The notes under the pieces: model-generated
Databases searched by the model: none
What the model was told of the DNA's origin: nothing
What the model saw: only the letters and a program-made list of their open reading frames with translations
Assembly (NCBI RefSeq): GCF_000285835.1
Contig: NZ_HE978609.1
Location: forward strand, 51,870-115,869
Direction of reading: 5' to 3'
DNA: 64,000 bases
Source: Brevibacterium senegalense
Lineage (GTDB): Bacteria; Actinomycetota; Actinomycetes; Actinomycetales; Brevibacteriaceae
Program-made: the position numbers and the translations under genes
In this document: positions 1-64,000 of the stretch, in pieces
Layout: every line of letters begins with the position of its first letter
Numbering within the stretch: the stretch's first letter is position 1

Positions 1-989
1 GGCGGCTCCCGCCGCCGCGCCGGCGGGCAGGGGTGCGCCGGTCTCGATGCCCGCGCCCGCCCGCCCGGAGAGCGGTCGGGGGCCAGCAGCGCGATCTCGT
101 CGACCGTGCCGTCCGGCAGTGCCCGCACGGGTGCGTCCGCGCTCTTCGCGAAGTCCGCCAGGGCGAAGTGCTCCGTCGTGCCGATCCGCTGGCCGATCCG
201 GTTCGACAGGGCGAAGAAGTCGCCGGCGACCGTGACCTGGGTGGCGTGCGCGGCCATCGCCATCGCCTTCTGCCCCAGCACGTCCTCGACGTCCTGGGCC
301 ACGGCCACGGGGACCTCGTCCGCGATGGTGGAAGGGGCCTCGGCGGGCAGGAAGCCCGTGAGGTCGAAGCCTGGCGCGGTCGCGTCGAAGGTCCGGGCTA
401 CGGCGGCCGGGGGATTCACGATCGTGAGCAGGCGCGTCCGGTCCGACCGGGCCGGGCTGCCGCGGCGCAGCGCGGACACGGCGGCCTCGTGGCAGCGGCG
501 GTGGTCGGGATGGCCGTAGCCGCCGTCCGCGCCGTAGGTGAGGACGAGGTGCGGGTCCACCGCCTCGATGACGGCGGAGACGCGGGCGGCGACGTCGTCC
601 GGGTCCGCCGCGCAGAACGCATCCGGCGGCATCGTCGCGGGGGCGTGGGCGTGCCCGTCCTCGCCCCACACCATGCCCGAGTCCTCGAAGCGGCGGGCGG
701 GGAACCCGGCCGCGGCCTCGGGAGCGGACTGGCCCAGGTACGCGTGCTCGGTGACCCCCAGCGCCTGCAGCGCGGCCGCGAGCTCCTGCTCGCGGTGCGC
801 GGCCAGGCCCGCCCGGTCGCCCTCGAGGCCGGCCAGCTCCTCGCCGATGACCTCACCGCCCTCGCCCCGGGTCGCGGTGAGGAGGACGACGCGCGCACCC
901 GCGCGCACCAGGTGGGCCATCGTGCCGCCCGTCGCGATCGATTCGTCGTCGGGATGGGCGTGGACGAGGAGGACGGTGGGGGTCGTCAA
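1..989 (-). CDS. mshB: MshB, GlcNAc-Ins deacetylase (partial, runs off window)
   Basis: Zn-dependent deacetylase of mycothiol synthesis (family knowledge): it turns GlcNAc-inositol into GlcN-inositol in the cytosol. The protein shows the LmbE/PIG-L metal motif AHPDDE at residues 11-16 and GHPDHRR near residue 160, which supplies the third metal histidine. The TTG start at 989 is chosen because no in-frame ATG or GTG lies upstream and the next ATG would remove the metal motif; a weak GCAGGG lies 12 nt before it. It begins 7 nt after the typA stop, so it is probably co-transcribed with typA. The frame is still open at base 1 after 329 codons, already longer than the usual 300 residues or so; the visible tail is rich in Pro and Arg. 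Confidence 0.88.
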   Translation of the reverse strand, partial: MTTPTVLLVHAHPDDESIATGGTMAHLVRAGARVVLLTATRGEGGEVIGEELAGLEGDRAGLAAHREQELAAALQALGVTEHAYLGQSAPEAAAGFPARRFEDSGMVWGEDGHAHAPATMPPDAFCAADPDDVAARVSAVIEAVDPHLVLTYGADGGYGHPDHRRCHEAAVSALRRGSPARSDRTRLLTIVNPPAAVARTFDATAPGFDLTGFLPAEAPSTIADEVPVAVAQDVEDVLGQKAMAMAAHATQVTVAGDFFALSNRIGQRIGTTEHFALADFAKSADAPVRALPDGTVDEIALLAPDRSPGGRARASRPAHPCPPARRREP

Positions 990-996
990 CGGCGGA

Positions 997-2898
997 TCAG
1001 CCCTGCATCCTGCGCTGGGACTTGTGGCGCTCCTTCTGGTCCAGGATGACCTTGCGGATGCGGACGGAGGACGGCGTCACCTCGACGCACTCGTCCTGGT
1101 TCGCGAACTCGAGGCTCTCCTCGAGGGTGAGGGTGCGCGGCGGGACGAGGTTCTCGAACGAGTCGGAGGAGGCCGCACGCATGTTCGTGAGCTTCTTCTC
1201 CTTCGTGATGTTCACGTCCATGTCGTCGGAGCGGGAGTTCTCGCCCACGATCTGGCCCTCGTACACCTCGGAGGTGGGCTGGACGAAGAACGAGCCGCGC
1301 TCCTGCAGGTTGATCATCGCGAACGGGGTGACGACCCCGGCGCGGTCGGCGACCAGCGAGCCCGCGGTGCGGAACTCGATGGGGCCGGCCCATGGCGCGG
1401 TGCCGGCGGAGATCGAGTTCGCGATGCCGGTGCCGCGCGTCTCCGTCATGAAGCGGGTGCGGAAGCCGATGAGGCCGCGGGCCGGGACCTTGAACTCCAT
1501 GCGGACCCAGCCGGTGCCGTGATTCGCCATCGTCTCCATCGTGCCCTTGCGGGACGCCATGAGCTGCGTGATCGCGCCCAGGTGCTCCTCCGGCACGTCG
1601 ATTGTCATGTGCTCGAGCGGCTCGTGGAGGACGCCGTCCACGTGCCGGGTGACGACCTGCGGCTTGCCGACGGTGAGCTCGAAGCCCTCGCGGCGCATCT
1701 GCTCGACGAGGATCGCCAGCGCCAGCTCGCCGCGGCCCTGCACCTCCCAAGCGTCCGGTCGCTCCGTGGGGAGCACCTTCAGCGACACGTTGCCCACCAG
1801 CTCCTGGTCCAGGCGGTCCTTCACCTGGCGGGCGGTGACCTTCGTGCCCTTCTCGCGGCCGGCCAGCGGCGAGGTGTTGATGCCGATCGTCATGGAGATC
1901 GCGGGGTCGTCGACCGTGATGCCCGGCATGGGGCGCGGGTCCTCGAGGTCCGTGATCGTGTCGCCGATGTTGATCTCCGGGATGCCCGCGATCGCGACGA
2001 TGTCGCCCGCGGACGCCTCCGTCGCCGGGATGCGCTCCAGCCCGCGGGTCTCCAGCAGCTCCGTCACCTTCGCGGAGGAGATCTCGCCGTCCGAGTGCAC
2101 CCACGCGACCTGCTGGCCCTTGCGCAGCGTGCCGCCGTAGATCCGCAGCAGCGCCAGCCGGCCCAGGAACGGCGAGGCGTCCAGGTTCGTCACGTGCGCC
2201 TGCAGGACCCCGTCATCGGTGGTCGCGGGGGCGGGGATGTACTCGAGGATCGTCTTGAAGAGCGGCTCCAGGTCCTCGCTGTCCGGCAGATCGCCGTCCG
2301 CGGGACGGTTGACGGAGGCGCGTCCGGCCTTCGCGGAGGCGTAAACGACGGGCACGTCGAGGACGACCTCCGCGTCGAAGCCCTCGATCTCCTCCGCCAG
2401 GTCGGAGGCCAGCCCCAGCAGCAGGTCCTGCGCCTCGTCCAGCACGTGCTCGATGCGGGCGTCCGCGCGGTCGGTCTTGTTGACGACGAGGATGACGGGC
2501 TTCTGCGCGGCCAGCGCCTTGCGCAGGACGAAGCGGGTCTGCGGCAGCGGGCCCTCCGAGGAGTCCACCAGGAGGACGACGCCGTCGACCATCGACAGGC
2601 CGCGCTCCACCTCGCCGCCGAAGTCCGCGTGGCCCGGGGTGTCGATCACGTTGATCGTGATGGGCTCGTCCGCGGACGGACCGGTGTAGGCGATGGAGGT
2701 GTTCTTCGCGAGGATCGTGATCCCCTTCTCCTTCTCCAGCTCGCCCGAGTCCATGACGCGATCGCCCACGTCCCCGTGGTCGCTGAAGGCACCGCCCTGC
2801 GTGAGCATTGCGTTGACGAGGGTCGTCTTGCCGTGGTCGACGTGCGCGACGATCGCGACGTTCCTTCGGTCCGAGCGGCGGGAGGTGTGCAGCGTCAT
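997..2898 (-). CDS. typA: TypA/BipA ribosome-binding translational GTPase
   Basis: Elongation-factor-like GTPase that binds the ribosome and acts in ribosome assembly and stress adaptation. The 633-residue protein has G1 AHVDHGKTT at residues 18-26, G3 DTPGHADFGGEVER, G4 NKTD and G5 SAK, followed by EF-G-like domains and the TypA-specific C-terminal domain (KKLTNMRAASSD region). The ATG at 2898 is chosen over longer readings because homologues begin a few residues before the NVAIVAHVDHG strand and GAAAGCGAG lies just upstream. A perfect TATAAT sits at 2938-2943. mshB follows 7 nt downstream. Length is normal for actinobacterial TypA. Confidence 0.96.
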   Translation of the reverse strand: MTLHTSRRSDRRNVAIVAHVDHGKTTLVNAMLTQGGAFSDHGDVGDRVMDSGELEKEKGITILAKNTSIAYTGPSADEPITINVIDTPGHADFGGEVERGLSMVDGVVLLVDSSEGPLPQTRFVLRKALAAQKPVILVVNKTDRADARIEHVLDEAQDLLLGLASDLAEEIEGFDAEVVLDVPVVYASAKAGRASVNRPADGDLPDSEDLEPLFKTILEYIPAPATTDDGVLQAHVTNLDASPFLGRLALLRIYGGTLRKGQQVAWVHSDGEISSAKVTELLETRGLERIPATEASAGDIVAIAGIPEINIGDTITDLEDPRPMPGITVDDPAISMTIGINTSPLAGREKGTKVTARQVKDRLDQELVGNVSLKVLPTERPDAWEVQGRGELALAILVEQMRREGFELTVGKPQVVTRHVDGVLHEPLEHMTIDVPEEHLGAITQLMASRKGTMETMANHGTGWVRMEFKVPARGLIGFRTRFMTETRGTGIANSISAGTAPWAGPIEFRTAGSLVADRAGVVTPFAMINLQERGSFFVQPTSEVYEGQIVGENSRSDDMDVNITKEKKLTNMRAASSDSFENLVPPRTLTLEESLEFANQDECVEVTPSSVRIRKVILDQKERHKSQRRMQG

Positions 2899-2937
2899 GG
2901 GCTCGCTTTCATAGAGGTGGCGGTTGCGCCGTAGACG

Positions 2938-2943
2938 ATTATA
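2938..2943 (-). promoter_or_regulatory. typA -10 element
   Basis: Read on the minus strand this is a perfect TATAAT, 39 nt before the typA ATG, which would give a leader of about 30 nt carrying the GAAAGCGAG ribosome site. No good -35 hexamer is visible at the expected distance. Confidence 0.5.
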
Positions 2944-2959
2944 GGGGCCTGAACGGCTC

Positions 2960-3003
2960 CGCCCCGTCGCTCCACCTGTGAAGAGGGGTGGAGCGACGGG
3001 GCG
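2960..3003. terminator. 17-bp perfect hairpin downstream of the peptide ABC operon
   Basis: Arms 2960-2976 and 2987-3003 are perfectly complementary over 17 bp, with a 10-nt loop. It lies about 100 nt past the stop of the double ATPase gene and before typA, so it can end the transporter transcript. No U-tract follows, so termination strength is inferred only from the stem. Confidence 0.7.
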
Positions 3004-3109
3004 GGGTGACCGCGGGAGGCGGGCCGGGGCACCGTCCCGGACCACGGCCTCGGGAGCGGTGCGGTCGTCCGGGAGGGCACTTCACCAGGTGCGTCTCCAG
3101 CGACCGGGG

Positions 3110-4963
3110 TCAGGAGGCGAGTCCTCCCTCGGTCGCCTCGAGGAGTGCGTCGCGCGCCTCACGGCGGCGGCGCTGCTCGACGGGATCCGGCACCGGCACG
3201 GCCGCCAGCAGGTGCTGGGTGTACGGGTGGCGCGGCTGCGCGACCAGATCCGAGCTGGGCCCGATCTCCAGCAGGTGGCCGTGTCGCATGACCGCGATCC
3301 GACTGGCGACCATCTCGACGACCGCCAGGTCGTGGCTGATGAAGAGGCACGCGAAGCCGTACTGCTCCTGCAGGTCCCGGAACAGGGTGAGCACCTTCGC
3401 CTGCACGGACACGTCCAGGGCGGAGGTGGGCTCGTCCGCGATGAGCAGGGACGGCTTGAGCGTGAGCGCACGGGCGATGCCGATGCGCTGGCGCTGGCCG
3501 CCGGACAGCTCGTGCGGGTAGCGGTTGCGCATCGAGGTGGGCAGCTGGACCGATTCGAGCATCTGCTCGACGCGGCGGCTGAGCTCCGGCCCCTTGAGCT
3601 TCTCGTGCAGCGCGAGCGGCTCGCCGATCGACTCGCCGATCGGCAGACGCGGGTTGAGGGAGGAGCCGGGGTCCTGGAACACGAAGCCCACGGTCTTGCG
3701 CAGCTCGCGCAGATCCTTGTTCTTCTTGCCCGCGACCTCGATCCCGCCCACGGTGAGCGACCCCTCGACGACGGGGATGAGCCCCACCGCCGCACGGCCG
3801 ATCGTCGTCTTGCCGGAACCGGACTCCCCCACGAGGCCCACGACCTCGCCGGGTGCGATCGCCAGGTCGATCGAGTGGGCCGCGCGGAACGCCTTGCGCC
3901 TCCCGATCGCGGGGTACTCGATCGTCGCCCCGGCCAGCCGCAGCGCCGTGTGATCCGTCTCGATGCGTCCGCCCGGGTGCTCGTACGTGTCATTGGACTC
4001 CAGCGGGATGGCCGCCAGGTCGTCGACGTACTCGAGCTCGACGTCCTGCCCCGAGGAGCCGAACGCAGTGGCACCCGGTTCCCCCGCGCGCGAACCCAGG
4101 TGCGGCACCGCGTCCAGCAGCTGACGGGTGTACGGGTGCTGGGGCGCGCTGAAGATCTGCTGCGCGGTCCCCTCCTCGACGACGCGCCCCTGCTTCATGA
4201 CGAGTATCCGGTCCGCCATGTCCGCGACCACGCCCATGTCGTGCGTGATGAGGATGATGCCGGCGTCGACCTTCTCGCGCAGCTCGCGCATGAGCTTGAG
4301 GATCTCCGCCTGGACCGTCACGTCCAGGGCGGTCGTGGGCTCGTCCGCGATGAGGAGCTTGGGCTGGCAGGCCAGGGCCTGCGCGATCATGATGCGCTGG
4401 CGCTGACCGCCGGACAGCTGGTGCGGGAACGCGTTGAAGCGGTCCTCCGGGTCCGGGATCTCCACCAGCCGCATGAGGCGCAGCGCCTCCTGCTTCGCCT
4501 GCTTGGGGCCCATGACGGTGTGGACGCGCAGGGTCTCCACGATCTGGAAGCCCACCGTGTAGACAGGGTTGAGCGCCGTCATGGGCTCCTGGAAGATCAC
4601 GGAGATCTCGTTGCCGCGCACGCGCTGCATGCGCTCCTCCGCCAGGCCCACGAGTTCGCGGTGGCCCAGCCGCGCGGACCCCGATGCCCGCCCGTTGCGC
4701 GGCAGCAGCCCCATGAGCGACATCGACGACTGCGACTTGCCGGAGCCGGATTCGCCCACGATCGCCAGCACCTCACCGGGGTGCAGGTCGTAGGTGAGTC
4801 CCTCCGCCGCCGTGAACCACTCGTCGCCCACCCAGAAGCGGACGCTCAGGTCCTTGACGGACAGGATGGGCTCCTTCGCGGTGGCCGTCCGTCCGGCGGA
4901 GTCCGCGTGACCGGCCGGATCCGTCTGACCGGGTCCGCCGGTCGGCTGCTCGTCCTGACTCAC
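3110..4963 (-). CDS. Fused double ATPase of a di/oligopeptide ABC transporter (DppD-DppF type)
   Basis: Cytoplasmic energy subunit of a peptide importer, with both ATPases on one 617-residue chain. The first ABC domain has Walker A GESGSGKS at residues 70-77, signature LSGGQRQRIMIAQAL and Walker B LLIADEPTTALD. The second repeats this with GESGSGKTTIG near residue 380, LSGGQRQRIGIARAL and LLIADEPTSALD. Each ends with the peptide-transporter (oligo_HPY) extension (HPYTRQLLDAVP, HPYTQHLLAAVP). The GTG start at 4963 overlaps the upstream permease stop (GTGA) and follows AAGGGGGAG at correct spacing. It is last in the operon binding protein - permease - permease - ATPase. Confidence 0.93.
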   Translation of the reverse strand: MSQDEQPTGGPGQTDPAGHADSAGRTATAKEPILSVKDLSVRFWVGDEWFTAAEGLTYDLHPGEVLAIVGESGSGKSQSSMSLMGLLPRNGRASGSARLGHRELVGLAEERMQRVRGNEISVIFQEPMTALNPVYTVGFQIVETLRVHTVMGPKQAKQEALRLMRLVEIPDPEDRFNAFPHQLSGGQRQRIMIAQALACQPKLLIADEPTTALDVTVQAEILKLMRELREKVDAGIILITHDMGVVADMADRILVMKQGRVVEEGTAQQIFSAPQHPYTRQLLDAVPHLGSRAGEPGATAFGSSGQDVELEYVDDLAAIPLESNDTYEHPGGRIETDHTALRLAGATIEYPAIGRRKAFRAAHSIDLAIAPGEVVGLVGESGSGKTTIGRAAVGLIPVVEGSLTVGGIEVAGKKNKDLRELRKTVGFVFQDPGSSLNPRLPIGESIGEPLALHEKLKGPELSRRVEQMLESVQLPTSMRNRYPHELSGGQRQRIGIARALTLKPSLLIADEPTSALDVSVQAKVLTLFRDLQEQYGFACLFISHDLAVVEMVASRIAVMRHGHLLEIGPSSDLVAQPRHPYTQHLLAAVPVPDPVEQRRRREARDALLEATEGGLAS

Positions 4964-6138
4964 AGCTCCCCCTTCCTCGTGTCGTCGCCGTCCGACGGGG
5001 CGGACCCGCCGTCCGGTGGCTCCGCCGCCGAGGCCGTGGTCGCCGCTGTCACGGTCGTCCCGCCCGCAGCCGCCCGCCTCCGGTCCGCGCGGTCCATCTT
5101 GCGCTGCGACGGGATCGCCTTCATGCGGGGGTCGAACGCGTCGCGCAGACCGTCGCCGATGAAGTTGACGCACAGCGCGATGATGATGATGAAGAGGCCC
5201 GCCCACCAGAACAGCCAGGGCCGGGTGGAGAAGGCGCTCTGGTACTCGTTGATGAGCTGGCCCAGCGAGATCTGCGGCGGTCGGATTCCGAAGCCCAGGA
5301 AGCTGAGCGCCGTCTCCAGGACGATCGCCTGGCTCATGAGCAGCGTCGTGTTCACGATGATGACGCCCACGGAGTTGGGCAGGATGTGCGTGAACATGAT
5401 CCGGAAGTCCCCGGCGCCGGAGACGCGGGCGGAGTCGACGAACTCGCGCTCGCGCAGCGCCATGAACTCACCGCGCACCAGGCGGGCGAGTCCGGTCCAC
5501 AGGATGCCGCCCAGCACCAGCCCCAGCATGGGGGCCAGATAGGACGACAGCGGGAGACCGAAGAAGGAGAAGGAGGGGCCACCGATCAGCTTGCCCAGGA
5601 TCGCTCCCACGACGATCGTGGGGACGATGATGAAGCCGTCCGTGATCCTCATGAGCAGGCCGTCCAGCCAGCCGCGGTAGTAACCGGCCAGCGCGCCGAT
5701 CGTCGTGCCGATCACCAGTGCGGTCGCACCGATGATGACCATGACCATGAGCGAGATCTGTGTGCCCTTCATGACCCGGGCGAAGTTGTCGCGGCCGATG
5801 TCGTCCTGCCCGAAGGGATGCTCGCCCAGCGAGAACGGGTTCGCCAGCGTCCACGTGGGCGCTCCGCCGGGGTTGACGACCGGGCCGGAGCTCACGTGGT
5901 TGTGGATCCACCAGCCCGGGATGGGGCCCACGCCCTGCGCGGTGAAGGCGAGGAGCGCGACGAGGCCCAGGACGATCATGCTGACCATCGCGCCGGTGTG
6001 GCGGAAGAACTTGCGGCGGACGATCGCGCCCTGCGACAGGCCGGCGTCCTCCTTCGATTCGATCGCGGTGGGGGCATCCGCGTCGTCCGGGCCGGAGCCG
6101 AACGGCGATGCCGGGGGTGTGTCGTGTGTCGTGCTCAT
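4960..6138 (-). CDS. Peptide ABC transporter permease, DppC/OppC type
   Basis: Inner-membrane permease forming half of the peptide channel. The 392-residue protein has a hydrophilic N-terminus, an OppC_N-type first membrane segment (MVSMIVLGLVALLAFTAQ), the HPFGQDDIGRDNFARVMKG motif typical of DppC, further membrane segments and an EAA-like loop (FVDSARVSGAGDFRIM). It ends with a charged Ala/Thr-rich cytoplasmic tail after residue 340. Its ATG overlaps the stop of the DppB-like gene (ATGA) and its own stop overlaps the ATPase GTG, so the three genes are translationally coupled. Confidence 0.92.
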   Translation of the reverse strand: MSTTHDTPPASPFGSGPDDADAPTAIESKEDAGLSQGAIVRRKFFRHTGAMVSMIVLGLVALLAFTAQGVGPIPGWWIHNHVSSGPVVNPGGAPTWTLANPFSLGEHPFGQDDIGRDNFARVMKGTQISLMVMVIIGATALVIGTTIGALAGYYRGWLDGLLMRITDGFIIVPTIVVGAILGKLIGGPSFSFFGLPLSSYLAPMLGLVLGGILWTGLARLVRGEFMALREREFVDSARVSGAGDFRIMFTHILPNSVGVIIVNTTLLMSQAIVLETALSFLGFGIRPPQISLGQLINEYQSAFSTRPWLFWWAGLFIIIIALCVNFIGDGLRDAFDPRMKAIPSQRKMDRADRRRAAAGGTTVTAATTASAAEPPDGGSAPSDGDDTRKGEL

Positions 6139-7679
6139 CAGGCGTCCACTCGGATTCGCGGGTCGAGGACTGCGTAGAGGAAGTCGGCCACGAGGTTCGC
6201 GACGACCGCCAGCAGTCCGGTGATGACGATGTAGGCCATGATCGGGTCGAGCTCGTTGCGGTTCATCGAGTCGATGAAGAGCTTGCCCATCCCGGACCAG
6301 CCGAAGATCGTCTCCGTGATGACCGCGCCGCCGATCATCGTGATGATGTCGACCGGGATGATCGATGCCAGCGGCAGCAGCGCGTTGCGCAGCGCGTGCC
6401 GCATGACGACGGTGCGGCCCGGCAGGCCCTTGGCCTTCGCGGTGCGGATGTAGTCCTGGTTCATGACCTCGAGCATCGAACCGCGGGTGTAGCGCGTGTA
6501 GGACGCGATCGAGATGAGGACCAGGGCGATCGACGGCAGCAGCAGGTGCGTGAAGCTGTCGAGGTTCACGAACCAGAAGTCACCCGTCAGGTTGGGGGTG
6601 CTGGCGCCGATCGTCGCGATGGGGCGCTGGTTGATCGCGGGGTGGTCGCCGTAGCGGCCCCACTCCTGGAAGACGCGGTCGATGAAGATGAGCACGCCGA
6701 TCACGATCGCGGTGATCGCGCCGGTGCGGCCGGAGACCAGGGGGTCGGGTCCGCGGAACGCGGCTCCTACGGCGAGGCCCACGCCCACGGCGACGAGCGC
6801 CAGCAGGAACATCCACAGCCAGTTCATCTCGACGTACCAGAAGAGGTTCTGCAGCGGCATGTAGAGACCGATGCCGATGACGGCGACGGTCAGTGCGGTC
6901 CAGAGTGCGCGCCGGTTCGAAAGCCCCGTCGACAGGAACGTGACGGCGACAGCGGTCGCGAGCGAGAAGACCCCGATGCCCACGATGCCGAAGGTGGGGT
7001 CGTACAGCCAGCCGGAGGCCAGGACGTAATAGATCGTGCCGAAGGTGACGAGGGTGGCGCCGCCGAAGGCCAGGAGCCGGCGCCTGCCGGTGCCGCCCAG
7101 AGCGCCCATCCAGATGAGGCCCGCGGCCACGGACACAACGATGATCGGGACCCAGCCCACGACGGGGTCGGACAGGAAATTGTTGAACTCGATCGCACCG
7201 TACTGCTTGAGGAGGACGGCGACCCAGAAGACGGGAAGCGAGTACAGGAGGAAGCTCACGAAGGTGATGAAGTAGTCGAACCCGGTGTACTGCCGCAGTG
7301 CGGAGATCATGCCCAGGAAGACACCCACGAGGATCGACACGAGGGTCGCACCGGTCACGAGCTTGACGGTGTTGACGACCGCGCCCTGGAGCTGGTCCGT
7401 CACGGGCTGCCCGCTCACCCAGGCGGTGCCCAGGTCGCAGCTGCCCACGAGGCAGCCGGCCGCACCGGTGAGCCACTGGAAGTAGCGGATGATCGCGGGG
7501 GTGTCGAGGTCGAGGAGGCGGGCGCGCGCTTCGTAGAGGGCGCCGATGTTGGGGGCGGTGCTCTGCCGCAGGTCCGCGTAGTAGTCGAGCGCGGTGTCGA
7601 GCAGGAGGAAGAGGACGAGGGTGACGACCAGCAGGACGACGGCGGTCGACAGGGTTCGTCGGAGGATGAATCTGATCAT
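6138..7679 (-). CDS. Peptide ABC transporter permease, DppB type, with large membrane insertion
   Basis: Second permease of the peptide importer. The N-terminus (MIRFILRRTL plus a hydrophobic segment), the membrane block at residues 100-158, the EAA loop (DYIRTAKAKGLPGRTVVMRHALRNAL region, 409-433) and the C-terminal DPRIRVD are classic DppB. At 513 residues it is far longer than the usual 310-340. Between residues about 172 and 345, before the HLLLPSIALVL segment, there is an extra block with about six predicted membrane spans (near 175-193, 203-222, 231-250, 259-277, 285-307, 318-335). The reading frame is clean across it, so it is a real insertion. Function of the insert is unknown to me. 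Confidence 0.9.
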   Translation of the reverse strand: MIRFILRRTLSTAVVLLVVTLVLFLLLDTALDYYADLRQSTAPNIGALYEARARLLDLDTPAIIRYFQWLTGAAGCLVGSCDLGTAWVSGQPVTDQLQGAVVNTVKLVTGATLVSILVGVFLGMISALRQYTGFDYFITFVSFLLYSLPVFWVAVLLKQYGAIEFNNFLSDPVVGWVPIIVVSVAAGLIWMGALGGTGRRRLLAFGGATLVTFGTIYYVLASGWLYDPTFGIVGIGVFSLATAVAVTFLSTGLSNRRALWTALTVAVIGIGLYMPLQNLFWYVEMNWLWMFLLALVAVGVGLAVGAAFRGPDPLVSGRTGAITAIVIGVLIFIDRVFQEWGRYGDHPAINQRPIATIGASTPNLTGDFWFVNLDSFTHLLLPSIALVLISIASYTRYTRGSMLEVMNQDYIRTAKAKGLPGRTVVMRHALRNALLPLASIIPVDIITMIGGAVITETIFGWSGMGKLFIDSMNRNELDPIMAYIVITGLLAVVANLVADFLYAVLDPRIRVDA

Positions 7680-7707
7680 GGCGCTTCACGCTTCGGTTCT
7701 GGGCCGC

Positions 7708-7747
7708 CCGCCGACGGGGACACCAATGCTGGTGTCCCCGTCGGCGG
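7708..7747 (-). terminator. Intra-operon attenuator hairpin after binding-protein gene
   Basis: A perfect 17-bp stem (7708-7724 with 7731-7747) and 6-nt loop lies between the binding-protein stop and the DppB start. In binding-protein transporters such a hairpin usually lowers expression of the membrane genes relative to the binding protein or protects the upstream mRNA. No U-tract follows. Confidence 0.7.
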
Positions 7748-7789
7748 TGCGGCTGCGGTTGGGCGTTCAGCTGAGGAGCCTCACGGCTC

Positions 7790-9631
7790 TCAGCTGACCT
7801 GCCACTCCCAGTAGTTCCAGAACATGGTGGGCGACACGGTGGTCGTCGACACGTTCTGCACGCGATCGCGGTAGATCGTCAGCTCCGGGTGCTGGAAGAT
7901 CGGCATGCCGAAGCCGTCCTCGATGAGGGTCTTCTCGATCTCCGTCACCAGGGGTGTCTGCTCCGACTCCTCCGTCGTCACCATGAGCTCGTCCAGCATG
8001 TCGTCGAGCTCCTCGTTCGAGTAGCCGCCGTAGTTGTTCTGCTGGCCGGTGCGCCAGTTGGCGTCCGAGTTCGAGATGCCCGTCGTGGTCGACTGCCAGC
8101 CGAACAGCGAGGCGTCGTACGTGCCGTCGCCCAGGCGGGTGCCCCAGTTGTCGTCACCGTCCTCGACGATCTCGAAGCCGGCCTGCTCCGCGGATTCCTT
8201 GATGAGCGTGGCCTGCTGCGCGCGACGCTCGTTCGACGCGCCGTACAGGAGGCGGACCGTGGGCGCCTCGACGCCGGCCTCCTCGAGGAGCTCCTGAGCA
8301 CCTTCGATGTCACCGCCGGCGAACTCGTCGGAGCTGTTGCCCGCGACGACCTCGTCGTAGCCCGGTGCACCGGGGACCATGTAGAGCGAGTCGCGGACCG
8401 TCGCCTCCTCGTTGAGGGGCTTGATGATCGTCTCGACGATCTGCTCGCGCGGCAGGGTCTTGAGGAAGGCCTGGCGCACCAGCTTCGCGGTCTCCTCGTC
8501 GCCGTCGTAGGACTCCGGGTCGAAGGGGCCGTTGTTGTCGTACGTGAGGTCGACGTGCTCGTAGGTCGCGCCGTCCTCGCTCTCGACGGTGACGCCGTCG
8601 ATCGCCTCGGCTGCGGACTTCACGTCTGCCGTGGCCTGCGGCTGGATGATGTCGATCTCACCGTTCTCCACGGCCTGGACCGATGCCATCGGATCCTCGT
8701 TGTAGCGGATCGTGACCTGGTTGACGCCCACCTCCTTGGGACCCGAGTAGTTCTCGTCCGCCTCGAGGGTGAGGTACTGACCCTCGGCGAAGTCGACCAT
8801 CTTGTACGGGCCGTTGTGGACGATGAGATCCTCGTCGTCCGTCATCGACGTGAAGTCGAAGGCGGTGTTCCACTCGTTCGCGATGGTGGACAGCGCGGCG
8901 GTGTCCTCGTTCTCGATCGCATCGAGGACAGCCTGCTTCGCGGCCTCCGGGTCCTCCTCGCCCAGAGCCTTCTTCGCGACGATGTGCGCGGGCACGCCCA
9001 CGCCGTCCGCGCCGAAGCCCAGCGAGTAGCGCCAGTCGGCGAAAGCCTGCGAGTACTCGAAGGTCACTTCCTTGCCGTCCTCGGAGACCTCCGGGAAGTC
9101 CTTGATGAGCGACGGGCCGATCGAGGCGGAGTCGAAGAACACCGTCTCCTCGTCCTCGATCTCCTCGATCGCACCGGACTCCTCGTCGCGGGACACCTCC
9201 TCCTCTTCGGCCGTGTTGAAGTTCGAGGACTGCGCGGCCCACTGCAGGACGATGTCCGCCGCGTCGACCGGTGTGCCGTCGGACCAGGTCGCGGAATCCG
9301 CGAAGGTGTACTTGACCTGCAGCGGGTCCTCGGACACCTGCTCGACGGTGCCCAGGTCGCCCTCCTGCACCTCCAGGTTGTCGTCGTAGTACCCGAAGTT
9401 GTCGTTCATCATGTACGTGACGATCGAGTTCGCGACGGCGTTGCCGTTGGCCGTCATCGTGTTCATGCTGCGGAAGGGCTCGTTCCAGCCCACGTTGAGC
9501 AGCGAATCGCCGCCCTCACCGCCGCCGCCTTCGCCGCCGCCGTCCCCGCTGCTGCCCGGCGGGGTGCATGCGGATAGGACGAGGGCGCCGGCGGCGACAC
9601 TCGCGGCCAGTCCCAGGTAGCGCTTCTTCAC
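7790..9631 (-). CDS. Peptide ABC transporter substrate-binding lipoprotein (SBP family 5)
   Basis: Extracytoplasmic receptor of the peptide importer, lipid-anchored. The N-terminus MKKRY, a hydrophobic stretch and lipobox LSAC with Cys22 mark a lipoprotein. A Gly/Glu-rich linker follows, then the family-5 fold with typical phrases (YTFADSATWSDGTPVDAADIV, MASVQAVENGEID, a C-terminal PTMFWNYWEW). The protein is 613 residues. The GTG start at 9631 follows GAGGAG at 7 nt. It leads the operon and is separated from the permeases by the hairpin at 7708. Strong Asp/Glu content is typical of exported actinobacterial proteins. The peptide substrate cannot be told from sequence. Confidence 0.93.
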   Translation of the reverse strand: MKKRYLGLAASVAAGALVLSACTPPGSSGDGGGEGGGGEGGDSLLNVGWNEPFRSMNTMTANGNAVANSIVTYMMNDNFGYYDDNLEVQEGDLGTVEQVSEDPLQVKYTFADSATWSDGTPVDAADIVLQWAAQSSNFNTAEEEEVSRDEESGAIEEIEDEETVFFDSASIGPSLIKDFPEVSEDGKEVTFEYSQAFADWRYSLGFGADGVGVPAHIVAKKALGEEDPEAAKQAVLDAIENEDTAALSTIANEWNTAFDFTSMTDDEDLIVHNGPYKMVDFAEGQYLTLEADENYSGPKEVGVNQVTIRYNEDPMASVQAVENGEIDIIQPQATADVKSAAEAIDGVTVESEDGATYEHVDLTYDNNGPFDPESYDGDEETAKLVRQAFLKTLPREQIVETIIKPLNEEATVRDSLYMVPGAPGYDEVVAGNSSDEFAGGDIEGAQELLEEAGVEAPTVRLLYGASNERRAQQATLIKESAEQAGFEIVEDGDDNWGTRLGDGTYDASLFGWQSTTTGISNSDANWRTGQQNNYGGYSNEELDDMLDELMVTTEESEQTPLVTEIEKTLIEDGFGMPIFQHPELTIYRDRVQNVSTTTVSPTMFWNYWEWQVS

Positions 9632-9678
9632 GTCGTCTCCTCGTATGTCGTTCGTTCCAGCTGTGGCCCCTGCGGACC

Positions 9679-9738
9679 GGAAGGGCCGCGAGCGGCCCTT
9701 CCTGAGTCCCGCATGAGCGGGTCATGCGTGAAGCATGA
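9679..9738. repeat. Three stacked inverted repeats in the leader of the peptide transporter operon
   Basis: Three hairpins lie back to back upstream of the binding-protein gene: 9679-9702 (11-bp arms, GGAAGGGCCGC), 9708-9721 (CCCGC-ATGA-GCGGG) and 9722-9738 (TCATGC-GTGAA-GCATGA). They may be operators or a structured 5' leader. No known riboswitch consensus was recognised. Confidence 0.5.
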
Positions 9739-9824
9739 ATTGGTTGAACTGTACGACCGGGGTGAGCCGCACCACACGCTGTGAGCCACACCATCCGCCA
9801 TCGTTACTCATTCGTGACAGCACA

Positions 9825-9838
9825 TGTATGGCCATACA
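9825..9838. promoter_or_regulatory. Perfect 14-bp palindrome TGTATGGCCATACA
   Basis: The palindrome overlaps the -10 (TACACT, 9835-9840) of the rightward gene starting at 9848, and lies in the shared region with the leftward peptide transporter. A symmetric site over a -10 is the usual place of a repressor operator. The regulator is unknown. Confidence 0.45.
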
Positions 9839-9840
9839 CT
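9835..9840 (+). promoter_or_regulatory. -10 element of a probably leaderless gene
   Basis: TACACT ends 7 nt before the ATG at 9848 and no Shine-Dalgarno sequence is present, which points to transcription starting at or next to the start codon. Confidence 0.45.
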
Positions 9841-9847
9841 CGACCGC

Positions 9848-10525
9848 ATGAGTGGAGCGCAGAACCAGCGGGATCCGGACGAATCCGAGACCGTGCTGAG
9901 GACCTCGTCCGCGACCGCCATCGGGTGGACGACGACGGTCGCGGGCGCGCTGGTCGCCCTCCTCATCGTCGTCCAGGTGCCGCCCGCAGCGGCCGTCGCG
10001 ATGCTGGGTCTGCCCGTGCTCATCGCGACGGTGGGATGGGCCTGCTACCTGCGCCCCCGCGTGCTGCTGACGGGTTGGGGACTGCGGGTCGTCAACATCG
10101 TGCGCACCCATGACGTGCCGTTCGCGCGGGTCGAGTCGATCGATCAGCGTCTGGGCGTCACCCTCACGACGGATGCCGGGAAGCGGATCGGCGTCTGGTC
10201 ACTGCCCGATGCGGGGCGCCGGGTGCGGAGGCCTGGAATGTTCGGCCAGTCCGCGGAGCCGCACGTCGATGACAACACCGTCGTCCAGGACGCCCGTCCG
10301 GACGCGGAAGCCGGGACGCGGGGGTTCCGCCGAGGCATCGTCGAACCCCACACCGCTCTACCGGTGCAGCGACTGCTGGACGCGCGCGCCCTCTGGCTCC
10401 AGCGCGCGGACGGACCGGCGGGGCCGTCGGAGATCACGACCCGGACACATCCGTGGCCGCTGGTCCTCTGCGGGGTCGCACTCCTGTGGGCCCTCTGGGG
10501 CCTGAGCGTCACCGCGACCTTCTGA
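9848..10525 (+). CDS. PH-like (bPH) domain membrane protein
   Basis: Unnamed membrane protein of 225 residues. Two adjacent hydrophobic segments near residues 24-65 are followed by the pattern LRPRVLLTGWGLRVVNIVRTHDVPFARVESIDQRLGVTL, typical of bacterial PH-like domains, then an Arg/Asp-rich region and a final C-terminal membrane segment. The ATG at 9848 is preferred over one at 9824 because a -10 lies 7 nt before it. It converges on the MBL gene 22 nt downstream. Molecular function is not known for this family. Confidence 0.65.
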   Translation: MSGAQNQRDPDESETVLRTSSATAIGWTTTVAGALVALLIVVQVPPAAAVAMLGLPVLIATVGWACYLRPRVLLTGWGLRVVNIVRTHDVPFARVESIDQRLGVTLTTDAGKRIGVWSLPDAGRRVRRPGMFGQSAEPHVDDNTVVQDARPDAEAGTRGFRRGIVEPHTALPVQRLLDARALWLQRADGPAGPSEITTRTHPWPLVLCGVALLWALWGLSVTATF

Positions 10526-10546
10526 GCCACCGCGACGTTCTGAGTC

Positions 10547-11191
10547 TCACCAGCGGCGGGCGCGCCACTCCTCGAGGTGCGGCCGCTCCGCGCCCAGGGT
10601 CGTCGCGTCGCCGTGGCCCGGGAGGACGAGCGCGTCATCGGCGAACCGGTCGAAGATCCGCTCCTCCAGGTCGTCCATGAGCGAGTCGAAGTCCTCCTCC
10701 GACCACGTCTTGCCCGGACCTCCGGGGAACAGCGAGTCGCCGGAGACGATGACGTCCTGGCCGTCCGCGTCCGTCAGGACGAAGGCGATCGAGCCGGGCG
10801 TGTGTCCCCGCAGGGCGATGCACGCGAAGGACAGGTCCCCGATGACGAGGACGTCCTCGTGCGCCACCGTCTCCGCGATGTCCGCCCCGGACTCCTCCGT
10901 GATCGCGGCCGCGTCGTCGACGCCGGCGATCGTGCGGTCGGTCAGCTCCCGGGACGCGTCCGCCAGCGCGCGCACGTGATCCCAGTGGCGGTGGGTCGTG
11001 AGGATCGCATCGACCCCTCCCCCGCCGGCCGCCTCGATGAGGGACCGGATCGCCGGCAGGTCGTCTGCCGCGTCGATGAGGACGTGTGAGTCCGCGCCGT
11101 CCGCGGTCACGAGATAGACGTTGTTCTGCATCTCCGACACAGCGATCGAGCGGAGGGTGAATCCTGCGAATGCGCGCTCCACGATGTCCAT
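10547..11191 (-). CDS. MBL-fold metallo-hydrolase (glyoxalase II-like)
   Basis: Metallo-beta-lactamase-fold hydrolase of 214 residues, probably cytosolic. The metal motif is THRHWDH near residue 70, with further ligands in RGHTPGS, VSGDSLF and the C-terminal PGHG, in the normal order. The family includes hydroxyacylglutathione hydrolases and thioesterases; in a mycothiol producer a mycothiol thioester is a possible substrate, but this is inference. On the minus strand TAGAGT (11198-11203) lies 6 nt before the ATG with no ribosome site, so the mRNA is probably leaderless. Confidence 0.85.
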   Translation of the reverse strand: MDIVERAFAGFTLRSIAVSEMQNNVYLVTADGADSHVLIDAADDLPAIRSLIEAAGGGGVDAILTTHRHWDHVRALADASRELTDRTIAGVDDAAAITEESGADIAETVAHEDVLVIGDLSFACIALRGHTPGSIAFVLTDADGQDVIVSGDSLFPGGPGKTWSEEDFDSLMDDLEERIFDRFADDALVLPGHGDATTLGAERPHLEEWRARRW

Positions 11192-11306
11192 GGACCCACT
11201 CTAGGCGCAGACCGGGGGGCGGACGGACCCCCCTGTCCCGCATCGTGGGCATCGCGCGGTGGGTCTCCGCCCCTTGCTACCGTCGGTCCCGGGCGCACAC
11301 ACCGCC

Positions 11307-11348
11307 CGCGGACGAGGGAGCCGTACCCGCACACGCGACAAGACGGCC
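11307..11348 (+). ncRNA. Guanidine-III (ykkC-III) riboswitch
   Basis: The sequence matches the compact guanidine-III aptamer. GCGGACGAGG (11308-11317) is followed by GCCGTACCCG (11320-11329), then a short spacer and GACAAGACGGC (11337-11347). Helix P1 forms between GCGG (11308-11311) and CCGC (11327-11330). The pseudoknot forms between GCCGT (11320-11324) and ACGGC (11343-11347). The pseudoknot ends just before the GAGGAA ribosome site (11353-11358), so guanidine binding can control translation of the SMR gene at 11364. The TACCGT at 11278-11283 could be the -10. Confidence 0.85.
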
Positions 11349-11363
11349 AGATGAGGAATCCCC

Positions 11364-11699
11364 ATGTCCTTCGACCTGTCCCCCGGACTCGCCTGGACGG
11401 TGCTCATCGTCTCCGGCGCCTTCGAGACGATGTGGGCGTACGCGCTCGCGGCCGATCATCTGCGCATGCCCCGGCGCATCCTCCTGTTCCTCGTGGGCAC
11501 CCTCGTGTCCATGGGCGGCCTGGCGGCGGCGCTCGGCAGCATCCCCGTGGGCACCGGCTACGCCGTGTGGGTGGGGATCGGCGCCGTCACGACGCTGCTC
11601 CTGGCGGTGCTGCAGCGCCGCGAGTCGATGACCTGGCTGCGCGCGGTCTTCGCGGCGGTCCTCCTGACCGGCGTCGTGGGCCTCCAGGTGGTGAGCTGA
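11364..11699 (+). CDS. SMR-family guanidinium exporter subunit 1 (Gdx/SugE type)
   Basis: Four-helix small multidrug resistance transporter, 111 residues, in the cytoplasmic membrane. The essential membrane glutamate is E21 in SGAFETMWAYAL, with the Trp spacing of the Gdx/SugE subtype rather than EmrE. The later PVGTGYAVWVGIGAV motif also marks that subtype. The gene follows the guanidine-III riboswitch by 15 nt, which supports export of guanidinium in exchange for protons. The second subunit begins 1 nt after its stop, so the two very likely form a heteromeric pair. Confidence 0.9.
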   Translation: MSFDLSPGLAWTVLIVSGAFETMWAYALAADHLRMPRRILLFLVGTLVSMGGLAAALGSIPVGTGYAVWVGIGAVTTLLLAVLQRRESMTWLRAVFAAVLLTGVVGLQVVS

Positions 11700-11700
11700 C

Positions 11701-12039
11701 ATGCACTGGATCCTGCTCATCCTGTCCGGCTCCCTCGAGGCCGTCTGGGCGCACGCGCTCTCCGACATCCTGGACCCCGTCAACGCGATCACGTTCCTGC
11801 TGGGCCTGGCCGGCTCCGTGTGGGGCCTGCAACGGGCGATGAAGAAGATCCCCCTGGGCACCGCCTACGCGATCTGGGTGGGGGTCGGCGCCACGGTGAC
11901 AGCGGTCTGGTCCGCGATCGAGGGCGAGCCCTTCGGTCCGGCCAAGATCCTCTGCATCGGCCTCATCCTCGTGGGCGTCATCGGCCTGGAACTCAGCCGT
12001 TCGCACGCCCCGCACGAGGATCCGGCGTCTGAGGCGTGA
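11701..12039 (+). CDS. SMR-family guanidinium exporter subunit 2 (Gdx/SugE type)
   Basis: Partner of the previous gene: 112 residues, four predicted helices, essential glutamate E13 in SGSLEAVWAHAL and the subtype motif PLGTAYAIWVGVGATV. It has a longer acidic C-terminal tail (HAPHEDPASEA). The 1-nt gap to the upstream stop implies translational coupling. Paired SMR genes insert in opposite orientation to make an antiparallel heterodimer (family knowledge). The common guanidine-III control supports a guanidinium substrate. Confidence 0.9.
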   Translation: MHWILLILSGSLEAVWAHALSDILDPVNAITFLLGLAGSVWGLQRAMKKIPLGTAYAIWVGVGATVTAVWSAIEGEPFGPAKILCIGLILVGVIGLELSRSHAPHEDPASEA

Positions 12040-12051
12040 GATCCGATGGCG

Positions 12052-12091
12052 ACGGAGGCGCGTCACCTGATCCCGGGTGACGCGCCTCCGT
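12052..12091. terminator. Bidirectional terminator between SMR pair and OYE gene
   Basis: A perfect 16-bp stem, 12052-12067 with 12076-12091, and an 8-nt loop sits between two convergent genes. No U-tract is seen on either side. Confidence 0.7.
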
Positions 12092-12101
12092 GCTGAACGG
12101 G

Positions 12102-13211
12102 TCAGTGGGTCGCGCGGAACGCTCCCCGCGTGTACTGCTGGGGGTAAGGCGCCTCGCGCCAGTCCATGCCCAGGTCGAAGGCGGCGCGCTGAGGCCAGGC
12201 CGGATCGCGCAGAGCGGCCCGCCCGATCAGCACCACGTCCGCGTCGCCGGTCACGAGGACCTGCTCCGCCTGCGCACCGTGCGTCAGGAGTCCGACCGCA
12301 CCGGTCGTGGCACCGGTCTGGGCCACTTCCCCGGCCAGCGGCACCTGGTAGCCGGGCCCCACGGGAATGCGTGCGGGCACGTTGCCGGAGGAGGACACGT
12401 CGATGAGGTCGCAGCCCTCCGCGGTCAGGAGAGCGGCGAGCTCTGCGGCCTGCTCGACGTCGAAGCCCTGGTCCTCCCAGTCCTCGGCCGCCCATTCCGT
12501 CGCGGACACGCGGACGAACACGGGCATGTCCTCCCCCACCTGTGCCCGCACGGCGGCGTAGACCTCGCGCACCAGGCGCGTGCGGCCCTCGAAGTCGCCT
12601 CCGTACTCGTCATCGCGCGTGTTCGACAGCGGTGAGAGGAACGAGTGGAGGAGGTAGCCGTGGGCGGCGTGGATCTCCACCGCGTCGAAACCGGCGGACG
12701 CGGCCCGGCGGGCTCCGGCCGCGAAGGCGGCGACGACCTCGGCGATGTCGTCCTTCGTCATCTGTCGCGGCTGCGCCAGCTCCGGGTAGGGCAGGGCGCT
12801 GGGGCCCAGCGGGGTCCAGCCGCCCTCCTCGACGGGGATGACGCCCTTGGGGCCGCCGTAGAAGTTGGGGTGCGTGCTGGCCTTGCGGCCGGCGTGCGCC
12901 AGCTGCAGTGCGATCGCCGCGTCCTGGCTGTGGACGAAGTCGACGACGCGGGACCAGGCCTCCGCCTGCTCGTCGTTCCAGATGCCGCAGTCATTCGGCG
13001 AGATGCGGCCGTCGGGGGTGACCGCGGAGGCTTCGGCGATGAGGAGTCCGAACCCGCCCTGCGCCCGCGCACCCAGGTGCACGAGGTGCCAGTCCGTGGG
13101 CACGCCGTCGCCCGCGAAGCAGGAGTACTGGCACATCGGCGGCAGCCACACGCGGTTCTTGACGGTGAGGCTGCGCAGGGTGATGGGTTCGAAGAGTCGA
13201 GACATGGCCAT
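12102..13211 (-). CDS. Old yellow enzyme, NADH:flavin oxidoreductase (YqjM class)
   Basis: FMN-dependent ene-reductase of 369 residues that reduces activated C=C bonds with NAD(P)H. The N-terminus (LFEPITLRSLTVKNRVWLPPMCQYS) carries the YqjM-class Cys, HAGRKA the substrate-side His, EIHAAHGYLLHSFLSPLSN the barrel motif, and VLIGRAALRDP the phosphate-binding end. The ATG at 13211 is favoured because GGTGG lies 8 nt upstream; an in-frame ATG at 13205 is possible. It converges with the SMR pair. Physiological substrate unknown; oxidative or electrophile stress is typical. Confidence 0.9.
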   Translation of the reverse strand: MAMSRLFEPITLRSLTVKNRVWLPPMCQYSCFAGDGVPTDWHLVHLGARAQGGFGLLIAEASAVTPDGRISPNDCGIWNDEQAEAWSRVVDFVHSQDAAIALQLAHAGRKASTHPNFYGGPKGVIPVEEGGWTPLGPSALPYPELAQPRQMTKDDIAEVVAAFAAGARRAASAGFDAVEIHAAHGYLLHSFLSPLSNTRDDEYGGDFEGRTRLVREVYAAVRAQVGEDMPVFVRVSATEWAAEDWEDQGFDVEQAAELAALLTAEGCDLIDVSSSGNVPARIPVGPGYQVPLAGEVAQTGATTGAVGLLTHGAQAEQVLVTGDADVVLIGRAALRDPAWPQRAAFDLGMDWREAPYPQQYTRGAFRATH

Positions 13212-13273
13212 CACTGTAACCACCGCGTCCCGGACGCGCACAGGACGACTGCAACGCGGACGCCGGGGCCGCG

Positions 13274-14917
13274 TCAGTAGACGATGCCGAAGACCCACAC
13301 CGCCAGAGTCATCGTCGCCAGCGTGATGATGACGAGGGCGATGAGGTTGAGCCAGAAGCCGCCCTTCACCATCTGACCGATCGTCACATATCCGGAACCG
13401 AATGCGACCGCGTTGGGCGGGGTCGCGACGGGCAGCATGAACGCGCAGGTCGCCGCCAGCGCGACCGGCACCGTCAGCAGGAGCGGATCGGCACCGATCC
13501 CCAGCGCGACGCCGCCGACCACCGGGATGAAGGTCGCCGCGGTCGCGGTGTTCGACGTGATCTCCGTGAGGAAGAGGATCGCGAACGCCAGGACCGCGAC
13601 GAGGACGATGATCGGCACCCCCGCGAGACCTTCGACTGCGCCGCCGATCGCCTCCGTGAGACCGGACGAGGTGAACTGCCCCGACAGCGCCAGCCCTCCG
13701 CCGAACAGCAGGAGCACGCCCCACGGCATGTCCACCGCGGTGTCCCAGTCGAGCAGCCGCACGCCCGGCTTCGCGCCGGCGGGGAGGATGAAGAGGATGA
13801 GTCCCACGGTCATCGCGATGCCCGCATCGGAGATGGGAGCGGGGTCGAAGATCGTCGGGATGAGGATCCACGACAGCGCGGCGAGTGCGAACACGGCGAG
13901 CACCATCCACTCCGGCCGGGACATCGGGCCGAGCTTCGCCATCTCATCGTCGATGAGCTGCCTGCCACCGGGGATCCTCGTGACCTCCGGCCGGAAGAAC
14001 ACCTGGGTCAGGAGGAACCACGCGATGACCATCATGACGATCGCGACCGGCACGCCCACCAGCATCCACTGGCCGAATCCGATCGAGATGTCGTGGTTGT
14101 CCCGCAGATAGCCGACGAGGAACGTGTTGGGCGGAGTGCCGATGATCGTGCCCAGCGAGCCGATGGATGCGGAATAGGCGATCGCCAGCATGAGTGCGGT
14201 GCCGAACTTCGACTGGAGGATCGAGTCCTTCGTCGACTCGGAGGTCGTCTCAGCGCCTGCGTCCCCCGCCTCACTGAGCGGAGGCACCTCGCCGGAGCGC
14301 TCCATCGTCTCGTTGACGAGGATGAGGACCGACAGGCCGATCGGCAGCATGAGCACCGCGGTCGCCGTGTTCGACACCCACATGGAGAGGAACCCCGTGG
14401 AGATCATGAATCCGGCGATCATGAGGTTCGTCCGATCGCCCATCATCCGGAGGACGACGAGGGCGATCCGCCGGTGCAGGTTCCACTTCTGCATCGACAG
14501 GGCGATCAGGAAGCCGCCCATGAAGAGGAAGATCGTGTCCGACCCGTAGCTGCCGCCCACCTCGGACAGCTCGACGCCGTTGAAGATCGGGAAGATCACG
14601 AGCGGCAGGAGAGCCGTCGCCGGGATCGGGATCGCCTCGGTCATCCACCAGACGCCCATGAGCGCCGCTGTCGCAGCGGTGACCCGCGCCTCCGGCGCGA
14701 TGCTTCCCGGCAGCAGCGCGAACATGAGGACCGCGGCGACGAGGCCGGCGACGAAGCCCGTCCAGCGGATGGTCACCGCCCGCTTCGGCAGCCCAGGATC
14801 CTTGAAGCCGGCGGAGACGATCCGTCCGCCGGGCCGATCCGGCGGGAACTGCGGTCGTCCAGAGCTCGCCGCAGTCCGGATCGTCGGGTCGTTCCGCTGC
14901 GTGTTCCCATCACTCAT
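13274..14917 (-). CDS. DASS-family (SLC13) sodium/dicarboxylate transporter
   Basis: Integral membrane carrier of 547 residues for di- or tricarboxylates, normally Na+-coupled. Two SNTATA signature loops, VSNTATAVLMLP and TSNTATAATFIPVV, mark the two transport repeats. The hydrophilic first 45 residues are cytoplasmic, and a short acidic loop (ESTKDSILQSKF) sits in the middle. The ATG at 14917 is preceded by AAGGAGG at good spacing. The neighbouring genes give no pathway, so the exact substrate is open. Confidence 0.9.
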   Translation of the reverse strand: MSDGNTQRNDPTIRTAASSGRPQFPPDRPGGRIVSAGFKDPGLPKRAVTIRWTGFVAGLVAAVLMFALLPGSIAPEARVTAATAALMGVWWMTEAIPIPATALLPLVIFPIFNGVELSEVGGSYGSDTIFLFMGGFLIALSMQKWNLHRRIALVVLRMMGDRTNLMIAGFMISTGFLSMWVSNTATAVLMLPIGLSVLILVNETMERSGEVPPLSEAGDAGAETTSESTKDSILQSKFGTALMLAIAYSASIGSLGTIIGTPPNTFLVGYLRDNHDISIGFGQWMLVGVPVAIVMMVIAWFLLTQVFFRPEVTRIPGGRQLIDDEMAKLGPMSRPEWMVLAVFALAALSWILIPTIFDPAPISDAGIAMTVGLILFILPAGAKPGVRLLDWDTAVDMPWGVLLLFGGGLALSGQFTSSGLTEAIGGAVEGLAGVPIIVLVAVLAFAILFLTEITSNTATAATFIPVVGGVALGIGADPLLLTVPVALAATCAFMLPVATPPNAVAFGSGYVTIGQMVKGGFWLNLIALVIITLATMTLAVWVFGIVY

Positions 14918-15058
14918 GTGGCGGCCTCCTTGCCGTCAGGTGAAGCGGTGACAGCAGTGCTGTCCCACGTGTCGGACTTTCACCCTACGCACGTCGCGGT
15001 GCCGTGGGCGAGGAGGACGGCCGAGGAACCGGGTCGCAGCGCGGTGCGCGGTGACCTG

Positions 15059-15835
15059 TCAGTCGAGCTGCTGGGCGAAGAAGCGCTCGAGCCGCTCTGC
15101 GACGAGCTCCGGGTGCTCCACCATGGGCAGGTGCGCGGCGTCGGGGATGACGGCGAAGGAGGAGCCCTCGATCTGCTGGTGCAGCTCGCGCATGGAGTCC
15201 GGGGTGTTGCCCGGGTCCTGGGCGCCCGCGAGGAGCAGCAGCGGCACATCGATCGTCGCGACGCGATCGCGGATGTCGTAGCCCGCCAGTGCGCCGCAGC
15301 AGTCGATGTAGCCCTCCGGATCCGTCTGGGCCAGCTGCTCGAGGACGATGGGTCCCGCGGCGATGTCCTCGTCGAGGAAGCCGGCGGCGAACCACCGGTC
15401 CGCGGTGTCCGGGACGAGTGCGCGCAGCCCGCCGGCCGCGCGGACCTCGCCGATCCGCTCGTTCCAGCGCTCCGCACCGCCGAAGTACGCACCGGTGCAC
15501 AGGGCCGCGACCCCGCGCAGGCGCTGCGGGTGGCGCAGGGCGAGGGTCAGGGCGATCGCACCGGAGATCGAGACGCCGGCGAAGAAGAAGGTCGAGGCGC
15601 CGTGGGCGTCCGCGATCGCGACGACCTCGTCCGCGAGTGCGTCGATCGTGACGTCCGGCATGCGGGCACTGGCGCCGTGGCCGGGGAGGTCGAGAGTGAC
15701 GACCCGGAAGTCGTCCGCGAGGCGATAGGCGACACCCGCCCACTGCGAGCCGTGCGTGCCCAGCGACGGGCCCAGGATCAGCAGAGGTGCGGAGGGGTCG
15801 GCGTCGTTGATGAGGGAGTGTGCGAGCGCAGTCAT
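15059..15835 (-). CDS. Alpha/beta hydrolase, 3-oxoadipate enol-lactonase (PcaD)-like
   Basis: Serine hydrolase of 258 residues. The nucleophile elbow is GVSISG near residue 88, the oxyanion-region phrase LGPSLGTHGSQW matches PcaD-like proteins, the acid is probably the Asp in LLAGAQDPGN, and the histidine lies in DAAHLPMVEHPE near the end. No other protocatechuate genes are in the window, so the enol-lactonase role is only similarity-based; another small ester or lactone is possible. The ATG at 15835 is preceded by GGAAGGA. Confidence 0.75.
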   Translation of the reverse strand: MTALAHSLINDADPSAPLLILGPSLGTHGSQWAGVAYRLADDFRVVTLDLPGHGASARMPDVTIDALADEVVAIADAHGASTFFFAGVSISGAIALTLALRHPQRLRGVAALCTGAYFGGAERWNERIGEVRAAGGLRALVPDTADRWFAAGFLDEDIAAGPIVLEQLAQTDPEGYIDCCGALAGYDIRDRVATIDVPLLLLAGAQDPGNTPDSMRELHQQIEGSSFAVIPDAAHLPMVEHPELVAERLERFFAQQLD

Positions 15836-16010
15836 GAGGGATCCTTCCCAGCAGGTGGCAGGCCGACGAATGCGGGCGCGTCCAGCCTATCCGCCGCGGG
15901 TCGCCGGACGGCAGAGGCATCTCAGGGTGTGGCGGGGTGCCCGTGACGCGGCGTCGTCCCGAGGAGGTGGGGTCGCAGCGGGAGGTGCGGGGGCCTCGGC
16001 GGCGGGCGTG

Positions 16011-16640
16011 TCAGCCCAGACGGCCGCCGGACTCGCGCAGGTAGCAGGCGGGGCACAGGGACTCATAGGTGACGTCGACGCCGTCGATGGCGACCTGGTC
16101 GCCGGCGAAGACGAAGGTTCCGTCGACCTTCCGGCCGTTGAACATCGCCTTGCTGCCGCAGCGGCAGATGGTCTTGAGCTCCTCGAGGGAGTGCGCGATC
16201 TCCAGGAGCCGACCGGAGCCGGGGAAGGCGCTCGTGCGGAAGTCGGTGCGGATGCCGTACGTCATGACGGGGACTCGGCGGTCAACGGCGATCCGCAGGA
16301 GGCCGTCGACCTGGGCGGGCTCCAGGAACTGGGCCTCGTCGATGAGCAGGCAGCTGACCGGCAGGCCCGGGTCGTCCAGCGTCTCGATGAGAGCAGAGTG
16401 GTCGACCCGCTGGGCGGCCTCGTCGAAGAGGGCGACAACGTCCTGACCGGGGGCGATCAGGAAGTCGACGGCCCGCGAGACGCCCAGGCGCGACACAATG
16501 AGGTCGTCGCCCTTCGTGTCGATGTGGGGTTTCGCCAGCAGCACCCGCTGACCGCGCTCCTCGTAGTTGAAGGCTGCCTGCAGCAGCGCCGTCGACTTGC
16601 CGGAGTTCATCGCGCCGTAGCGGAAGTACAGCTTCGCCAT
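16011..16640 (-). CDS. tdk: Thymidine kinase (type II)
   Basis: Salvage kinase that phosphorylates thymidine with ATP, 209 residues. Walker A is GAMNSGKST at residues 9-17, the Walker-B-like DEAQFLEP follows, and the C-terminal zinc-finger cysteines are in CRCGSKAMFNGRK and CPACYLRES. The ATG at 16640 is chosen because the fold begins MAKLYFRYGAMNSGK and AGGAGA lies 11 nt upstream; a GTG 12 nt earlier is too close to that site. Length agrees with the family. Confidence 0.94.
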   Translation of the reverse strand: MAKLYFRYGAMNSGKSTALLQAAFNYEERGQRVLLAKPHIDTKGDDLIVSRLGVSRAVDFLIAPGQDVVALFDEAAQRVDHSALIETLDDPGLPVSCLLIDEAQFLEPAQVDGLLRIAVDRRVPVMTYGIRTDFRTSAFPGSGRLLEIAHSLEELKTICRCGSKAMFNGRKVDGTFVFAGDQVAIDGVDVTYESLCPACYLRESGGRLG

Positions 16641-16935
16641 GTGTGCGGTCACTCTCCTGGGGGTGCGGGCGGGGGTGCGGGCCGGGCCGGGAACGCCGGG
16701 CGGCAGCGGTGGGCCGCCGGGGGGGTGACGGCCGGATGGGGGTGGGACATCGGAATCGTACTCGGTGACCGGGGCAGCGGCGGTCTCCCCGGCCTCGGCG
16801 ACGGTGGGCTGCCCGGCCCGGCCGGGCGGGGCGCACGCGTGTGACTTCCAGCACGCGGGCATCCGGCGCTCAGCCGATTGCCAGAACGATAGACTGGCGC
16901 GGAATAACCCCCACCGAAGACGGAGATGCTGTTCC
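16641..16935. other. Divergent intergenic region tdk / icd
   Basis: This gap of 295 nt holds the tdk ribosome site on one side and a likely icd -10 (TAGACT, 16890-16895) on the other, plus GGAG before the icd ATG. No further gene or structured RNA was recognised. Confidence 0.5.
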
Positions 16936-19152
16936 ATGGCAAAGATCATGTACACGCGGACGGACGAGGCTCCGCTGCTGGCCACGTACTCGCTCAAGCC
17001 GATCGTGGAGGCGTTCGCCCGCACCGCCGGAGTCGATGTGGAGACCCGCGACATCTCGCTGGCCGGCCGCATCATCGCCCTGTTCCCGGAGCGCCTGACC
17101 GACGCGCAGCGCCTGGACGACGCCCTGGCAGAGCTGGGTGAGCTGGCGAAGACCCCGGACGCGAACATCATCAAGCTGCCCAACATCTCCGCCTCCGTCC
17201 CCCAGCTCAAGGCCGCGATCGCGGAGCTGCAGTCCCAGGGCTACGACCTGCCGGACTACCCGGAGGACCCGCAGACGGACGAGGAGAAGGACGCGCGCAA
17301 GCGCTACGACTCCGTCAAGGGCTCCGCCGTCAACCCGGTCCTGCGCGAGGGCAACTCCGACCGCCGCGCACCCAAGGCGATCAAGCAGTACGCGAAGAAG
17401 TACCCGCACTCGATGGGCGAGTGGTCCGCGGACTCGAAGACCACCGTCGCGACGATGGGCGAGAACGACTTCGCCTCGAACGAGCTGTCGGTCGTCTCCC
17501 CCGCTGCGGACACCTTCACGATCCGCTTCACCCCGGCCGACGGCGAGGCGCGCGAGCTCAAGTCCTTCCCCGTCCTGGAGGGCGAGGTCGTCGACGGCAC
17601 GTTCATGGACACGAAGGCGCTGAGCGCGTTCCTCACGGAGCAGGTGGCCGCCGCGAAGGAATCCGGCGTCCTGTTCTCCGTGCACCTGAAGGCGACCATG
17701 ATGAAGGTCTCCGACCCGGTCCTGTTCGGCCACGTGGTCCGTGCGTTCCTGCCCGAGGTCTTCGCACAGTACGGCGACCAGCTGGCCGCCGCGGGCCTGT
17801 CCGCGGACGACGGCCTGGGTGCGATCCTGTCCGGCCTGGACGCCCTCGATGCGGACACCGCAGCGGGCGTGAAGGCCGCGATCGAGAAGGGCCTGGACGA
17901 GGGCCCCGCCCTGGCGATGGTGAACTCCGCGAAGGGCATCACGAACCTGCACGTCCCCAGCGACGTGATCGTCGACGCCTCGATGCCCGCGATGATCCGC
18001 GTGGGCGGCAAGATGTGGGGCGCGGACGACCAGACGCACGACACACTGGCCGTCATCCCCGACTCGTCGTACGCCGGCGTGTTCGAGGCCGTCATCAACG
18101 ACTGCAAGGCCAACGGCGCGTACGACCCCACGACGATGGGCTCCGTCCCCAACGTGGGCCTCATGGCGCAGAAGGCGGAGGAGTACGGCTCGCACGACAA
18201 GACGTTCGTGCTGGACGCCGATGGCGTCGTCGAGGTCGTCAACGGTGCCGGCGAGGTCGTCATGAGCCACACCGTGTCCGCCGGTGACATCTGGCGCGCC
18301 TGCCAGACGAAGGACGTCCCGATCCGCGACTGGGTCCGCCTGGCCGTTGAGCGCGCACGCCTGTCCGACACCCCCGCCGTGTTCTGGCTGGACGAGAACC
18401 GCGCACACGACGCGCAGCTCATCGCGAAGGTCAAGGAGTACCTGGGCGACCACGACACGGACGGCCTGGACATCCGCATCATGTCGCCGGTCGAGGCGAC
18501 GAAGCTGTCCGTCGAGCGCATCCGCCGCGGCGAGGACACGATCTCCGTCACCGGCAACGTGCTGCGCGACTACAACACGGACCTGTTCCCCATCCTGGAG
18601 CTGGGCACGTCCGCGAAGATGCTGTCCGTCGTCCCGCTGATCGCCGGTGGCGGTCTGTTCGAGACGGGCGCGGGCGGATCCGCGCCCAAGCACGTGCAGC
18701 AGCTGGTCGAGGAGAACCATCTGCGGTGGGACTCCATGGGCGAGTTCTTCGCGATCGCGGAGTCGTTCCGCCACTTCCAGAACAAGGAGGGCAACGACCG
18801 CGCGGGCGTGCTCGCCGCGACGCTGGACGACGCGACCGCGACCTTCCTGGAGGAGAACAAGTCGCCGTCGCGCAAGGTGAACGAGATCGACAACCGGGGC
18901 AGCCACTTCTACCTGGCCCTGTACTGGGCTGAGGAGCTGGCGAAGCAGACCGACGACCAGCCGCTGGCCCATGCCATCGCTCCGGTCGCGAAGGCGCTGC
19001 GCGAGAACGAGGACGCGATCACCCGCGAGCTCATCTCCGTGCAGGGCCGCGAGGTCGACCTGGGCGGGTACTACAACCCGTCGGAGGAAAAGGCGGACGC
19101 CGTCATGCGTCCGTCGCAGAAGCTCAACGAGATCATCGCGACGCTGGGCTGA
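16936..19152 (+). CDS. icd: NADP-dependent isocitrate dehydrogenase, monomeric type
   Basis: TCA cycle enzyme converting isocitrate and NADP+ to 2-oxoglutarate, CO2 and NADPH. The 738-residue length and the run of monomeric-IDH signatures ([38 protein letters not shown] with the substrate-binding Ser/Asn/Arg, [33 protein letters not shown]) identify the single-chain form common in actinobacteria. The ATG at 16936 follows GGAG at 10 nt. It is monocistronic and ends at a strong hairpin. Confidence 0.97.
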
Positions 19153-19158
19153 TATTCC

Positions 19159-19208
19159 GCAGACGGCAGCGGGGGCACACGGGTCCGTGTGCCCCCGCTG
19201 TCGTCTGC
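19159..19208 (+). terminator. icd terminator
   Basis: 24-nt arms, 19159-19182 and 19185-19208, pair with one mismatch, starting 7 nt after the icd stop. The stem is very GC-rich. No U-tract follows, as is common in high-GC actinobacteria. Confidence 0.8.
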
Positions 19209-19253
19209 GCCGAGCGCGGTGTGAGAATCATGGGACGCACGACACATCGGCTG

Positions 19254-19259
19254 TACGCT
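19254..19259 (+). promoter_or_regulatory. -10 element of leaderless LapA-like gene
   Basis: TACGCT lies 6 nt before the ATG at 19266, with no ribosome site between them, so the transcript probably starts at the start codon. Confidence 0.45.
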
Positions 19260-19265
19260 TGCTGT

Positions 19266-19736
19266 ATGACGACGAACCCCGATCCGCACAACGCACCGAG
19301 CCCTTCCCCTACCGGCGGCACGGGATCCGGGAACCTGAGCGACAGCCTGCCGCCCGAGCTCCTGGAGGACGGCGGCGATCAGCCCACGCAGCAGTCCCCC
19401 GCGCCTGCGCCGGGGCCCGCGCCCAGTGCTCCGGTCGAGCAGCAGCGAAACACGCAGGACATCCCCGCCACGGAGACCAAGGGCGGACTGTCCGGTGGCG
19501 TCTGGGTGTCACTGATCCTGGGCGCGGTCATCACGATCCTGCTCCTGGTCTTCATCATCCAGAACAACTCGACCGCGCAGTTCCAGTACTTCGCCTGGGA
19601 GTTCCAGCTGCCCCTGGGCGTGGCCATGCTCCTGGCGGCGATCGCCGGCGTGCTGGTGGCGGGGATCATCGGCAGCGTGCGCATCTTCATCCTGAGCCGC
19701 CGACTCAAGAAGGTGCAGAGGGCGATCGGCGGCTGA
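19266..19736 (+). CDS. LapA-domain (DUF1049) membrane protein
   Basis: Membrane protein of 156 residues. The first 75 residues are a disordered Pro/Gly/Gln-rich cytoplasmic part. Then come two hydrophobic helices (VWVSLILGAVITILLLVFIIQN and LGVAMLLAAIAGVLVAGIIG regions) with the LapA pattern QNNSTAQFQYFAWEFQLPLG between them, and a basic tail RIFILSRRLKKVQRAIGG. In E. coli LapA works with LapB in control of lipopolysaccharide; actinobacteria lack that pathway, so the role here is unknown. Probably leaderless. Confidence 0.75.
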   Translation: MTTNPDPHNAPSPSPTGGTGSGNLSDSLPPELLEDGGDQPTQQSPAPAPGPAPSAPVEQQRNTQDIPATETKGGLSGGVWVSLILGAVITILLLVFIIQNNSTAQFQYFAWEFQLPLGVAMLLAAIAGVLVAGIIGSVRIFILSRRLKKVQRAIGG

Positions 19737-19810
19737 CACCGCCGCACGTTCGCTCATCTGCGCAAACGACGACTTGTGAGCGGTCATGACTTCAGGGGAT
19801 TCTCTGAGTC

Positions 19811-20584
19811 ATGGCCGCTCTCATCGCTTTCTCCCTCAGCCTGCTCGCCGGGCTCGCGACGGGCGTGGGCGGCGTGCTGGGTGTGCTGGGCGGCGGGATG
19901 TCGCGCCGGTTCCTCGCGGGAGCGCTGGGGTTCTCCGCCGGGGTCATGGCCTGCGTGTCCATCCTGGAGCTCCTCCCCCAATCGGCCGCCGACCTGAGCG
20001 CCGAGGGCGCGTCCCCGTGGTGGGCGCTCCTCGCCGCGGTGCTGGGCGGTCTGGCCGTGTTCGTCTTCTTCGCCGCCGCACGCTTCCGCAGCCGGAGGGA
20101 GCTGCCGGAACAGGGTGAGGAGCGCCAGCGGGCCGTGCTGCTGCGGACCGGCCTCGTCACGGCCGTCGCGATCACCGCGCACAATTTCCCCGAGGGCTTC
20201 GCCACGTTCCTGACCGCGCTCCACGACCCGGCCGTCGCGCTCCCGGTCGTCGCTGCGATCGCACTGCACAACATCCCCGAGGGGATCGCCGTCGCCGTCC
20301 CCATCCACCACGCCACGGGACAGCGGGGCAAGGCGCTGCTGGCGAGCTTCGCCTCCGGGCTGGCGGAACCGGCGGGGGCGGTCATCGGGTGGCTGCTGCT
20401 GGCACCGCTCCTCACCCCCGTAGTCCTGAGCGCCGTGCTGGCCGGAGTCGCCGGCATCATGCTGACGATCTGCGCGACGGAGCTGCTGCCGGCCGCCCGT
20501 GCGCAGCGCGAGAGCCGTGCGACGGTGATCGGACTGGTCGTGGGTGCCGCCGTCATGGCGCTGAGCCTCTACCTCCTCAGCTGA
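19811..20584 (+). CDS. ZIP-family metal (zinc) transporter, ZupT-like
   Basis: Membrane importer for Zn2+ and related divalent metals, 257 residues, about eight helices. The two metal-binding helices carry HNFPEG and, about 40 residues later, HNIPEG, the ZIP binuclear-site signature. The loop after the third helix is short and charged (FRSRRELPEQGEERQR) rather than His-rich. CAGGGGA lies ahead of the ATG at 19811. No Zur-like box was recognised upstream. It converges with the cupin gene, 15 nt apart. Confidence 0.9.
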   Translation: MAALIAFSLSLLAGLATGVGGVLGVLGGGMSRRFLAGALGFSAGVMACVSILELLPQSAADLSAEGASPWWALLAAVLGGLAVFVFFAAARFRSRRELPEQGEERQRAVLLRTGLVTAVAITAHNFPEGFATFLTALHDPAVALPVVAAIALHNIPEGIAVAVPIHHATGQRGKALLASFASGLAEPAGAVIGWLLLAPLLTPVVLSAVLAGVAGIMLTICATELLPAARAQRESRATVIGLVVGAAVMALSLYLLS

Positions 20585-20599
20585 TCCGGCTCACCCTCC

Positions 20600-21022
20600 T
20601 CACCCCCGCATGCTGATGCTCAATCCCGGCTTGCGGTGATGGACGGAGAAGTAGCGCAGGCCCTGCGACCCCGCCTCGAACCTCCGCCACGAGCGCCTCG
20701 GCAGCCACACGATCGAACCCACGTCCAGGCCCACTGCCTCGGATTCCGTCCCCAGGGTGCCGGACCCCTCCAGCACGTGGATGAGCACATCGAGATCGGG
20801 CCCCACGTGCCCCTCGATCGATCCACCGGCCGGTAGCGCGATGACGTTCGCATCCAGATCCCGGGCAGCGGGATCCAGCTGCCACACCGAGCCTTTCGCC
20901 TGGCCATCGAGTCCGGCCAACAGCTCGCCGGCGTGGCCGACGGTGCGCGGCAGCGGCGGGCCGGTCGTCGGGCGGATCTCCTCATCCGATCCGTCGTCTT
21001 CCTGCTCCACGTCCTCGCTCAT
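20600..21022 (-). CDS. Small cupin-domain protein
   Basis: Single-domain beta-barrel protein of 140 residues. The acidic N-terminus (EDVEQEDDGSDEE) is followed by cupin motif 1 (LPAGGSIEGHVGPDLDVLIHVLEGSGTL) and motif 2 (GSIVWLPRRSWRRFEAG). Only one clear metal-type His remains in motif 1, so metal binding is uncertain. Function unknown. Confidence 0.65.
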   Translation of the reverse strand: MSEDVEQEDDGSDEEIRPTTGPPLPRTVGHAGELLAGLDGQAKGSVWQLDPAARDLDANVIALPAGGSIEGHVGPDLDVLIHVLEGSGTLGTESEAVGLDVGSIVWLPRRSWRRFEAGSQGLRYFSVHHRKPGLSISMRG

Positions 21023-21199
21023 CGCTCACTCCTTCGAGATCCCGTCCGGTGCACACCGACTTCGATGGTCGCACGGCAGCGAAGAGTGGGTCCGGGGAGG
21101 GTGATGTCGCCACTGCTCAGCGGGGCGCCGCTCTTTTGTTACCCCCGTCACAGACTGCAGTCGCGGAACGTCCGCACCCTCGTGACCCGGAGGTCCTTC

Positions 21200-22894
21200 A
21201 TGTCGGCTCACTCATCGGACGTGCTGGTCATCGGGGCCGGTCTGTCGGGGCTCGTCGCCGCGACCGAGGCCTGCGAGGCGGGCGCCACTGTCACGCTCCT
21301 CGACCAGGAGTCAGAGGCGAACCTGGGTGGGCAGGCGTACTGGAGCTTCGGTGGTCTCTTCCTCGTCGATTCGCCGGAGCAGCGTCGCATGGGGATCCGC
21401 GATTCGCGCGAGCTCGCCGCCCGTGACTGGTGGGGGTCCGCGCAGTTCGAGGACCACGACGCGAATCCCCGGCAGTGGGCGGAGGCCTACCTCGACTTCG
21501 CGGCCGGCCCCAAGCGGGAATGGCTCCACGGCATGGGCGTGCGCTTCTTCCCCATCGTGGGGTGGGCGGAGCGCGGGGACGGGACCGCGCACGGACACGG
21601 CAACTCCGTCCCCCGCTTCCACATCACGTGGGGCACCGGGCCCGGCATCCTCGCACCGTTCGTGGCCCGTGCGAAGGAGCACATCCGTGCCGGTCGCCTG
21701 CGCGTTCACTTCCGGCACCGGGTGACCTCCCTGGTGACGGAGGCGGGCCGGGTGACCGGGGCCTCGGGAACGGTGCTGGCGGAGGACCCCGCGGCGCGCG
21801 GGGTGGCGAGCTCACGGGAGGTCGTGGGCGACTTCGATCTTCGGGCCGGGGCCGTGATCGTGACGAGCGGCGGGATCGGCGGCAACCACGACATGGTGCG
21901 GGCGCAGTGGCCGCAGCGGCTGGGGACTCCCCCGGCGCGGATGCTCACGGGGGTGCCGGCGTACGTCGACGGCTCGATGATGCCGATCGCGCAGGCTGCC
22001 GGCGCGCACATCCTCAACCCGGATCGGATGTGGCACTACGTCGAGGGGATCGGGAACTGGGACTCGGTGTGGCCGGGCCACGGGATCCGGGTCCTCCCGG
22101 GACCGTCGTCGCTGTGGATCGACGCGGAGGGGCGGAGGCTGCCCGACCCGGCGTTCCCCGGCTTCGACACGATGAGCACCCTGCGGCACCTGCGGGGCAC
22201 GGGCCACGACCACTCGTGGTTCATCCTCACCCAGCGGATCATCGAGAAGGAGTTCGCGCTGTCCGGATCCGAGCAGAATCCGGATCTGACCGGGAAGTCT
22301 GTACGACAGCTGGCCGGCCGTCTGGGCTCCGGCGCGCCGGCGCCCATCGAGGCGTTCCTGGAGAACGGGGAGGACTTCGTGCGCGCGGATTCCGTGGAGG
22401 AGCTGGTCGCGGGGATGAACGCAGTGGTGGCGCGGGAGTGGGATGAGACTGGTGCTGGTGGTGCTGGGGACGCCGGACCAGTGAGGCTGGATCCGGGGCG
22501 GATCGCGGATCTCATCGCGGAGCGGGACGCGCAGGTCGACAACCCTTTCAGCAAGGACCGGCAGATCCAGGCGATCCACGCGGCGCGCGGCTACCTGGGT
22601 GACAAGATCATGCGGGCGGTCGCGCCGCACCGACTGACGGATCCCGCGGCCGGACCGCTCATCGCGGTGCGCCTGCGGGTGCTCACGCGCAAGACCCTGG
22701 GCGGACTGCACACGGACCTGCAGGGGCGGGTGCTGGGTGCGGCGGACGGCTCGGTGGTCGAGGGGCTGTTCGCGGCGGGCGAGGCCGCCGGCTTCGGCGG
22801 TGGCGGTGTGCACGGGAACAACGCCCTCGAGGGCACGTTCCTGGGCGGCTGCCTGTTCTCCGGGAAGGTGGCGGGCCGCGCGGCCGCGGGGTGA
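21200..22894 (+). CDS. FAD-binding dehydrogenase (fumarate reductase/KsdD-like flavoprotein)
   Basis: Flavoprotein of 564 residues. The N-terminal Rossmann motif DVLVIGAGLSGLVAATEA binds FAD, SFGGLFLVDSPEQRR and FHITWGTGPGILAPF are typical of the predicted-oxidoreductase family related to 3-ketosteroid dehydrogenases, and the C-terminus has EAAGFGGGGVHGNNALEGTFLGGC, the second FAD contact. The ATG at 21200 is favoured over earlier starts by GGAGG 7 nt upstream. Substrate unknown. It ends about 45 nt before the repeat-flanked unit at 22940. Confidence 0.82.
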   Translation: MSAHSSDVLVIGAGLSGLVAATEACEAGATVTLLDQESEANLGGQAYWSFGGLFLVDSPEQRRMGIRDSRELAARDWWGSAQFEDHDANPRQWAEAYLDFAAGPKREWLHGMGVRFFPIVGWAERGDGTAHGHGNSVPRFHITWGTGPGILAPFVARAKEHIRAGRLRVHFRHRVTSLVTEAGRVTGASGTVLAEDPAARGVASSREVVGDFDLRAGAVIVTSGGIGGNHDMVRAQWPQRLGTPPARMLTGVPAYVDGSMMPIAQAAGAHILNPDRMWHYVEGIGNWDSVWPGHGIRVLPGPSSLWIDAEGRRLPDPAFPGFDTMSTLRHLRGTGHDHSWFILTQRIIEKEFALSGSEQNPDLTGKSVRQLAGRLGSGAPAPIEAFLENGEDFVRADSVEELVAGMNAVVAREWDETGAGGAGDAGPVRLDPGRIADLIAERDAQVDNPFSKDRQIQAIHAARGYLGDKIMRAVAPHRLTDPAAGPLIAVRLRVLTRKTLGGLHTDLQGRVLGAADGSVVEGLFAAGEAAGFGGGGVHGNNALEGTFLGGCLFSGKVAGRAAAG

Positions 22895-22939
22895 GGCGGA
22901 AGGAGCTCCTCCGCTCCTCCCGCAGAAGGACACCCAGTT

Positions 22940-22991
22940 CGCACTTCTCTACCGTTGTGCGTACGAGCATTCCCGCACATCGCGAGAATCG
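22940..22991 (-). repeat. 52-nt structured repeat, copy a (minus orientation)
   Basis: Read on the minus strand it begins CGATTCTCGCGATGTGC and ends GGTAGAGAAGTGCG. It aligns over its length with copies at 23033, 24598 and 24681. Ends TTCTC and GAGAA can pair, and an internal TGTGCG/CGCACA inverted repeat is present. Confidence 0.7.
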
Positions 22992-23032
22992 TTGGGCCGG
23001 GCGCGCGATTGCCTGACCGCCATCTTCCACAA

Positions 23033-23085
23033 CGCACTTCTCTACCGTTCTACGAGCGAGCATTCTCGTACTTCGCGAAAGTCGA
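23033..23085 (-). repeat. 53-nt structured repeat, copy b (minus orientation)
   Basis: On the minus strand it reads TCGACTTTCGCGAAGTACGA and ends GAACGGTAGAGAAGTGCG. It is a direct repeat of copy a at a 93-nt step and shares the CGCGAAGTACGA core with copies c and d. Its internal stem is TACGAG/CTCGTA, different from copy a, which suggests conserved folding. Confidence 0.7.
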
Positions 23086-23250
23086 TTGACGCCCAGGCCA
23101 GGCGCTCGCACCGCCTGCGACCCCGAAGCGTCACACGCAGTGCCTGTCACGGACAGCCTCGCGCACAGACAGCTGTGAAGACGCGAGTCGCCTTCCACAT
23201 CCGACCGTCTGAGCTCACGCCCACTTCGACGCACGTCCACGGTTGTCCGC

Positions 23251-24429
23251 ATGCACAACGTGATCACTGCTCGTACCTGCACCCGCTTTGGCATCTCACC
23301 GACGACGGTGAGGAATGCTCTCCGCTGCTGCCTCCGGAAACTGAACCACGGCATCTACGTGGGAATCGTCCGGTGTCCGCGGCACCCGGAGATGGCTCAA
23401 TTCTTGGACGACGACGAGATCCTCGCGATCCGCTCGGCAGGGATCGACCGCGCGACACGCGCCGACATCGACCGAGTCCGAAGAAGCGAGTTCCTCGCCA
23501 CCATCAGCGCCTACAAGCGTTACGACGACGGTGACACTCTGGGTCTGACCTCAGCAGCGGTTCTCCACGGGATTCCGCTGGTCGGATCCACAAAGGCTTC
23601 CGGACCTCGCATCCGCAGACGACCTGGCCCACAGCAGGAGGTCGTGTCGACCTTGTCCCTGGGCGAACCTGGCACACCCGTGCATCTGGACGTCTGGAAT
23701 CCCATTCGCCCCTATCGGTCGACGTGGATCACCCGCAGATTGTCTGACGTGGACCCGCGCCACCTCACGCAGATGCGTGGTGTCTCAGTCACCACCCAGG
23801 CGCGCACGTGTGTCGATCTCGCGCGGGCAGGGACCGCCTTCGATGGCACAGTCGCGATGGACTTCGTCCTGGCCCAGGCACTGGAGAGCGGCGGAGTCGA
23901 GGAGCGAGAGCGCGTGCATCGAGCGCTCCTGGAGTGCGTCGGCCAGGCGGATCGCACCCCGGGTGTGAGGCGAGCGCGCATCGCCTTCGAAACGGCGACC
24001 GGTCTGTCGGAGAGCGTCGCAGAGTCCCTGGCACTGCACTGGTTCCGCGTCCTCAAGGTCACACCCGTTCAACAGCAGGTCGAGCTCTACGACGACGTGA
24101 ACGAGTTCGTCGGCCGCGTTGACTTCCTCCTCACAGCGGAGGACGACACCCCTGTCGTCGTCGAGATCGATGGTGCCGTGAAATACGACGAACGAACACT
24201 GGTGCTGGCGGGCGGCGCGCCGTATGGCGAAGCAAGACACGGTGGCAACGGCGATCTGTCGAAGTCCGGAGGAGGAGCAGGGACGCGCAACCCGCTCTTC
24301 CGCGAGAAGCTGCGCGAGGACCGTATCCGACGCCTGGGCTATCGGGTCGTGCGAGTGACGTGGAAGGACCTCATGTCGGACATGAAGATGATCCTGCTGC
24401 TGCGCGAAGCGGGGGTCGAGATGTGGTGA
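23251..24429 (+). CDS. AbiEi-type HTH / DUF559-like nuclease-fold protein
   Basis: Protein of 392 residues of a type common in actinobacteria. The N-terminus (residues 1-40: ARTCTRFGISPTTVRNAL then KLNHGIYV) looks like the winged-helix of AbiEi antitoxins. The C-terminal third has a Vsr/DUF559-like PD-(D/E)xK pattern: VDFLL near residue 289, VVVEIDGAVKYDE near 300-312 and REKLREDRIRRLGYRVVRVTW near 350-370. No AbiEii toxin gene is adjacent. The gene and its flanks are visibly less GC-rich than their neighbours. It is enclosed by the repeat pairs a/b and c/d in opposite orientation. The ATG at 23251 gives the expected N-terminus but lacks an obvious ribosome site. Role unknown. Confidence 0.7.
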   Translation: MHNVITARTCTRFGISPTTVRNALRCCLRKLNHGIYVGIVRCPRHPEMAQFLDDDEILAIRSAGIDRATRADIDRVRRSEFLATISAYKRYDDGDTLGLTSAAVLHGIPLVGSTKASGPRIRRRPGPQQEVVSTLSLGEPGTPVHLDVWNPIRPYRSTWITRRLSDVDPRHLTQMRGVSVTTQARTCVDLARAGTAFDGTVAMDFVLAQALESGGVEERERVHRALLECVGQADRTPGVRRARIAFETATGLSESVAESLALHWFRVLKVTPVQQQVELYDDVNEFVGRVDFLLTAEDDTPVVVEIDGAVKYDERTLVLAGGAPYGEARHGGNGDLSKSGGGAGTRNPLFREKLREDRIRRLGYRVVRVTWKDLMSDMKMILLLREAGVEMW

Positions 24430-24597
24430 GGCGCGTCGAGGGTGAGCGTGACCCGGCGGCTTGAGTGGCTGACGGGTCACCTGCTCGCGCGGCCGTCTGA
24501 GCGAGGAGCACACAGCGCGGGGGCCGCACGTGCGAGGAGCCGACGGGTCGCGGACTCGCTCCGAATGCAGGGGTCCGGGCGGCAGGGGGTCCGGGAA

Positions 24598-24649
24598 CGA
24601 TTCTCGCGAAGTACGACAAAGCACTCGCGAACATTGCAAGAGAAGTCGC
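24598..24649 (+). repeat. 52-nt structured repeat, copy c (plus orientation)
   Basis: It begins CGATTCTCGCGAAGTACGAC and ends AAGAGAAGTCGC. It matches copies a and b in inverted orientation across the intervening gene. The ends CGA-TTCTC and GAGAAGTCG can pair. Confidence 0.7.
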
Positions 24650-24680
24650 ATGTAGATGAGCCTCTATGCGGCTCGGAAAC

Positions 24681-24730
24681 TACGTTCGCGAAGTACAACA
24701 ATCTTTTCACGCACTTCGCGAGAGAACCGC
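24681..24730 (+). repeat. 50-nt structured repeat, copy d (plus orientation)
   Basis: It begins TACGTTCGCGAAGTACAACA and ends CTTCGCGAGAGAACCGC, a direct repeat of copy c at an 83-nt step. TCGCGAAGT and ACTTCGCGA form a perfect 9-bp inverted repeat within it. Confidence 0.7.
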
Positions 24731-24790
24731 ACTATGGGGCGAACGGCATTGGCCGCCGGGACCCTCCCGGGACGCCGAGAGCGCCTCCCC

Positions 24791-25903
24791 CTACCCCAAC
24801 CCCGCCAGGTACTCGTCCAGCTCCCGTGCGATCGCCCGGCCCGCGCGGTTCGCCCCGATCGTCGAGGCGCTGGGCCCGTAGCCCGGCAGGTGCACGCCGT
24901 GGTTCTCGACCGCCCGGGTCGTCGCGCGCCCGTCCACCAGCAGACCGCCCTCCGGCGTGTGCAGGTCCAGAGGCGCCAGGTGATCGAACCGGTGGATGAA
25001 CCCTGTCGCCCACAGGATCACGTCGACGTCCAGCCGTCCGTCCTCCGGCACCGCACCCCAGGCCCGCGGCACCTCCGGGTCCCACACGACACCCGCCCGA
25101 TCGATCCGGTCGAACATCGGCCGGCACCGCGGCAGCGCGTCCGAGCTCACCGCCGCGATCGGCAGCCCCGTGTTCGACACGACGGACCCGGGCGGCAGCC
25201 CCTGCCGCACACGCTCGGCCACGCGGGCGACGACGTCCGCGCCCACCTCGGGGGTGAACTCGGCATTGCGGATGTCCGGCCGCGACCGCGACACCCATGA
25301 CGTCCGCGTGACCTGCGCCAACTCCCCCAGGTGCTGCACTGCGGAGATCCCCGCGCCCACGACCAGCACGTGCGAGCCTGCGAAGTCCTCCGCCCGCGTG
25401 TAGTCGCGCGTGTGCAGCTGCCGCCCCTCGAAGCTCGCGATCCCCGGGTAGTACGGGATCCGCGGCCGATCCCAGGTGCCCGTCGCGTTCACGATCGCCC
25501 GCGCGCGCAGGGTGTCCGCTGGCCGCCCGTCACCGGACAGCGTCAGCACGAAGTCCGTGCCCCCGCCGTCCGGCTGTTCGACCCGATCGACCGTGACTGG
25601 CCGCAGCACGCCCAGCCCCATTCGCTCCTCGTACGCCGCGTAGTACCGCGCGACCGTCGAGGCCGCCGGCACCTCGTCATCGACGTCGATCGCCTCCCGC
25701 AGTCCCCAGCCGGGCAGGTCCGCGACCCCGTTCGCGGTCTTGAGCGTGAGGCTGGGCCACCGGTGCTGCCACGCACCGCCCGGCCCGGCGTTCGCATCGA
25801 GCAGCAGCATCCGCTCGGCGGGCTCATACCCGCGCCTCATCAGGTGATACGCAGCCGAGAGCCCCGCCTGCCCCATCCCGATGACGACCACATCGACTCT
25901 CAA
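24791..25903 (-). CDS. FAD/NAD(P)-dependent oxidoreductase (flavin monooxygenase-like)
   Basis: Two-dinucleotide-fold flavoprotein of 370 residues. The FAD motif VVVIGMGQAGLSAAYHL is at the N-terminus, GGAWQHRWPSLTL is the second FAD contact, a central GSHVLVVGAGISAVQHL binds NADPH, and LWATGF is the C-terminal ATG motif of the CzcO/monooxygenase group. The TTG start at 25903 is chosen because GAGGAG lies 8 nt upstream and overlaps the stop region of the AAA ATPase gene, so the two genes are coupled. Substrate unknown. Confidence 0.82.
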   Translation of the reverse strand: MRVDVVVIGMGQAGLSAAYHLMRRGYEPAERMLLLDANAGPGGAWQHRWPSLTLKTANGVADLPGWGLREAIDVDDEVPAASTVARYYAAYEERMGLGVLRPVTVDRVEQPDGGGTDFVLTLSGDGRPADTLRARAIVNATGTWDRPRIPYYPGIASFEGRQLHTRDYTRAEDFAGSHVLVVGAGISAVQHLGELAQVTRTSWVSRSRPDIRNAEFTPEVGADVVARVAERVRQGLPPGSVVSNTGLPIAAVSSDALPRCRPMFDRIDRAGVVWDPEVPRAWGAVPEDGRLDVDVILWATGFIHRFDHLAPLDLHTPEGGLLVDGRATTRAVENHGVHLPGYGPSASTIGANRAGRAIARELDEYLAGLG

Positions 25904-25915
25904 CCGCGCGACTCC

Positions 25916-27601
25916 TCAGTCATCCTCGAGGTCCAGATCCAGCAGATCCTCCCCCGACAACCCGTCCTCCAGCAGTTCGTCGTCCAGGACCCCGCCGCCG
26001 AGGTCGTCGTCACCCCGACCGGTCTCGTCACCCTGACCGGTCCCGTCACCCTGGCGGGATCCGTCGGTCGGAGCCGACCACACGTCCTGGGCGTCGTCGT
26101 CCACCTCACCGTCTTCCCACTCCGCGTCGTCCCACTCGTCCCCGTCGGCCTCCGCATCCTCTGTCATCGCGGCGCGCAGTTCCTCTCCCTCGGCGCGCAG
26201 GGCGGTCACGGCCGCCAGCAGACGCGCGTCGTCGACGTCCGCTCCGTCCGCCATCGAGTCGAGCACCGCCCTCCGGACCGCCTCCTTGGGGAACGAACCT
26301 GTGGTGCCGGCTGCGGCCTCGGCGGCGGCCTCGCACCCTGCGGCGGTGATGGGCAGTGCACGAGCCGACCGGGCGAACAGCCGCGCACGCAGTTCCGCGG
26401 TGGGCAGCGGAATCGGGACCGCCAGGTCGATGCGGCCCGGCCGCAGTGCCAGAGCCTCCTCCAGCACGTCGACCCGGTTGGTCGTGAGGACGAAGGCAAC
26501 GTCCGCATCGTCGTCCAGGCCGTCCATGACGTCGAGGACCTCGAAGAGGACGGGTCGCTCGCCCTCGGAGAAGTCCCGGTCCGCGGCGACGAGGTCCGCG
26601 TCCTCCAGCACGATGATCGCCGGCTGCAGCTGCCGGGCCGTCTCCGCGGCTTCTCGGATGAGCCCCAGCGACGAGCCCTGCAGGATGAACGCGGTCGCCC
26701 GCGGCGCCTGGGACAGGAGGTAGCGGACCGTGTGCGTCTTGCCGGTCCCGGGCGGGCCGTACAGCAGCACCCCGCGCGACAGGTGCTGGCCGGCCGCCCG
26801 CAGCTCGTGTGCGCGTTCGGTCATCCCCAGGACGGTCGCCCGGATCCGCTCGAGGCGGCCGGCCGGGAGGATGACGTCCTCGTCCGTCAGTGCGGGCCGC
26901 TCGTGGAAGACGAGGGTGGTCTGCGGCTTGGGGCTGTGCATCGAGGGTGCTGCGAGGCTCACGATCTGCCCGCGCAGACCGGATCCGCGCACGATCGCCT
27001 CATCCAGCGCCGCCAGCACGGTCCGGGCGAAGGCGTGCTCCTGGGCCAACACCTCGACCTGGACGTGGTGCTCCTCGCCCATCGTCTCGCTCACGTGCGC
27101 GTACGCGATGACGGGCACTCCTTCATACGTCGCGAATCGCAGCGCGTTCATCGCGACGTAGCGGACGCTGTCATGGCCCGTGGGGAACGTGCTGCGCTCG
27201 ACCGCACCCAGGCTGTAGTTGCCGAACTCGTCGCCGATGAGCTCGGCGAGGCCTTCGGAGTGCGATCCGCCGACTCCCGCCACATCCCCCGGCAGCAGCG
27301 TGTCGAGCGCCTGGTCGACGTCCGCCCAGCGCCAGCGCGGGTATGTCGAGCCGACCGGCTCCCGCTGCGCCGCCGGCCCGCCCAGATGGGCGTCGACGGC
27401 CGTCGCGATCTCACTGCCGCCGTGGCTGTCCGCGTGCGTCTGCATCGCGGACATGAACTCGGTGAAGAGGCTCGCGAACCGCGTCACGTCCTGCGGGGAG
27501 AAGACGGGGTCGCGGGGCTCGTCATGGTGCTCGTCACGGCACGCGCGGTGGTACGCGCCGGAGGTGTCGTCAGAGGGGCCGGAGGCCGGGGTCTCGCTCA
27601 T
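25916..27601 (-). CDS. AAA-family ATPase with acidic C-terminal tail
   Basis: ATPase of 561 residues. After an uncharacterised N-terminal half comes an AAA module: LLYGPPGTGKTHT (Walker A), IIVLEDADLV (Walker B), FVLTTNRVDVLEEALALRPGRIDLAVPIPLP (sensor and arginine-finger region). The last 90 residues are extremely acidic (WDDAEWEDGEVDDDAQD, LLDLDLEDD). The fold resembles AAA remodelling ATPases, but the partner is unknown. The ATG at 27601 follows TACGCT (27608-27613) by 6 nt, so it is probably leaderless; 87 nt separate it from the divergent HerA-like gene. Confidence 0.8.
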   Translation of the reverse strand: MSETPASGPSDDTSGAYHRACRDEHHDEPRDPVFSPQDVTRFASLFTEFMSAMQTHADSHGGSEIATAVDAHLGGPAAQREPVGSTYPRWRWADVDQALDTLLPGDVAGVGGSHSEGLAELIGDEFGNYSLGAVERSTFPTGHDSVRYVAMNALRFATYEGVPVIAYAHVSETMGEEHHVQVEVLAQEHAFARTVLAALDEAIVRGSGLRGQIVSLAAPSMHSPKPQTTLVFHERPALTDEDVILPAGRLERIRATVLGMTERAHELRAAGQHLSRGVLLYGPPGTGKTHTVRYLLSQAPRATAFILQGSSLGLIREAAETARQLQPAIIVLEDADLVAADRDFSEGERPVLFEVLDVMDGLDDDADVAFVLTTNRVDVLEEALALRPGRIDLAVPIPLPTAELRARLFARSARALPITAAGCEAAAEAAAGTTGSFPKEAVRRAVLDSMADGADVDDARLLAAVTALRAEGEELRAAMTEDAEADGDEWDDAEWEDGEVDDDAQDVWSAPTDGSRQGDGTGQGDETGRGDDDLGGGVLDDELLEDGLSGEDLLDLDLEDD

Positions 27602-27607
27602 GCCCAC

Positions 27608-27613
27608 AGCGTA
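27608..27613 (-). promoter_or_regulatory. -10 element of the AAA ATPase gene
   Basis: TACGCT on the minus strand, 6 nt before the ATG at 27601, with no ribosome site in between. Confidence 0.45.
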
Positions 27614-27675
27614 CGATGCGGAACCGGGTGCAGAACCCAGCAGCAGATGCCGGTTCGGCACACCGGCTCACGTGC

Positions 27676-27681
27676 CAGAAT
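27676..27681 (+). promoter_or_regulatory. -10 element of the HerA-like gene
   Basis: CAGAAT ends 7 nt before the ATG at 27689; no Shine-Dalgarno sequence precedes that ATG. Confidence 0.4.
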
Positions 27682-27688
27682 GAGTTGC

Positions 27689-29383
27689 ATGAGCGCAACC
27701 CCCGCGTACCCCGCAGACGCCCTCGATGCCATCCGCTCCGGTTACTCGTTCGAGGAGCCCGCCCTCGACGTGGGAGTCGCGCTGGCCCCCGCCGCTGACG
27801 CGTCCGACGCCGCGGCCGCCTCCCCCACGACCCCCGACCCCACCGCGCCCATCCGCCTCCCCCTGGGCATGATGAACCGCCACGGGCTCATCGCGGGAGC
27901 GACCGGCACGGGCAAGACGGTCACCCTGCAGGTGCTGGCGGAGCAGCTGTCCCGCGCCGGCGTCCCGGTGTTCGCCTCGGACATCAAGGGCGATCTGTCC
28001 GGCCTCAGCGCCGCGGGCCAGCACAACCCCAAGCTCGCGGAGCGCACGCAGGCGATCGGCCAGGACTGGTCCGGCCGCGGATGCCCGGTCGAGTTCGCGT
28101 CGCTGGGCGGGATCGGCACGGGCGTGCCGCTGCGGGCGACCGTGACGGACTTCGGCCCGCTGCTCCTGTCGAAGGTGCTGGAGCTCAACGACACGCAGGA
28201 ATCCGTCCTCTCGCTCATCTTCCACTTCGCGGATCAGGCGGGTCTGGCGCTGCTGGACCTGTCCGATCTGCGCGCGGTCCTCAACCACCTCGACTCCCCG
28301 GAGGGCAAGGAGGACTTCCGCTCCCTGGGCGGTGCGTCCGCCGCGACGCTGGGCGTCATCCTCCGCCAGGTCGCGCAGCTGGAGGCCGCCGGCGGCGAGG
28401 ACTTCTTCGGCGAGCCCGCCTTCGACACCGCGGACCTGCTGCGCACCACGGACGACGGGCAGGGGGTCATCACCCTGCTGGGCCTGTGCCAATTGCAGGA
28501 CCGGCCGGCCCTGTTCTCCACGTTCCTCATGTGGCTGCTGGCGGACCTGTTCCAGGACCTGCCGGAGGTGGGCGATCCGGACAAGCCCTCGCTCGTGTTC
28601 TTCTTCGACGAGGCGCACCTGCTCTTCGCGGACGCGTCGAAGGCGTTCCTCGACTCCGTCACGCGCACGGTCCGCCTCATCCGCTCGAAGGGCGTGGGCG
28701 TCTTCTTCGTGACTCAGACCCCCAAGGATGTCCCCGAGGACGTCCTCGCCCAGCTGGGGTCCCGCGTCCAGCACCAGCTGCGCGCCCACACCCCCAACGA
28801 CCAGAAGGCGCTGCGCGCGACCGTCCAGACGTTCCCCACCAGCGCCTACGACCTGGAGAAGGTACTCACCACCCTGCGCACCGGCGAGGCCGTCGTCACC
28901 GTCATGGACCCGGACGGCGCGCCCACCCCGGTCGCCGCCACCCGCATGCGCGCGCCGGAGTCGCAGATCGGCCCCGTCCCGGCCGCGGACCTGGAGGCCG
29001 CCGTCGCAGCGTCCCCGCTGACTCCGAAATACGGCGAGCGCATCGACCGCGAGTCCGCCCGCGAGATCCTCACCGCCCGCATGGAGGCCGGTTCCGAAGC
29101 CGCCGAGGCCGACGCCGGATCCCAGCAGGAGTCCGCCACCCAGCCGGCCGACGACACCGCCGCCGAGGCCCCGGGCCGGATCCCGGCCCCGTCGCCCCAG
29201 GGAGGTGGCCGGGGCTCGGGCGGTGGCGCGGGACGCGGATCGGGTTCGTCCCGTGGCTCCGCACGCCAGGAGAAGTCCGCGTTCGACAAGGTCGTGAGCT
29301 CACCGGCGTTCAAGCAGTTCACGCGGACGGCGGCACGCGAGATCGCGCGCGGCCTCTTCGGGACGGGCCGCCGCCGGCGCTGA
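27689..29383 (+). CDS. HerA-like ATPase (DUF853 helicase-type)
   Basis: P-loop ATPase of the FtsK-HerA superfamily, 564 residues. It has Walker A IAGATGTGKTVTLQVL near residue 70, Walker B LVFFFDEAHLLF near residue 305, and the DUF853 block FFVTQTPKDVPEDVLAQLGSRVQHQLRAH. A long Gly/Ser/Arg-rich disordered stretch (PSPQGGGRGSGGG) precedes a basic C-terminal helix. HerA proteins process DNA ends; DUF853 members are widespread, but their task is not settled. Start at 27689 fits the -10 at 27676; an in-frame ATG at 27680 is the alternative. Divergent from the AAA gene. Confidence 0.88.
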   Translation: MSATPAYPADALDAIRSGYSFEEPALDVGVALAPAADASDAAAASPTTPDPTAPIRLPLGMMNRHGLIAGATGTGKTVTLQVLAEQLSRAGVPVFASDIKGDLSGLSAAGQHNPKLAERTQAIGQDWSGRGCPVEFASLGGIGTGVPLRATVTDFGPLLLSKVLELNDTQESVLSLIFHFADQAGLALLDLSDLRAVLNHLDSPEGKEDFRSLGGASAATLGVILRQVAQLEAAGGEDFFGEPAFDTADLLRTTDDGQGVITLLGLCQLQDRPALFSTFLMWLLADLFQDLPEVGDPDKPSLVFFFDEAHLLFADASKAFLDSVTRTVRLIRSKGVGVFFVTQTPKDVPEDVLAQLGSRVQHQLRAHTPNDQKALRATVQTFPTSAYDLEKVLTTLRTGEAVVTVMDPDGAPTPVAATRMRAPESQIGPVPAADLEAAVAASPLTPKYGERIDRESAREILTARMEAGSEAAEADAGSQQESATQPADDTAAEAPGRIPAPSPQGGGRGSGGGAGRGSGSSRGSARQEKSAFDKVVSSPAFKQFTRTAAREIARGLFGTGRRRR

Positions 29384-29450
29384 GGCGGCCGCCGGGCCCG
29401 TCCGTGCACGCGTCCGCCGCACGGGGCTCGCACACCGTACGATCCAGTCC

Positions 29451-29516
29451 ATGGAATCCCCATCCAGCAGTACCTCGATGAGCTGCTGACCGACGTCAGC
29501 CGGCTCACCGAGGGCA
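29451..29516 (+). pseudogene. Possible 5' remnant of a glutaminase gene
   Basis: From the ATG at 29451, MESP is followed, after a one-base frame change in the CCCC run, by IQQYLDELLTDVSRLTEG, which resembles the N-terminus of GlsA glutaminases (P-I-x-x-YL-x-x-L). A TACGAT (29438-29443) lies 7 nt before the ATG, as at other starts here. The sequence then runs into the lipid kinase gene. Weak evidence because only about 22 codons remain. Confidence 0.3.
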
Positions 29517-29524
29517 CGCCCTTC

Positions 29525-30607
29525 TCACCACCCGACGGGCACGACGACCGGCAACGCACCGGCGGCCACCCGCAGCCGCGCGGAGTTCACGTACCCCACA
29601 GCCTCCCCGTCCAGATGGGCCACGACCGGCCGCGACGCCGTCACCCGGGCACTCTCCGCCGTCCACAGGCGCAGCGCGTCCACCTGCTGGTGCCCGCCGC
29701 GCAGCCCGGCGCGGAACACCCGCCCCCACGCACCGGACCGCCGCAGCAGTCGCACTGCACCCGCCGACGTCCGCTGAAGTTGCCGGTGAGGACCCAGCCG
29801 CGCGTCGCCGGGACGACCGGGCTGTGCACCCCCACCGCCGAGGCCGCACCCGCTCTCCCCGAACGTCACCGTCAGACCGGCCAGGGTCCCGGTGGTGATA
29901 CCGCCGTGCGGGAAGACGGTGATGCCCCACGGGATCCGCTGGATGAGGCCGAACTCGACCGCCCACACGGAGTCGACCCGTGGCGCTGCCTCGTTCGCCC
30001 GCTCGGACCCCGACCCCTCACCACGGCACTCCAGAGTCAGCGGCACGTGCGACGCACCCAGCTGCCCCAGCGCACCGATCCCGTAGCCCGCCGCGCCCAA
30101 TCGGTCCTTCGCCCACCCGGGCGTGGCCTGCACGGTCGCCCCGCTGCGGCCCATCCCGGCGGTCACGAGGAACGGCAGGTCACCGGACCGGGACCCGCCC
30201 GGGCGCTCGAGATCCGCCCACCCCACGTCGCAGTGCAGCACACTCGCCGCGTCCGCCGTCCCGTGCCTCGACTGCACCAGCAGATCATCCAGTACGCGCA
30301 GTCCCTGCTCCGTCGAGTCGATGCCCGCATTCAGCGCGAACAGGGTCGCCGTCCCGGTGGGCACGGGCAGGATCGCGCCTCTCCACGCGGGATCCGCGAC
30401 GAGGCGGCCCGCGACCTCCCGCAGCGTGCCGTCCCCGCCCACGACGATCGTGAGATCCGCGTCCGGTGACGCATCCGCGTGGGGTCGCGCGATCGAGGTC
30501 CGACGCACACGAGGCTCCGCACCCGCTCGCACGATCAGCTCGCGCACGCGGGCCAGCACGGGCGCGACCTCTCGGTGCACAGGATTGACGAGCACGTCGA
30601 CGTTCAT
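29525..30607 (-). CDS. Diacylglycerol/lipid kinase family protein
   Basis: Lipid kinase of the DAGK-catalytic/YegS family, 360 residues, membrane-associated. The N-terminus MNVDVLVNPVHREVAPVLARV and the nucleotide motif VVGGDGTLREVAG near residue 57 are diagnostic, and PVPTGTATLFALN contacts the substrate. The C-terminal QLDGEAVG-type motif is present as AHLDGEAVGYV. The stretch around residues 255-300 (Gly/Pro/Arg-rich) does not resemble other members and could be a locally frame-disturbed or divergent part. TAGGCT at 30615-30620 (minus) lies 7 nt before the ATG, suggesting a leaderless mRNA. Confidence 0.78.
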   Translation of the reverse strand: MNVDVLVNPVHREVAPVLARVRELIVRAGAEPRVRRTSIARPHADASPDADLTIVVGGDGTLREVAGRLVADPAWRGAILPVPTGTATLFALNAGIDSTEQGLRVLDDLLVQSRHGTADAASVLHCDVGWADLERPGGSRSGDLPFLVTAGMGRSGATVQATPGWAKDRLGAAGYGIGALGQLGASHVPLTLECRGEGSGSERANEAAPRVDSVWAVEFGLIQRIPWGITVFPHGGITTGTLAGLTVTFGESGCGLGGGGAQPGRPGDARLGPHRQLQRTSAGAVRLLRRSGAWGRVFRAGLRGGHQQVDALRLWTAESARVTASRPVVAHLDGEAVGYVNSARLRVAAGALPVVVPVGW

Positions 30608-30746
30608 GCGCGGGAGCCTAGCTCAGCCCACAGCGATCGCGGCCCAGGCCCGTGAACCGATCCCGGCCTCGGGAGATGACGCAGACGCTGCTCAACGGGT
30701 CAAACCGGCAGCACCCGCGCGCACCGGATCGGCCGCACCAGTCGAC

Positions 30747-32858
30747 TCAGACCCGGCGGCGTCGGCTCGCAAGAACTGCCGCGGTGCCCAGACCGGCCAG
30801 CGCGACCGCTGCACCCAGTGCACCGGCGATCTCCGATCCGGTGCGCGGCAGGCGACCGTCGTCGTCCCCGTCCGCACGGTCATCATCGTCACGGCCCTCG
30901 TCGTCACGGCCCTGGTCGTCACGGCCCTGGTCGTCATCGCCGCCCTGGTCGTCATCGCGACCGTCATCCGGACCGTCCGACGGCTCCTCGCTGGGGTCCT
31001 CGGACGGTTCCCCGGTGGGATCCTGCGTCGGCTCCTCGGTCGGCTCCCCGGTGGGGTCCTCCGTGGGCTCCGGCTCCGACCGATCGATCGTCTCCGAGGT
31101 CAGGACCCAGTTCTCGCGGTGGAACTCGTCCTGGTCGATGACCTGGCGCTCGACGGCCCAGTCGATGAGCGCCTCGCGGATCGCGATCTGCTCGTTGTAG
31201 ACCTCCTCGAGGTCCGCGACCGGGTACCCGCTGCCGCCGGACTGGCGGTAGTTGTTGATCGCCAGCACGAACTCGTCCGACTCGGACACCTCCGTGCCGT
31301 CCTCCAAGCGGATGTTCTCGATGCGCTCCCCCAGCGGCTTCGAGATGTTGATGTCGTAATCGACACCGGTGAGCGCGTCGTACGCGTAATCGGGGATGTC
31401 CCGGCCGCCGGCCTCGTCGTAGGCGTTGGAGACCTCCGCCCCGTCGAACTCGGCACCCTCCTCGACCTGGTCGTAGAAGCGCGCGGCGTACTCGAGGTAG
31501 TCCTTGAGCTGGGCGCCGTTCATCGTGACGCCGGAAAGCGTGTTGTCGTACACGTAGAGCGCGGCCACGTCGCGCACCGTCACGTCGCCCTCGCTGAACA
31601 CGGCGTCGCGGCTGAACGGCGAGGTCTGCGCCAGGACCGGCAGATCCTCGTACTCGGTGCCCGCCAGACCCTCTGCCGTCCGCTCCTCCATGACGTTGCC
31701 GATGAAATCGAGGATCGCGGTGTCCTCGTAGCGGGAGGTCTCCGTGCTCATCGTCTGCGCGGCCTGCGCGATCGTCTGGTTCACGTAGTCGACCGTGTCG
31801 TCGTGGTAGGACGACAGCGCGTCGACCATCTCCTGCGACTCCGCGACATCGCCCTGCAGGTAGTGCGGGGTGACCGCGGGCGGAGCATCCGTCCAGTCGA
31901 CGGCGTATCCGTCGCCGTCGGCCACGAGGCTCAGCTCGACCTCGCTGACGGAGCGGGCCCAGTAGTTGGGCTGGGTGATGAGCGCCTGCGTGCCGTCCGT
32001 CTGCGTGACGACCTCCTCCGGCTGGTCCACGTGCGAGTGCCCAGCGACCACGACGTCGATCTCCGGGACCTGGGTCGCCACACTCGTCGCCACGTTCTCC
32101 TGCAGCTGCGCAGGGTCCCACTCCTGGCCCTCCGGGTCCTTGCCCGTGTGCGCCAGGGCGATGACGACATCCGCGCCCTGCTCCTTGAGGGCCGGCGCCT
32201 GCTCCTGTGCGGAGGTCACGATGTCCTCGAACTCGATCGTCCCGTCCAGGTGCTTCTTGTCCCACACCCGCGAGCCGGGATTCGTGAGGCCGATGACGCC
32301 CACCGTGACGGCCTCCCCGTCGATGGTCCGCTCGATGAGAGCGGTGGGCTCGTTGTGCGGTTCACCGCTGGAGACGTCCAGCGCGTTCGCCGCCAGCACC
32401 GGGAAATCCACCTGGTCCTCGTAGTAGTCGAGCATCTCGAGGCCGTAGTTGTACTCGTGGTTGCCGGTCACCTGGGCGTCGTAGCCCATGAGGTTGTTCG
32501 CGGCCGCCATCGGGTGCTGCCGGCCGGAATCCGTCACCGGCTCCGTCGTGGAGAAGTACGACGTGAGCGGGTTGCCCTGGATCGAGTCGCCGTTGTCGAA
32601 GAGGAGGACCGATTCCTCGCCCTTCTCCGCACGGATCCCGTCGACGACGGTCTTCGCGCGGCTGAGGCCCAGTTCCTCACCCGCCGGGTAGGGCGCGTCG
32701 GTGAAGTAGTCCCAGTTGAGGGCGTGGCCGTGGACATCCGTCGTGGCCAGGACGGACATCGACAGCGCCTGGGGCGCGGGCATCGCCGTCGCCGAGGCCG
32801 CAGGGCCTGCCACCAGAGCGGCCGCTGCCAGCGCGGCGGGGATGGTCGGACGGAACAT
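30747..32858 (-). CDS. Sortase-anchored 5'-nucleotidase / 2',3'-cyclic phosphodiesterase (UshA/CpdB-like)
   Basis: Surface enzyme of 703 residues that releases phosphate and nucleosides from extracellular nucleotides. A signal peptide covers residues 1-25 or so. The metallophosphatase domain has TTDVHGH, DNGDSIQG, GNHEYNYG, ALAHTG and GHSHVD in order. The C-terminal nucleotidase domain contains SPFSRDAVF and INNYRQSGGSGYP. An acidic repetitive wall-spanning stretch (EPTEDPTGEP units, then DDQG/DEGR units) precedes the sorting signal LPRTG, a hydrophobic helix and RRRR. GGAGT lies ahead of the ATG at 32858. No sortase gene is in the window. Confidence 0.92.
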   Translation of the reverse strand: MFRPTIPAALAAAALVAGPAASATAMPAPQALSMSVLATTDVHGHALNWDYFTDAPYPAGEELGLSRAKTVVDGIRAEKGEESVLLFDNGDSIQGNPLTSYFSTTEPVTDSGRQHPMAAANNLMGYDAQVTGNHEYNYGLEMLDYYEDQVDFPVLAANALDVSSGEPHNEPTALIERTIDGEAVTVGVIGLTNPGSRVWDKKHLDGTIEFEDIVTSAQEQAPALKEQGADVVIALAHTGKDPEGQEWDPAQLQENVATSVATQVPEIDVVVAGHSHVDQPEEVVTQTDGTQALITQPNYWARSVSEVELSLVADGDGYAVDWTDAPPAVTPHYLQGDVAESQEMVDALSSYHDDTVDYVNQTIAQAAQTMSTETSRYEDTAILDFIGNVMEERTAEGLAGTEYEDLPVLAQTSPFSRDAVFSEGDVTVRDVAALYVYDNTLSGVTMNGAQLKDYLEYAARFYDQVEEGAEFDGAEVSNAYDEAGGRDIPDYAYDALTGVDYDINISKPLGERIENIRLEDGTEVSESDEFVLAINNYRQSGGSGYPVADLEEVYNEQIAIREALIDWAVERQVIDQDEFHRENWVLTSETIDRSEPEPTEDPTGEPTEEPTQDPTGEPSEDPSEEPSDGPDDGRDDDQGGDDDQGRDDQGRDDEGRDDDDRADGDDDGRLPRTGSEIAGALGAAVALAGLGTAAVLASRRRRV

Positions 32859-32996
32859 GCGGGACTCCTGAGCGTAGGGGCGCAGGCACAGGCGGCCTGC
32901 CGGGCGACGCGGACATCAGCACGAATCGTTCGCGCAGACGTCACCCAGGCTAGTCTCAGGAAGCCGGATGCGGAACGTCATCCACATGACGAATCA

Positions 32997-33028
32997 GGGG
33001 CGTGCAGGTGAAGTCACCCGCACGCCCC
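32997..33028 (-). terminator. Hairpin after the gntP-like gene
   Basis: Arms 32997-33011 and 33014-33028 pair with a single internal A/C mismatch, starting 22 nt past the permease stop. The GC-rich stem has no U-tract. Confidence 0.6.
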
Positions 33029-33050
33029 CGATCGAGGAGATCCGTTCCGG

Positions 33051-34457
33051 TCAGCCCATCGACGCCAGCGCGTAGAGGACCACCGCGATGAGGAAGCCCA
33101 GGACGCCCACGACGGTCGTCATGACGGTCCACGACTTGAGCGTCTGCGCGGTGGACAGGCCGAAGAAGCGGCTCACCAGCCAGAACCCGGAGTCGTTCAC
33201 GTGGCTCACGACGGACGAGCCGGCCGCGGTCGCGGCGACGAGGGCGACCAGCTGCACTGCGTTGTAGTCACCTGCCATGATCACCGGCTGCATGAGCGCG
33301 GCGGCGGTCGTGAGCGACACCGTGGCGGATCCCTGCGCCACACGGACGACGGAGGCGACCAGGAAGCTCGCGACGATGAGCGGCAGGTGCATCGAGTCCA
33401 TCGCCTGCGCGATCGCGTCGCCGATCCCGGAGGACCGCAGGACGCCGCCGAACATGCCGCCGGCACCGGTGATGAGGATCACGGAGCAGACCGGACCCAG
33501 TGCGGAGTCCGTCACGAGCTCCGTGAGCGTGCCGCCCTTGCCGCGGCTCAGTCCCAGCACGATGATCGCGATGATCGTGGTGATGAGCAGGGCGACGGGC
33601 GTTTCGCCGATCATACGCAGGACCTGCACCCACAGGGCGTCGCCGTCGACGGCTCCGGCTGTCGCCAGCGAGTTGAGCACGGTGTTCATCGCGATGAGCG
33701 CAAGCGGGAACAGCAGGAGGAAGACGATCAGCCACGGGCTGGGGTTCGACGCGAAGCTCTTGTTCGTCTCCTTCTCTGATTCTGTTCCCAGGATGTCCGG
33801 GACCGGCACGCTGATCGACCTGGTCAGCGGCTTCGTGAGGAGGTAGCCGCCCAGGTACCAGGTGGGGATGACGAAGACGAGACCCAGCAGCACCATGAGC
33901 CCCTGGTCCGCGCCGTAGAGGTCGACGGCCGTGACCGGTCCGGGGTGGGGCGGCACGAAGATGTGCATCGACAGGAAGGCGATCGCGGACGGGAACGCGA
34001 TGGAGAGGAACGGCATGCTGAGGCGCCGTGCGACCGCGTAGATGATCGGCAGCATGAGCACCAGACCCGCGTCGAAGAAGATGGGGAAGCCCATGAGGAG
34101 GCTGGCGATCGCGACGGCCAGGGGGGCGCGCTTCTCACCGAACACCTCGATGAGCTTGTCCGTCAGCCGCTGCGCCCCGCCGCTGGCCTCCAGCAGACGG
34201 CCCAGCATCGCGCCCAGGCCCACCAGCAACGCGACGCTCGCCAGTGTGCCGCCGAATCCGGACAGCATGACGGACACGACGCTGGACGGGGTGATCCCGG
34301 TGGCCAGCGCGGTCAGGAGACTGACAAGCACCAGTGCGATGAACGCGTGGAAGCGGAACGCGATGATGAGGACGAGGAGCAGGGCGATCGCCGCTGCGGC
34401 GATGCCCAGGAGCCCTCCGGTGGAGAGTTCCCAGAGGAACGGGATGTCTTCGGTCAT
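33051..34457 (-). CDS. GntP-family gluconate/sugar-acid permease
   Basis: Membrane symporter of 468 residues for gluconate or related sugar acids. Family features are LVGLGAMLGRLLEASGGAQ, FFDAGLVLMLPI, the conserved HIFVPPHPGPVTAVDLYGAD block, AQGSATVSLTTAAALMQP and the C-terminal SHVNDSGFW. The ATG at 34457 has GAAGGA 8 nt upstream. It follows a sugar-acid dehydratase on the same strand behind a hairpin, so it probably imports that enzyme's substrate. Confidence 0.92.
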   Translation of the reverse strand: MTEDIPFLWELSTGGLLGIAAAAIALLLVLIIAFRFHAFIALVLVSLLTALATGITPSSVVSVMLSGFGGTLASVALLVGLGAMLGRLLEASGGAQRLTDKLIEVFGEKRAPLAVAIASLLMGFPIFFDAGLVLMLPIIYAVARRLSMPFLSIAFPSAIAFLSMHIFVPPHPGPVTAVDLYGADQGLMVLLGLVFVIPTWYLGGYLLTKPLTRSISVPVPDILGTESEKETNKSFASNPSPWLIVFLLLFPLALIAMNTVLNSLATAGAVDGDALWVQVLRMIGETPVALLITTIIAIIVLGLSRGKGGTLTELVTDSALGPVCSVILITGAGGMFGGVLRSSGIGDAIAQAMDSMHLPLIVASFLVASVVRVAQGSATVSLTTAAALMQPVIMAGDYNAVQLVALVAATAAGSSVVSHVNDSGFWLVSRFFGLSTAQTLKSWTVMTTVVGVLGFLIAVVLYALASMG

Positions 34458-34502
34458 GAGTGGTCCTTCGAGGGGTGACGGATGTCGTCCGGGCATCCCG
34501 AT

Positions 34503-34532
34503 CGACGGCAGGGCGGCATCGCCCTGCCGTCG
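34503..34532 (-). terminator. Intra-operon hairpin between dehydratase and permease
   Basis: A perfect 13-bp stem (34503-34515 with 34520-34532) with tetraloop GCAT lies between the two genes and may attenuate permease expression. Nearby, GGTTCAGCAGTGC occurs twice in tandem at a 14-nt step (34593 and 34607). Confidence 0.6.
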
Positions 34533-34637
34533 ACCGGAGGACGCGGAAGGTGTGGATGGGGACCGCGGCACGGCCCCGCGATGAGTAGCGCTGGTTCAGC
34601 AGTGCCGGTTCAGCAGTGCTGCATCAGCGGCGCTGAC

Positions 34638-36584
34638 TCAGTGGTTGAGCCGCGGGATGGGACGGGTCTGCGCGATCCGCTGGAAGGCGATCGCGGGTTC
34701 CAGCACCATGCCGTCGCCCAGCTGGCTGGTCATCTGCCGGCTGATCTCCTGCCACGGGGTCTGGCTGGCCGGGTACGCGTAGCCGCCAGCGGCCTCGAGC
34801 TCGACCCGGCGCTCCTCCAGCTCGCTCACCTCGACCAGCAGGTCGACGCGACCGGTGTTGAGGTCGATCCGCAGACGGTCCCCCGTGCGGAGGAGGGCCA
34901 GCACGGCCCCCGGGGCCGCGGCCTCGGGCGAGCAGTTGAGGATCGACGGTGAGGCGGACGTGCCGGACTGCCGGCCGTCGCCGATGCAGGGCAGGCTGGT
35001 GACCCCCGCGTTGATGAGGCGGGCCGGCGGGTGCATGTTGACGACCTCCGCCGCACCCGGGTAGCCGATCGCACCGGTGCCGCGCATGACGAGGATCGAA
35101 TGCTCGTCGATGCCCAGGTCCTGGTCGTCGATGCGGGCGTGGTAGTCCTCGGGCCCGTCGAAGACGACCGCGGTCCCCTCGAAGGCATTCGGGTCGTCCG
35201 GGTTCGTGAGGTAGCGGCTGCGGAACTCCTCGCCGATGACGGAGGTCTTCATGACCCCGTTGTCGAACAGGTTTCCGGTCATGACCTGGAAGCCGGCGGC
35301 CTCGACGAGGGGCTCACCGATGTCGCGGATGACCTCGCGGTCCGTCACGGTCGTGTCCCGGCAGTTGTCGCCGATCGTGCGACCGTTGACGGTGAGCGCG
35401 TCCTCATGGATGAGACCCTGCTTCATGAGCTCGTTGACGACCGCGGGGACGCCGCCGGCGCGGAAGAACTCCTCGCCCAGGAAGCGGCCGGCCGGCTGCA
35501 TGTCGACCAGCAGCGGCACCTCGTGCCCGTGCTCCTGCCAGTCGTCCAGGTCCAGCTCGATGCCCAGGTGACGGGCGATCGCGATGAGGTGCCACGGCGC
35601 GTTCGACGAGCCGCCGATCGCCGAGCACACACGGATCGCGTTGAGGAAGGACTCGCGCGTCATGACGTCCGACGGCTTGCGGTCCGCGTACGCCATCTCC
35701 ACGATCTGGCGGCCGGTCTGGTACGCGATCGTGGGGCGCTCCTGGTAGGGCGCGGGGATCGCGGAGCAGCCGGGCAGGCTCATGCCCAGAGCCTCCGCGA
35801 CCGCGTTCATGGTCGAGGCGGTGCCCATCGTGTTGCAGTGGCCGATCGACGGCGAGGACTGCTTGACCATCTGCCAGTACTCGTTCTTGTCGATCTTCCC
35901 GGCGGCGAACAGATCGCGCGCCTCCCAGTCGATCGTGCCGGTGCCCACGCGGCGGCCCTTGTACCAGCCGTTGAGCATGGGTCCGCCGGACAGGACGATC
36001 GCAGGGATGTCGACGGTGGCGGCGGCCATGAGCAGCGCCGGCGTCGTCTTGTCGCAGCCCGTCGTGAGGACGACCCCGTCCAGCGGGTAGCCGTGGAGGG
36101 TCTCGACGAGGCCCAGGTACTGGAGATTGCGGTCCAGCGCGGCGGTGGGGCGCTTGCCCGTCTCCTGGATGGGGTGGACGGGGAACTCGAAGCAGATGCC
36201 GCCGGCCTCGCGGATGCCCTCGCGCACGCGCTTCGCCAGCTCGATGTGGTGGCGGTTGCACGGCACCAGGTCGCTGCCGGTCTGGGCGATGCCGATGACC
36301 GGCTTGCCCGACTGCAACTCCTCCTGGCTGAGCCCGTAGTTGAGGTAGCGCTCCAGGATGAGGATCGTGGAGTCCGGCTCATTGGGGTTGTCGAACCACT
36401 CCTGCGACCGCCACCGCAGCGGGACGAACCCCTCGTCCGTGCGGGCGATGCCGTCCGCGTCATCGCCGGCGACCGCACTGCCGGGGAAGCCGTCCGGGTT
36501 GTAGCCGCGGGTGTGGGTGCCCGGGTAGGCGTGCACGCCGGCGACGGGCGACTCGTCGGGATCTGACAATGTCTCCGATGACAT
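34638..36584 (-). CDS. Sugar-acid dehydratase of the IlvD/EDD family
   Basis: Fe-S dehydratase of 648 residues that removes water from an aldonic acid (pentonate or hexonate) to give a 2-keto-3-deoxy acid. The family cysteines are in GSDLVPCNRHH, TTGCDKTTPALLMAA and GHCNTMGTASTMN, and the C-terminal GDGRQSGTSASPSILN matches the sugar-acid branch more than true IlvD. The acidic N-terminal extension of about 50 residues is longer than in most homologues. GAAGGTGG precedes the ATG at 36584. Its neighbours, a GntR-FCD regulator and GntP permease, fit sugar-acid catabolism rather than branched-chain amino acid synthesis. Confidence 0.88.
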   Translation of the reverse strand: MSSETLSDPDESPVAGVHAYPGTHTRGYNPDGFPGSAVAGDDADGIARTDEGFVPLRWRSQEWFDNPNEPDSTILILERYLNYGLSQEELQSGKPVIGIAQTGSDLVPCNRHHIELAKRVREGIREAGGICFEFPVHPIQETGKRPTAALDRNLQYLGLVETLHGYPLDGVVLTTGCDKTTPALLMAAATVDIPAIVLSGGPMLNGWYKGRRVGTGTIDWEARDLFAAGKIDKNEYWQMVKQSSPSIGHCNTMGTASTMNAVAEALGMSLPGCSAIPAPYQERPTIAYQTGRQIVEMAYADRKPSDVMTRESFLNAIRVCSAIGGSSNAPWHLIAIARHLGIELDLDDWQEHGHEVPLLVDMQPAGRFLGEEFFRAGGVPAVVNELMKQGLIHEDALTVNGRTIGDNCRDTTVTDREVIRDIGEPLVEAAGFQVMTGNLFDNGVMKTSVIGEEFRSRYLTNPDDPNAFEGTAVVFDGPEDYHARIDDQDLGIDEHSILVMRGTGAIGYPGAAEVVNMHPPARLINAGVTSLPCIGDGRQSGTSASPSILNCSPEAAAPGAVLALLRTGDRLRIDLNTGRVDLLVEVSELEERRVELEAAGGYAYPASQTPWQEISRQMTSQLGDGMVLEPAIAFQRIAQTRPIPRLNH

Positions 36585-36629
36585 CGCTACCACCTTCGGT
36601 GAGGGGCGGACGGGGCCGCGCCCGCCGCA

Positions 36630-36659
36630 TCGTATACAGAACACAGTGATCCTATACGA
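36630..36659. promoter_or_regulatory. Inverted repeat TCGTATA/TATACGA, likely GntR operator
   Basis: TCGTATA at 36630-36636 and TATACGA at 36653-36659 form a perfect 7-bp inverted repeat, 46 nt upstream of the dehydratase start. GTATAC within it is itself palindromic and overlaps a plausible -10 (TATACG, minus strand). FadR/FCD-type GntR proteins bind short symmetric sites of this kind. The GntR gene is directly upstream. Confidence 0.55.
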
Positions 36660-36782
36660 CGTGGGAGTCGAATGGGACCCCCCTCACACAGGTGTGTCTG
36701 CGGGCACTGCGGACGCGCCCGAGGCCGCCGCGCGTGACCGGCCCGCCCACCTCCCGGCGGGGTCGGGTGCAGTCCGGTTCCG

Positions 36783-37493
36783 TCAGAGGAGACGGCCGCG
36801 GATCCGCCCAGAGGGCACGCCGGCCACCGTCGTGCCGGGTGCGGCTCCGCCGGACATCTGGGGCGCGAAGCGCTGCAGGGAGTTCTCCAGGTGGAGGCGC
36901 ATCGCGGCCTCTGCGTCGTCCGGACGACACTCTGCGACAGCACGGGCGATATCCCGGTGCTCGTCGAGCGTCACGTCGAAGTGCTCCCCCAGCGTCCGGG
37001 AGCCCTCGATGTCATCGCCGTAGAGGCGGAAGAGATGCAGCTGCGCGTGGAGGCTCTCGAACGCGGCGAAGAGGAACGAGTTCCCAGTGGCCTGCTGGAT
37101 CGTCTTGTGGAACAGCTCATCGTGCATCGCCAGGTGGGTGCGGGAGACCTGCCCGCTGGCACGGAAGTCGTCCACCTGGCGCACCAGGTCGTCACCGGGG
37201 TTCGTCATGCGGTCGGAGGACAGGACGCGCGCGGACCACGGCTCCAGGAGCATCCGCACCTCGAACATGTGCCGGAACTCGATGGCGTCCAGCAGTGCGG
37301 TGGTGGAGTACCCGCGACCCTTGACGCGCTCGACCAGCCCATCGCCCTCGAGGTGGTGGAGCGCCTCGCGCACCGGGGTCTGGGACACGCCCAGTTCGCG
37401 CACCAGCGCGTCGATGTTGATCTTGGTCCCGGGGCGCAGGTCGTTGCGCACGATCTTCTCCCTGATCCGGTCGTAGACCGATCCCGTCTCCAT
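36783..37493 (-). CDS. GntR-family transcriptional regulator (FCD/FadR subfamily)
   Basis: DNA-binding repressor of 236 residues. The winged helix is at residues 5-70 (IREKIVRNDLRPGTKINIDALVRELGVSQTPVREALHHLE). The FCD effector domain follows, with metal-ligand-type residues in HDELFHKTI and LDEHRDIARAVAECRPDDAEAAMRLHLE. The ATG at 37493 has GGAGGGGAG upstream. It sits between the divergent TRAP binding-protein gene and the dehydratase, so it likely controls both with a sugar acid as effector. Confidence 0.88.
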   Translation of the reverse strand: METGSVYDRIREKIVRNDLRPGTKINIDALVRELGVSQTPVREALHHLEGDGLVERVKGRGYSTTALLDAIEFRHMFEVRMLLEPWSARVLSSDRMTNPGDDLVRQVDDFRASGQVSRTHLAMHDELFHKTIQQATGNSFLFAAFESLHAQLHLFRLYGDDIEGSRTLGEHFDVTLDEHRDIARAVAECRPDDAEAAMRLHLENSLQRFAPQMSGGAAPGTTVAGVPSGRIRGRLL

Positions 37494-37516
37494 GCGCTCC
37501 CCTCCAGTGGTCGCCC

Positions 37517-37555
37517 GTCGCACCCTGTTCGTCTGTCGCACCACAGTAGTCGCAC
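37517..37555. repeat. Three direct repeats GTCGCAC in the gntR/dctP intergenic region
   Basis: GTCGCAC occurs at 37517-37523, 37535-37541 and 37549-37555, just upstream of the GntR start. They may be regulator half-sites; the spacing (18 and 14 nt) is not regular. Confidence 0.35.
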
Positions 37556-37739
37556 GGAGGCCGGAGCCCTGCCACGGTCCGGATCTCAGTCCGGTCACGG
37601 AGTTGAAATTGATCTCGATTTTCGCTCGATCCGTTGCTACTGTCTCCCCAGGCGGGGACAGGGTGACTGTCGAGCGTGCACAGTGGCGCGGCCCGCCGGC
37701 CCGATGAAGGTGCGGACGACTCAACGGAGAGTGACGAGC

Positions 37740-39026
37740 ATGGCAGCAGTGAACACAGTGAGGACCGCGGGGATCGCCGCGATCGCAGCGATCGGCCTGG
37801 TCGCCAGCGGATGCGCCGGCAGCGCCGGGTCCTCCGGCGGCGGAGGTGCAGGCGGAGGCGACGGGTTCGAATTCGGCGCATCGCAGGAGGAGGTCGACGC
37901 AGTCCTGGAGGATCTGGAGCCCGTCGAGATCACGTATCAGGCCGGCGCGCAGTCCCCGCAGTCGGTCTCCGCGCGCAACGGCCACGGCTTCAAGGAGTAC
38001 GTGGAGGAGCGCTCCGGCGGGAAGATCACCGTCGACGTCGTCTGGGGCCAGGCGATCGCCGGGTACGCGGAGATCGACGATGCGCTGCAGGACGGCCGCG
38101 TCGACGTCTCCTACGCCCTGCCCATCTACAACCCCACGGAGCATCCGCAGTTCAACGCGCTCGCCACCGCGACGGCCGGCATGCCCAACTCCCCCGTCGT
38201 GGGCGAGATGGTGGGCAACGCCGCACTGGTGGACCTCGCGTGGAACTCGCAGGAGCTGCTGGACAACTACGAGGAGCAGGGACTCGTTCCGCTCACCCCC
38301 ATGATCAGCACCGGCTCGTACGTGTCCGTCTGCGCGGACGAGGGCACGTCGCTGGACGACATGAAGGGTCGTCAGATCCGTGTGGCGAGCGTGGCGCACG
38401 AGAACCAGGTGACGGCCATGGGCGCCTCCCCCGTCTCGATGGAGTACGTCGAGGTGTTCGAGGCGCTGCAGCGCGGGACGGTCGACTGCACGTTCGCCCA
38501 GACCCTCCCCTCGGAGGAGAGCGGGCTGTTCGAGGTCGCCAAGCACGTCGCGTACACGACGGAGCAGAACAGTCTGTCCGGGCGCTCCGCCGGCGCGAAC
38601 CTGGCGGGCTCCGGATTCCAGGCCCTGCCCCTGGCGTACCAGCAGATCATCTTCGATTCGCAGATGAGCGGCTTCGCGAAGAGCAACCAGGTGATCTCCG
38701 AGGGCCACGCGAAGTCGATGACCCAGCTGGAGGAGGCCGGGGGCGAGATCGGCCCGATGGCGGACGACACAGACCAGCAGATCGGCGAGACCAACGACGC
38801 CCTCTTCGAGGAGATCGAGGAGTCCGGGCTCATCGGCACGGACGTGCAGGCGCGCACGCAGGAGGCGGTCGAGAAGTGGCAGCAGATCGTCGCCGATGCG
38901 GGCATCGAGGACGGCGGTGGCTACGAGGACATGAACGACTGGTACGTGGAGGAGGACATCGACTTCGACGCGATCGCGGAGCAGCTCTTCCAGGAGGCGG
39001 CGCTCCCCCATCGTCCGGGAGCCTGA
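37740..39026 (+). CDS. TRAP-type substrate-binding lipoprotein (DctP family), orphan
   Basis: Extracytoplasmic receptor of 428 residues. Lipobox ASGC has Cys25, followed by a Gly/Ser linker. DctP features are GHGFKEYVEERSGGKITVDVVWGQ, DDMKGRQIRVAS (the helix-strand with the carboxylate-binding Arg) and SMEYVEVFEALQRGTVDC. Such receptors bind carboxylic acids, which fits the divergent sugar-acid genes. The DctQ and DctM membrane subunits are absent: the next gene is on the other strand after a strong terminator. GGAGA lies 11 nt before the ATG at 37740. Confidence 0.87.
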   Translation: MAAVNTVRTAGIAAIAAIGLVASGCAGSAGSSGGGGAGGGDGFEFGASQEEVDAVLEDLEPVEITYQAGAQSPQSVSARNGHGFKEYVEERSGGKITVDVVWGQAIAGYAEIDDALQDGRVDVSYALPIYNPTEHPQFNALATATAGMPNSPVVGEMVGNAALVDLAWNSQELLDNYEEQGLVPLTPMISTGSYVSVCADEGTSLDDMKGRQIRVASVAHENQVTAMGASPVSMEYVEVFEALQRGTVDCTFAQTLPSEESGLFEVAKHVAYTTEQNSLSGRSAGANLAGSGFQALPLAYQQIIFDSQMSGFAKSNQVISEGHAKSMTQLEEAGGEIGPMADDTDQQIGETNDALFEEIEESGLIGTDVQARTQEAVEKWQQIVADAGIEDGGGYEDMNDWYVEEDIDFDAIAEQLFQEAALPHRPGA

Positions 39027-39096
39027 CGGCCTGACCTCTGCGGCTCCTGAGCCCGCAGCGTTCTGCGGCCCGGGCGAGGAGCGCACTTCCCCAGGA

Positions 39097-39140
39097 CATG
39101 ACGAAGGGACCCGATCGAACGATCGGGTCCCTTCGTCATG
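39097..39140. terminator. Strong bidirectional terminator
   Basis: Perfect 21-bp arms 39097-39117 and 39120-39140 with a 2-nt centre, between the convergent dctP-like and EamA genes. Confidence 0.8.
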
Positions 39141-39189
39141 CTCACCGGCGGAGCCGGGCGCAGGCTGCTGCGCGCGTTCGTCGTCGCGT

Positions 39190-40116
39190 TCAGAGCCGCG
39201 TTCGGACAGACGCCGAGGTCGCTGTACCGCGCGTAGCCGGCGCCACTGCCAGCACGAGGAGGGAGACGCCGATGCCGGCGAGGCCGGCCCAGCCGATGAG
39301 CGGCAGCCGCTCGCCCACGATGACGACGGCGAGGACGGCGGCGACGGCGGGCTCGGCAAGGGTCAGGGTCGTCGCCGTGCTGGGAGCGACGCGGGAGAGG
39401 CCGAAGCCGAAGAACAGGTAGCCCACGAACATGGGGATGAGTGCCATGTAGGCGCCCACCGTCAGCGCCTGGGTCGTCGCCAGCAGTGGCGCGCCGGTGA
39501 GCGCCAGGACCGGCATGAGCGCCAGGCCGCCCAGCCCGAAGATCGCGCCCATCGCCGCGGCACGCCCCACCCCGGCGCCCATGAGGCGGTGGGCCGCCCA
39601 CGAGTACACGGCATAGGCGGCTCCGGCGACGAGTCCCAGACCCACTCCCGTGACCGTGTGAAGGAGGGCCGCGGGCGCCTCGTGCAGCTTCGCGACGCAG
39701 AGCACGGCGCTTCCCGCGATGCCCAGGACAGCGGCGAGGACCCACCACGCGCTGGGTCGGCGGTGCTCCAGGAGCATCTCGAGGAGGCCCGACACGATCG
39801 GGGCGGAGCCCAGCGAGACGACCGTGCCGATCGCAACGCCGGCCAGGTGCATCGAGCTGTAGAAGGCCAGCGGGTAGATGACAACGCCCACGGCTCCCGC
39901 ACACACCACCGTTCGCCAGGACGCGAGGGCAGCTCGCTGACGCAGCAGGGACGGGGCGGCGACGAGGGCCTGGAGGATCCCACCGATCCCCAGGGCAGCC
40001 GCACCCATGGCCAGGGGCCCCACGTCGGGCGCGAAGGTCGCCGCTGTGCCCGTGGTCCCCCACAGGACGGCTGCGACGAGGACGGCAAGGACCCCGGGCA
40101 GGGACGACCGGCTCAC
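39190..40116 (-). CDS. EamA/DMT-superfamily transporter
   Basis: Ten-helix drug/metabolite transporter of 308 residues made of two EamA repeats. The first starts at VLAVLVAAVLWGTTGTAATF and the second at GVGLGLVAGAAYAVYSWAAHRLM. Each ends with an EP/E-type motif (SAPIVSGLLEMLLEHRRP; LAEPAVAAVLAVVIVGERL). It follows the TetR gene on the same strand by 46 nt, so export of the TetR ligand is possible. Confidence 0.88.
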   Translation of the reverse strand: MSRSSLPGVLAVLVAAVLWGTTGTAATFAPDVGPLAMGAAALGIGGILQALVAAPSLLRQRAALASWRTVVCAGAVGVVIYPLAFYSSMHLAGVAIGTVVSLGSAPIVSGLLEMLLEHRRPSAWWVLAAVLGIAGSAVLCVAKLHEAPAALLHTVTGVGLGLVAGAAYAVYSWAAHRLMGAGVGRAAAMGAIFGLGGLALMPVLALTGAPLLATTQALTVGAYMALIPMFVGYLFFGFGLSRVAPSTATTLTLAEPAVAAVLAVVIVGERLPLIGWAGLAGIGVSLLVLAVAPATRGTATSASVRTRL

Positions 40117-40162
40117 GGTGCGCCCCGCATCGCGGATGCTCGCCGCGCAGCGACAGTCCCCG

Positions 40163-40723
40163 TCACAGCGCGGCGATCATGCGCGCAGCGATCCCACGGG
40201 CCTGCTCGAGGCGCGCGGGCGTGCCCTCGAGGCCGGCGCGGGCGACAGCCCCTTCGAGGAGGAAGCTCAGATGTTCGGCCATCTCACCCGCCCGCCCCGC
40301 GTCTGCCAGTTCCTCGAGATGACGGGTGAGGATCTGCTCCACCTCTTCCTTGTGCGCGCGCACGGACGCGCGAGCCGGAGCGCCGGCGGGGAACTCGGCG
40401 GCCGCATTGAGGAGGCCGCAACCGCGGAACCCGAACTCATAGGCACCGTGCGTGTGGTCGATGTAGGCATCGAACACGGCCAGGACCCGGTCTGAGGCCG
40501 TCGTCGCCTCTGCGGACCGGGAGGCATGAAGGTCCAGCCACTCCTGGTGCCGGGCGTCGATGTACGCGCCCACCAGGTCGGCCTTGTTCGCGAAGTTGTT
40601 GTAGAGGCTCTTCTTCGCTACCCCGGCCTCCGCCGTGATCGTGTCGATACCCGTCGCCTGCACGCCGTGGTCGTAGAACCGCCTCGCCGCGGCCTCGAGC
40701 AGCCGTTCGCGCACCGCACCCAT
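40163..40723 (-). CDS. TetR-family transcriptional regulator
   Basis: Repressor of 186 residues. The HTH is at residues 5-50 (RLLEAAARRFYDHGVQATGIDTITAEAGVAKKSLYNNFANKADLV) and a helical ligand domain follows (FRGCGLLNAAAEFP matches the group near MFS exporters). It lies between an MFS gene upstream and an EamA gene downstream, all on the minus strand. A perfect 12-bp palindrome (40747-40772) is 24 nt before its ATG, so it probably represses itself and the linked exporters. Confidence 0.9.
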   Translation of the reverse strand: MGAVRERLLEAAARRFYDHGVQATGIDTITAEAGVAKKSLYNNFANKADLVGAYIDARHQEWLDLHASRSAEATTASDRVLAVFDAYIDHTHGAYEFGFRGCGLLNAAAEFPAGAPARASVRAHKEEVEQILTRHLEELADAGRAGEMAEHLSFLLEGAVARAGLEGTPARLEQARGIAARMIAAL

Positions 40724-40746
40724 GCCATCCCCACTCGTTGATCAGC

Positions 40747-40772
40747 CAGTAGGTAGACCAGTCTACCTACTG
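40747..40772. promoter_or_regulatory. TetR operator, perfect 12-bp inverted repeat
   Basis: CAGTAGGTAGAC, a 2-nt centre CA, then GTCTACCTACTG. It sits in the 63-nt gap between the MFS stop and the TetR start, where an autoregulatory operator is expected. The half-site CTACCTAC-type spacing is typical for TetR dimers. Confidence 0.7.
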
Positions 40773-40786
40773 CGGGGCGTTTGTCA

Positions 40787-42217
40787 TCAGACGGCGGCGG
40801 GCATTCCACGACCCGACCCCCGAGCCAGCCAGACCAGCACGACGCAGGCGAGCGCTGCGACGGCTCCGGCGGTGAAGGTGGTGAGGAACGCGGACAGGAC
40901 CGGGACCTCGGCGCCGTCGGCAATGACGACGCGGGAGGCGAGCACCATGCCGGTGACCGTCGCACCGGAACTGGTGCCTACGCTGCGCATGAGCGCGTTG
41001 ACGCCCACTGCGGACCCGGTGGCCTCCCGCGGGACCTCCGCCATGATGAGCGTGGGGATCGCCGCGTACGCGACCGTCACGCCCACGCAGGACACGGTGC
41101 CGGCGAGGATGAAGTGCCACACCTCGTCATGCCAGAGCAGGACGAGGCCGTAGCCCGCGGCCCCCACGAGGGCGCCGGCGCAGGTGGAGACTCGGGCTCC
41201 GTAGCGGTTCGTGATCCGTGCACCCACGGGAGCGGCCGCCATCATGGCGAGCGAGGGCGGCACCAGGGCCATGCTGGCTTCGAACATGGTCAGGCCCAGG
41301 CCGGCCTCAGTGTGCGCGGGCAGCTCCAGGATCTGGAGGTAGGCGACCTCCATGACGAAGAAGGAGAATCCCAGCGCGACGGCGCCCAGGTTGGTGAACA
41401 GGACCGGCCTGCGGGAGAACTGGCGCAGGTCGACGATCGGCTCGTCCAGCCTCAGCTCGAAGAGGACCCACCCGGCCAGCACGAGGACTCCTCCCCCGAC
41501 GACGCCCAGGGTCAACGGCGAGGTCCAGCCCCAGAGCGGTCCCTGCGAGACCGCGATGAGAATGCCGGACAGGCCGACACCGAGGCCGGCCGCACCCAGG
41601 AGGTCCACCCTGCGGCCCGTGCCCGGCGAGCGGGGAACGGTGAACCAGACGACGAGCAGATTGGCGACGCCCAGTCCGACCGTCGACCAGAAGAGGGCCT
41701 TCCAGTCGCCCACCTGGACGATCCAGGCGGCCAGCGGCAGTCCCAGTGCGCCGCCGAAGCCCAGGCTGGCACTCACGAATGCGATGCCGGTGACGCTGAG
41801 GCGACGATCCGGCAGGTCGCCCAGGATGGAGATGCCCACGGCGATGACGCCCATGCTCACGCCCTGGAGGGCGCGGCCCAGCAGCAGCCACCAGAGTCCC
41901 GACGCGAGCGCGGCGATGAGGGAGCCCAGGATGAGGAGGACAACGAGGGCGAGGAGGACGCGGCGCTTGCCCCAGAGGTCCGCGAGACGTCCGGAGATGG
42001 GCGTCGTCACGGCGGCAGCGACGAGGGAGACCGTGAGGACCCATGCAGTGGCGCTGCGTGTGGAGTCCAGGAGCTGCGGCAGATGATTCTGGATGGGGAC
42101 GACGAGCGTCTGCATGAAGGACACGCTGGTCGCGGCGAGCGAGAGGGCGAGGACGATCACCCAGGGCGTGGCTGGCAGCGGAGTGTCAGGCGTCGAGGGG
42201 ATTCGGGGGTCACGCAC
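40787..42217 (-). CDS. MFS multidrug exporter (DHA2-like)
   Basis: Membrane transporter of 476 residues with about 14 hydrophobic segments. Motif A is GRLADLWGKRRVLLA after the second helix, and the motif-C-like FVSASLGFGGALGLPLAAWI occurs in helix 5, as in drug:H+ antiporters of the DHA2 (EmrB/QacA) type. It begins at GTG 42217 without a strong ribosome site. The TetR gene with its palindrome follows, then EamA, giving a regulated export cluster. Substrate unknown. Confidence 0.87.
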   Translation of the reverse strand: MRDPRIPSTPDTPLPATPWVIVLALSLAATSVSFMQTLVVPIQNHLPQLLDSTRSATAWVLTVSLVAAAVTTPISGRLADLWGKRRVLLALVVLLILGSLIAALASGLWWLLLGRALQGVSMGVIAVGISILGDLPDRRLSVTGIAFVSASLGFGGALGLPLAAWIVQVGDWKALFWSTVGLGVANLLVVWFTVPRSPGTGRRVDLLGAAGLGVGLSGILIAVSQGPLWGWTSPLTLGVVGGGVLVLAGWVLFELRLDEPIVDLRQFSRRPVLFTNLGAVALGFSFFVMEVAYLQILELPAHTEAGLGLTMFEASMALVPPSLAMMAAAPVGARITNRYGARVSTCAGALVGAAGYGLVLLWHDEVWHFILAGTVSCVGVTVAYAAIPTLIMAEVPREATGSAVGVNALMRSVGTSSGATVTGMVLASRVVIADGAEVPVLSAFLTTFTAGAVAALACVVLVWLARGSGRGMPAAV

Positions 42218-42333
42218 GCGGCATCGTCACCAGCATGTGTGTCAGTCCCATATGCGGAGCTTATCGTCCGTTCGGTGGGGCTGGGTCGCACACTCGCGGG
42301 GAATCAGTGTGCGACAGACGGCGTTCACCGGGC

Positions 42334-43383
42334 ATGAAGGCCTTCGGATTCCTCAGCTTCGGTCACTACGGAGCCCCCGCCAGCGGATACACCGCACGCG
42401 ACATGCTCACCCAGGCGATCGACCTCTCGGTCGCAGCGGACGAGATCGGAGTGAACGGCGCGTACTTCCGCGTCCACCACTTCGCGCGGCAGGCGGCCTC
42501 ACCGTTCCCGCTGCTGTCCGCGATCGCGGCGCGCACCCAGCGCATCGAGGTGGGCACCGGGGTCATCGATCTGCGCTACGAGAATCCCCTCTATTTCGCG
42601 GAGGAGGCCGCCGCCCTCGATCTCATCGCGGACAACCGCATCGCGCTGGGCATCTCGCGCGGCTCACCCGAACCCGCGCTGCGCGGGTGGGAGTCCTTCG
42701 GCTACACCGGCTCCGAGGATCCCCGTGGCGCGGACATCGCCCGCTTGACCTTCGACCGGATCCTCGAGGCGATCTCCGGCCGCCCGATCGCGCCGGCGGA
42801 CCCCGCCCAGTACGGCCCCGGTCAGAAGCTTCCGCTCGAACCGCACTCCCCCGGCCTGCAGGAGCGCCTGTGGTGGGGTGCCGGTTCCCGCGACACCGCG
42901 GTCTGGGCGGCGCAGAAGGGTGTCAATCTCATGAGCTCGACCCTGCTGACGGAGGCGACCGGCCAGGCGTTCGGAGACCTCCAGGCGGAGCAGATCGATC
43001 TCTACCGCCGGGAGTGGGCGAGCGCGGGACACGCACACACGCCGCGCGTGTCCGTGAGCCGCAGCGTTTTCCCGGTCGTGAGCGCCGAAGATCAGCAGTT
43101 CTATCAGCTGCGCCAGGGCCAGGGCTCGGATCAGGTGGGCACAATCGACGGGTTCCGCTCCACCTTCGGCCGCACATACGTGGGCGAGCCGGACGAACTC
43201 ATCGACGAGCTGAAGAATGACGCGGCCGTCATGAGCGCGGACACCCTCATGCTCACGATCCCCTCGCAGCTGGGCGTCGACTTCAACGCACGCCTGCTCC
43301 ACTCCTTCGCGCAGCACGTCGCCCCGGCACTGGGCTGGGCGTCGAACCGCGAAGGCCCGGTCCAGGGAGACACGATCGACTGA
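42334..43383 (+). CDS. Luciferase-like (LLM class) flavin-dependent monooxygenase
   Basis: FMNH2-dependent oxygenase of 349 residues with the bacterial-luciferase barrel. N-terminal FGFLSFGHYG, ADEIGVNGAYFRVHHF, AARTQRIEVGTGVIDLRYENPLYFAEEAAALDLIADNRIALGISRGSP are typical of LLM proteins. The fold is the one used by LuxA, but thousands of non-luminous LLMs share it, and the protein is not close enough by eye to name it LuxA. The ATG at 42334 is chosen because the family begins here; the ribosome site is weak. Divergent from the MFS gene. Confidence 0.85.
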   Translation: MKAFGFLSFGHYGAPASGYTARDMLTQAIDLSVAADEIGVNGAYFRVHHFARQAASPFPLLSAIAARTQRIEVGTGVIDLRYENPLYFAEEAAALDLIADNRIALGISRGSPEPALRGWESFGYTGSEDPRGADIARLTFDRILEAISGRPIAPADPAQYGPGQKLPLEPHSPGLQERLWWGAGSRDTAVWAAQKGVNLMSSTLLTEATGQAFGDLQAEQIDLYRREWASAGHAHTPRVSVSRSVFPVVSAEDQQFYQLRQGQGSDQVGTIDGFRSTFGRTYVGEPDELIDELKNDAAVMSADTLMLTIPSQLGVDFNARLLHSFAQHVAPALGWASNREGPVQGDTID

Positions 43384-43492
43384 CTCGCCTGAGCCGATTG
43401 ACCCCCATCGAATACGAGACCATCATGAACCCCACCGCGGCCCTCGCAGCCTGACACCCCGACTGTCACCTATCCGTGCGGCAGTCCCCTCC

Positions 43493-44710
43493 TCAGTGGT
43501 CCGGGCCTGCATCGGAGTCCTCTGCACGAGATGTGTCGTCGTTCTGCGCCGCGTCGTGGACCGTGCTGTCATCGTTCTCTGCGCTGCGTGAGCGGCGCCG
43601 CGCCTCGCGCCGTGCGCGCTCCCGGTAGCTATAGGCGGCCTCGTGCACCGACTCTTCACTTTCGAAGCCAGACCCAATCGCACCCGCGATCGTCGCAGCG
43701 GCGGTCGCGAACAGGGTCACCAGGAGATACTCGCCCAGTCCGTATTCGTCTCCGGCGTACTGGCTGAACACCTCCGGAGTGAAAACGATCAGCGCGGCAG
43801 TCAGGTTCAGGACGAACAGCCCCGCATAGCCGCACGTCAGCCCAATAGCGAGGGTCAAGACAGTCGACGCGTTGAACAGCACCGTTCGCTCACGTTCCTG
43901 CGGCGGCAGATCTTTGGCTCGTTCCCAGAGGCGGTGATAGACGATGAGCCACGTGATCATCGCCGTCATTGAGGCAACGACGACGGCGACCAGCTGCCAC
44001 GCTGCCATGGTGAGTGCGAGTTCCCACAGCGTGGCGTTCAACAGATAGAACGCGCTGAACGCGAACGCTCCCACCAACGCCCCTCGGAGACCGGAGACCA
44101 GCCGCCACGGACGGTTATCCCGGACCATTCCCACGAGCAGCCGCAGACGTCCGCGGTTCGCGAAGATACGGACGTCGACCCCGTCTTGGTCTGGGGTCGT
44201 CCGCTCGAAGGCGCCGCCCAGAGCCGGGACCCGTGACCGCCGATGCGCCTGGGACTCGTCCTTCGGAATGGTCCCGCTGCGCATGTCCCCAATGAGCTGT
44301 GTCACCACCTCTGAAACTCGCCTTCGTAGTCTCATGGCCCCGAAGGCCGGCAGTGAAACCACCGCCACGTTCCGACTGCGGTTGGCGTCAGCGACGACGG
44401 GGCGCCGGTCGATCATCAGTGGGAGGTCGGTCACGCATACCGCGAGGTCCCAGCCATGTTCCCGCTTACGCTGGGCTGCCAGGTCCATCATCTCAAACCG
44501 CTTCTCGTCACTGGGAGGCAGCCTCTCTCGGTGCACCTCCACTCTCCAGTGACCCTCAGAGAGCTGCTCGGCGAGCAGGCCAGGCAGTTCCTGTTCGAGA
44601 TGCTTCGCGACTGTCAGGGCGGTGGTGACCGGATCGGCCACCACCCCGACCACGACCTCCCCCGTCGGGCTCTGCGTCGTCCCGATGGGTTCACACTTGT
44701 GAGTCGTCAA
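43493..44710 (-). CDS. Membrane protein of unknown function (four spans)
   Basis: Not recognised. The 405-residue protein has a soluble N-terminal half (residues 1-195) with a predicted alpha/beta pattern (VVVGVVADPVTTALTVAKHL, WDLAVCVTDLPLMIDRRPVVADAN), then four hydrophobic segments around 205-228, 232-258, 278-305 and 325-348, and a charged Arg/Asp tail. The start is TTG 44710, supported by GGAAGGAG 7 nt upstream. No neighbour suggests a role. Base composition is somewhat lower in GC than nearby genes. Confidence 0.7.
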   Translation of the reverse strand: MTTHKCEPIGTTQSPTGEVVVGVVADPVTTALTVAKHLEQELPGLLAEQLSEGHWRVEVHRERLPPSDEKRFEMMDLAAQRKREHGWDLAVCVTDLPLMIDRRPVVADANRSRNVAVVSLPAFGAMRLRRRVSEVVTQLIGDMRSGTIPKDESQAHRRSRVPALGGAFERTTPDQDGVDVRIFANRGRLRLLVGMVRDNRPWRLVSGLRGALVGAFAFSAFYLLNATLWELALTMAAWQLVAVVVASMTAMITWLIVYHRLWERAKDLPPQERERTVLFNASTVLTLAIGLTCGYAGLFVLNLTAALIVFTPEVFSQYAGDEYGLGEYLLVTLFATAAATIAGAIGSGFESEESVHEAAYSYRERARREARRRSRSAENDDSTVHDAAQNDDTSRAEDSDAGPDH

Positions 44711-44923
44711 AAGTCGACTCCTTCCGCGTTGTCAGTTCGCGTGCTCCTACCGGCTTCTCAGAGTCTCGATTCCTCATCCCAGAGTGCTTCAGCTGATTTC
44801 AGGCACCAGGGAAGCAACCCCGGTTCATGCCAGGCGAGAGCACAAGCAGACCGGCGGCCTTGAAGTTCTCATGCTGCCCCACTCCTCGGGTGGACACTCG
44901 AGCCTCCACGTCCCGCGTCAGTC

Positions 44924-45055
44924 TTAGGAGGAGGTGGGGTTGAGCACCACTTTAGTCCACCCGTCATCGCGGGCGTCGAAGTGTGCGTAGGCGTCCGGGG
45001 CGTCGTCGAGCGGGAGATTGTGGGACACGATCCACGAGGGCGTGACCTTATCGGC
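44924..45055 (-). pseudogene. C-terminal fragment of a zinc alcohol/formaldehyde dehydrogenase
   Basis: The last 41 codons before the stop at 44924 ([20 protein letters not shown] then YAHFDARDDGWTKVVLNP) match the C-terminus of glutathione-independent formaldehyde dehydrogenase-like medium-chain ADHs. Upstream sequence in any frame shows no cofactor or catalytic domain, so about nine tenths of the gene is missing. Confidence 0.7.
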
Positions 45056-45380
45056 GAGCTGGATCGCCGTGGGACTGACGCTGGGCGCGTATCTCAACTG
45101 GCTCATCGTCGCGCCGCGGCTGCGCGCGTACACAGAGGTGTCGCGCAGCGCATGGTGCTCGCCATCGGTCACCGTCGCGAGGTCTACCGCTGACAGCAGC
45201 CAGCCGCGCCCGTGCACGATCGACGCCCGATCGTGCCTGATAAACCACGTCCCCACCCCATGGGCTAGAGTCGACGGCGAACAACAGACGCGGGAGCTCG
45301 GTGAACCGGGCTGAGAGGACGGCTGACTGGCCGTCGACCGCACGAACCTGTCCGGGTAATGCCGGCGAAGGGACACGTCG
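45056..45380. other. Non-coding gap between ADH fragment and symporter
   Basis: It holds a perfect 9-bp inverted repeat GCACGATCG/CGATCGTGC (45214-45236) and the symporter leader with GAAGGGA before the ATG at 45381. No gene could be supported. Confidence 0.4.
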
Positions 45381-46859
45381 ATGCTCAGCACCACTGTCAC
45401 AGCACTCATCCTCGCCCTCACCCTGGCGAGCTTCTTCGTGGTGGGCCTGCGCACGGGCGCGGACCGATCCGTCGAGGAGTTCGCCGTTGCCCGCGGCACC
45501 CAGTCCGGCGCGGCCCTGGGCCTGTCGTTCTTCGCCTCGGGCGTGGGCTCCTGGATGCTCTTCTCCGCCCCCGAGGTCGGCGCCACCGGCGGGATCGCCG
45601 CCGCCGTGGGCTACGGGGTGGGCGTCGTCCTGCCGCTCGTGGGCCTCCTGCTGGTGGGTGGCCGCCTGCGCCGTCTGCTGCCGGAGGGCTACGACCTCGC
45701 CCAGTTCGTCCGCCTCCGTTTCGGTCCCGGCATGCAGGGCTACGTCCTGCTCATCTCGATGCTCTACATGTTCACGGCGCTGGCGGCCGAGCTGACCGCC
45801 GTCAGCAGCGTGCTGGGCCGCATCTCCGACCTGGATCCCCGGATCGGCATCATCGCGGTCGCGGCCGTCACCGCCGCCTACACCGCGGTGGGCGGGCTGC
45901 GCGCCTCGATCGGCACGGACCGCTGGCAGTCGTGGCTGCTCTTCGCTCTCGTCATCGTCATCGGGGGGTGGCTAGCCCTGCGCGGCCTGGGCCTGCTGGA
46001 GACCGCACCCCTGACCACCGCCGAGGCCGGGGCCAGCACCCCTGCCCTGCCCGCCTCCGCATTCCTCACCGTCGACTGGACAGGCATCGAGGCCGGTGTC
46101 ACCGTCGCCATCGCGGTCACCGCGACGACGCTGTTCCACAACGGCTACTGGCAGCGCGTGTGGGCCGCCCGCGACCTCACCGCACTGCGCCGCGGCGCCG
46201 TCCTGGGATCGCTCACCCGCTTCCCCATCGTGGTCGCGGCCGGGTGCGTGGGCATCGTCGCGGCAGTCCTGGGTCTGGATCCCGGGTCTCCCCCGGCACC
46301 GTTCTTCGCGCTCGTGGCGGGCGGGCCCACGTGGCTGCTCCTGGCGATCCTCGTGCTCACGCTCACCCTCATCGCCTCAACCGCGGACACGCTGCAGAAT
46401 GGCATCGCTGCCGCGATCGCCGTGCGCGCGCCACGACTGGGAGTCACGGGGGCACGCGTCCTCACAGTCATCGCGACGCTCATCCCCGCAGCGATCGCCT
46501 TCCAGGGGTTCTCCGTCCTGCGGCTCTTCCTCATCGCGGACCTCTTCTGCGCCGCGACCCTGGTGCCAGTCCTCCTGGGGCTGTGGAGCCGCACGACGCG
46601 GACGGGTGCGCTGACCGGCGCGGTCGCGGGTCTCGTGTCCGCTGCCGGGTACGGGCTGGTCGTCACCGGATTCGACCCCGCGAGCGCGCTGGCCGTCACG
46701 ACGTTCGCGGACGGGCTGACGCTGGGGCCATTCGCCGCAGCACTCCTGGGCTCGGGGCTCGTCACGCTGGTGCTGAGCCTCCTCACCCGACCCGCCTCAC
46801 CGGCACAAGGCGACACGCGCGCGACCGCGCCCGCCGCAGCCGGCCTGCTCGATCGCTGA
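45381..46859 (+). CDS. Sodium:solute symporter (SSS family)
   Basis: Membrane symporter of 492 residues, about 13 helices. SSS features are the first helix followed by GLRTGADRSVEEFAVARGTQ, FFASGVGSWMLFSAPEVGA, YTAVGGLRASIGTDRWQSWL, the LFHNGYWQRVWAARD block and TLIASTADTLQNGIAAA (Na2-site region). The group resembles uncharacterised SSS carriers related to proline/pantothenate transporters. The ATG at 45381 has GAAGGGA upstream. The LuxE-like gene starts 16 nt after its stop, so it probably imports a substrate for, or exports a need of, that pathway; the solute is unknown. Confidence 0.88.
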   Translation: MLSTTVTALILALTLASFFVVGLRTGADRSVEEFAVARGTQSGAALGLSFFASGVGSWMLFSAPEVGATGGIAAAVGYGVGVVLPLVGLLLVGGRLRRLLPEGYDLAQFVRLRFGPGMQGYVLLISMLYMFTALAAELTAVSSVLGRISDLDPRIGIIAVAAVTAAYTAVGGLRASIGTDRWQSWLLFALVIVIGGWLALRGLGLLETAPLTTAEAGASTPALPASAFLTVDWTGIEAGVTVAIAVTATTLFHNGYWQRVWAARDLTALRRGAVLGSLTRFPIVVAAGCVGIVAAVLGLDPGSPPAPFFALVAGGPTWLLLAILVLTLTLIASTADTLQNGIAAAIAVRAPRLGVTGARVLTVIATLIPAAIAFQGFSVLRLFLIADLFCAATLVPVLLGLWSRTTRTGALTGAVAGLVSAAGYGLVVTGFDPASALAVTTFADGLTLGPFAAALLGSGLVTLVLSLLTRPASPAQGDTRATAPAAAGLLDR

Positions 46860-46875
46860 ATGAGAGGACTCCACG

Positions 46876-48147
46876 ATGACGACCGCATCGCACCCCACGA
46901 GCCACGACTCCGCCGCACTGTCCGCGCTGGATGCGGACATCCTCGCGTTCATCCAGTCCGAGGACCCCGATCCCGCCACGTTCGACGCGCTGGCACTGCG
47001 GCTCTTCGCCCATCAGTTCGAGGCCAACCCCGCGTATCAGCGGTATTGCCGCAGCCGGAAGGCCACACCCGACCGCCTGCGGCACTGGAGTGAGATCCCC
47101 GCTGTGCCACTGACCGCGTTCAAGCGCCTCACTCTCACGACCGTCCCAGAGAAGGATGCCGCCGCCGTCTTCATGACCTCCGGCAGCACCGACCCCGCCA
47201 GCCGAGGCCGCAATCACCACCGGCACCTGGCGCTCTACGACGCCTCTCTCCTGCGCTCCTTCCGCGACCGGTTCCTGCCAGAGCAGTCCAGCCCCTTGGG
47301 CGACGACTCCACGAGTGGCGCGCCCACGGGCTATGTCGCGCCAGATGGCGCACTCCCACAGTGCGACCGAATGCGCATCCTCGTCCTCAACGCACCGCGG
47401 GAGCAGGCACCGCACTCGTCGATCGCGCACTTCTTCTCCACGCTCGTCGAGCACCGGGGCACTCCCGACAGCCTCCACCTCGTGAGCGACGACGGGCTCG
47501 ACGTCGACACGGCTCTGAACGCTTTCGCGCAGGCGGAGCATTCCGGCAAGCCGCTGGCCGTCCTGGGCACGTCGTTCTCCTTCGTCCACCTCCTCGACGC
47601 GATGGCCGACGTCGACCGGACGTTCCGTCTGCCCGCCGGCTCCCGAGTCCTCGACACCGGCGGGTTCAAGGGGAAGTCCCGCGAGGTGACGGCCGAAGAC
47701 CTGCGCCAGGCGTTCCGTGTGCGGCTAGGTGTGCCGGAGGATCACTGCGCGAACTACTACGGCATGACGGAGATCAGCACCCAGTACTACGACCGCACTC
47801 CCCTGGGCGCTGTCCCGGACGAGCGCGCGAAGGTCGTCCCCCACTGGGCGCGCCTGGTCGTCGTCGATCCGCTCACCCGCACCCCAGTCCCCCATGGTGA
47901 GCCGGGCCTTCTGCTCCACCTGGACCTGGCAAACGCGAGCTCCTGCCTGGCCGTCCTGTCCGACGACATCGGCTGGGCGGCCGGCTCCGATCCGACAGCC
48001 CGCGCCCACACCTCACCAGGACTGGGAACTGCGGACGTGGTCCTGCGCGGCCGAGCCGCAGGGGCAGAGGCCCGCGGGTGTTCGCTGGCACTGGACGAGG
48101 TCCTCAGCGCCAATCGCACCCCGGCCGTTCCGCCCTCCCGCCCATGA
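46876..48147 (+). CDS. LuxE-like acyl-protein synthetase (acyl-adenylating)
   Basis: Adenylating ligase of 423 residues related to LuxE, which activates a fatty acid as acyl-AMP and transfers it to a Cys for reduction by LuxC (family knowledge). It has the LuxE N-terminal pattern (HQFEANPAYQRYC, IPAVPLTAFKRL), the phosphate loop FMTSGSTDPASRGRNHH with TSGST at residues 101-105, GTSFSFVHLLDAM, GGFKGKSREV and the adenylate motif NYYGMTEISTQYYD near residue 295. GAGAGGA precedes the ATG. Its stop overlaps the LuxC-like ATG (ATGA), so the two proteins are made together. Confidence 0.85.
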   Translation: MTTASHPTSHDSAALSALDADILAFIQSEDPDPATFDALALRLFAHQFEANPAYQRYCRSRKATPDRLRHWSEIPAVPLTAFKRLTLTTVPEKDAAAVFMTSGSTDPASRGRNHHRHLALYDASLLRSFRDRFLPEQSSPLGDDSTSGAPTGYVAPDGALPQCDRMRILVLNAPREQAPHSSIAHFFSTLVEHRGTPDSLHLVSDDGLDVDTALNAFAQAEHSGKPLAVLGTSFSFVHLLDAMADVDRTFRLPAGSRVLDTGGFKGKSREVTAEDLRQAFRVRLGVPEDHCANYYGMTEISTQYYDRTPLGAVPDERAKVVPHWARLVVVDPLTRTPVPHGEPGLLLHLDLANASSCLAVLSDDIGWAAGSDPTARAHTSPGLGTADVVLRGRAAGAEARGCSLALDEVLSANRTPAVPPSRP

Positions 48148-49613
48148 CCCTCGACGTCTCCTTCCTCCCGCAGCTCACAGACGCGGAGCACAGTGCCCTC
48201 ACGTGGACGACATCCACGCGCGGAGGCGTCGCGCTGCAGGCGCCGGAACCCACCCCGGCGCTCGTCACCACTCTCACCGAGCGACTGCGAGATGCCCAGC
48301 AAACTCACCTGGCTGACCGTTCTGTGCTCGACATCGTCGACGCGCTGGGGCGCGTCCAGGCACTGTGGGCGAACCCGGACTTCTCCCTGCGGCGCACGGC
48401 GGAGGACGCGCTCCCCCGCCTCACCGGGTACGCGCCCCTGCATGTGCGCCGCACCCTGCGCGACTACCTCACGACGTTCCGCCGCGATCGGCTGCTGCGG
48501 TTCCTGGCGCAGGACTTCCCGGACCCGGGCGTCCTCGACGGGTTCCGCCCCTCCCCTGCCGGTGGCCGCCGCCGGGCCCGGGGCCCCGCCGTCCTCACTC
48601 AGGTGTTTGCCGGCAATGTTCCCGGGCTGCCCGCCTGGGATCTGATCTGCGGGCTGCTCGTGAAGTCCGCATCATTGGGCAAGCCCGCCTCCGGCGAGCC
48701 GCTGTTCGCCTCGCTCTTCACCCGGTCCCTCGCCGAGATCGATGCCGACCTCGCCTCCTGCCTCGCCATCCTGCCCTGGCCCGGTGGGGACGACGCGATC
48801 GAGACCGCCGCGTTCGCGGGATCGGATGCCGTCGTCGCCACGGGTTCGCGGGCTGCACTCGCGGACCTGCGCACTCGCGTGCCCGCACGCGTGCGGCTCA
48901 TCGAGCACGGCGCGACCGTGAGCGTCGCGGTCCTCGCCGCCGAGGCCCTGCGCACCGACCGCTACACGGAGACCGCCCGCAGGCTGGCCCGGGACATCGC
49001 CCACTACGACCAGCAGGCCTGCCTCTCCCCACACGTCGCGTACATCGAGACGACTGCATCGGACACGGGCGTCCCCGTCGACGTGTTCGCCGCGGCTGTC
49101 GCGACGGAGCTCGCTGCGATCGAACGCCGGAATCCGCGCGCACCGCTCACGCTCGAGGAGGCCGCTGCGTGGACGAGTGCGCGCGAGGACGCGGAGTTCT
49201 CCACATGGGACGACGAAGCACAGTCGCTGTTCACTGCCGGCGACGACTCTCCCTGGGCTGTCTCGGTCGAGACTGTCAACTCACCGTTCCAGGCGTCCCC
49301 GCTGGGACGTTTCGTGCGCCTGATCCCTGTGACCGAACCGTCAGCGATCGGTCGCAGCCTGGCTGGGGTGACACGCATCGTGCAGTCGGCAGGCCTGGCC
49401 TGCGCACCCGCCAGGGCGGAGGAGTTCGCAGAGGTGCTCTCGGCGGCGGGCGTGGACCGGGTGGCCGCGCTGGGACGGATGGGAGCACCGGCGGCCGGCT
49501 GGCACCACGACGGGCGGCCGGGCCTGGGCGACCTCGTGACGTGGACGGACCTCGAGCCGTCTGTCGATGCGGAGCTCGACCTCTACGACCCGGACGACCG
49601 GTCCGGCGCATGA
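48144..49613 (+). CDS. LuxC-like acyl reductase (aldehyde-forming)
   Basis: NADPH-dependent acyl-thioester reductase of 489 residues, ALDH-fold, related to LuxC, which reduces the acyl group passed from LuxE to a fatty aldehyde. LuxC features are VFAGNVPGLPAWDLICGLLVKSASLGKPASGEPLFASLF, then FAGSDAVVATGS, and the catalytic-Cys block HYDQQACLSPHVAYIET near residue 293, comparable to the active Cys of LuxC. It overlaps the LuxE-like gene by 4 nt, and the SDR gene follows after 17 nt. Confidence 0.85.
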   Translation: MTLDVSFLPQLTDAEHSALTWTTSTRGGVALQAPEPTPALVTTLTERLRDAQQTHLADRSVLDIVDALGRVQALWANPDFSLRRTAEDALPRLTGYAPLHVRRTLRDYLTTFRRDRLLRFLAQDFPDPGVLDGFRPSPAGGRRRARGPAVLTQVFAGNVPGLPAWDLICGLLVKSASLGKPASGEPLFASLFTRSLAEIDADLASCLAILPWPGGDDAIETAAFAGSDAVVATGSRAALADLRTRVPARVRLIEHGATVSVAVLAAEALRTDRYTETARRLARDIAHYDQQACLSPHVAYIETTASDTGVPVDVFAAAVATELAAIERRNPRAPLTLEEAAAWTSAREDAEFSTWDDEAQSLFTAGDDSPWAVSVETVNSPFQASPLGRFVRLIPVTEPSAIGRSLAGVTRIVQSAGLACAPARAEEFAEVLSAAGVDRVAALGRMGAPAAGWHHDGRPGLGDLVTWTDLEPSVDAELDLYDPDDRSGA

Positions 49614-49630
49614 GACAGACAGGAGACAGA

Positions 49631-50413
49631 ATGCTGGGGACCAGTCGGATGCTGGAGGGGCGGACGGCGCTCGTGACCGGCTCGGGCCGCGGGATCGGGG
49701 CGGCGATCGCGCGCGGGCTGGCGCAGCACGGAGCGGATGTCGCGATCAACTGCCTGCGCGACACGGAGTCCGCCCAGCAGGTCGTCGCGGATGTCGAGGC
49801 GGCAAGCGGTCGCGGGATCGTGATCGCTGCGGACGTGACGGATCCGGCCGCGGCGAGGCGACTGGTCGAAGAGACCCGAGAGCAGCTGGGGCCCATCGAC
49901 ATCGTGGTCCACAATGCGCTGGCCGGATTCCAGTTCGATCCCCGGGGACGGCGTGCCGCGTGGAATCTGAGTGTCGAGGACTACACCGCGCAGGTGAACG
50001 CGGCGGTGGGTGCCGCGCACGCGGTCACGCAGGCCGCGCTGCCTGACCTCACGGGGCACGGGCGCGGGCGCATCGTGTCCGTGCTTTCCGACCTCATCGA
50101 GCGACCGGGCGTTCCGTACCCGGACTACGTGACGGCGAAATCTGCACTGTTGGGCTGGTCGCGGGCGATGAGCGCGGAACTGGGGCCACTGGGCGTGACG
50201 GTCAACTGCGTGGCACCCGGCCTGGTGCCGTCGACCGGCGCAGCGAGTGGGACGGATGACCACCTGCGGGACTCGCTCGAGGCGGCCACCCCGCTGCGCA
50301 GGCTGGCGGAGCCCGAGGACGTCGCCGGTGCCGTGCTCGCGTTCGCCTCCGACTGGCTGGGCTTCGTGACCGGCGCGTGCCTGTTCGTCGACGGCGGCCT
50401 CGTCATGCGGTGA
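49631..50413 (+). CDS. SDR-family oxidoreductase (3-oxoacyl-ACP reductase-like)
   Basis: Classical short-chain dehydrogenase of 260 residues. The cofactor motif is TGSGRGIG at residues 17-24, the HNA motif stands for NNAG, the catalytic Ser is in VSVLSD and the YxxxK pair in YVTAK. DGG near the C-terminus completes the family pattern. AGGAG lies 5 nt before the ATG. As third enzyme after a LuxE-LuxC pair it could reduce the aldehyde or handle a hydroxy/keto acyl intermediate; this is inference from position. Confidence 0.85.
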   Translation: MLGTSRMLEGRTALVTGSGRGIGAAIARGLAQHGADVAINCLRDTESAQQVVADVEAASGRGIVIAADVTDPAAARRLVEETREQLGPIDIVVHNALAGFQFDPRGRRAAWNLSVEDYTAQVNAAVGAAHAVTQAALPDLTGHGRGRIVSVLSDLIERPGVPYPDYVTAKSALLGWSRAMSAELGPLGVTVNCVAPGLVPSTGAASGTDDHLRDSLEAATPLRRLAEPEDVAGAVLAFASDWLGFVTGACLFVDGGLVMR

Positions 50414-50420
50414 CGCAGCT

Positions 50421-51674
50421 TCATACCCACAGCCGCTCGACCGGGAGACTGTGGATCCGGTCCTCCACCGGATACCCTCTGCTGCCGAGGTGAAAGGCGA
50501 TGCCTCCGACAAACGCGGCGCCCAGACGGTCCCGAAGCTTGCGCAAGCCGGACAGTTGTTTCGAATCGATATGGTCGCCCGCTTTGACCTCAATTCCCAG
50601 CACCGCGCCATCCTGGCGCTCGAGCACGAGATCGACCTCGTCATCGTCCCGGGTGCGCCAGTGTCCCGCAGTGATGACGTCATCCATCCAGGTTGTCTGG
50701 CGGATGATCTCCTGCACGACGAAGGACTCTGCGAGGTGGCCGAACTCAGTCAGCGCTGAGGGGTCGCCTCGTTCGAGCTTGGGCCTGCTCAGCCGCAACA
50801 GGTGTGCACCGATTCCCGAGTCCACGACGTGTATCTTCGGTGCCGCAACACTTCGTGATGAGACGGTCGTCCCCCACGCAGGGAGAGAGCTGATGAGGAA
50901 CAGCGCTTCCAGCAGCTCCAGGTAGGACGACACGGTGCTTCGAGAGATCTCCAACGTCGCGCTCACCTTCGAGATGTTCAGAACCCCAGCCGTCTGCCCG
51001 GCCATAGCGGTCAGCAGCTTCGGCAGCGCTGCAGAACGCTCGAGCCTTCGTAACTGACCCGCATCGCGCCGCAGAGATTGACTCACGTGCCCAGCGAACC
51101 AGCGGCCGCGCGCAGCATCTCCGGACTGGGCGAGCGCCAGTGGCATGCCCCCGCGAGAGATGCGGTCGATGTACTCCAATCGGTTCGCTGCAGCCGCATC
51201 GGCCGTATGGGCGATGTCGCCGTCGAATGCCCGCTCGATGAACCTGTTCCCAGTGCCGTCGATCTCGGTCTGGCTCAATGGCAGCACGGGCAGTCTTTGG
51301 ATCCGTCCGGTCAGCGCTTGCGTACCGGAGGGCAACGAGTCATAACTCGCAGATCCAGCGAGTACGAACATTCCTGCCCGCGCCTCCGAGTTCAACCGAG
51401 TCTTGATCGACTGCAGGATGGAGGGCATCCGCTGATACTCGTCGAGGAAGACGGGCAATTGCTCATCGGTGATGAGCGAGGGACTGTGCCGCGACAGCTC
51501 GAGGACTGCGTCATCGTCGAAGTCGAACACGCGCGCGTGCGGGGTGGCTGCCGCGACCTCGGTCAGCAAGGTCGACTTCCCCACGCTCCGGGGCCCCTCC
51601 AGAAGCAGTACCGAAGTTTCAGTGATGCGCTGCCGAATAGCGGGCAGGAGCCTGCGATCAATCTGATCGATCAT
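50421..51674 (-). CDS. DUF4143-family AAA ATPase
   Basis: ATPase of 417 residues of the AAA_14 plus DUF4143 type. Walker A is EGPRSVGKSTLL near residue 30, PVFLDEYQRMP is Walker B, VLAGSAS sensor 1, and the C-terminal DUF4143 has a nuclease-like strand pattern (DDDEVDLVLERQDGAVLGIEVKAGD, i.e. ExK). The central winged helix is SKVSATLEISRSTVSSYLELLEALFLI. The ATG at 51674 lies 6 nt after TATCGT (51681-51686, minus), so it is probably leaderless, and the phased repeats at 51691-51776 are immediately upstream. These ATPases are widespread, mobile and of unknown purpose. Confidence 0.88.
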   Translation of the reverse strand: MIDQIDRRLLPAIRQRITETSVLLLEGPRSVGKSTLLTEVAAATPHARVFDFDDDAVLELSRHSPSLITDEQLPVFLDEYQRMPSILQSIKTRLNSEARAGMFVLAGSASYDSLPSGTQALTGRIQRLPVLPLSQTEIDGTGNRFIERAFDGDIAHTADAAAANRLEYIDRISRGGMPLALAQSGDAARGRWFAGHVSQSLRRDAGQLRRLERSAALPKLLTAMAGQTAGVLNISKVSATLEISRSTVSSYLELLEALFLISSLPAWGTTVSSRSVAAPKIHVVDSGIGAHLLRLSRPKLERGDPSALTEFGHLAESFVVQEIIRQTTWMDDVITAGHWRTRDDDEVDLVLERQDGAVLGIEVKAGDHIDSKQLSGLRKLRDRLGAAFVGGIAFHLGSRGYPVEDRIHSLPVERLWV

Positions 51675-51680
51675 GATACG

Positions 51681-51686
51681 ACGATA
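51681..51686 (-). promoter_or_regulatory. -10 element of the DUF4143 ATPase gene
   Basis: TATCGT on the minus strand, 6 nt before the ATG at 51674 and between that ATG and the first 23-bp repeat. Confidence 0.45.
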
Positions 51687-51690
51687 CCAT

Positions 51691-51776
51691 CAGTCAGCAA
51701 TCTGCCGAGGGTTGACTCGACAATCTGCCAAGGCAACAGTCGGCAATCTGCCGACATTTCAGTCGGCAATCTGCCG
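51691..51776. repeat. Four palindromic repeats phased at 23 bp
   Basis: A 17-nt motif CAGTCGGCAATCTGCCG starts at 51691, 51714, 51737 and 51760, exactly 23 nt apart. Copies 3 and 4 are identical, copy 1 differs at one base, copy 2 at four. The core GGCA-ATC-TGCC is palindromic, and in copy 3 the symmetry extends to GTCGGCA-ATC-TGCCGAC (51739-51755). Six variable bases separate the copies. This is the layout of a cooperative operator or iteron array at the promoter of the DUF4143 gene. Confidence 0.85.
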
Positions 51777-52179
51777 CGGCGTTCGCGGCAGTGAAACTGG
51801 ACCGCCTCGGCACGCCGAGTACAGCACGCGGAAGGTCTCGCAGACGACCGGCATCTGAGGATCGAAGCCGCGTGGGTCCTCCGAGTGATCACGCCAGAAG
51901 CGCTCGTGAATGTCGCGCCAGGCAGCTAGCGTCCTGTCGCCTTCGCCCTCCGCACGGGCATGGTCCGCTGTGACCTCGTCGAAGGGAACGACGTCGACGG
52001 TCATCGTCTCGATCAGGGCCCGCGGCGTGTCCCGCCCATCCAGGATGATGCTGAGTTCGCCTGGTACCGGGATGGCTTCGCCAACGTGCTCGCAGTCCCA
52101 CATCGACGAGGCCGTGGCCCTCTTGGTGCCCGCCAGCACACTCCTGCCAGAACCTGTCGATGGCTGAGTCCGTGTGCAT
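51759..52179 (-). pseudogene. ASCH-domain protein gene, broken
   Basis: The N-terminus MHTDSAIDRFWQE from the ATG at 52179 and the ASCH body (VLAGTKRATASSMWD, PGELSIILDGRDTP, MPVVCETFRVLYSA) are in different frames. By comparison with intact family members about 30-40 codons between them are also missing, so an internal deletion shifted the frame. The C-terminal codons (PRQIAD-stop) are written by the fourth phased repeat, which suggests the repeat/DUF4143 locus replaced the natural 3' end. Confidence 0.65.
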
Positions 52180-52269
52180 TCCGCCAGACTACTGACAGTC
52201 GTGCGCCGCCAGGACTCGGCGCGCAGACCGGCCCGGCGCACCCTGCCAAAGCTCAGGGCTCCGCTGGCC

Positions 52270-55890
<3,621 letters not shown>

Positions 55891-55973
55891 CCTTCCCTTC
55901 GGCGGCATGACCCGCATCAGGTTCGACGGTCGGCACTGGGGCCCTCTCAGCCCCGTAGGGCTCCCGCAGAGTT
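55891..55973 (-). ncRNA. TPP (THI-box) riboswitch
   Basis: On the minus strand the RNA shows GCGGGAGCCC, then GGGGCTGAGAGGGC (the CUGAGA pyrimidine-sensor loop), the arm with ACCTGAT-GCGGGTCATGCC (pyrophosphate sensor) and closes with GCCGAAGGGA. All conserved TPP aptamer blocks occur in order. The 3' strand GAAGGGAAGG directly abuts the thiO ATG, so TPP binding should hide the ribosome site and repress translation of thiOSGF. Confidence 0.93.
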
Positions 55974-56006
55974 CGCGATCCCCACGAGTGCGTGCATCGT
56001 CGTGAC

Positions 56007-56012
56007 TACACT
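56007..56012 (+). promoter_or_regulatory. -10 element of leaderless thiE
   Basis: TACACT ends 8 nt before the GTG at 56021; there is no ribosome site and no aptamer in this direction. Confidence 0.45.
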
Positions 56013-56020
56013 CGTAGATC

Positions 56021-56728
56021 GTGAGCCATCATACAGACGCCCCCGCTGGGGAGGGCGCGCAGGCCAGGGCCGCGCGCATCGCCACTGCTCGCCTCTACCT
56101 GTGCACGGATGCCCGCACCGGCGCCGCGGATCTGGAGAGCTTCCTCCACGCCGCGTACGCCGGCGGCGTCGACATCATCCAGTTGCGCGACAAGTCGATC
56201 GGCACCGCAGATGAGCTCGCGGCGCTGGAGATCCTCGCTCGTGCGGCTCGCACGCACGGGAAGCTCTTCGCGGTCAACGACCGCGCGGATGTCGCCTCCC
56301 TCACGGGCGCGGATGTCTTCCATGTGGGCCAGCAGGATCTCACCCCTGCGCAGGCGCGCAGTCTGCTGGGCGACGAGGTCGTCATCGGCAGGTCAACGCA
56401 CACGGTCGAGCAAGCCCAGGAGGCACGCCTCGAGCCGGACGTCGACTACTTCTGCACCGGGCCGATCTGGGAGACCCCCACGAAGCCGGGCCGCAAGGCC
56501 ACCGGCCTGAGGCTCGTCGAAGACGTCGCACATGCGGAGAACAACGATGCAGACCGCGTCACCACCGAGGACCCCGCGAAGCCGTGGTTCGCGATCGGCG
56601 GGATCGACGAACAGCGCCTGCGCCAAGTGCTGGACGCCGGCGCCCAGCGGATCGTCGTCGTCCGGGCGATCACCCAGGCCGACGACCCGGAAGCCGCCGC
56701 CCGCCGCCTCCGCGCAGCCCTCGCGTGA
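56021..56728 (+). CDS. thiE: Thiamine-phosphate synthase ThiE
   Basis: Joins HMP-pyrophosphate and thiazole phosphate to thiamine phosphate; 235 residues, TIM barrel. Signatures are [62 protein letters not shown] and the C-terminal [10 protein letters not shown] with RIVVVRAIT. The insert [15 protein letters not shown] near residue 180 is longer than in most. Start at GTG 56021, probably leaderless. Divergent from the riboswitch-controlled thiOSGF, so its control seems separate. Confidence 0.94.
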
Positions 56729-56775
56729 TCAGTTCTCGAGCGTCGGGTCAGCAAGTCGCTTGTGAAATGCGAGCC

Positions 56776-57030
56776 TCAGTAGTGGTACCGAGCCTGAAGA
56801 ACAATGAGGTCGTCTCCATCGACGAGATAGACGAGCCGGTGCTCGTCGGTGATGCGTCGCGACCACGCACCCTGCGCACCGTACTTCAACTGCTCGGGCT
56901 TCCCGATTCCTTCGAACGGTTCACGCAGACAGCCATCGATCAGCGTGTTGATGCGCTTCAGGATGCGACGGTCAGCAGTCTGCCAATGCTTGTAGTCCTC
57001 CCAGGCGGACTGGTCCCAGACGAGACGCAC
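56776..57030 (-). CDS. yoeB: YoeB-type toxin (RelE/ParE superfamily mRNA interferase)
   Basis: Ribosome-dependent mRNase toxin of 84 residues. WDQSAWEDYKHWQTADRRILKRINTLI and the C-terminal HRLVYLVDGDDLIVLQARYHY match YoeB, including the terminal His-Tyr of the active site and the GIGKPEQLKYGAQGAWSRRI loop with the catalytic Glu and Arg. The GTG at 57030 overlaps the antitoxin stop by one base. Confidence 0.95.
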   Translation of the reverse strand: MRLVWDQSAWEDYKHWQTADRRILKRINTLIDGCLREPFEGIGKPEQLKYGAQGAWSRRITDEHRLVYLVDGDDLIVLQARYHY

Positions 57031-57281
57031 TAGTCGTCGCGATCGAGTTCATGCTGTTCAACCGTGCCCGCTCGCGCCCGCTCGTAAGCGTCGAGCAACC
57101 GGCGGGCGTTCGCCGGTGAACGGAACAGATAAGCAGTCTCCTGCCACGCCGCATACTCGTCAGCAGGCATCAAGACCGCATTGCCCTTACGGGAGACGAT
57201 CTCGACAGCGTCACGATCGGCGTTGACGCGCTCAATCAACGGAAAGAGAGTCTTGCGGGCTTCGCTTGCTGAGATGGACAT
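57030..57281 (-). CDS. yefM: YefM-type antitoxin
   Basis: Antitoxin of 83 residues: MSISASEARKTLFPLIERVN is the Phd/YefM DNA-binding N-terminus, and YLFRSPANARRLLDAYERARAG is the toxin-wrapping helix. The ATG at 57281 is chosen because GGAGG lies 8 nt upstream; an ATG 15 nt earlier overlaps that site. It lies upstream of and overlaps yoeB. Confidence 0.93.
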   Translation of the reverse strand: MSISASEARKTLFPLIERVNADRDAVEIVSRKGNAVLMPADEYAAWQETAYLFRSPANARRLLDAYERARAGTVEQHELDRDD

Positions 57282-57709
57282 CGTCGAGACCTCCATTCGA
57301 GACGACTACTTGTACTGCATTATGGTACCACTTCTCCGCTCAGAGTCGATGGCACTCACCTCCGCGACAGGCTGACCACCACCGACGACTCTCCGGACGC
57401 ACTCAACTCTCTGCGATGCCTGCGATGCAGGAATCGAGCTGTCAGCGTCGCCTCCGGACCCCACCACCACTGCGTCAATCGCCCCGTCACCGTATTGCCC
57501 GCGCGCACGATGATGCGCGTGTCAGTGATTCAACCCCCCACGCGAAGAGCTTTACGACCAGCTGCTGAGCAGTCCGCGATTCATTGAGGCGACCCAGATT
57601 ACGGCAACCTTCTTCCGCAGACCGCACCGCAGCTCCCTGACTATTCGGTTTACGACTTCGGACGTGGATTCGAGCAGCGTCCCATGCATCGCATGCAGGC
57701 AGGAAGAAG
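57282..57709. other. Gene-free gap with yefM promoter
   Basis: Near the antitoxin gene lie CATAAT (57319-57324, minus), the palindrome TGGTACCA (57323-57330) and a TTGTAC site (57310-57315), which could be the promoter with YefM operators. The remaining roughly 370 nt show no supportable gene, only short unrelated reading frames such as one containing PREELYDQLLSSPRF. Confidence 0.4.
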
Positions 57710-57739
57710 GCCCGCGTCGCCCCTCAGAACAACGCGGGC
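57696..57739 (-). terminator. lsr2 terminator
   Basis: On the minus strand, stem GCCCGCGT/ACGCGGGC (57710-57717 with 57732-57739) is followed by the pyrimidine-rich CCTTCTTCCTGCC, 26 nt after the lsr2 stop. Confidence 0.65.
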
Positions 57740-57764
57740 TATCGACCAGTGATGGGCTAATCGA

Positions 57765-58121
57765 TCAGTCCAGCCCCGGCTTCCCGGCGTTGACCCATTC
57801 CTGCTCCCATTCGGCTTTGATCCGCCCGCGCTTCGGAACGTCATAGCCACGGAGGTCCAGGAACTTCCGCATCGCGGCCAGCTCTTTCTTCCGCTGAGCA
57901 CCGCCTCCGCTCTTCTTCGCGCCCGCTGCCGGTGCCGCCGCAGAAGCCTTCCGACTTTTCGCGATGTAGACCTTCAGCGCCTCTTGCAGCTGCGTGTGCT
58001 CGTCAGGGGTGAGTTCGATCTCGTACGCACGCCCATCCAGCGCGAACTGAACGGTATCCACTTCGTCCGACTGCGCACCGGAGAAATCAGAGGTGAGCAC
58101 TTCTACGAATTGTTTCGCCAT
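57765..58121 (-). CDS. lsr2: Lsr2 nucleoid-associated protein
   Basis: H-NS-like xenogeneic silencer of 118 residues that bridges and represses AT-rich DNA. The N-terminal oligomerisation domain is VDTVQFALDGRAYEIELTPDE, followed by an Ala/Lys linker, and the C-terminal DNA-binding domain has the minor-groove hook KRGRIKAEW. The AAAGGGG ribosome site precedes the ATG. It lies between two toxin-antitoxin modules in a locally less GC-rich stretch. Whether this is the housekeeping copy or an accessory paralogue cannot be told. Confidence 0.92.
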   Translation of the reverse strand: MAKQFVEVLTSDFSGAQSDEVDTVQFALDGRAYEIELTPDEHTQLQEALKVYIAKSRKASAAAPAAGAKKSGGGAQRKKELAAMRKFLDLRGYDVPKRGRIKAEWEQEWVNAGKPGLD

Positions 58122-58377
58122 TGCAGCCCCTTTCGATCGCTGATATCGGTCGAAACGCTACCAGGAATGGCCTGGCAGGACGATGTATATACGACGATCA
58201 CCCGGCTCGACAATGACTTCGCCAAGCGAGGCAGTCGCTTCCGATTTCAGACCGTGCCGGTGCGCGGACGCGTGGCCGCTTGCACCTTGCCGCCGAAACC
58301 TGTGACCAGCGCGTACCTGCCGACGCGTGGATTTCTCCACCCGTCGCGTGATGAGGAACAAGCCGGCCGTCGCCCAC
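58122..58377. other. Non-coding gap lsr2 / antitoxin
   Basis: AT-richer intergenic DNA with TGTATATAC near 58184-58192, a plausible part of the lsr2 promoter or an Lsr2 binding site. No gene seen. Confidence 0.35.
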
Positions 58378-58407
58378 ATGTACAACTAAGCGGCCGAAAT
58401 GTACAAT
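58378..58407 (+). promoter_or_regulatory. Tandem TGTACA operators and -10 of the Phd/RelE module
   Basis: ATGTACAA occurs at 58378-58385 and 58399-58406, two helical turns (21 bp) apart. TGTACA is the core palindrome bound by YefM-type antitoxins. The second copy overlaps the -10 TACAAT (58402-58407), 6 nt before the ATG at 58414, so antitoxin binding would block a leaderless promoter. Confidence 0.65.
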
Positions 58408-58413
58408 CGATTC

Positions 58414-58659
58414 ATGAGCAGCATCACCGCCTCCGAGGCACGCAAGAGCTTCGCCCACGTCATCGAAACCGCCCAGCACGAGGCGGTCATCGTCGAGCGC
58501 CGGGGCGAAGCGCAGGCGGTCGTGATCTCACCGAGCGAGTATGACCGGCTCCTGCGCGCGGCTGAAGAGATCGAGGACATCGCCGCGTTCGACGACGCGA
58601 TGGCCGAGGAAGGGGAGAACATCCCCTGGGAGCAGGTCAAAGCCGACCTCGGCTGGTGA
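58414..58659 (+). CDS. Phd/YefM-family antitoxin
   Basis: Antitoxin of 81 residues. MSSITASEARKSFAHVIETA is the DNA-binding N-terminus, and the acidic C-terminus (AAFDDAMAEEGENIPWEQVK) wraps the toxin. The ATG at 58414 agrees with the -10 6 nt upstream; the ATG at 58399 lies inside the operator and is rejected. It is coupled to the RelE-type toxin that follows. Confidence 0.9.
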   Translation: MSSITASEARKSFAHVIETAQHEAVIVERRGEAQAVVISPSEYDRLLRAAEEIEDIAAFDDAMAEEGENIPWEQVKADLGW

Positions 58660-58679
58660 ACCGCGAGCGCGACCGGACC

Positions 58680-58937
58680 ATGACCTACGAGATCGAGTTG
58701 CGGCCAGCAGCCCTGCGCGCGCTGAAGAAGATCGGCCGACAGGATCAGCCCCGCATTCGGGGCGCGATCGCACTGCTGGCCGCTGATCCCCGCCCGCCGG
58801 GCGCGAAGGCCCTGCGTGGCAGAGACGGCCTGCGCATCCGAGTCGGCGACTACCGCATCATCTACACCGTCCAGGACAGCAAACTGCTCATCGTGGTCGT
58901 GACACTCGGTCACCGACGAGAGGTCTACGACCGCTGA
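58680..58937 (+). CDS. RelE/ParE-superfamily toxin
   Basis: Toxin of 85 residues, mRNA interferase-like: YEIELRPAALRALKKIGRQDQPRIRGAIALLA, then KALRGRDGLRIRVGDYRIIYTVQD and the C-terminal VTLGHRREVY with the RelE catalytic Arg and Tyr. The ATG at 58680 gives the normal length; a GTG at 58656 overlapping the antitoxin stop is the alternative. Confidence 0.92.
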   Translation: MTYEIELRPAALRALKKIGRQDQPRIRGAIALLAADPRPPGAKALRGRDGLRIRVGDYRIIYTVQDSKLLIVVVTLGHRREVYDR

Positions 58938-58967
58938 GGTTGGTCGCTGATACGGCACAATCGAGGC

Positions 58968-59567
58968 ATGGCTACCGTCTTCCTGTCCACAGATCCCCGC
59001 GCCGATGAGCTGCTGACCCACGACCGCTTCGCCCTGCTCGTGGGCATGCTGCTCGATCAGCAGGTGACGATGGAGTCCGCGTTCGCCGGACCCCAGAAGC
59101 TGGTCGATCGGCTGGAGGACTTCTCCCCCGCCGCCGTCGCCGCGCTGGATCCGGACACCTTCCTCGAGGCGTTCCGCGAGCAGCCGGCGGTCCACCGCTT
59201 CCCCGGGTCGATGGCCACCCGCGTGCAGGCGCTGGCGCAGACACTGGTCGACGACTACGACGGCTCCGCCGAGGCCGTCTGGACGACCCCGGACAAGGAC
59301 GGCTCCCAGCCCACCGGCGCGCAGATCCTGCGGCGGCTCAAGGCCCTGCCCGGATTCGGCGATCAGAAGGCGAAGATCTTCCTGGCACTGCTGGGCAAGC
59401 AGTTCGGCCTCACTGCCGAAGGCTGGCGGGACGCCGCCGGCGAATATGGCCCGGAGGATGCATTCCGCTCCATCGCAGACGTCGTCGATGACGAGTCGCT
59501 GCAGCGAGTGCGCGAGACGAAGAAAGCCATGAAGGCCGCCGCGAAGGCGAAGAAGGCGAAGGCCTGA
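58968..59567 (+). CDS. HhH-GPD-type base-excision repair protein
   Basis: DNA-glycosylase-like protein of 199 residues. FALLVGMLLDQQVTMESAFAGPQKLVDRL is the N-terminal helical part, and LKALPGFGDQKAKIFLALLGKQFG is the helix-hairpin-helix. The catalytic Asp usual after the HhH is not clear, so activity is uncertain. The C-terminus is a Lys/Ala-rich DNA-binding tail (KKAMKAAAKAKKAKA). CACAAT at 58956-58961 lies 6 nt before the ATG, suggesting a leaderless transcript. Confidence 0.8.
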   Translation: MATVFLSTDPRADELLTHDRFALLVGMLLDQQVTMESAFAGPQKLVDRLEDFSPAAVAALDPDTFLEAFREQPAVHRFPGSMATRVQALAQTLVDDYDGSAEAVWTTPDKDGSQPTGAQILRRLKALPGFGDQKAKIFLALLGKQFGLTAEGWRDAAGEYGPEDAFRSIADVVDDESLQRVRETKKAMKAAAKAKKAKA

Positions 59568-59574
59568 CAGACGC

Positions 59575-59610
59575 GGGCGGGGTGCGGAGGTCTCCCTCCG
59601 CACCCCGCCC
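59575..59610. terminator. Bidirectional terminator
   Basis: Perfect 16-bp stem, 59575-59590 with 59595-59610, and tetraloop TCTC between two convergent genes. Confidence 0.75.
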
Positions 59611-59655
59611 GGCGCGATCTCAGCAGGTCACATCAGACCCAGGAGGACAAGAGTC

Positions 59656-59976
59656 TCAGTCGACGGTGATCTCACCCATGGGGCCCCAGCCGTCGCTGTC
59701 GATCTGGTGCGAGATGATCTGCGGTGTCGCCTGGAGGTACTGCGGGAACTCCTCCTGCGTCTTCTTGAAGTGCGCGGAGTTCACGTGCGGTTCAGCACCC
59801 TCGTCCGTGAAAGCCTCGACGAGCACGTAGGTGTTGGGATCCTTCACGCTGCGGGACCACTCGAACCACTTGTTGCCGGGCTCGGCCAGCGTGGCCTCGG
59901 TGAACTCGCTGGCGATCTCCGGCCAGCGGTCCGCGTACTCGGGCTTCACGGGGAATTTCACGTTGATGAGGATCAT
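59656..59976 (-). CDS. Antibiotic-biosynthesis-monooxygenase (ABM) domain protein
   Basis: Small ferredoxin-like-fold protein of 106 residues. MILINVKFPVKPEYADRWPEI, EPGNKWFEWSRSVKDPNTYVLVEAFTDEGAEPHVNSAHFKK match the quinol monooxygenase/ABM family (with the conserved WFEW and H of the pocket). Substrate unknown; quinone-type compounds are usual. AAAGGA is 8 nt upstream of the ATG. Confidence 0.85.
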   Translation of the reverse strand: MILINVKFPVKPEYADRWPEIASEFTEATLAEPGNKWFEWSRSVKDPNTYVLVEAFTDEGAEPHVNSAHFKKTQEEFPQYLQATPQIISHQIDSDGWGPMGEITVD

Positions 59977-60168
59977 GGAGCGGTCCTTTCTGTACGGGTC
60001 AGCGCCAGCCTGCACGGTCCGACGCGCACTCAGCATCGCCATTCTTGCAGAGAGCGGTGTTGACCCCGGCACTTTCACCGTGTTTAGCGTGTATACGAAC
60101 GCCACGAGGGCTGTCGACCGATGACTCACGAGCATGTAAGGCGGCAGCCTGGAACAGGAGATCGACGT

Positions 60169-61206
60169 ATGCAGTTGAACGAGATCCGGCGGGTCTACAA
60201 CGGGCAGGAACCGTTCATCACGGTCTATCTGGAGGGACGCTCTCCTGCAGAAGACTCTCCGCAGCAGGTGCGGCTCCGCTGGGAAGAGCTCCGTCGCCGC
60301 CTCAGTGAGGATGGAGCCGCCGACGGTGTCCTGGCCTCGCTCGACGCGGCGGTGCTCGCCGAGGAACCCGGCGAGGTCCAGTCGAGCGGACGCGTCCTGG
60401 TGGCCGACGCCACGAGCGTGGTCCTCGACGAGACGTGGGACGCCGCACTGGGTTCGGGGGACGCAGCCCATCTGGGCCGTGAGCCGGAACTCGGTGCCCT
60501 CGTTCGCGAACGGGCGCGCTCCGTTCGTCTCCTCGTCGCGATCGCGGACCGGCACGGAGCCGTCGTGCGACAGGTGGTCGTCACACAGTCGACGGCCACC
60601 ACGACTCAGGCAGAAGACCATGTGGGCGACACGTCCGAGGACCCCGAGAGCGTGCACAAGCCGCGCAAGGGAGCGCTGTCACACAAGAACATCCAGCGCA
60701 GGGCCGACGAGGTCGTGAAGCAGAACCTCCGTGAGGTTGCCGACCACATGGACGCCGTGGCGAAGGCATGGAAGCCTGACCTCGTCGTCCTTGCTGGCGC
60801 AGTGCAGGCCCGCACGGCCCTGCAGAAAGAGCTGTCCCCCGCACTCCGGGAGCACTTCGCAGAGACCGATGCGGGTGGAGTGGACGACGATGGAGCAGAG
60901 GAGGCACTGGCGAACGAGCTCCACCGACTCGCGGAGGAGCTCAGCACCGCTGCGGCGCAGCAGCGCGCCGAGCAGTTCGGCACCGGGAAGGCGCACGGGC
61001 TGGCGGTCGAAGGGGCCGACCGCGTCAGCAAGGCGCTGGAGATGTCAGCCGTTGAGACACTGCTGCTCGAGTACGACCGGGGCGCCGCGCGTGAGGCGCA
61101 GGTACTTGCCGCGAGCGTCCGGACCGACGCCGAGGCCGCGTTGATCGACACTCACGTGGAGGACGGGATCGCCGCGATCCTGCGATTCGACGTGCCGGAC
61201 CAATGA
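60169..61206 (+). CDS. baeRF2 / Rv2629-like eRF1-fold protein
   Basis: Protein of 345 residues of the bacterial-archaeal eRF1 family (Rv2629 group, Vms1-like). It begins MQLNEIRRVYNGQEPFITVYLEGR, as in that family, has an RNase H-like middle with LVAIADRHGAVVRQVVVTQ, a KGALSHKNIQRRADEVVKQNLREVADHMDAVAK helix and the C-terminal eRF1-like LLLEYDRGAAREAQVLAASV. A role in ribosome-associated rescue or hypoxia response has been suggested for homologues. AGGAG lies 8 nt before the ATG. Confidence 0.75.
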   Translation: MQLNEIRRVYNGQEPFITVYLEGRSPAEDSPQQVRLRWEELRRRLSEDGAADGVLASLDAAVLAEEPGEVQSSGRVLVADATSVVLDETWDAALGSGDAAHLGREPELGALVRERARSVRLLVAIADRHGAVVRQVVVTQSTATTTQAEDHVGDTSEDPESVHKPRKGALSHKNIQRRADEVVKQNLREVADHMDAVAKAWKPDLVVLAGAVQARTALQKELSPALREHFAETDAGGVDDDGAEEALANELHRLAEELSTAAAQQRAEQFGTGKAHGLAVEGADRVSKALEMSAVETLLLEYDRGAAREAQVLAASVRTDAEAALIDTHVEDGIAAILRFDVPDQ

Positions 61207-61416
61207 CGACCTGACATATCGCACCCATCGACACTGAGGGCAGCGGCGCGGCGACGACCGAGTCGCCCTCAGACCACCTGCCGTGGTGGAACTAGCAGGC
61301 CTGCTGTCCGCCGACAGCGCAGACGTCGAGTTCACCGAAGGCCGCGACAGCCTCAGCGAATGGACCAGAGTCCCGGCGGATGAGACATGGACCACCCACC
61401 AGGAAGGCTCAGAGGC

Positions 61417-62259
61417 ATGGATCAGAAGGAACAGCGCCAGAGGTTGGGCCGCGATGAGTTCGATATCGAGGAGGAGCTGGTCGATGAAGCGGCCACGACC
61501 GTCGTCGAGGGGTCCAAGCGCCTCAACCGCAAGTGGCCCGAACTCATCGTCACCGGCTTCTTCGGCGGCGTCGATGTGGGTCTGGGCATCCTCGCGATGG
61601 TGCTCGTCAAACAGGCCACCGGATCGGACATCCTTGCCGGCATGGCATTCGGCATCGGACTCCTCGCACTGAAGCTCGCACACTCGGAGCTCTTCACGGA
61701 GGAGTTCCTCCTGCCGCTGAACGCGGTGTTCGCCGGGCAGGGCACCTGGGTGCAGGTGCTGCGCCTGTGGTCGGTCACTCTGGTGACGAACCTGCTGGGC
61801 GGGCTCGCCTTCGCCTGGCTCATCGTGCTGGGCCTCCCGGACTATCATGCGACGATCATCGACTACGCGGTGAGCTACGTCGACCAGTCCTCACTGATCG
61901 TGATGATCGCACTGTCCATGCTGGCCGGCGCCACCATCACCCTGTCCACGCGGATGCAACAGGGGACCACGAATGATGTCGTCACCGCCCTCACATGCCT
62001 CGTCTCCGGCCTGCTCGTCATCGGTCTGAGCATGCTCCACGGGGCGCTCAACGCAATCGTCATCTTCGCGGCGATGCTGGCCGGTGCGGATATCTCCATC
62101 GGCGCCTTCGCTCAGTGGTTCGCGATCGTCATCCCGTTCAACATGCTGGGCGGCCTGCTGGTCATCGCCCTGCCGCGGGTGGTGCGCACGCGCCGCATCC
62201 TCTGGGCCGTGCGGAAGGGTCAGCTGTCCCTCGAGGACCTCCAGGAGCGATCGGGCTGA
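61417..62259 (+). CDS. Formate/nitrite transporter (FNT) family channel
   Basis: Membrane channel of 280 residues with six spans. The acidic N-terminus (EFDIEEELVDEAATTVVEGSKRLNRKWPELIVTGF) is typical of the YfdC-type FNT branch. KLAHSELFTEEFLLPLNA carries the conserved ELFTE pore motif, and HGALNAIVIFAAMLAGADI the second half-site. The ATG at 61417 follows AGGAAGG; an ATG at 61387 has no ribosome site. Its last 40 bases overlap the convergent OsmC gene. The anion is not known. Confidence 0.88.
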   Translation: MDQKEQRQRLGRDEFDIEEELVDEAATTVVEGSKRLNRKWPELIVTGFFGGVDVGLGILAMVLVKQATGSDILAGMAFGIGLLALKLAHSELFTEEFLLPLNAVFAGQGTWVQVLRLWSVTLVTNLLGGLAFAWLIVLGLPDYHATIIDYAVSYVDQSSLIVMIALSMLAGATITLSTRMQQGTTNDVVTALTCLVSGLLVIGLSMLHGALNAIVIFAAMLAGADISIGAFAQWFAIVIPFNMLGGLLVIALPRVVRTRRILWAVRKGQLSLEDLQERSG

Positions 62260-62726
62260 CTGACCCCACCCAGCTCGCTCTGCCCACTCACCTCGATCTG
62301 ACCCTCCACCGCGACCGCGGCGCCCGCCTCGATGGTGCGGGAGACGGTGCAGTGCGTGTCATGGGCGACGTGGAGCAGCTTCTCCAGCAGGGCTTCCGGA
62401 TCCTGCTTCCGGGTCCACTCCCCCATCGCCACGTCGAACTGCAGGCGCAGGTTCTCCAGTCTGGTCGCCGCAGCCCCATCCTTGAGCTTGTCCGCCATCA
62501 CCTCGATGTCGAACGACTCGGGCTCGCCAGCACGCACCAGGGGCTTGTCGATGGAGACCGCCATGCAGCCAGCCAGTCCCGCCAGCAGCATGTCGACGGG
62601 ATCAACCAGTCCCTCGCTACGCCCGAATTCCAGTTGCGCTCCAGCCCTCGTGGTCACCCGATAGGTCTCGAATCCGGTGCGGGTGACGTGCACTCCGCGC
62701 TGCTCAACGACCGATTCCTCCTGCAT
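62220..62726 (-). CDS. OsmC-family protein
   Basis: Peroxide-related OsmC/Ohr superfamily protein of 168 residues. VDPVDMLLAGLAGCMAVSIDKPLVRAG is the core with one redox Cys, and HVAHDTHCTVSRTIEAG carries the second Cys region, as in general OsmC rather than true Ohr. AAGGAGGGG precedes the ATG at 62726. Its 3' end runs 40 nt into the FNT gene on the other strand. Confidence 0.88.
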   Translation of the reverse strand: MQEESVVEQRGVHVTRTGFETYRVTTRAGAQLEFGRSEGLVDPVDMLLAGLAGCMAVSIDKPLVRAGEPESFDIEVMADKLKDGAAATRLENLRLQFDVAMGEWTRKQDPEALLEKLLHVAHDTHCTVSRTIEAGAAVAVEGQIEVSGQSELGGVSQPDRSWRSSRDS

Positions 62727-62760
62727 GGCCCCTCCTTCGTCCACCACTGGATCTCGCCCC

Positions 62761-63162
62761 TCACAGCATCTCCGCGGGTCCCACGTACATCCAGCGCCGG
62801 GCCCGCCGCGTGAACCGCGCGACTTCGTGCAGCTCATCCGCGACACCGTCTGCGTCCCGATACCTGGCGGTGTACTCGACGACCCCGTCATCGTCCTGCA
62901 GTCCCCCCTGGGAGACGGCCTCGACGGCCAGCTCCGTCCACTCCGTCCCGGGCTCGGGCGATGTATCCGCCGGCCTCGTCGACGGATGCCACGTCCGGAA
63001 CAGGTGGTCTGCATCCCCGCGCACGTGTGCGGTGTAGCGCGAGCGCATGAGCTGCTGGGCAGTGGGCGGCCACGTCTGCATCGTCAGCGCCGGCTCGCAG
63101 CACTCGGTGAACGCAGCGCCCGTCGGGTAGCCGCCACAGGGGCACACAGCTGTATCAGTCAC
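62761..63162 (-). CDS. YchJ/SEC-C-type zinc-binding protein (UPF0225)
   Basis: Protein of 133 residues. CPCGGYPTGAAFTECCEP is the N-terminal SEC-C-like zinc motif, then AQQLMRSRYTAHVRGDADHLFRTWHPSTRP, and the C-terminal NTF2-like part RDADGVADELHEVARFTRRARRWMYV, all as in YchJ. The GTG at 63162 lies 6 nt after TAGGCT (63169-63174, minus), so a leaderless mRNA is likely. Function unknown. Confidence 0.87.
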   Translation of the reverse strand: MTDTAVCPCGGYPTGAAFTECCEPALTMQTWPPTAQQLMRSRYTAHVRGDADHLFRTWHPSTRPADTSPEPGTEWTELAVEAVSQGGLQDDDGVVEYTARYRDADGVADELHEVARFTRRARRWMYVGPAEML

Positions 63163-63262
63163 GCGACCAGCCTACTGTTCTCCCACTCACACCCGGCATG
63201 CTTGGCTGCGGTGGCATACCGGCGAAGGCATCGCACGCCCCGCGCCACCGCGCCCACGCCGC

Positions 63263-63931
63263 TCACTCCACCGGCCGCACCGCCGCGTGCACTCGCAGGA
63301 GGAACGCGAGGATCTCGCGCTTCCGCCCCCGCAGCTGCCCGTTGACCTGGTAGTCCACTACAGTCCCGTGCGACCGCACCCGCACCGGCCGCGCCCGCTC
63401 GACACTGTGGCCGCGCGCGCTCACCTGGACGTGCAGTGTGTCCGGGAACGGCCACCGCGTGGCCGTGTGATACCCGTGCACCACCATGATCGCCGGCCAC
63501 GGCGCCGCGAACAGCGTGAACAGTCCTCCGGGCTTCCACGCCACGGACTGGATGCCCCACCACGACACCGCCAGCCTGGGCCGCACCACCGGGAACACGA
63601 CCGTCCACATGACGCAGCCCACCGCGAAGAGCAGGAGACCGGCTGCCATCAGCAGTCCGAAGAGGAACGGGAGCACAGCGCCCTGACCAGCCGTGTCGAA
63701 CAGATTCCAGGTCGCCAGGGGCGTCACCCGGAACATCATGACGATGCCCACGACGAAGGCCCAGGAGGTCGCCGCGAACAGCGCCGTCTTCATGAGGCTC
63801 ATGCGGAAGACGACGACCCCGTCCCGCTCCAGTGTCTCGAACCACCGCTCGATCACGTGCGGGCGGACCTTCCGGAATTCCTTCTCCATATCCGGAGTGA
63901 GGAACGACGCCAGACCGGACCCGCTCACCAC
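63263..63931 (-). CDS. Membrane protein of unknown function
   Basis: Not recognised. The 222-residue protein has two or three hydrophobic segments (SLMKTALFAATSWAFVVGIVMMF, LPFLFGLLMAAGLLLFAVGCVMW) after a 45-residue charged N-terminus, then a soluble basic C-terminal half. GTG 63931 or the adjacent GTG 63928 is the start; GGGAGAG lies just upstream. The remaining 69 nt to the window end show no gene. Confidence 0.6.
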   Translation of the reverse strand: MVSGSGLASFLTPDMEKEFRKVRPHVIERWFETLERDGVVVFRMSLMKTALFAATSWAFVVGIVMMFRVTPLATWNLFDTAGQGAVLPFLFGLLMAAGLLLFAVGCVMWTVVFPVVRPRLAVSWWGIQSVAWKPGGLFTLFAAPWPAIMVVHGYHTATRWPFPDTLHVQVSARGHSVERARPVRVRSHGTVVDYQVNGQLRGRKREILAFLLRVHAAVRPVE

Positions 63932-64000
63932 GCCACTCTCCCGCGCCCAGACTTCTCCTGCTGCATACCTGACAGCCTACGAGCACGACGGACACACGGC

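Follow-up and report, generated by a model that had tools for sequence, protein, structure and literature searches.

The locus and its protein

The window, that is, the whole stretch of 64,000 nucleotides from Brevibacterium senegalense analysed here, contains an AbiEi/DUF559-like gene bracketed by two pairs of a repeat, R1. The features of the locus, in positions of the window, are the following.

22935..22994, minus strand: repeat copy a, upstream bracket, an imperfect palindrome of the R1 family (covariance model R1, 70.5 bits; repeat search)
23028..23087, minus strand: repeat copy b, upstream, direct partner of a at a 93-nt step (model R1, 69.4 bits)
23251..24429, plus strand: AbiEi-like/Vsr-homing-endonuclease-like gene, 392 aa (open reading frame; PADLOC AbiEi, 1.4e-5; AlphaFold2 model, pLDDT 84.5)
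23251..24006, plus strand: AbiEi-like part, residues 1-252, with conserved C26, C27, C42 and H45 at its start
24013..24420, plus strand: nuclease-like part, residues 255-390
24595..24654, plus strand: repeat copy c, downstream bracket, inverted relative to a and b (model R1, 64.8 bits)
24677..24736, plus strand: repeat copy d, downstream, direct partner of c at an 82-nt step (model R1, 54.8 bits)

An earlier note on this DNA had described four structured repeats, in two pairs of opposite orientation with steps of 80-95 nt. The covariance model and a repeat search recover them at these places and on these strands, with steps of 93 nt (a/b) and 82 nt (c/d). The model E-values range from 3e-21 to 7e-16, for copies that are themselves among its 19 training rows; the unaided repeat search found the pair a/b, with 83% identity over 52 nt and a step of 93, as well as the inverted arms a/c. 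Aligned without gaps, the four copies form an imperfect palindrome of about 54 nt. The word "structured" holds for part of them: folded as single-stranded DNA, copies a and d are better than shuffles (z -2.55 and -1.94), but b and c are not (z 0.76 and 0.21). The pairing and covariation signal of the family is modest, with arms pairing in 72.3% of the cells of the 19-copy alignment, versus 69.7% when shuffled and at most 53.2% when slid, and a covariation score of 0.161 versus 0.120. Chance repeats were ruled out by the presence of R1 at 13 other places in the genome (25 copies at 15 sites in the census). A known RNA family was also rejected, no Rfam match up to E 1 being found within 22400-25300.

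The window gene is AbiEi-like by PADLOC (best E 1.4e-5), and Pfam AbiEi_1 matches the protein at E 0.11 only, below the cut-off. The protein is predicted to join an AbiEi antitoxin fold (residues 1-252) to a C-terminal Vsr/homing-endonuclease fold, in which D291, E305, D307 and K311 are candidate catalytic residues. The PADLOC match and the predicted fold thus agree with the AbiEi-type gene with a Vsr/DUF559-like nuclease core that had been placed between the repeats. A Cys-Cys...Cys...His arrangement in the AbiEi-like part (residues 26, 27, 42 and 45; 23326-23385) is nearly invariant among 20 relatives and may bind metal. Upstream lies a gene for an FAD-binding oxidoreductase, and downstream, on the opposite strand, a flavin oxidoreductase/monooxygenase-like gene. 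The absence of a toxin partner, also claimed in the earlier note, was borne out at this locus, where Pfam shows FAD and flavin enzymes and an AAA ATPase among the neighbours and no adjacent AbiEii/DUF1814 toxin gene. Where a source gives them a name, members of the family mostly figure as "hypothetical" or AbiEi antitoxin.

R1 repeats in the genome and its relatives

In the 3.43-Mb genome of B. senegalense (G000), a census by DNA searches and a covariance model built from 19 copies, with strands merged, gave 25 R1 copies at 15 intergenic sites, 13 of them away from the window gene; a weak match (G000:C6:137532, 19.3 bits) was excluded. The copies are arranged as ten pairs and five single copies. 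Orientation within pairs is clearly direct in nine and ambiguous in one, and the step is 82-83 nt in nine of the ten (e.g., C3:353333/353416 and C5:224969/225051) and 93 in a/b. At one site (L066:1500-1650; G000:C4:265679) an R1 copy has its 3' half and tail tandemly repeated in units of about 34 nt, and similar duplicated tails are seen at L133 and L052. Twelve of the 13 sites beyond the window were classifiable: 7 lay in convergent, 3 in divergent and 2 in tandem gaps. Among 179 control gaps of the genus, from stretches placed arbitrarily rather than drawn at random, 38 were convergent, 38 divergent and 103 tandem (p 0.008 for the convergent excess, with simple ORF calls).

R1 matches were found in 7 of 59 genomes, with many rows in G000, G015 and G017 and one each in G002, G016, G030 and G055. 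One exact R1 pattern had no match among viral contigs and matched three genome contigs, all from one B. senegalense MAG, in a search that possibly left out close relatives of the window genome. G017 has a syntenic ortholog of the window gene (69%) with one R1 copy on each side, G030 a syntenic ortholog without an R1 copy beside it, and G002 one R1-type copy without a gene of the R1 lineage. In G016 the two flanking genes are 147 nt apart with no gene between them; this gene-free locus shows no inverted repeat with arms of at least 14 nt, and a shorter, terminator-like hairpin is visible. G015 has about 27 R1 model matches (some perhaps one copy at two contig ends) and no ortholog of the window gene in its assembly, which breaks off to either side of the locus (window 22788 and 24800) and so may have missed the gene. 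In several places the repeats lie at, or close to, the ends of short-read contigs (the end of C150 and the start of C307 in G015, the starts of C190 and C132 in G017), and a draft assembly can therefore lack a cognate gene.

Most tested family genes lie between matching sequences

With 13 gene-free sites and the orthologs in G030 and G002 lacking R1, our first view was that gene and repeat are unrelated. It was dropped because the flanks of the G030 and G002 genes carry palindromes of their own. Hairpins of the same type stand on both sides of the gene in G002, G064, G031, G003, G005, G014, G020 and G032, the type being peculiar to the genome in most of them. Short tandem arrays adjoin some of these hairpins, with 17-18 nt units in G030 (L137:4546-4980) and 11 nt units in G002 (L138:2850-2950).

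We scored the best local match between the 600 nt upstream and the 600 nt downstream of each gene, a score of 36 counting as a pass. The first batch held 71 family genes (70 from a homologue search plus L145), of which 70 were testable, and 45 of these scored at least 36. All 148 control ORFs, taken from 20 arbitrarily placed 20-kb stretches, stayed below this mark, with a maximum of 33. Further loci from the homologue search passed in 13 of 16 and 13 of 19 cases. For the genus as a whole, 71 of the 105 testable genes are bracketed by matching sequence and 34 fail. Four loci were left out before brackets were counted: L193, L253 and L324 for want of flanking length, and L280 for want of an ORF match. 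The total counts orthologs; by lineage, 20 of 28 had a passing member in the first batch. When flanks were swapped between lineages, only 7 of 1602 pairs reached 36, and the cross-lineage maximum (318) is probably overlapping fetched DNA. The window gene itself scores 33, as its repeat copies have diverged, and its G017 ortholog 32; both are below the pass mark, and their brackets rest on the model matches. The G030 ortholog, with a palindrome only upstream, failed the two-sided test (score 26).

The pattern extends beyond the genus. A profile from 20 members found the family in 143 of 149 genomes of another actinobacterial family (that of G052). Among its best 30 loci, one per genome, 28 were testable, of which 21 reached 36 and 16 reached 50. 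Of 100 control ORFs, taken from 20 of the same genomes, 2 reached 36 and none 50. Four further loci, from three families of the order, were divided, L249 (82) and L252 (78) passing and L250 (32) and L251 (33) failing. The resemblance to RAYT/REP that the earlier note had seen, a nuclease-like gene with palindromic repeats of its own, is strengthened by these lineage-specific brackets (71/105 vs. 0/148 in the genus, 21/28 vs. 2/100 outside it).

Much of the shared sequence is palindromic. Strong palindromes were present in 75 of 210 flanks of 400 nt (39 upstream, 36 downstream) versus 11 of 300 control flanks, and on both sides of 25 of 105 genes versus 0 of 150 controls. Their span was 54-60 bp in 42 of the 75, though the sequences differ between lineages. 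As palindromes, 24 of 45 shared upstream segments beat all 50 of their shuffles and 21 do not. A GTAG motif, in RAYT/REP systems a tag at the hairpin foot, was looked for by eye: it follows many R1 copies on the 3' side and ends the L048 type of palindrome, and is missing from other types. Most of the tested family members are thus shown to be bracketed by matching sequence, often palindromes of about 58 bp whose letters are specific to the lineage; the pairing of gene and palindrome is real and recurrent.

Dispersal in three lineages, chiefly with the cognate gene

In all three lineages that were searched genome-wide (R1, the G002 type and the L048 type) the palindromes are dispersed. Match rows for the G002 type came to 22 in G002 and 12 in G064, while the remaining 55 genomes searched in the genus had none; its gene lineage was found only in G002 and G064, by a protein search covering 37 genomes of the genus. 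Thirty of 57 genomes have L048-type matches, and 13 of them yielded 74-96 first-look candidates each, 16 per genome being scored. Among G001-G036, 15 genomes have at least 10 L048-type rows, and nine of these hold a gene of the L048 lineage with an L048-type bracket. Four of the remaining six were examined in the expectation, not recorded in advance, that they too would have related genes so bracketed, and all had gene and bracket (L323-L326 in G006, G029, G027 and G025, 62-64% identical to L048; the downstream copy in G029 runs into the contig end). In the other two, G008 and G033, no L048-lineage gene was among the loci fetched. Away from family genes, 18 L048-type copies were counted in 436 kb from genomes with the lineage, several of them being one site in different species, and none in 755 kb from genomes without it (1,191 kb from 34 genomes in all). 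For most other lineages this small sample held bracketing copies only, and dispersal is therefore established for three lineages and not generally.

Dispersal in intergenic slots, chiefly where the cognate gene is present, is thus shown for these three. The earlier note had counted repeats at sites unrelated to such genes as evidence against a link. Literally, 13 of the 15 R1 sites are of this kind; but REP-type repeats disperse as well, and the two other palindrome types follow their cognate gene.

Synteny and change of gene and palindromes

The earlier note had also raised the possibility of a self-spreading unit of gene plus repeats. Hopping of the unit itself was not supported by our data: in the lineages compared, no genome had two members among the loci fetched, and at least 73 of 153 within-lineage pairs, those with alignable outer flanks to the left and right, are syntenic on either side. 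Median identity in these 73 pairs was 87.0% in the flanks and 74.5% in the gene, which was the lower of the two in 59. The gene changes faster than its syntenic surroundings, which could also be loss of constraint.

A single intergenic slot can house different palindromes. In one such slot G001, G007, G011 and G013 have the L048 type, G027 has an L178-like palindrome, and G023 and G029 have another, with none recognised in G010. In the slot orthologous to L312:4899, L316 and L317 carry a further palindrome family (CTGCCCGAGTC..GACTCGGGCAG). Three L048-type sites are common to eight, four and four genomes, and no recent hop was seen. At the one close empty site, G000 and G015 differ by an indel of about 280 nt that shows no duplication; no clean empty site with a target-site duplication was found, the other comparisons being too diverged.

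Comparison with known systems

RAYT/REP systems (TnpAREP REPtrons, REPINs) have in common with what we describe an enzyme gene beside its own palindromes, co-variation of enzyme and repeat, dispersal of the palindromes in intergenic DNA and an enzyme gene mostly inherited in place (PMC3116915, PMC8266576, PMC3733652). However, the RAYT enzyme is a HUH Y1 transposase and here we find a predicted AbiEi plus Vsr/homing-nuclease fold; the palindromes are longer (54-60 bp being commonest, against the 20-40 bp given for REPs), and the doublets of R1, in its own family, are direct rather than inverted as in REPIN. The enzyme partner described for REP palindromes is the RAYT transposase, and a CGTC class of REP is reported without any (PMC3733652). 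A Y1 transposase as owner of the R1 repeats was rejected, as PF01797 is absent from G000; it is present in 5 of 14 control genomes.

The AbiE type IV toxin-antitoxin system (AbiEi; Rv2827c) shares the predicted fold of residues 1-252, and AbiEi binds inverted repeats of similar total size (PMC7319586). Unlike AbiE, the window locus has no adjacent nucleotidyltransferase toxin, and the added nuclease domain, the matching repeats on two sides and the dispersed copies set it further apart. The EDxHD homing endonuclease I-Bth0305I and the Vsr endonuclease share the predicted Vsr-like catalytic fold; here, however, the nuclease domain is fused to an AbiEi part, and the gene is free-standing, intergenic and flanked by palindromes. 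TnsA of Tn7, also among the closest systems, differs in that the genes adjacent to ours include no TnsB/TnsC-type partner and no clean transposon ends were seen. No account of this gene-palindrome system was found among the titles searched, which cover few subscription papers.

A nuclease with its own palindromes?

We lean, with little better than even confidence, towards a co-evolving pair of gene and palindromes, in which an enzyme has cognate palindromes of its own and operates in the manner of RAYT/REP, though made from unrelated parts. The AbiEi-type part would bind the palindrome as two inverted half-sites of about 23 bp and the homing-endonuclease-type part would nick or cut at or near it; break repair or replication might then copy palindromes into other intergenic sites. 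Thanks to the bracket the gene would stay next to its own sites, with the scattered copies as non-autonomous offspring. A wider reading, for which we would put the chances somewhat below even, is that this is a widespread undescribed selfish or domesticated system of Actinobacteria, in which an AbiEi-guided nuclease of homing type recognises, cuts and spreads its own palindromes of about 58 bp, recognition and palindrome being re-invented jointly in each lineage, and in which several pairs share one genome and compete for the same slots between genes.

The palindromes may also be operators. The AbiEi part would then be an autorepressor, the brackets its operators and the dispersed copies a regulon or sinks, with a separate job for the nuclease part and no movement of palindromes by the protein. 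AbiEi and Rv2827c do autoregulate through inverted repeats similar in size to these palindromes (PMC7319586), and lineage-specific palindromes are what operator-repressor co-evolution would give. Yet a matching copy is also found downstream of the gene, dispersed R1 copies prefer convergent gaps (7/12 vs. 38/179), where promoters are not expected, and roughly 75-95 first-look candidates in each of 13 genomes make a large number for a regulon, so we consider this unlikely. More doubtful still is a role in defence, the palindromes marking DNA for recognition or protection by a nuclease that tells self from non-self or attacks phage targets, with dispersal serving immunity and not their own spread. 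The AbiEi-type annotation and PADLOC matches fit it, as does the rapid, arms-race-like change of gene and palindromes, but the copies sit in intergenic slots and are not evenly spread, no phage contig has an exact match to the one R1 pattern, and the window locus has no partner gene.

That another transposase or replication slippage spreads the palindromes, the genes merely occupying slots rich in REP- or terminator-like repeats, appears very improbable. The preference of R1 for convergent gaps and the housing of different families in one slot would suit such an origin. It leaves unexplained, however, why the brackets are lineage-specific (7/1602 cross matches vs. 45/70 own, with controls at 0/148), and G000 has no Y1 transposase, PF01797 being the one transposase family searched.

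If enzyme and palindromes are indeed a cognate pair, a large unnamed gene family, found in nearly all genomes of one sampled actinobacterial family, would acquire a role, and its lineages would supply many natural enzyme-site pairs in which to study the evolution of DNA recognition. An unrelated nuclease family would have cognate palindromes of similar size and with a freely changing sequence. This would be a second, independent origin of REP-like repeats and a testing ground for ideas on their function.
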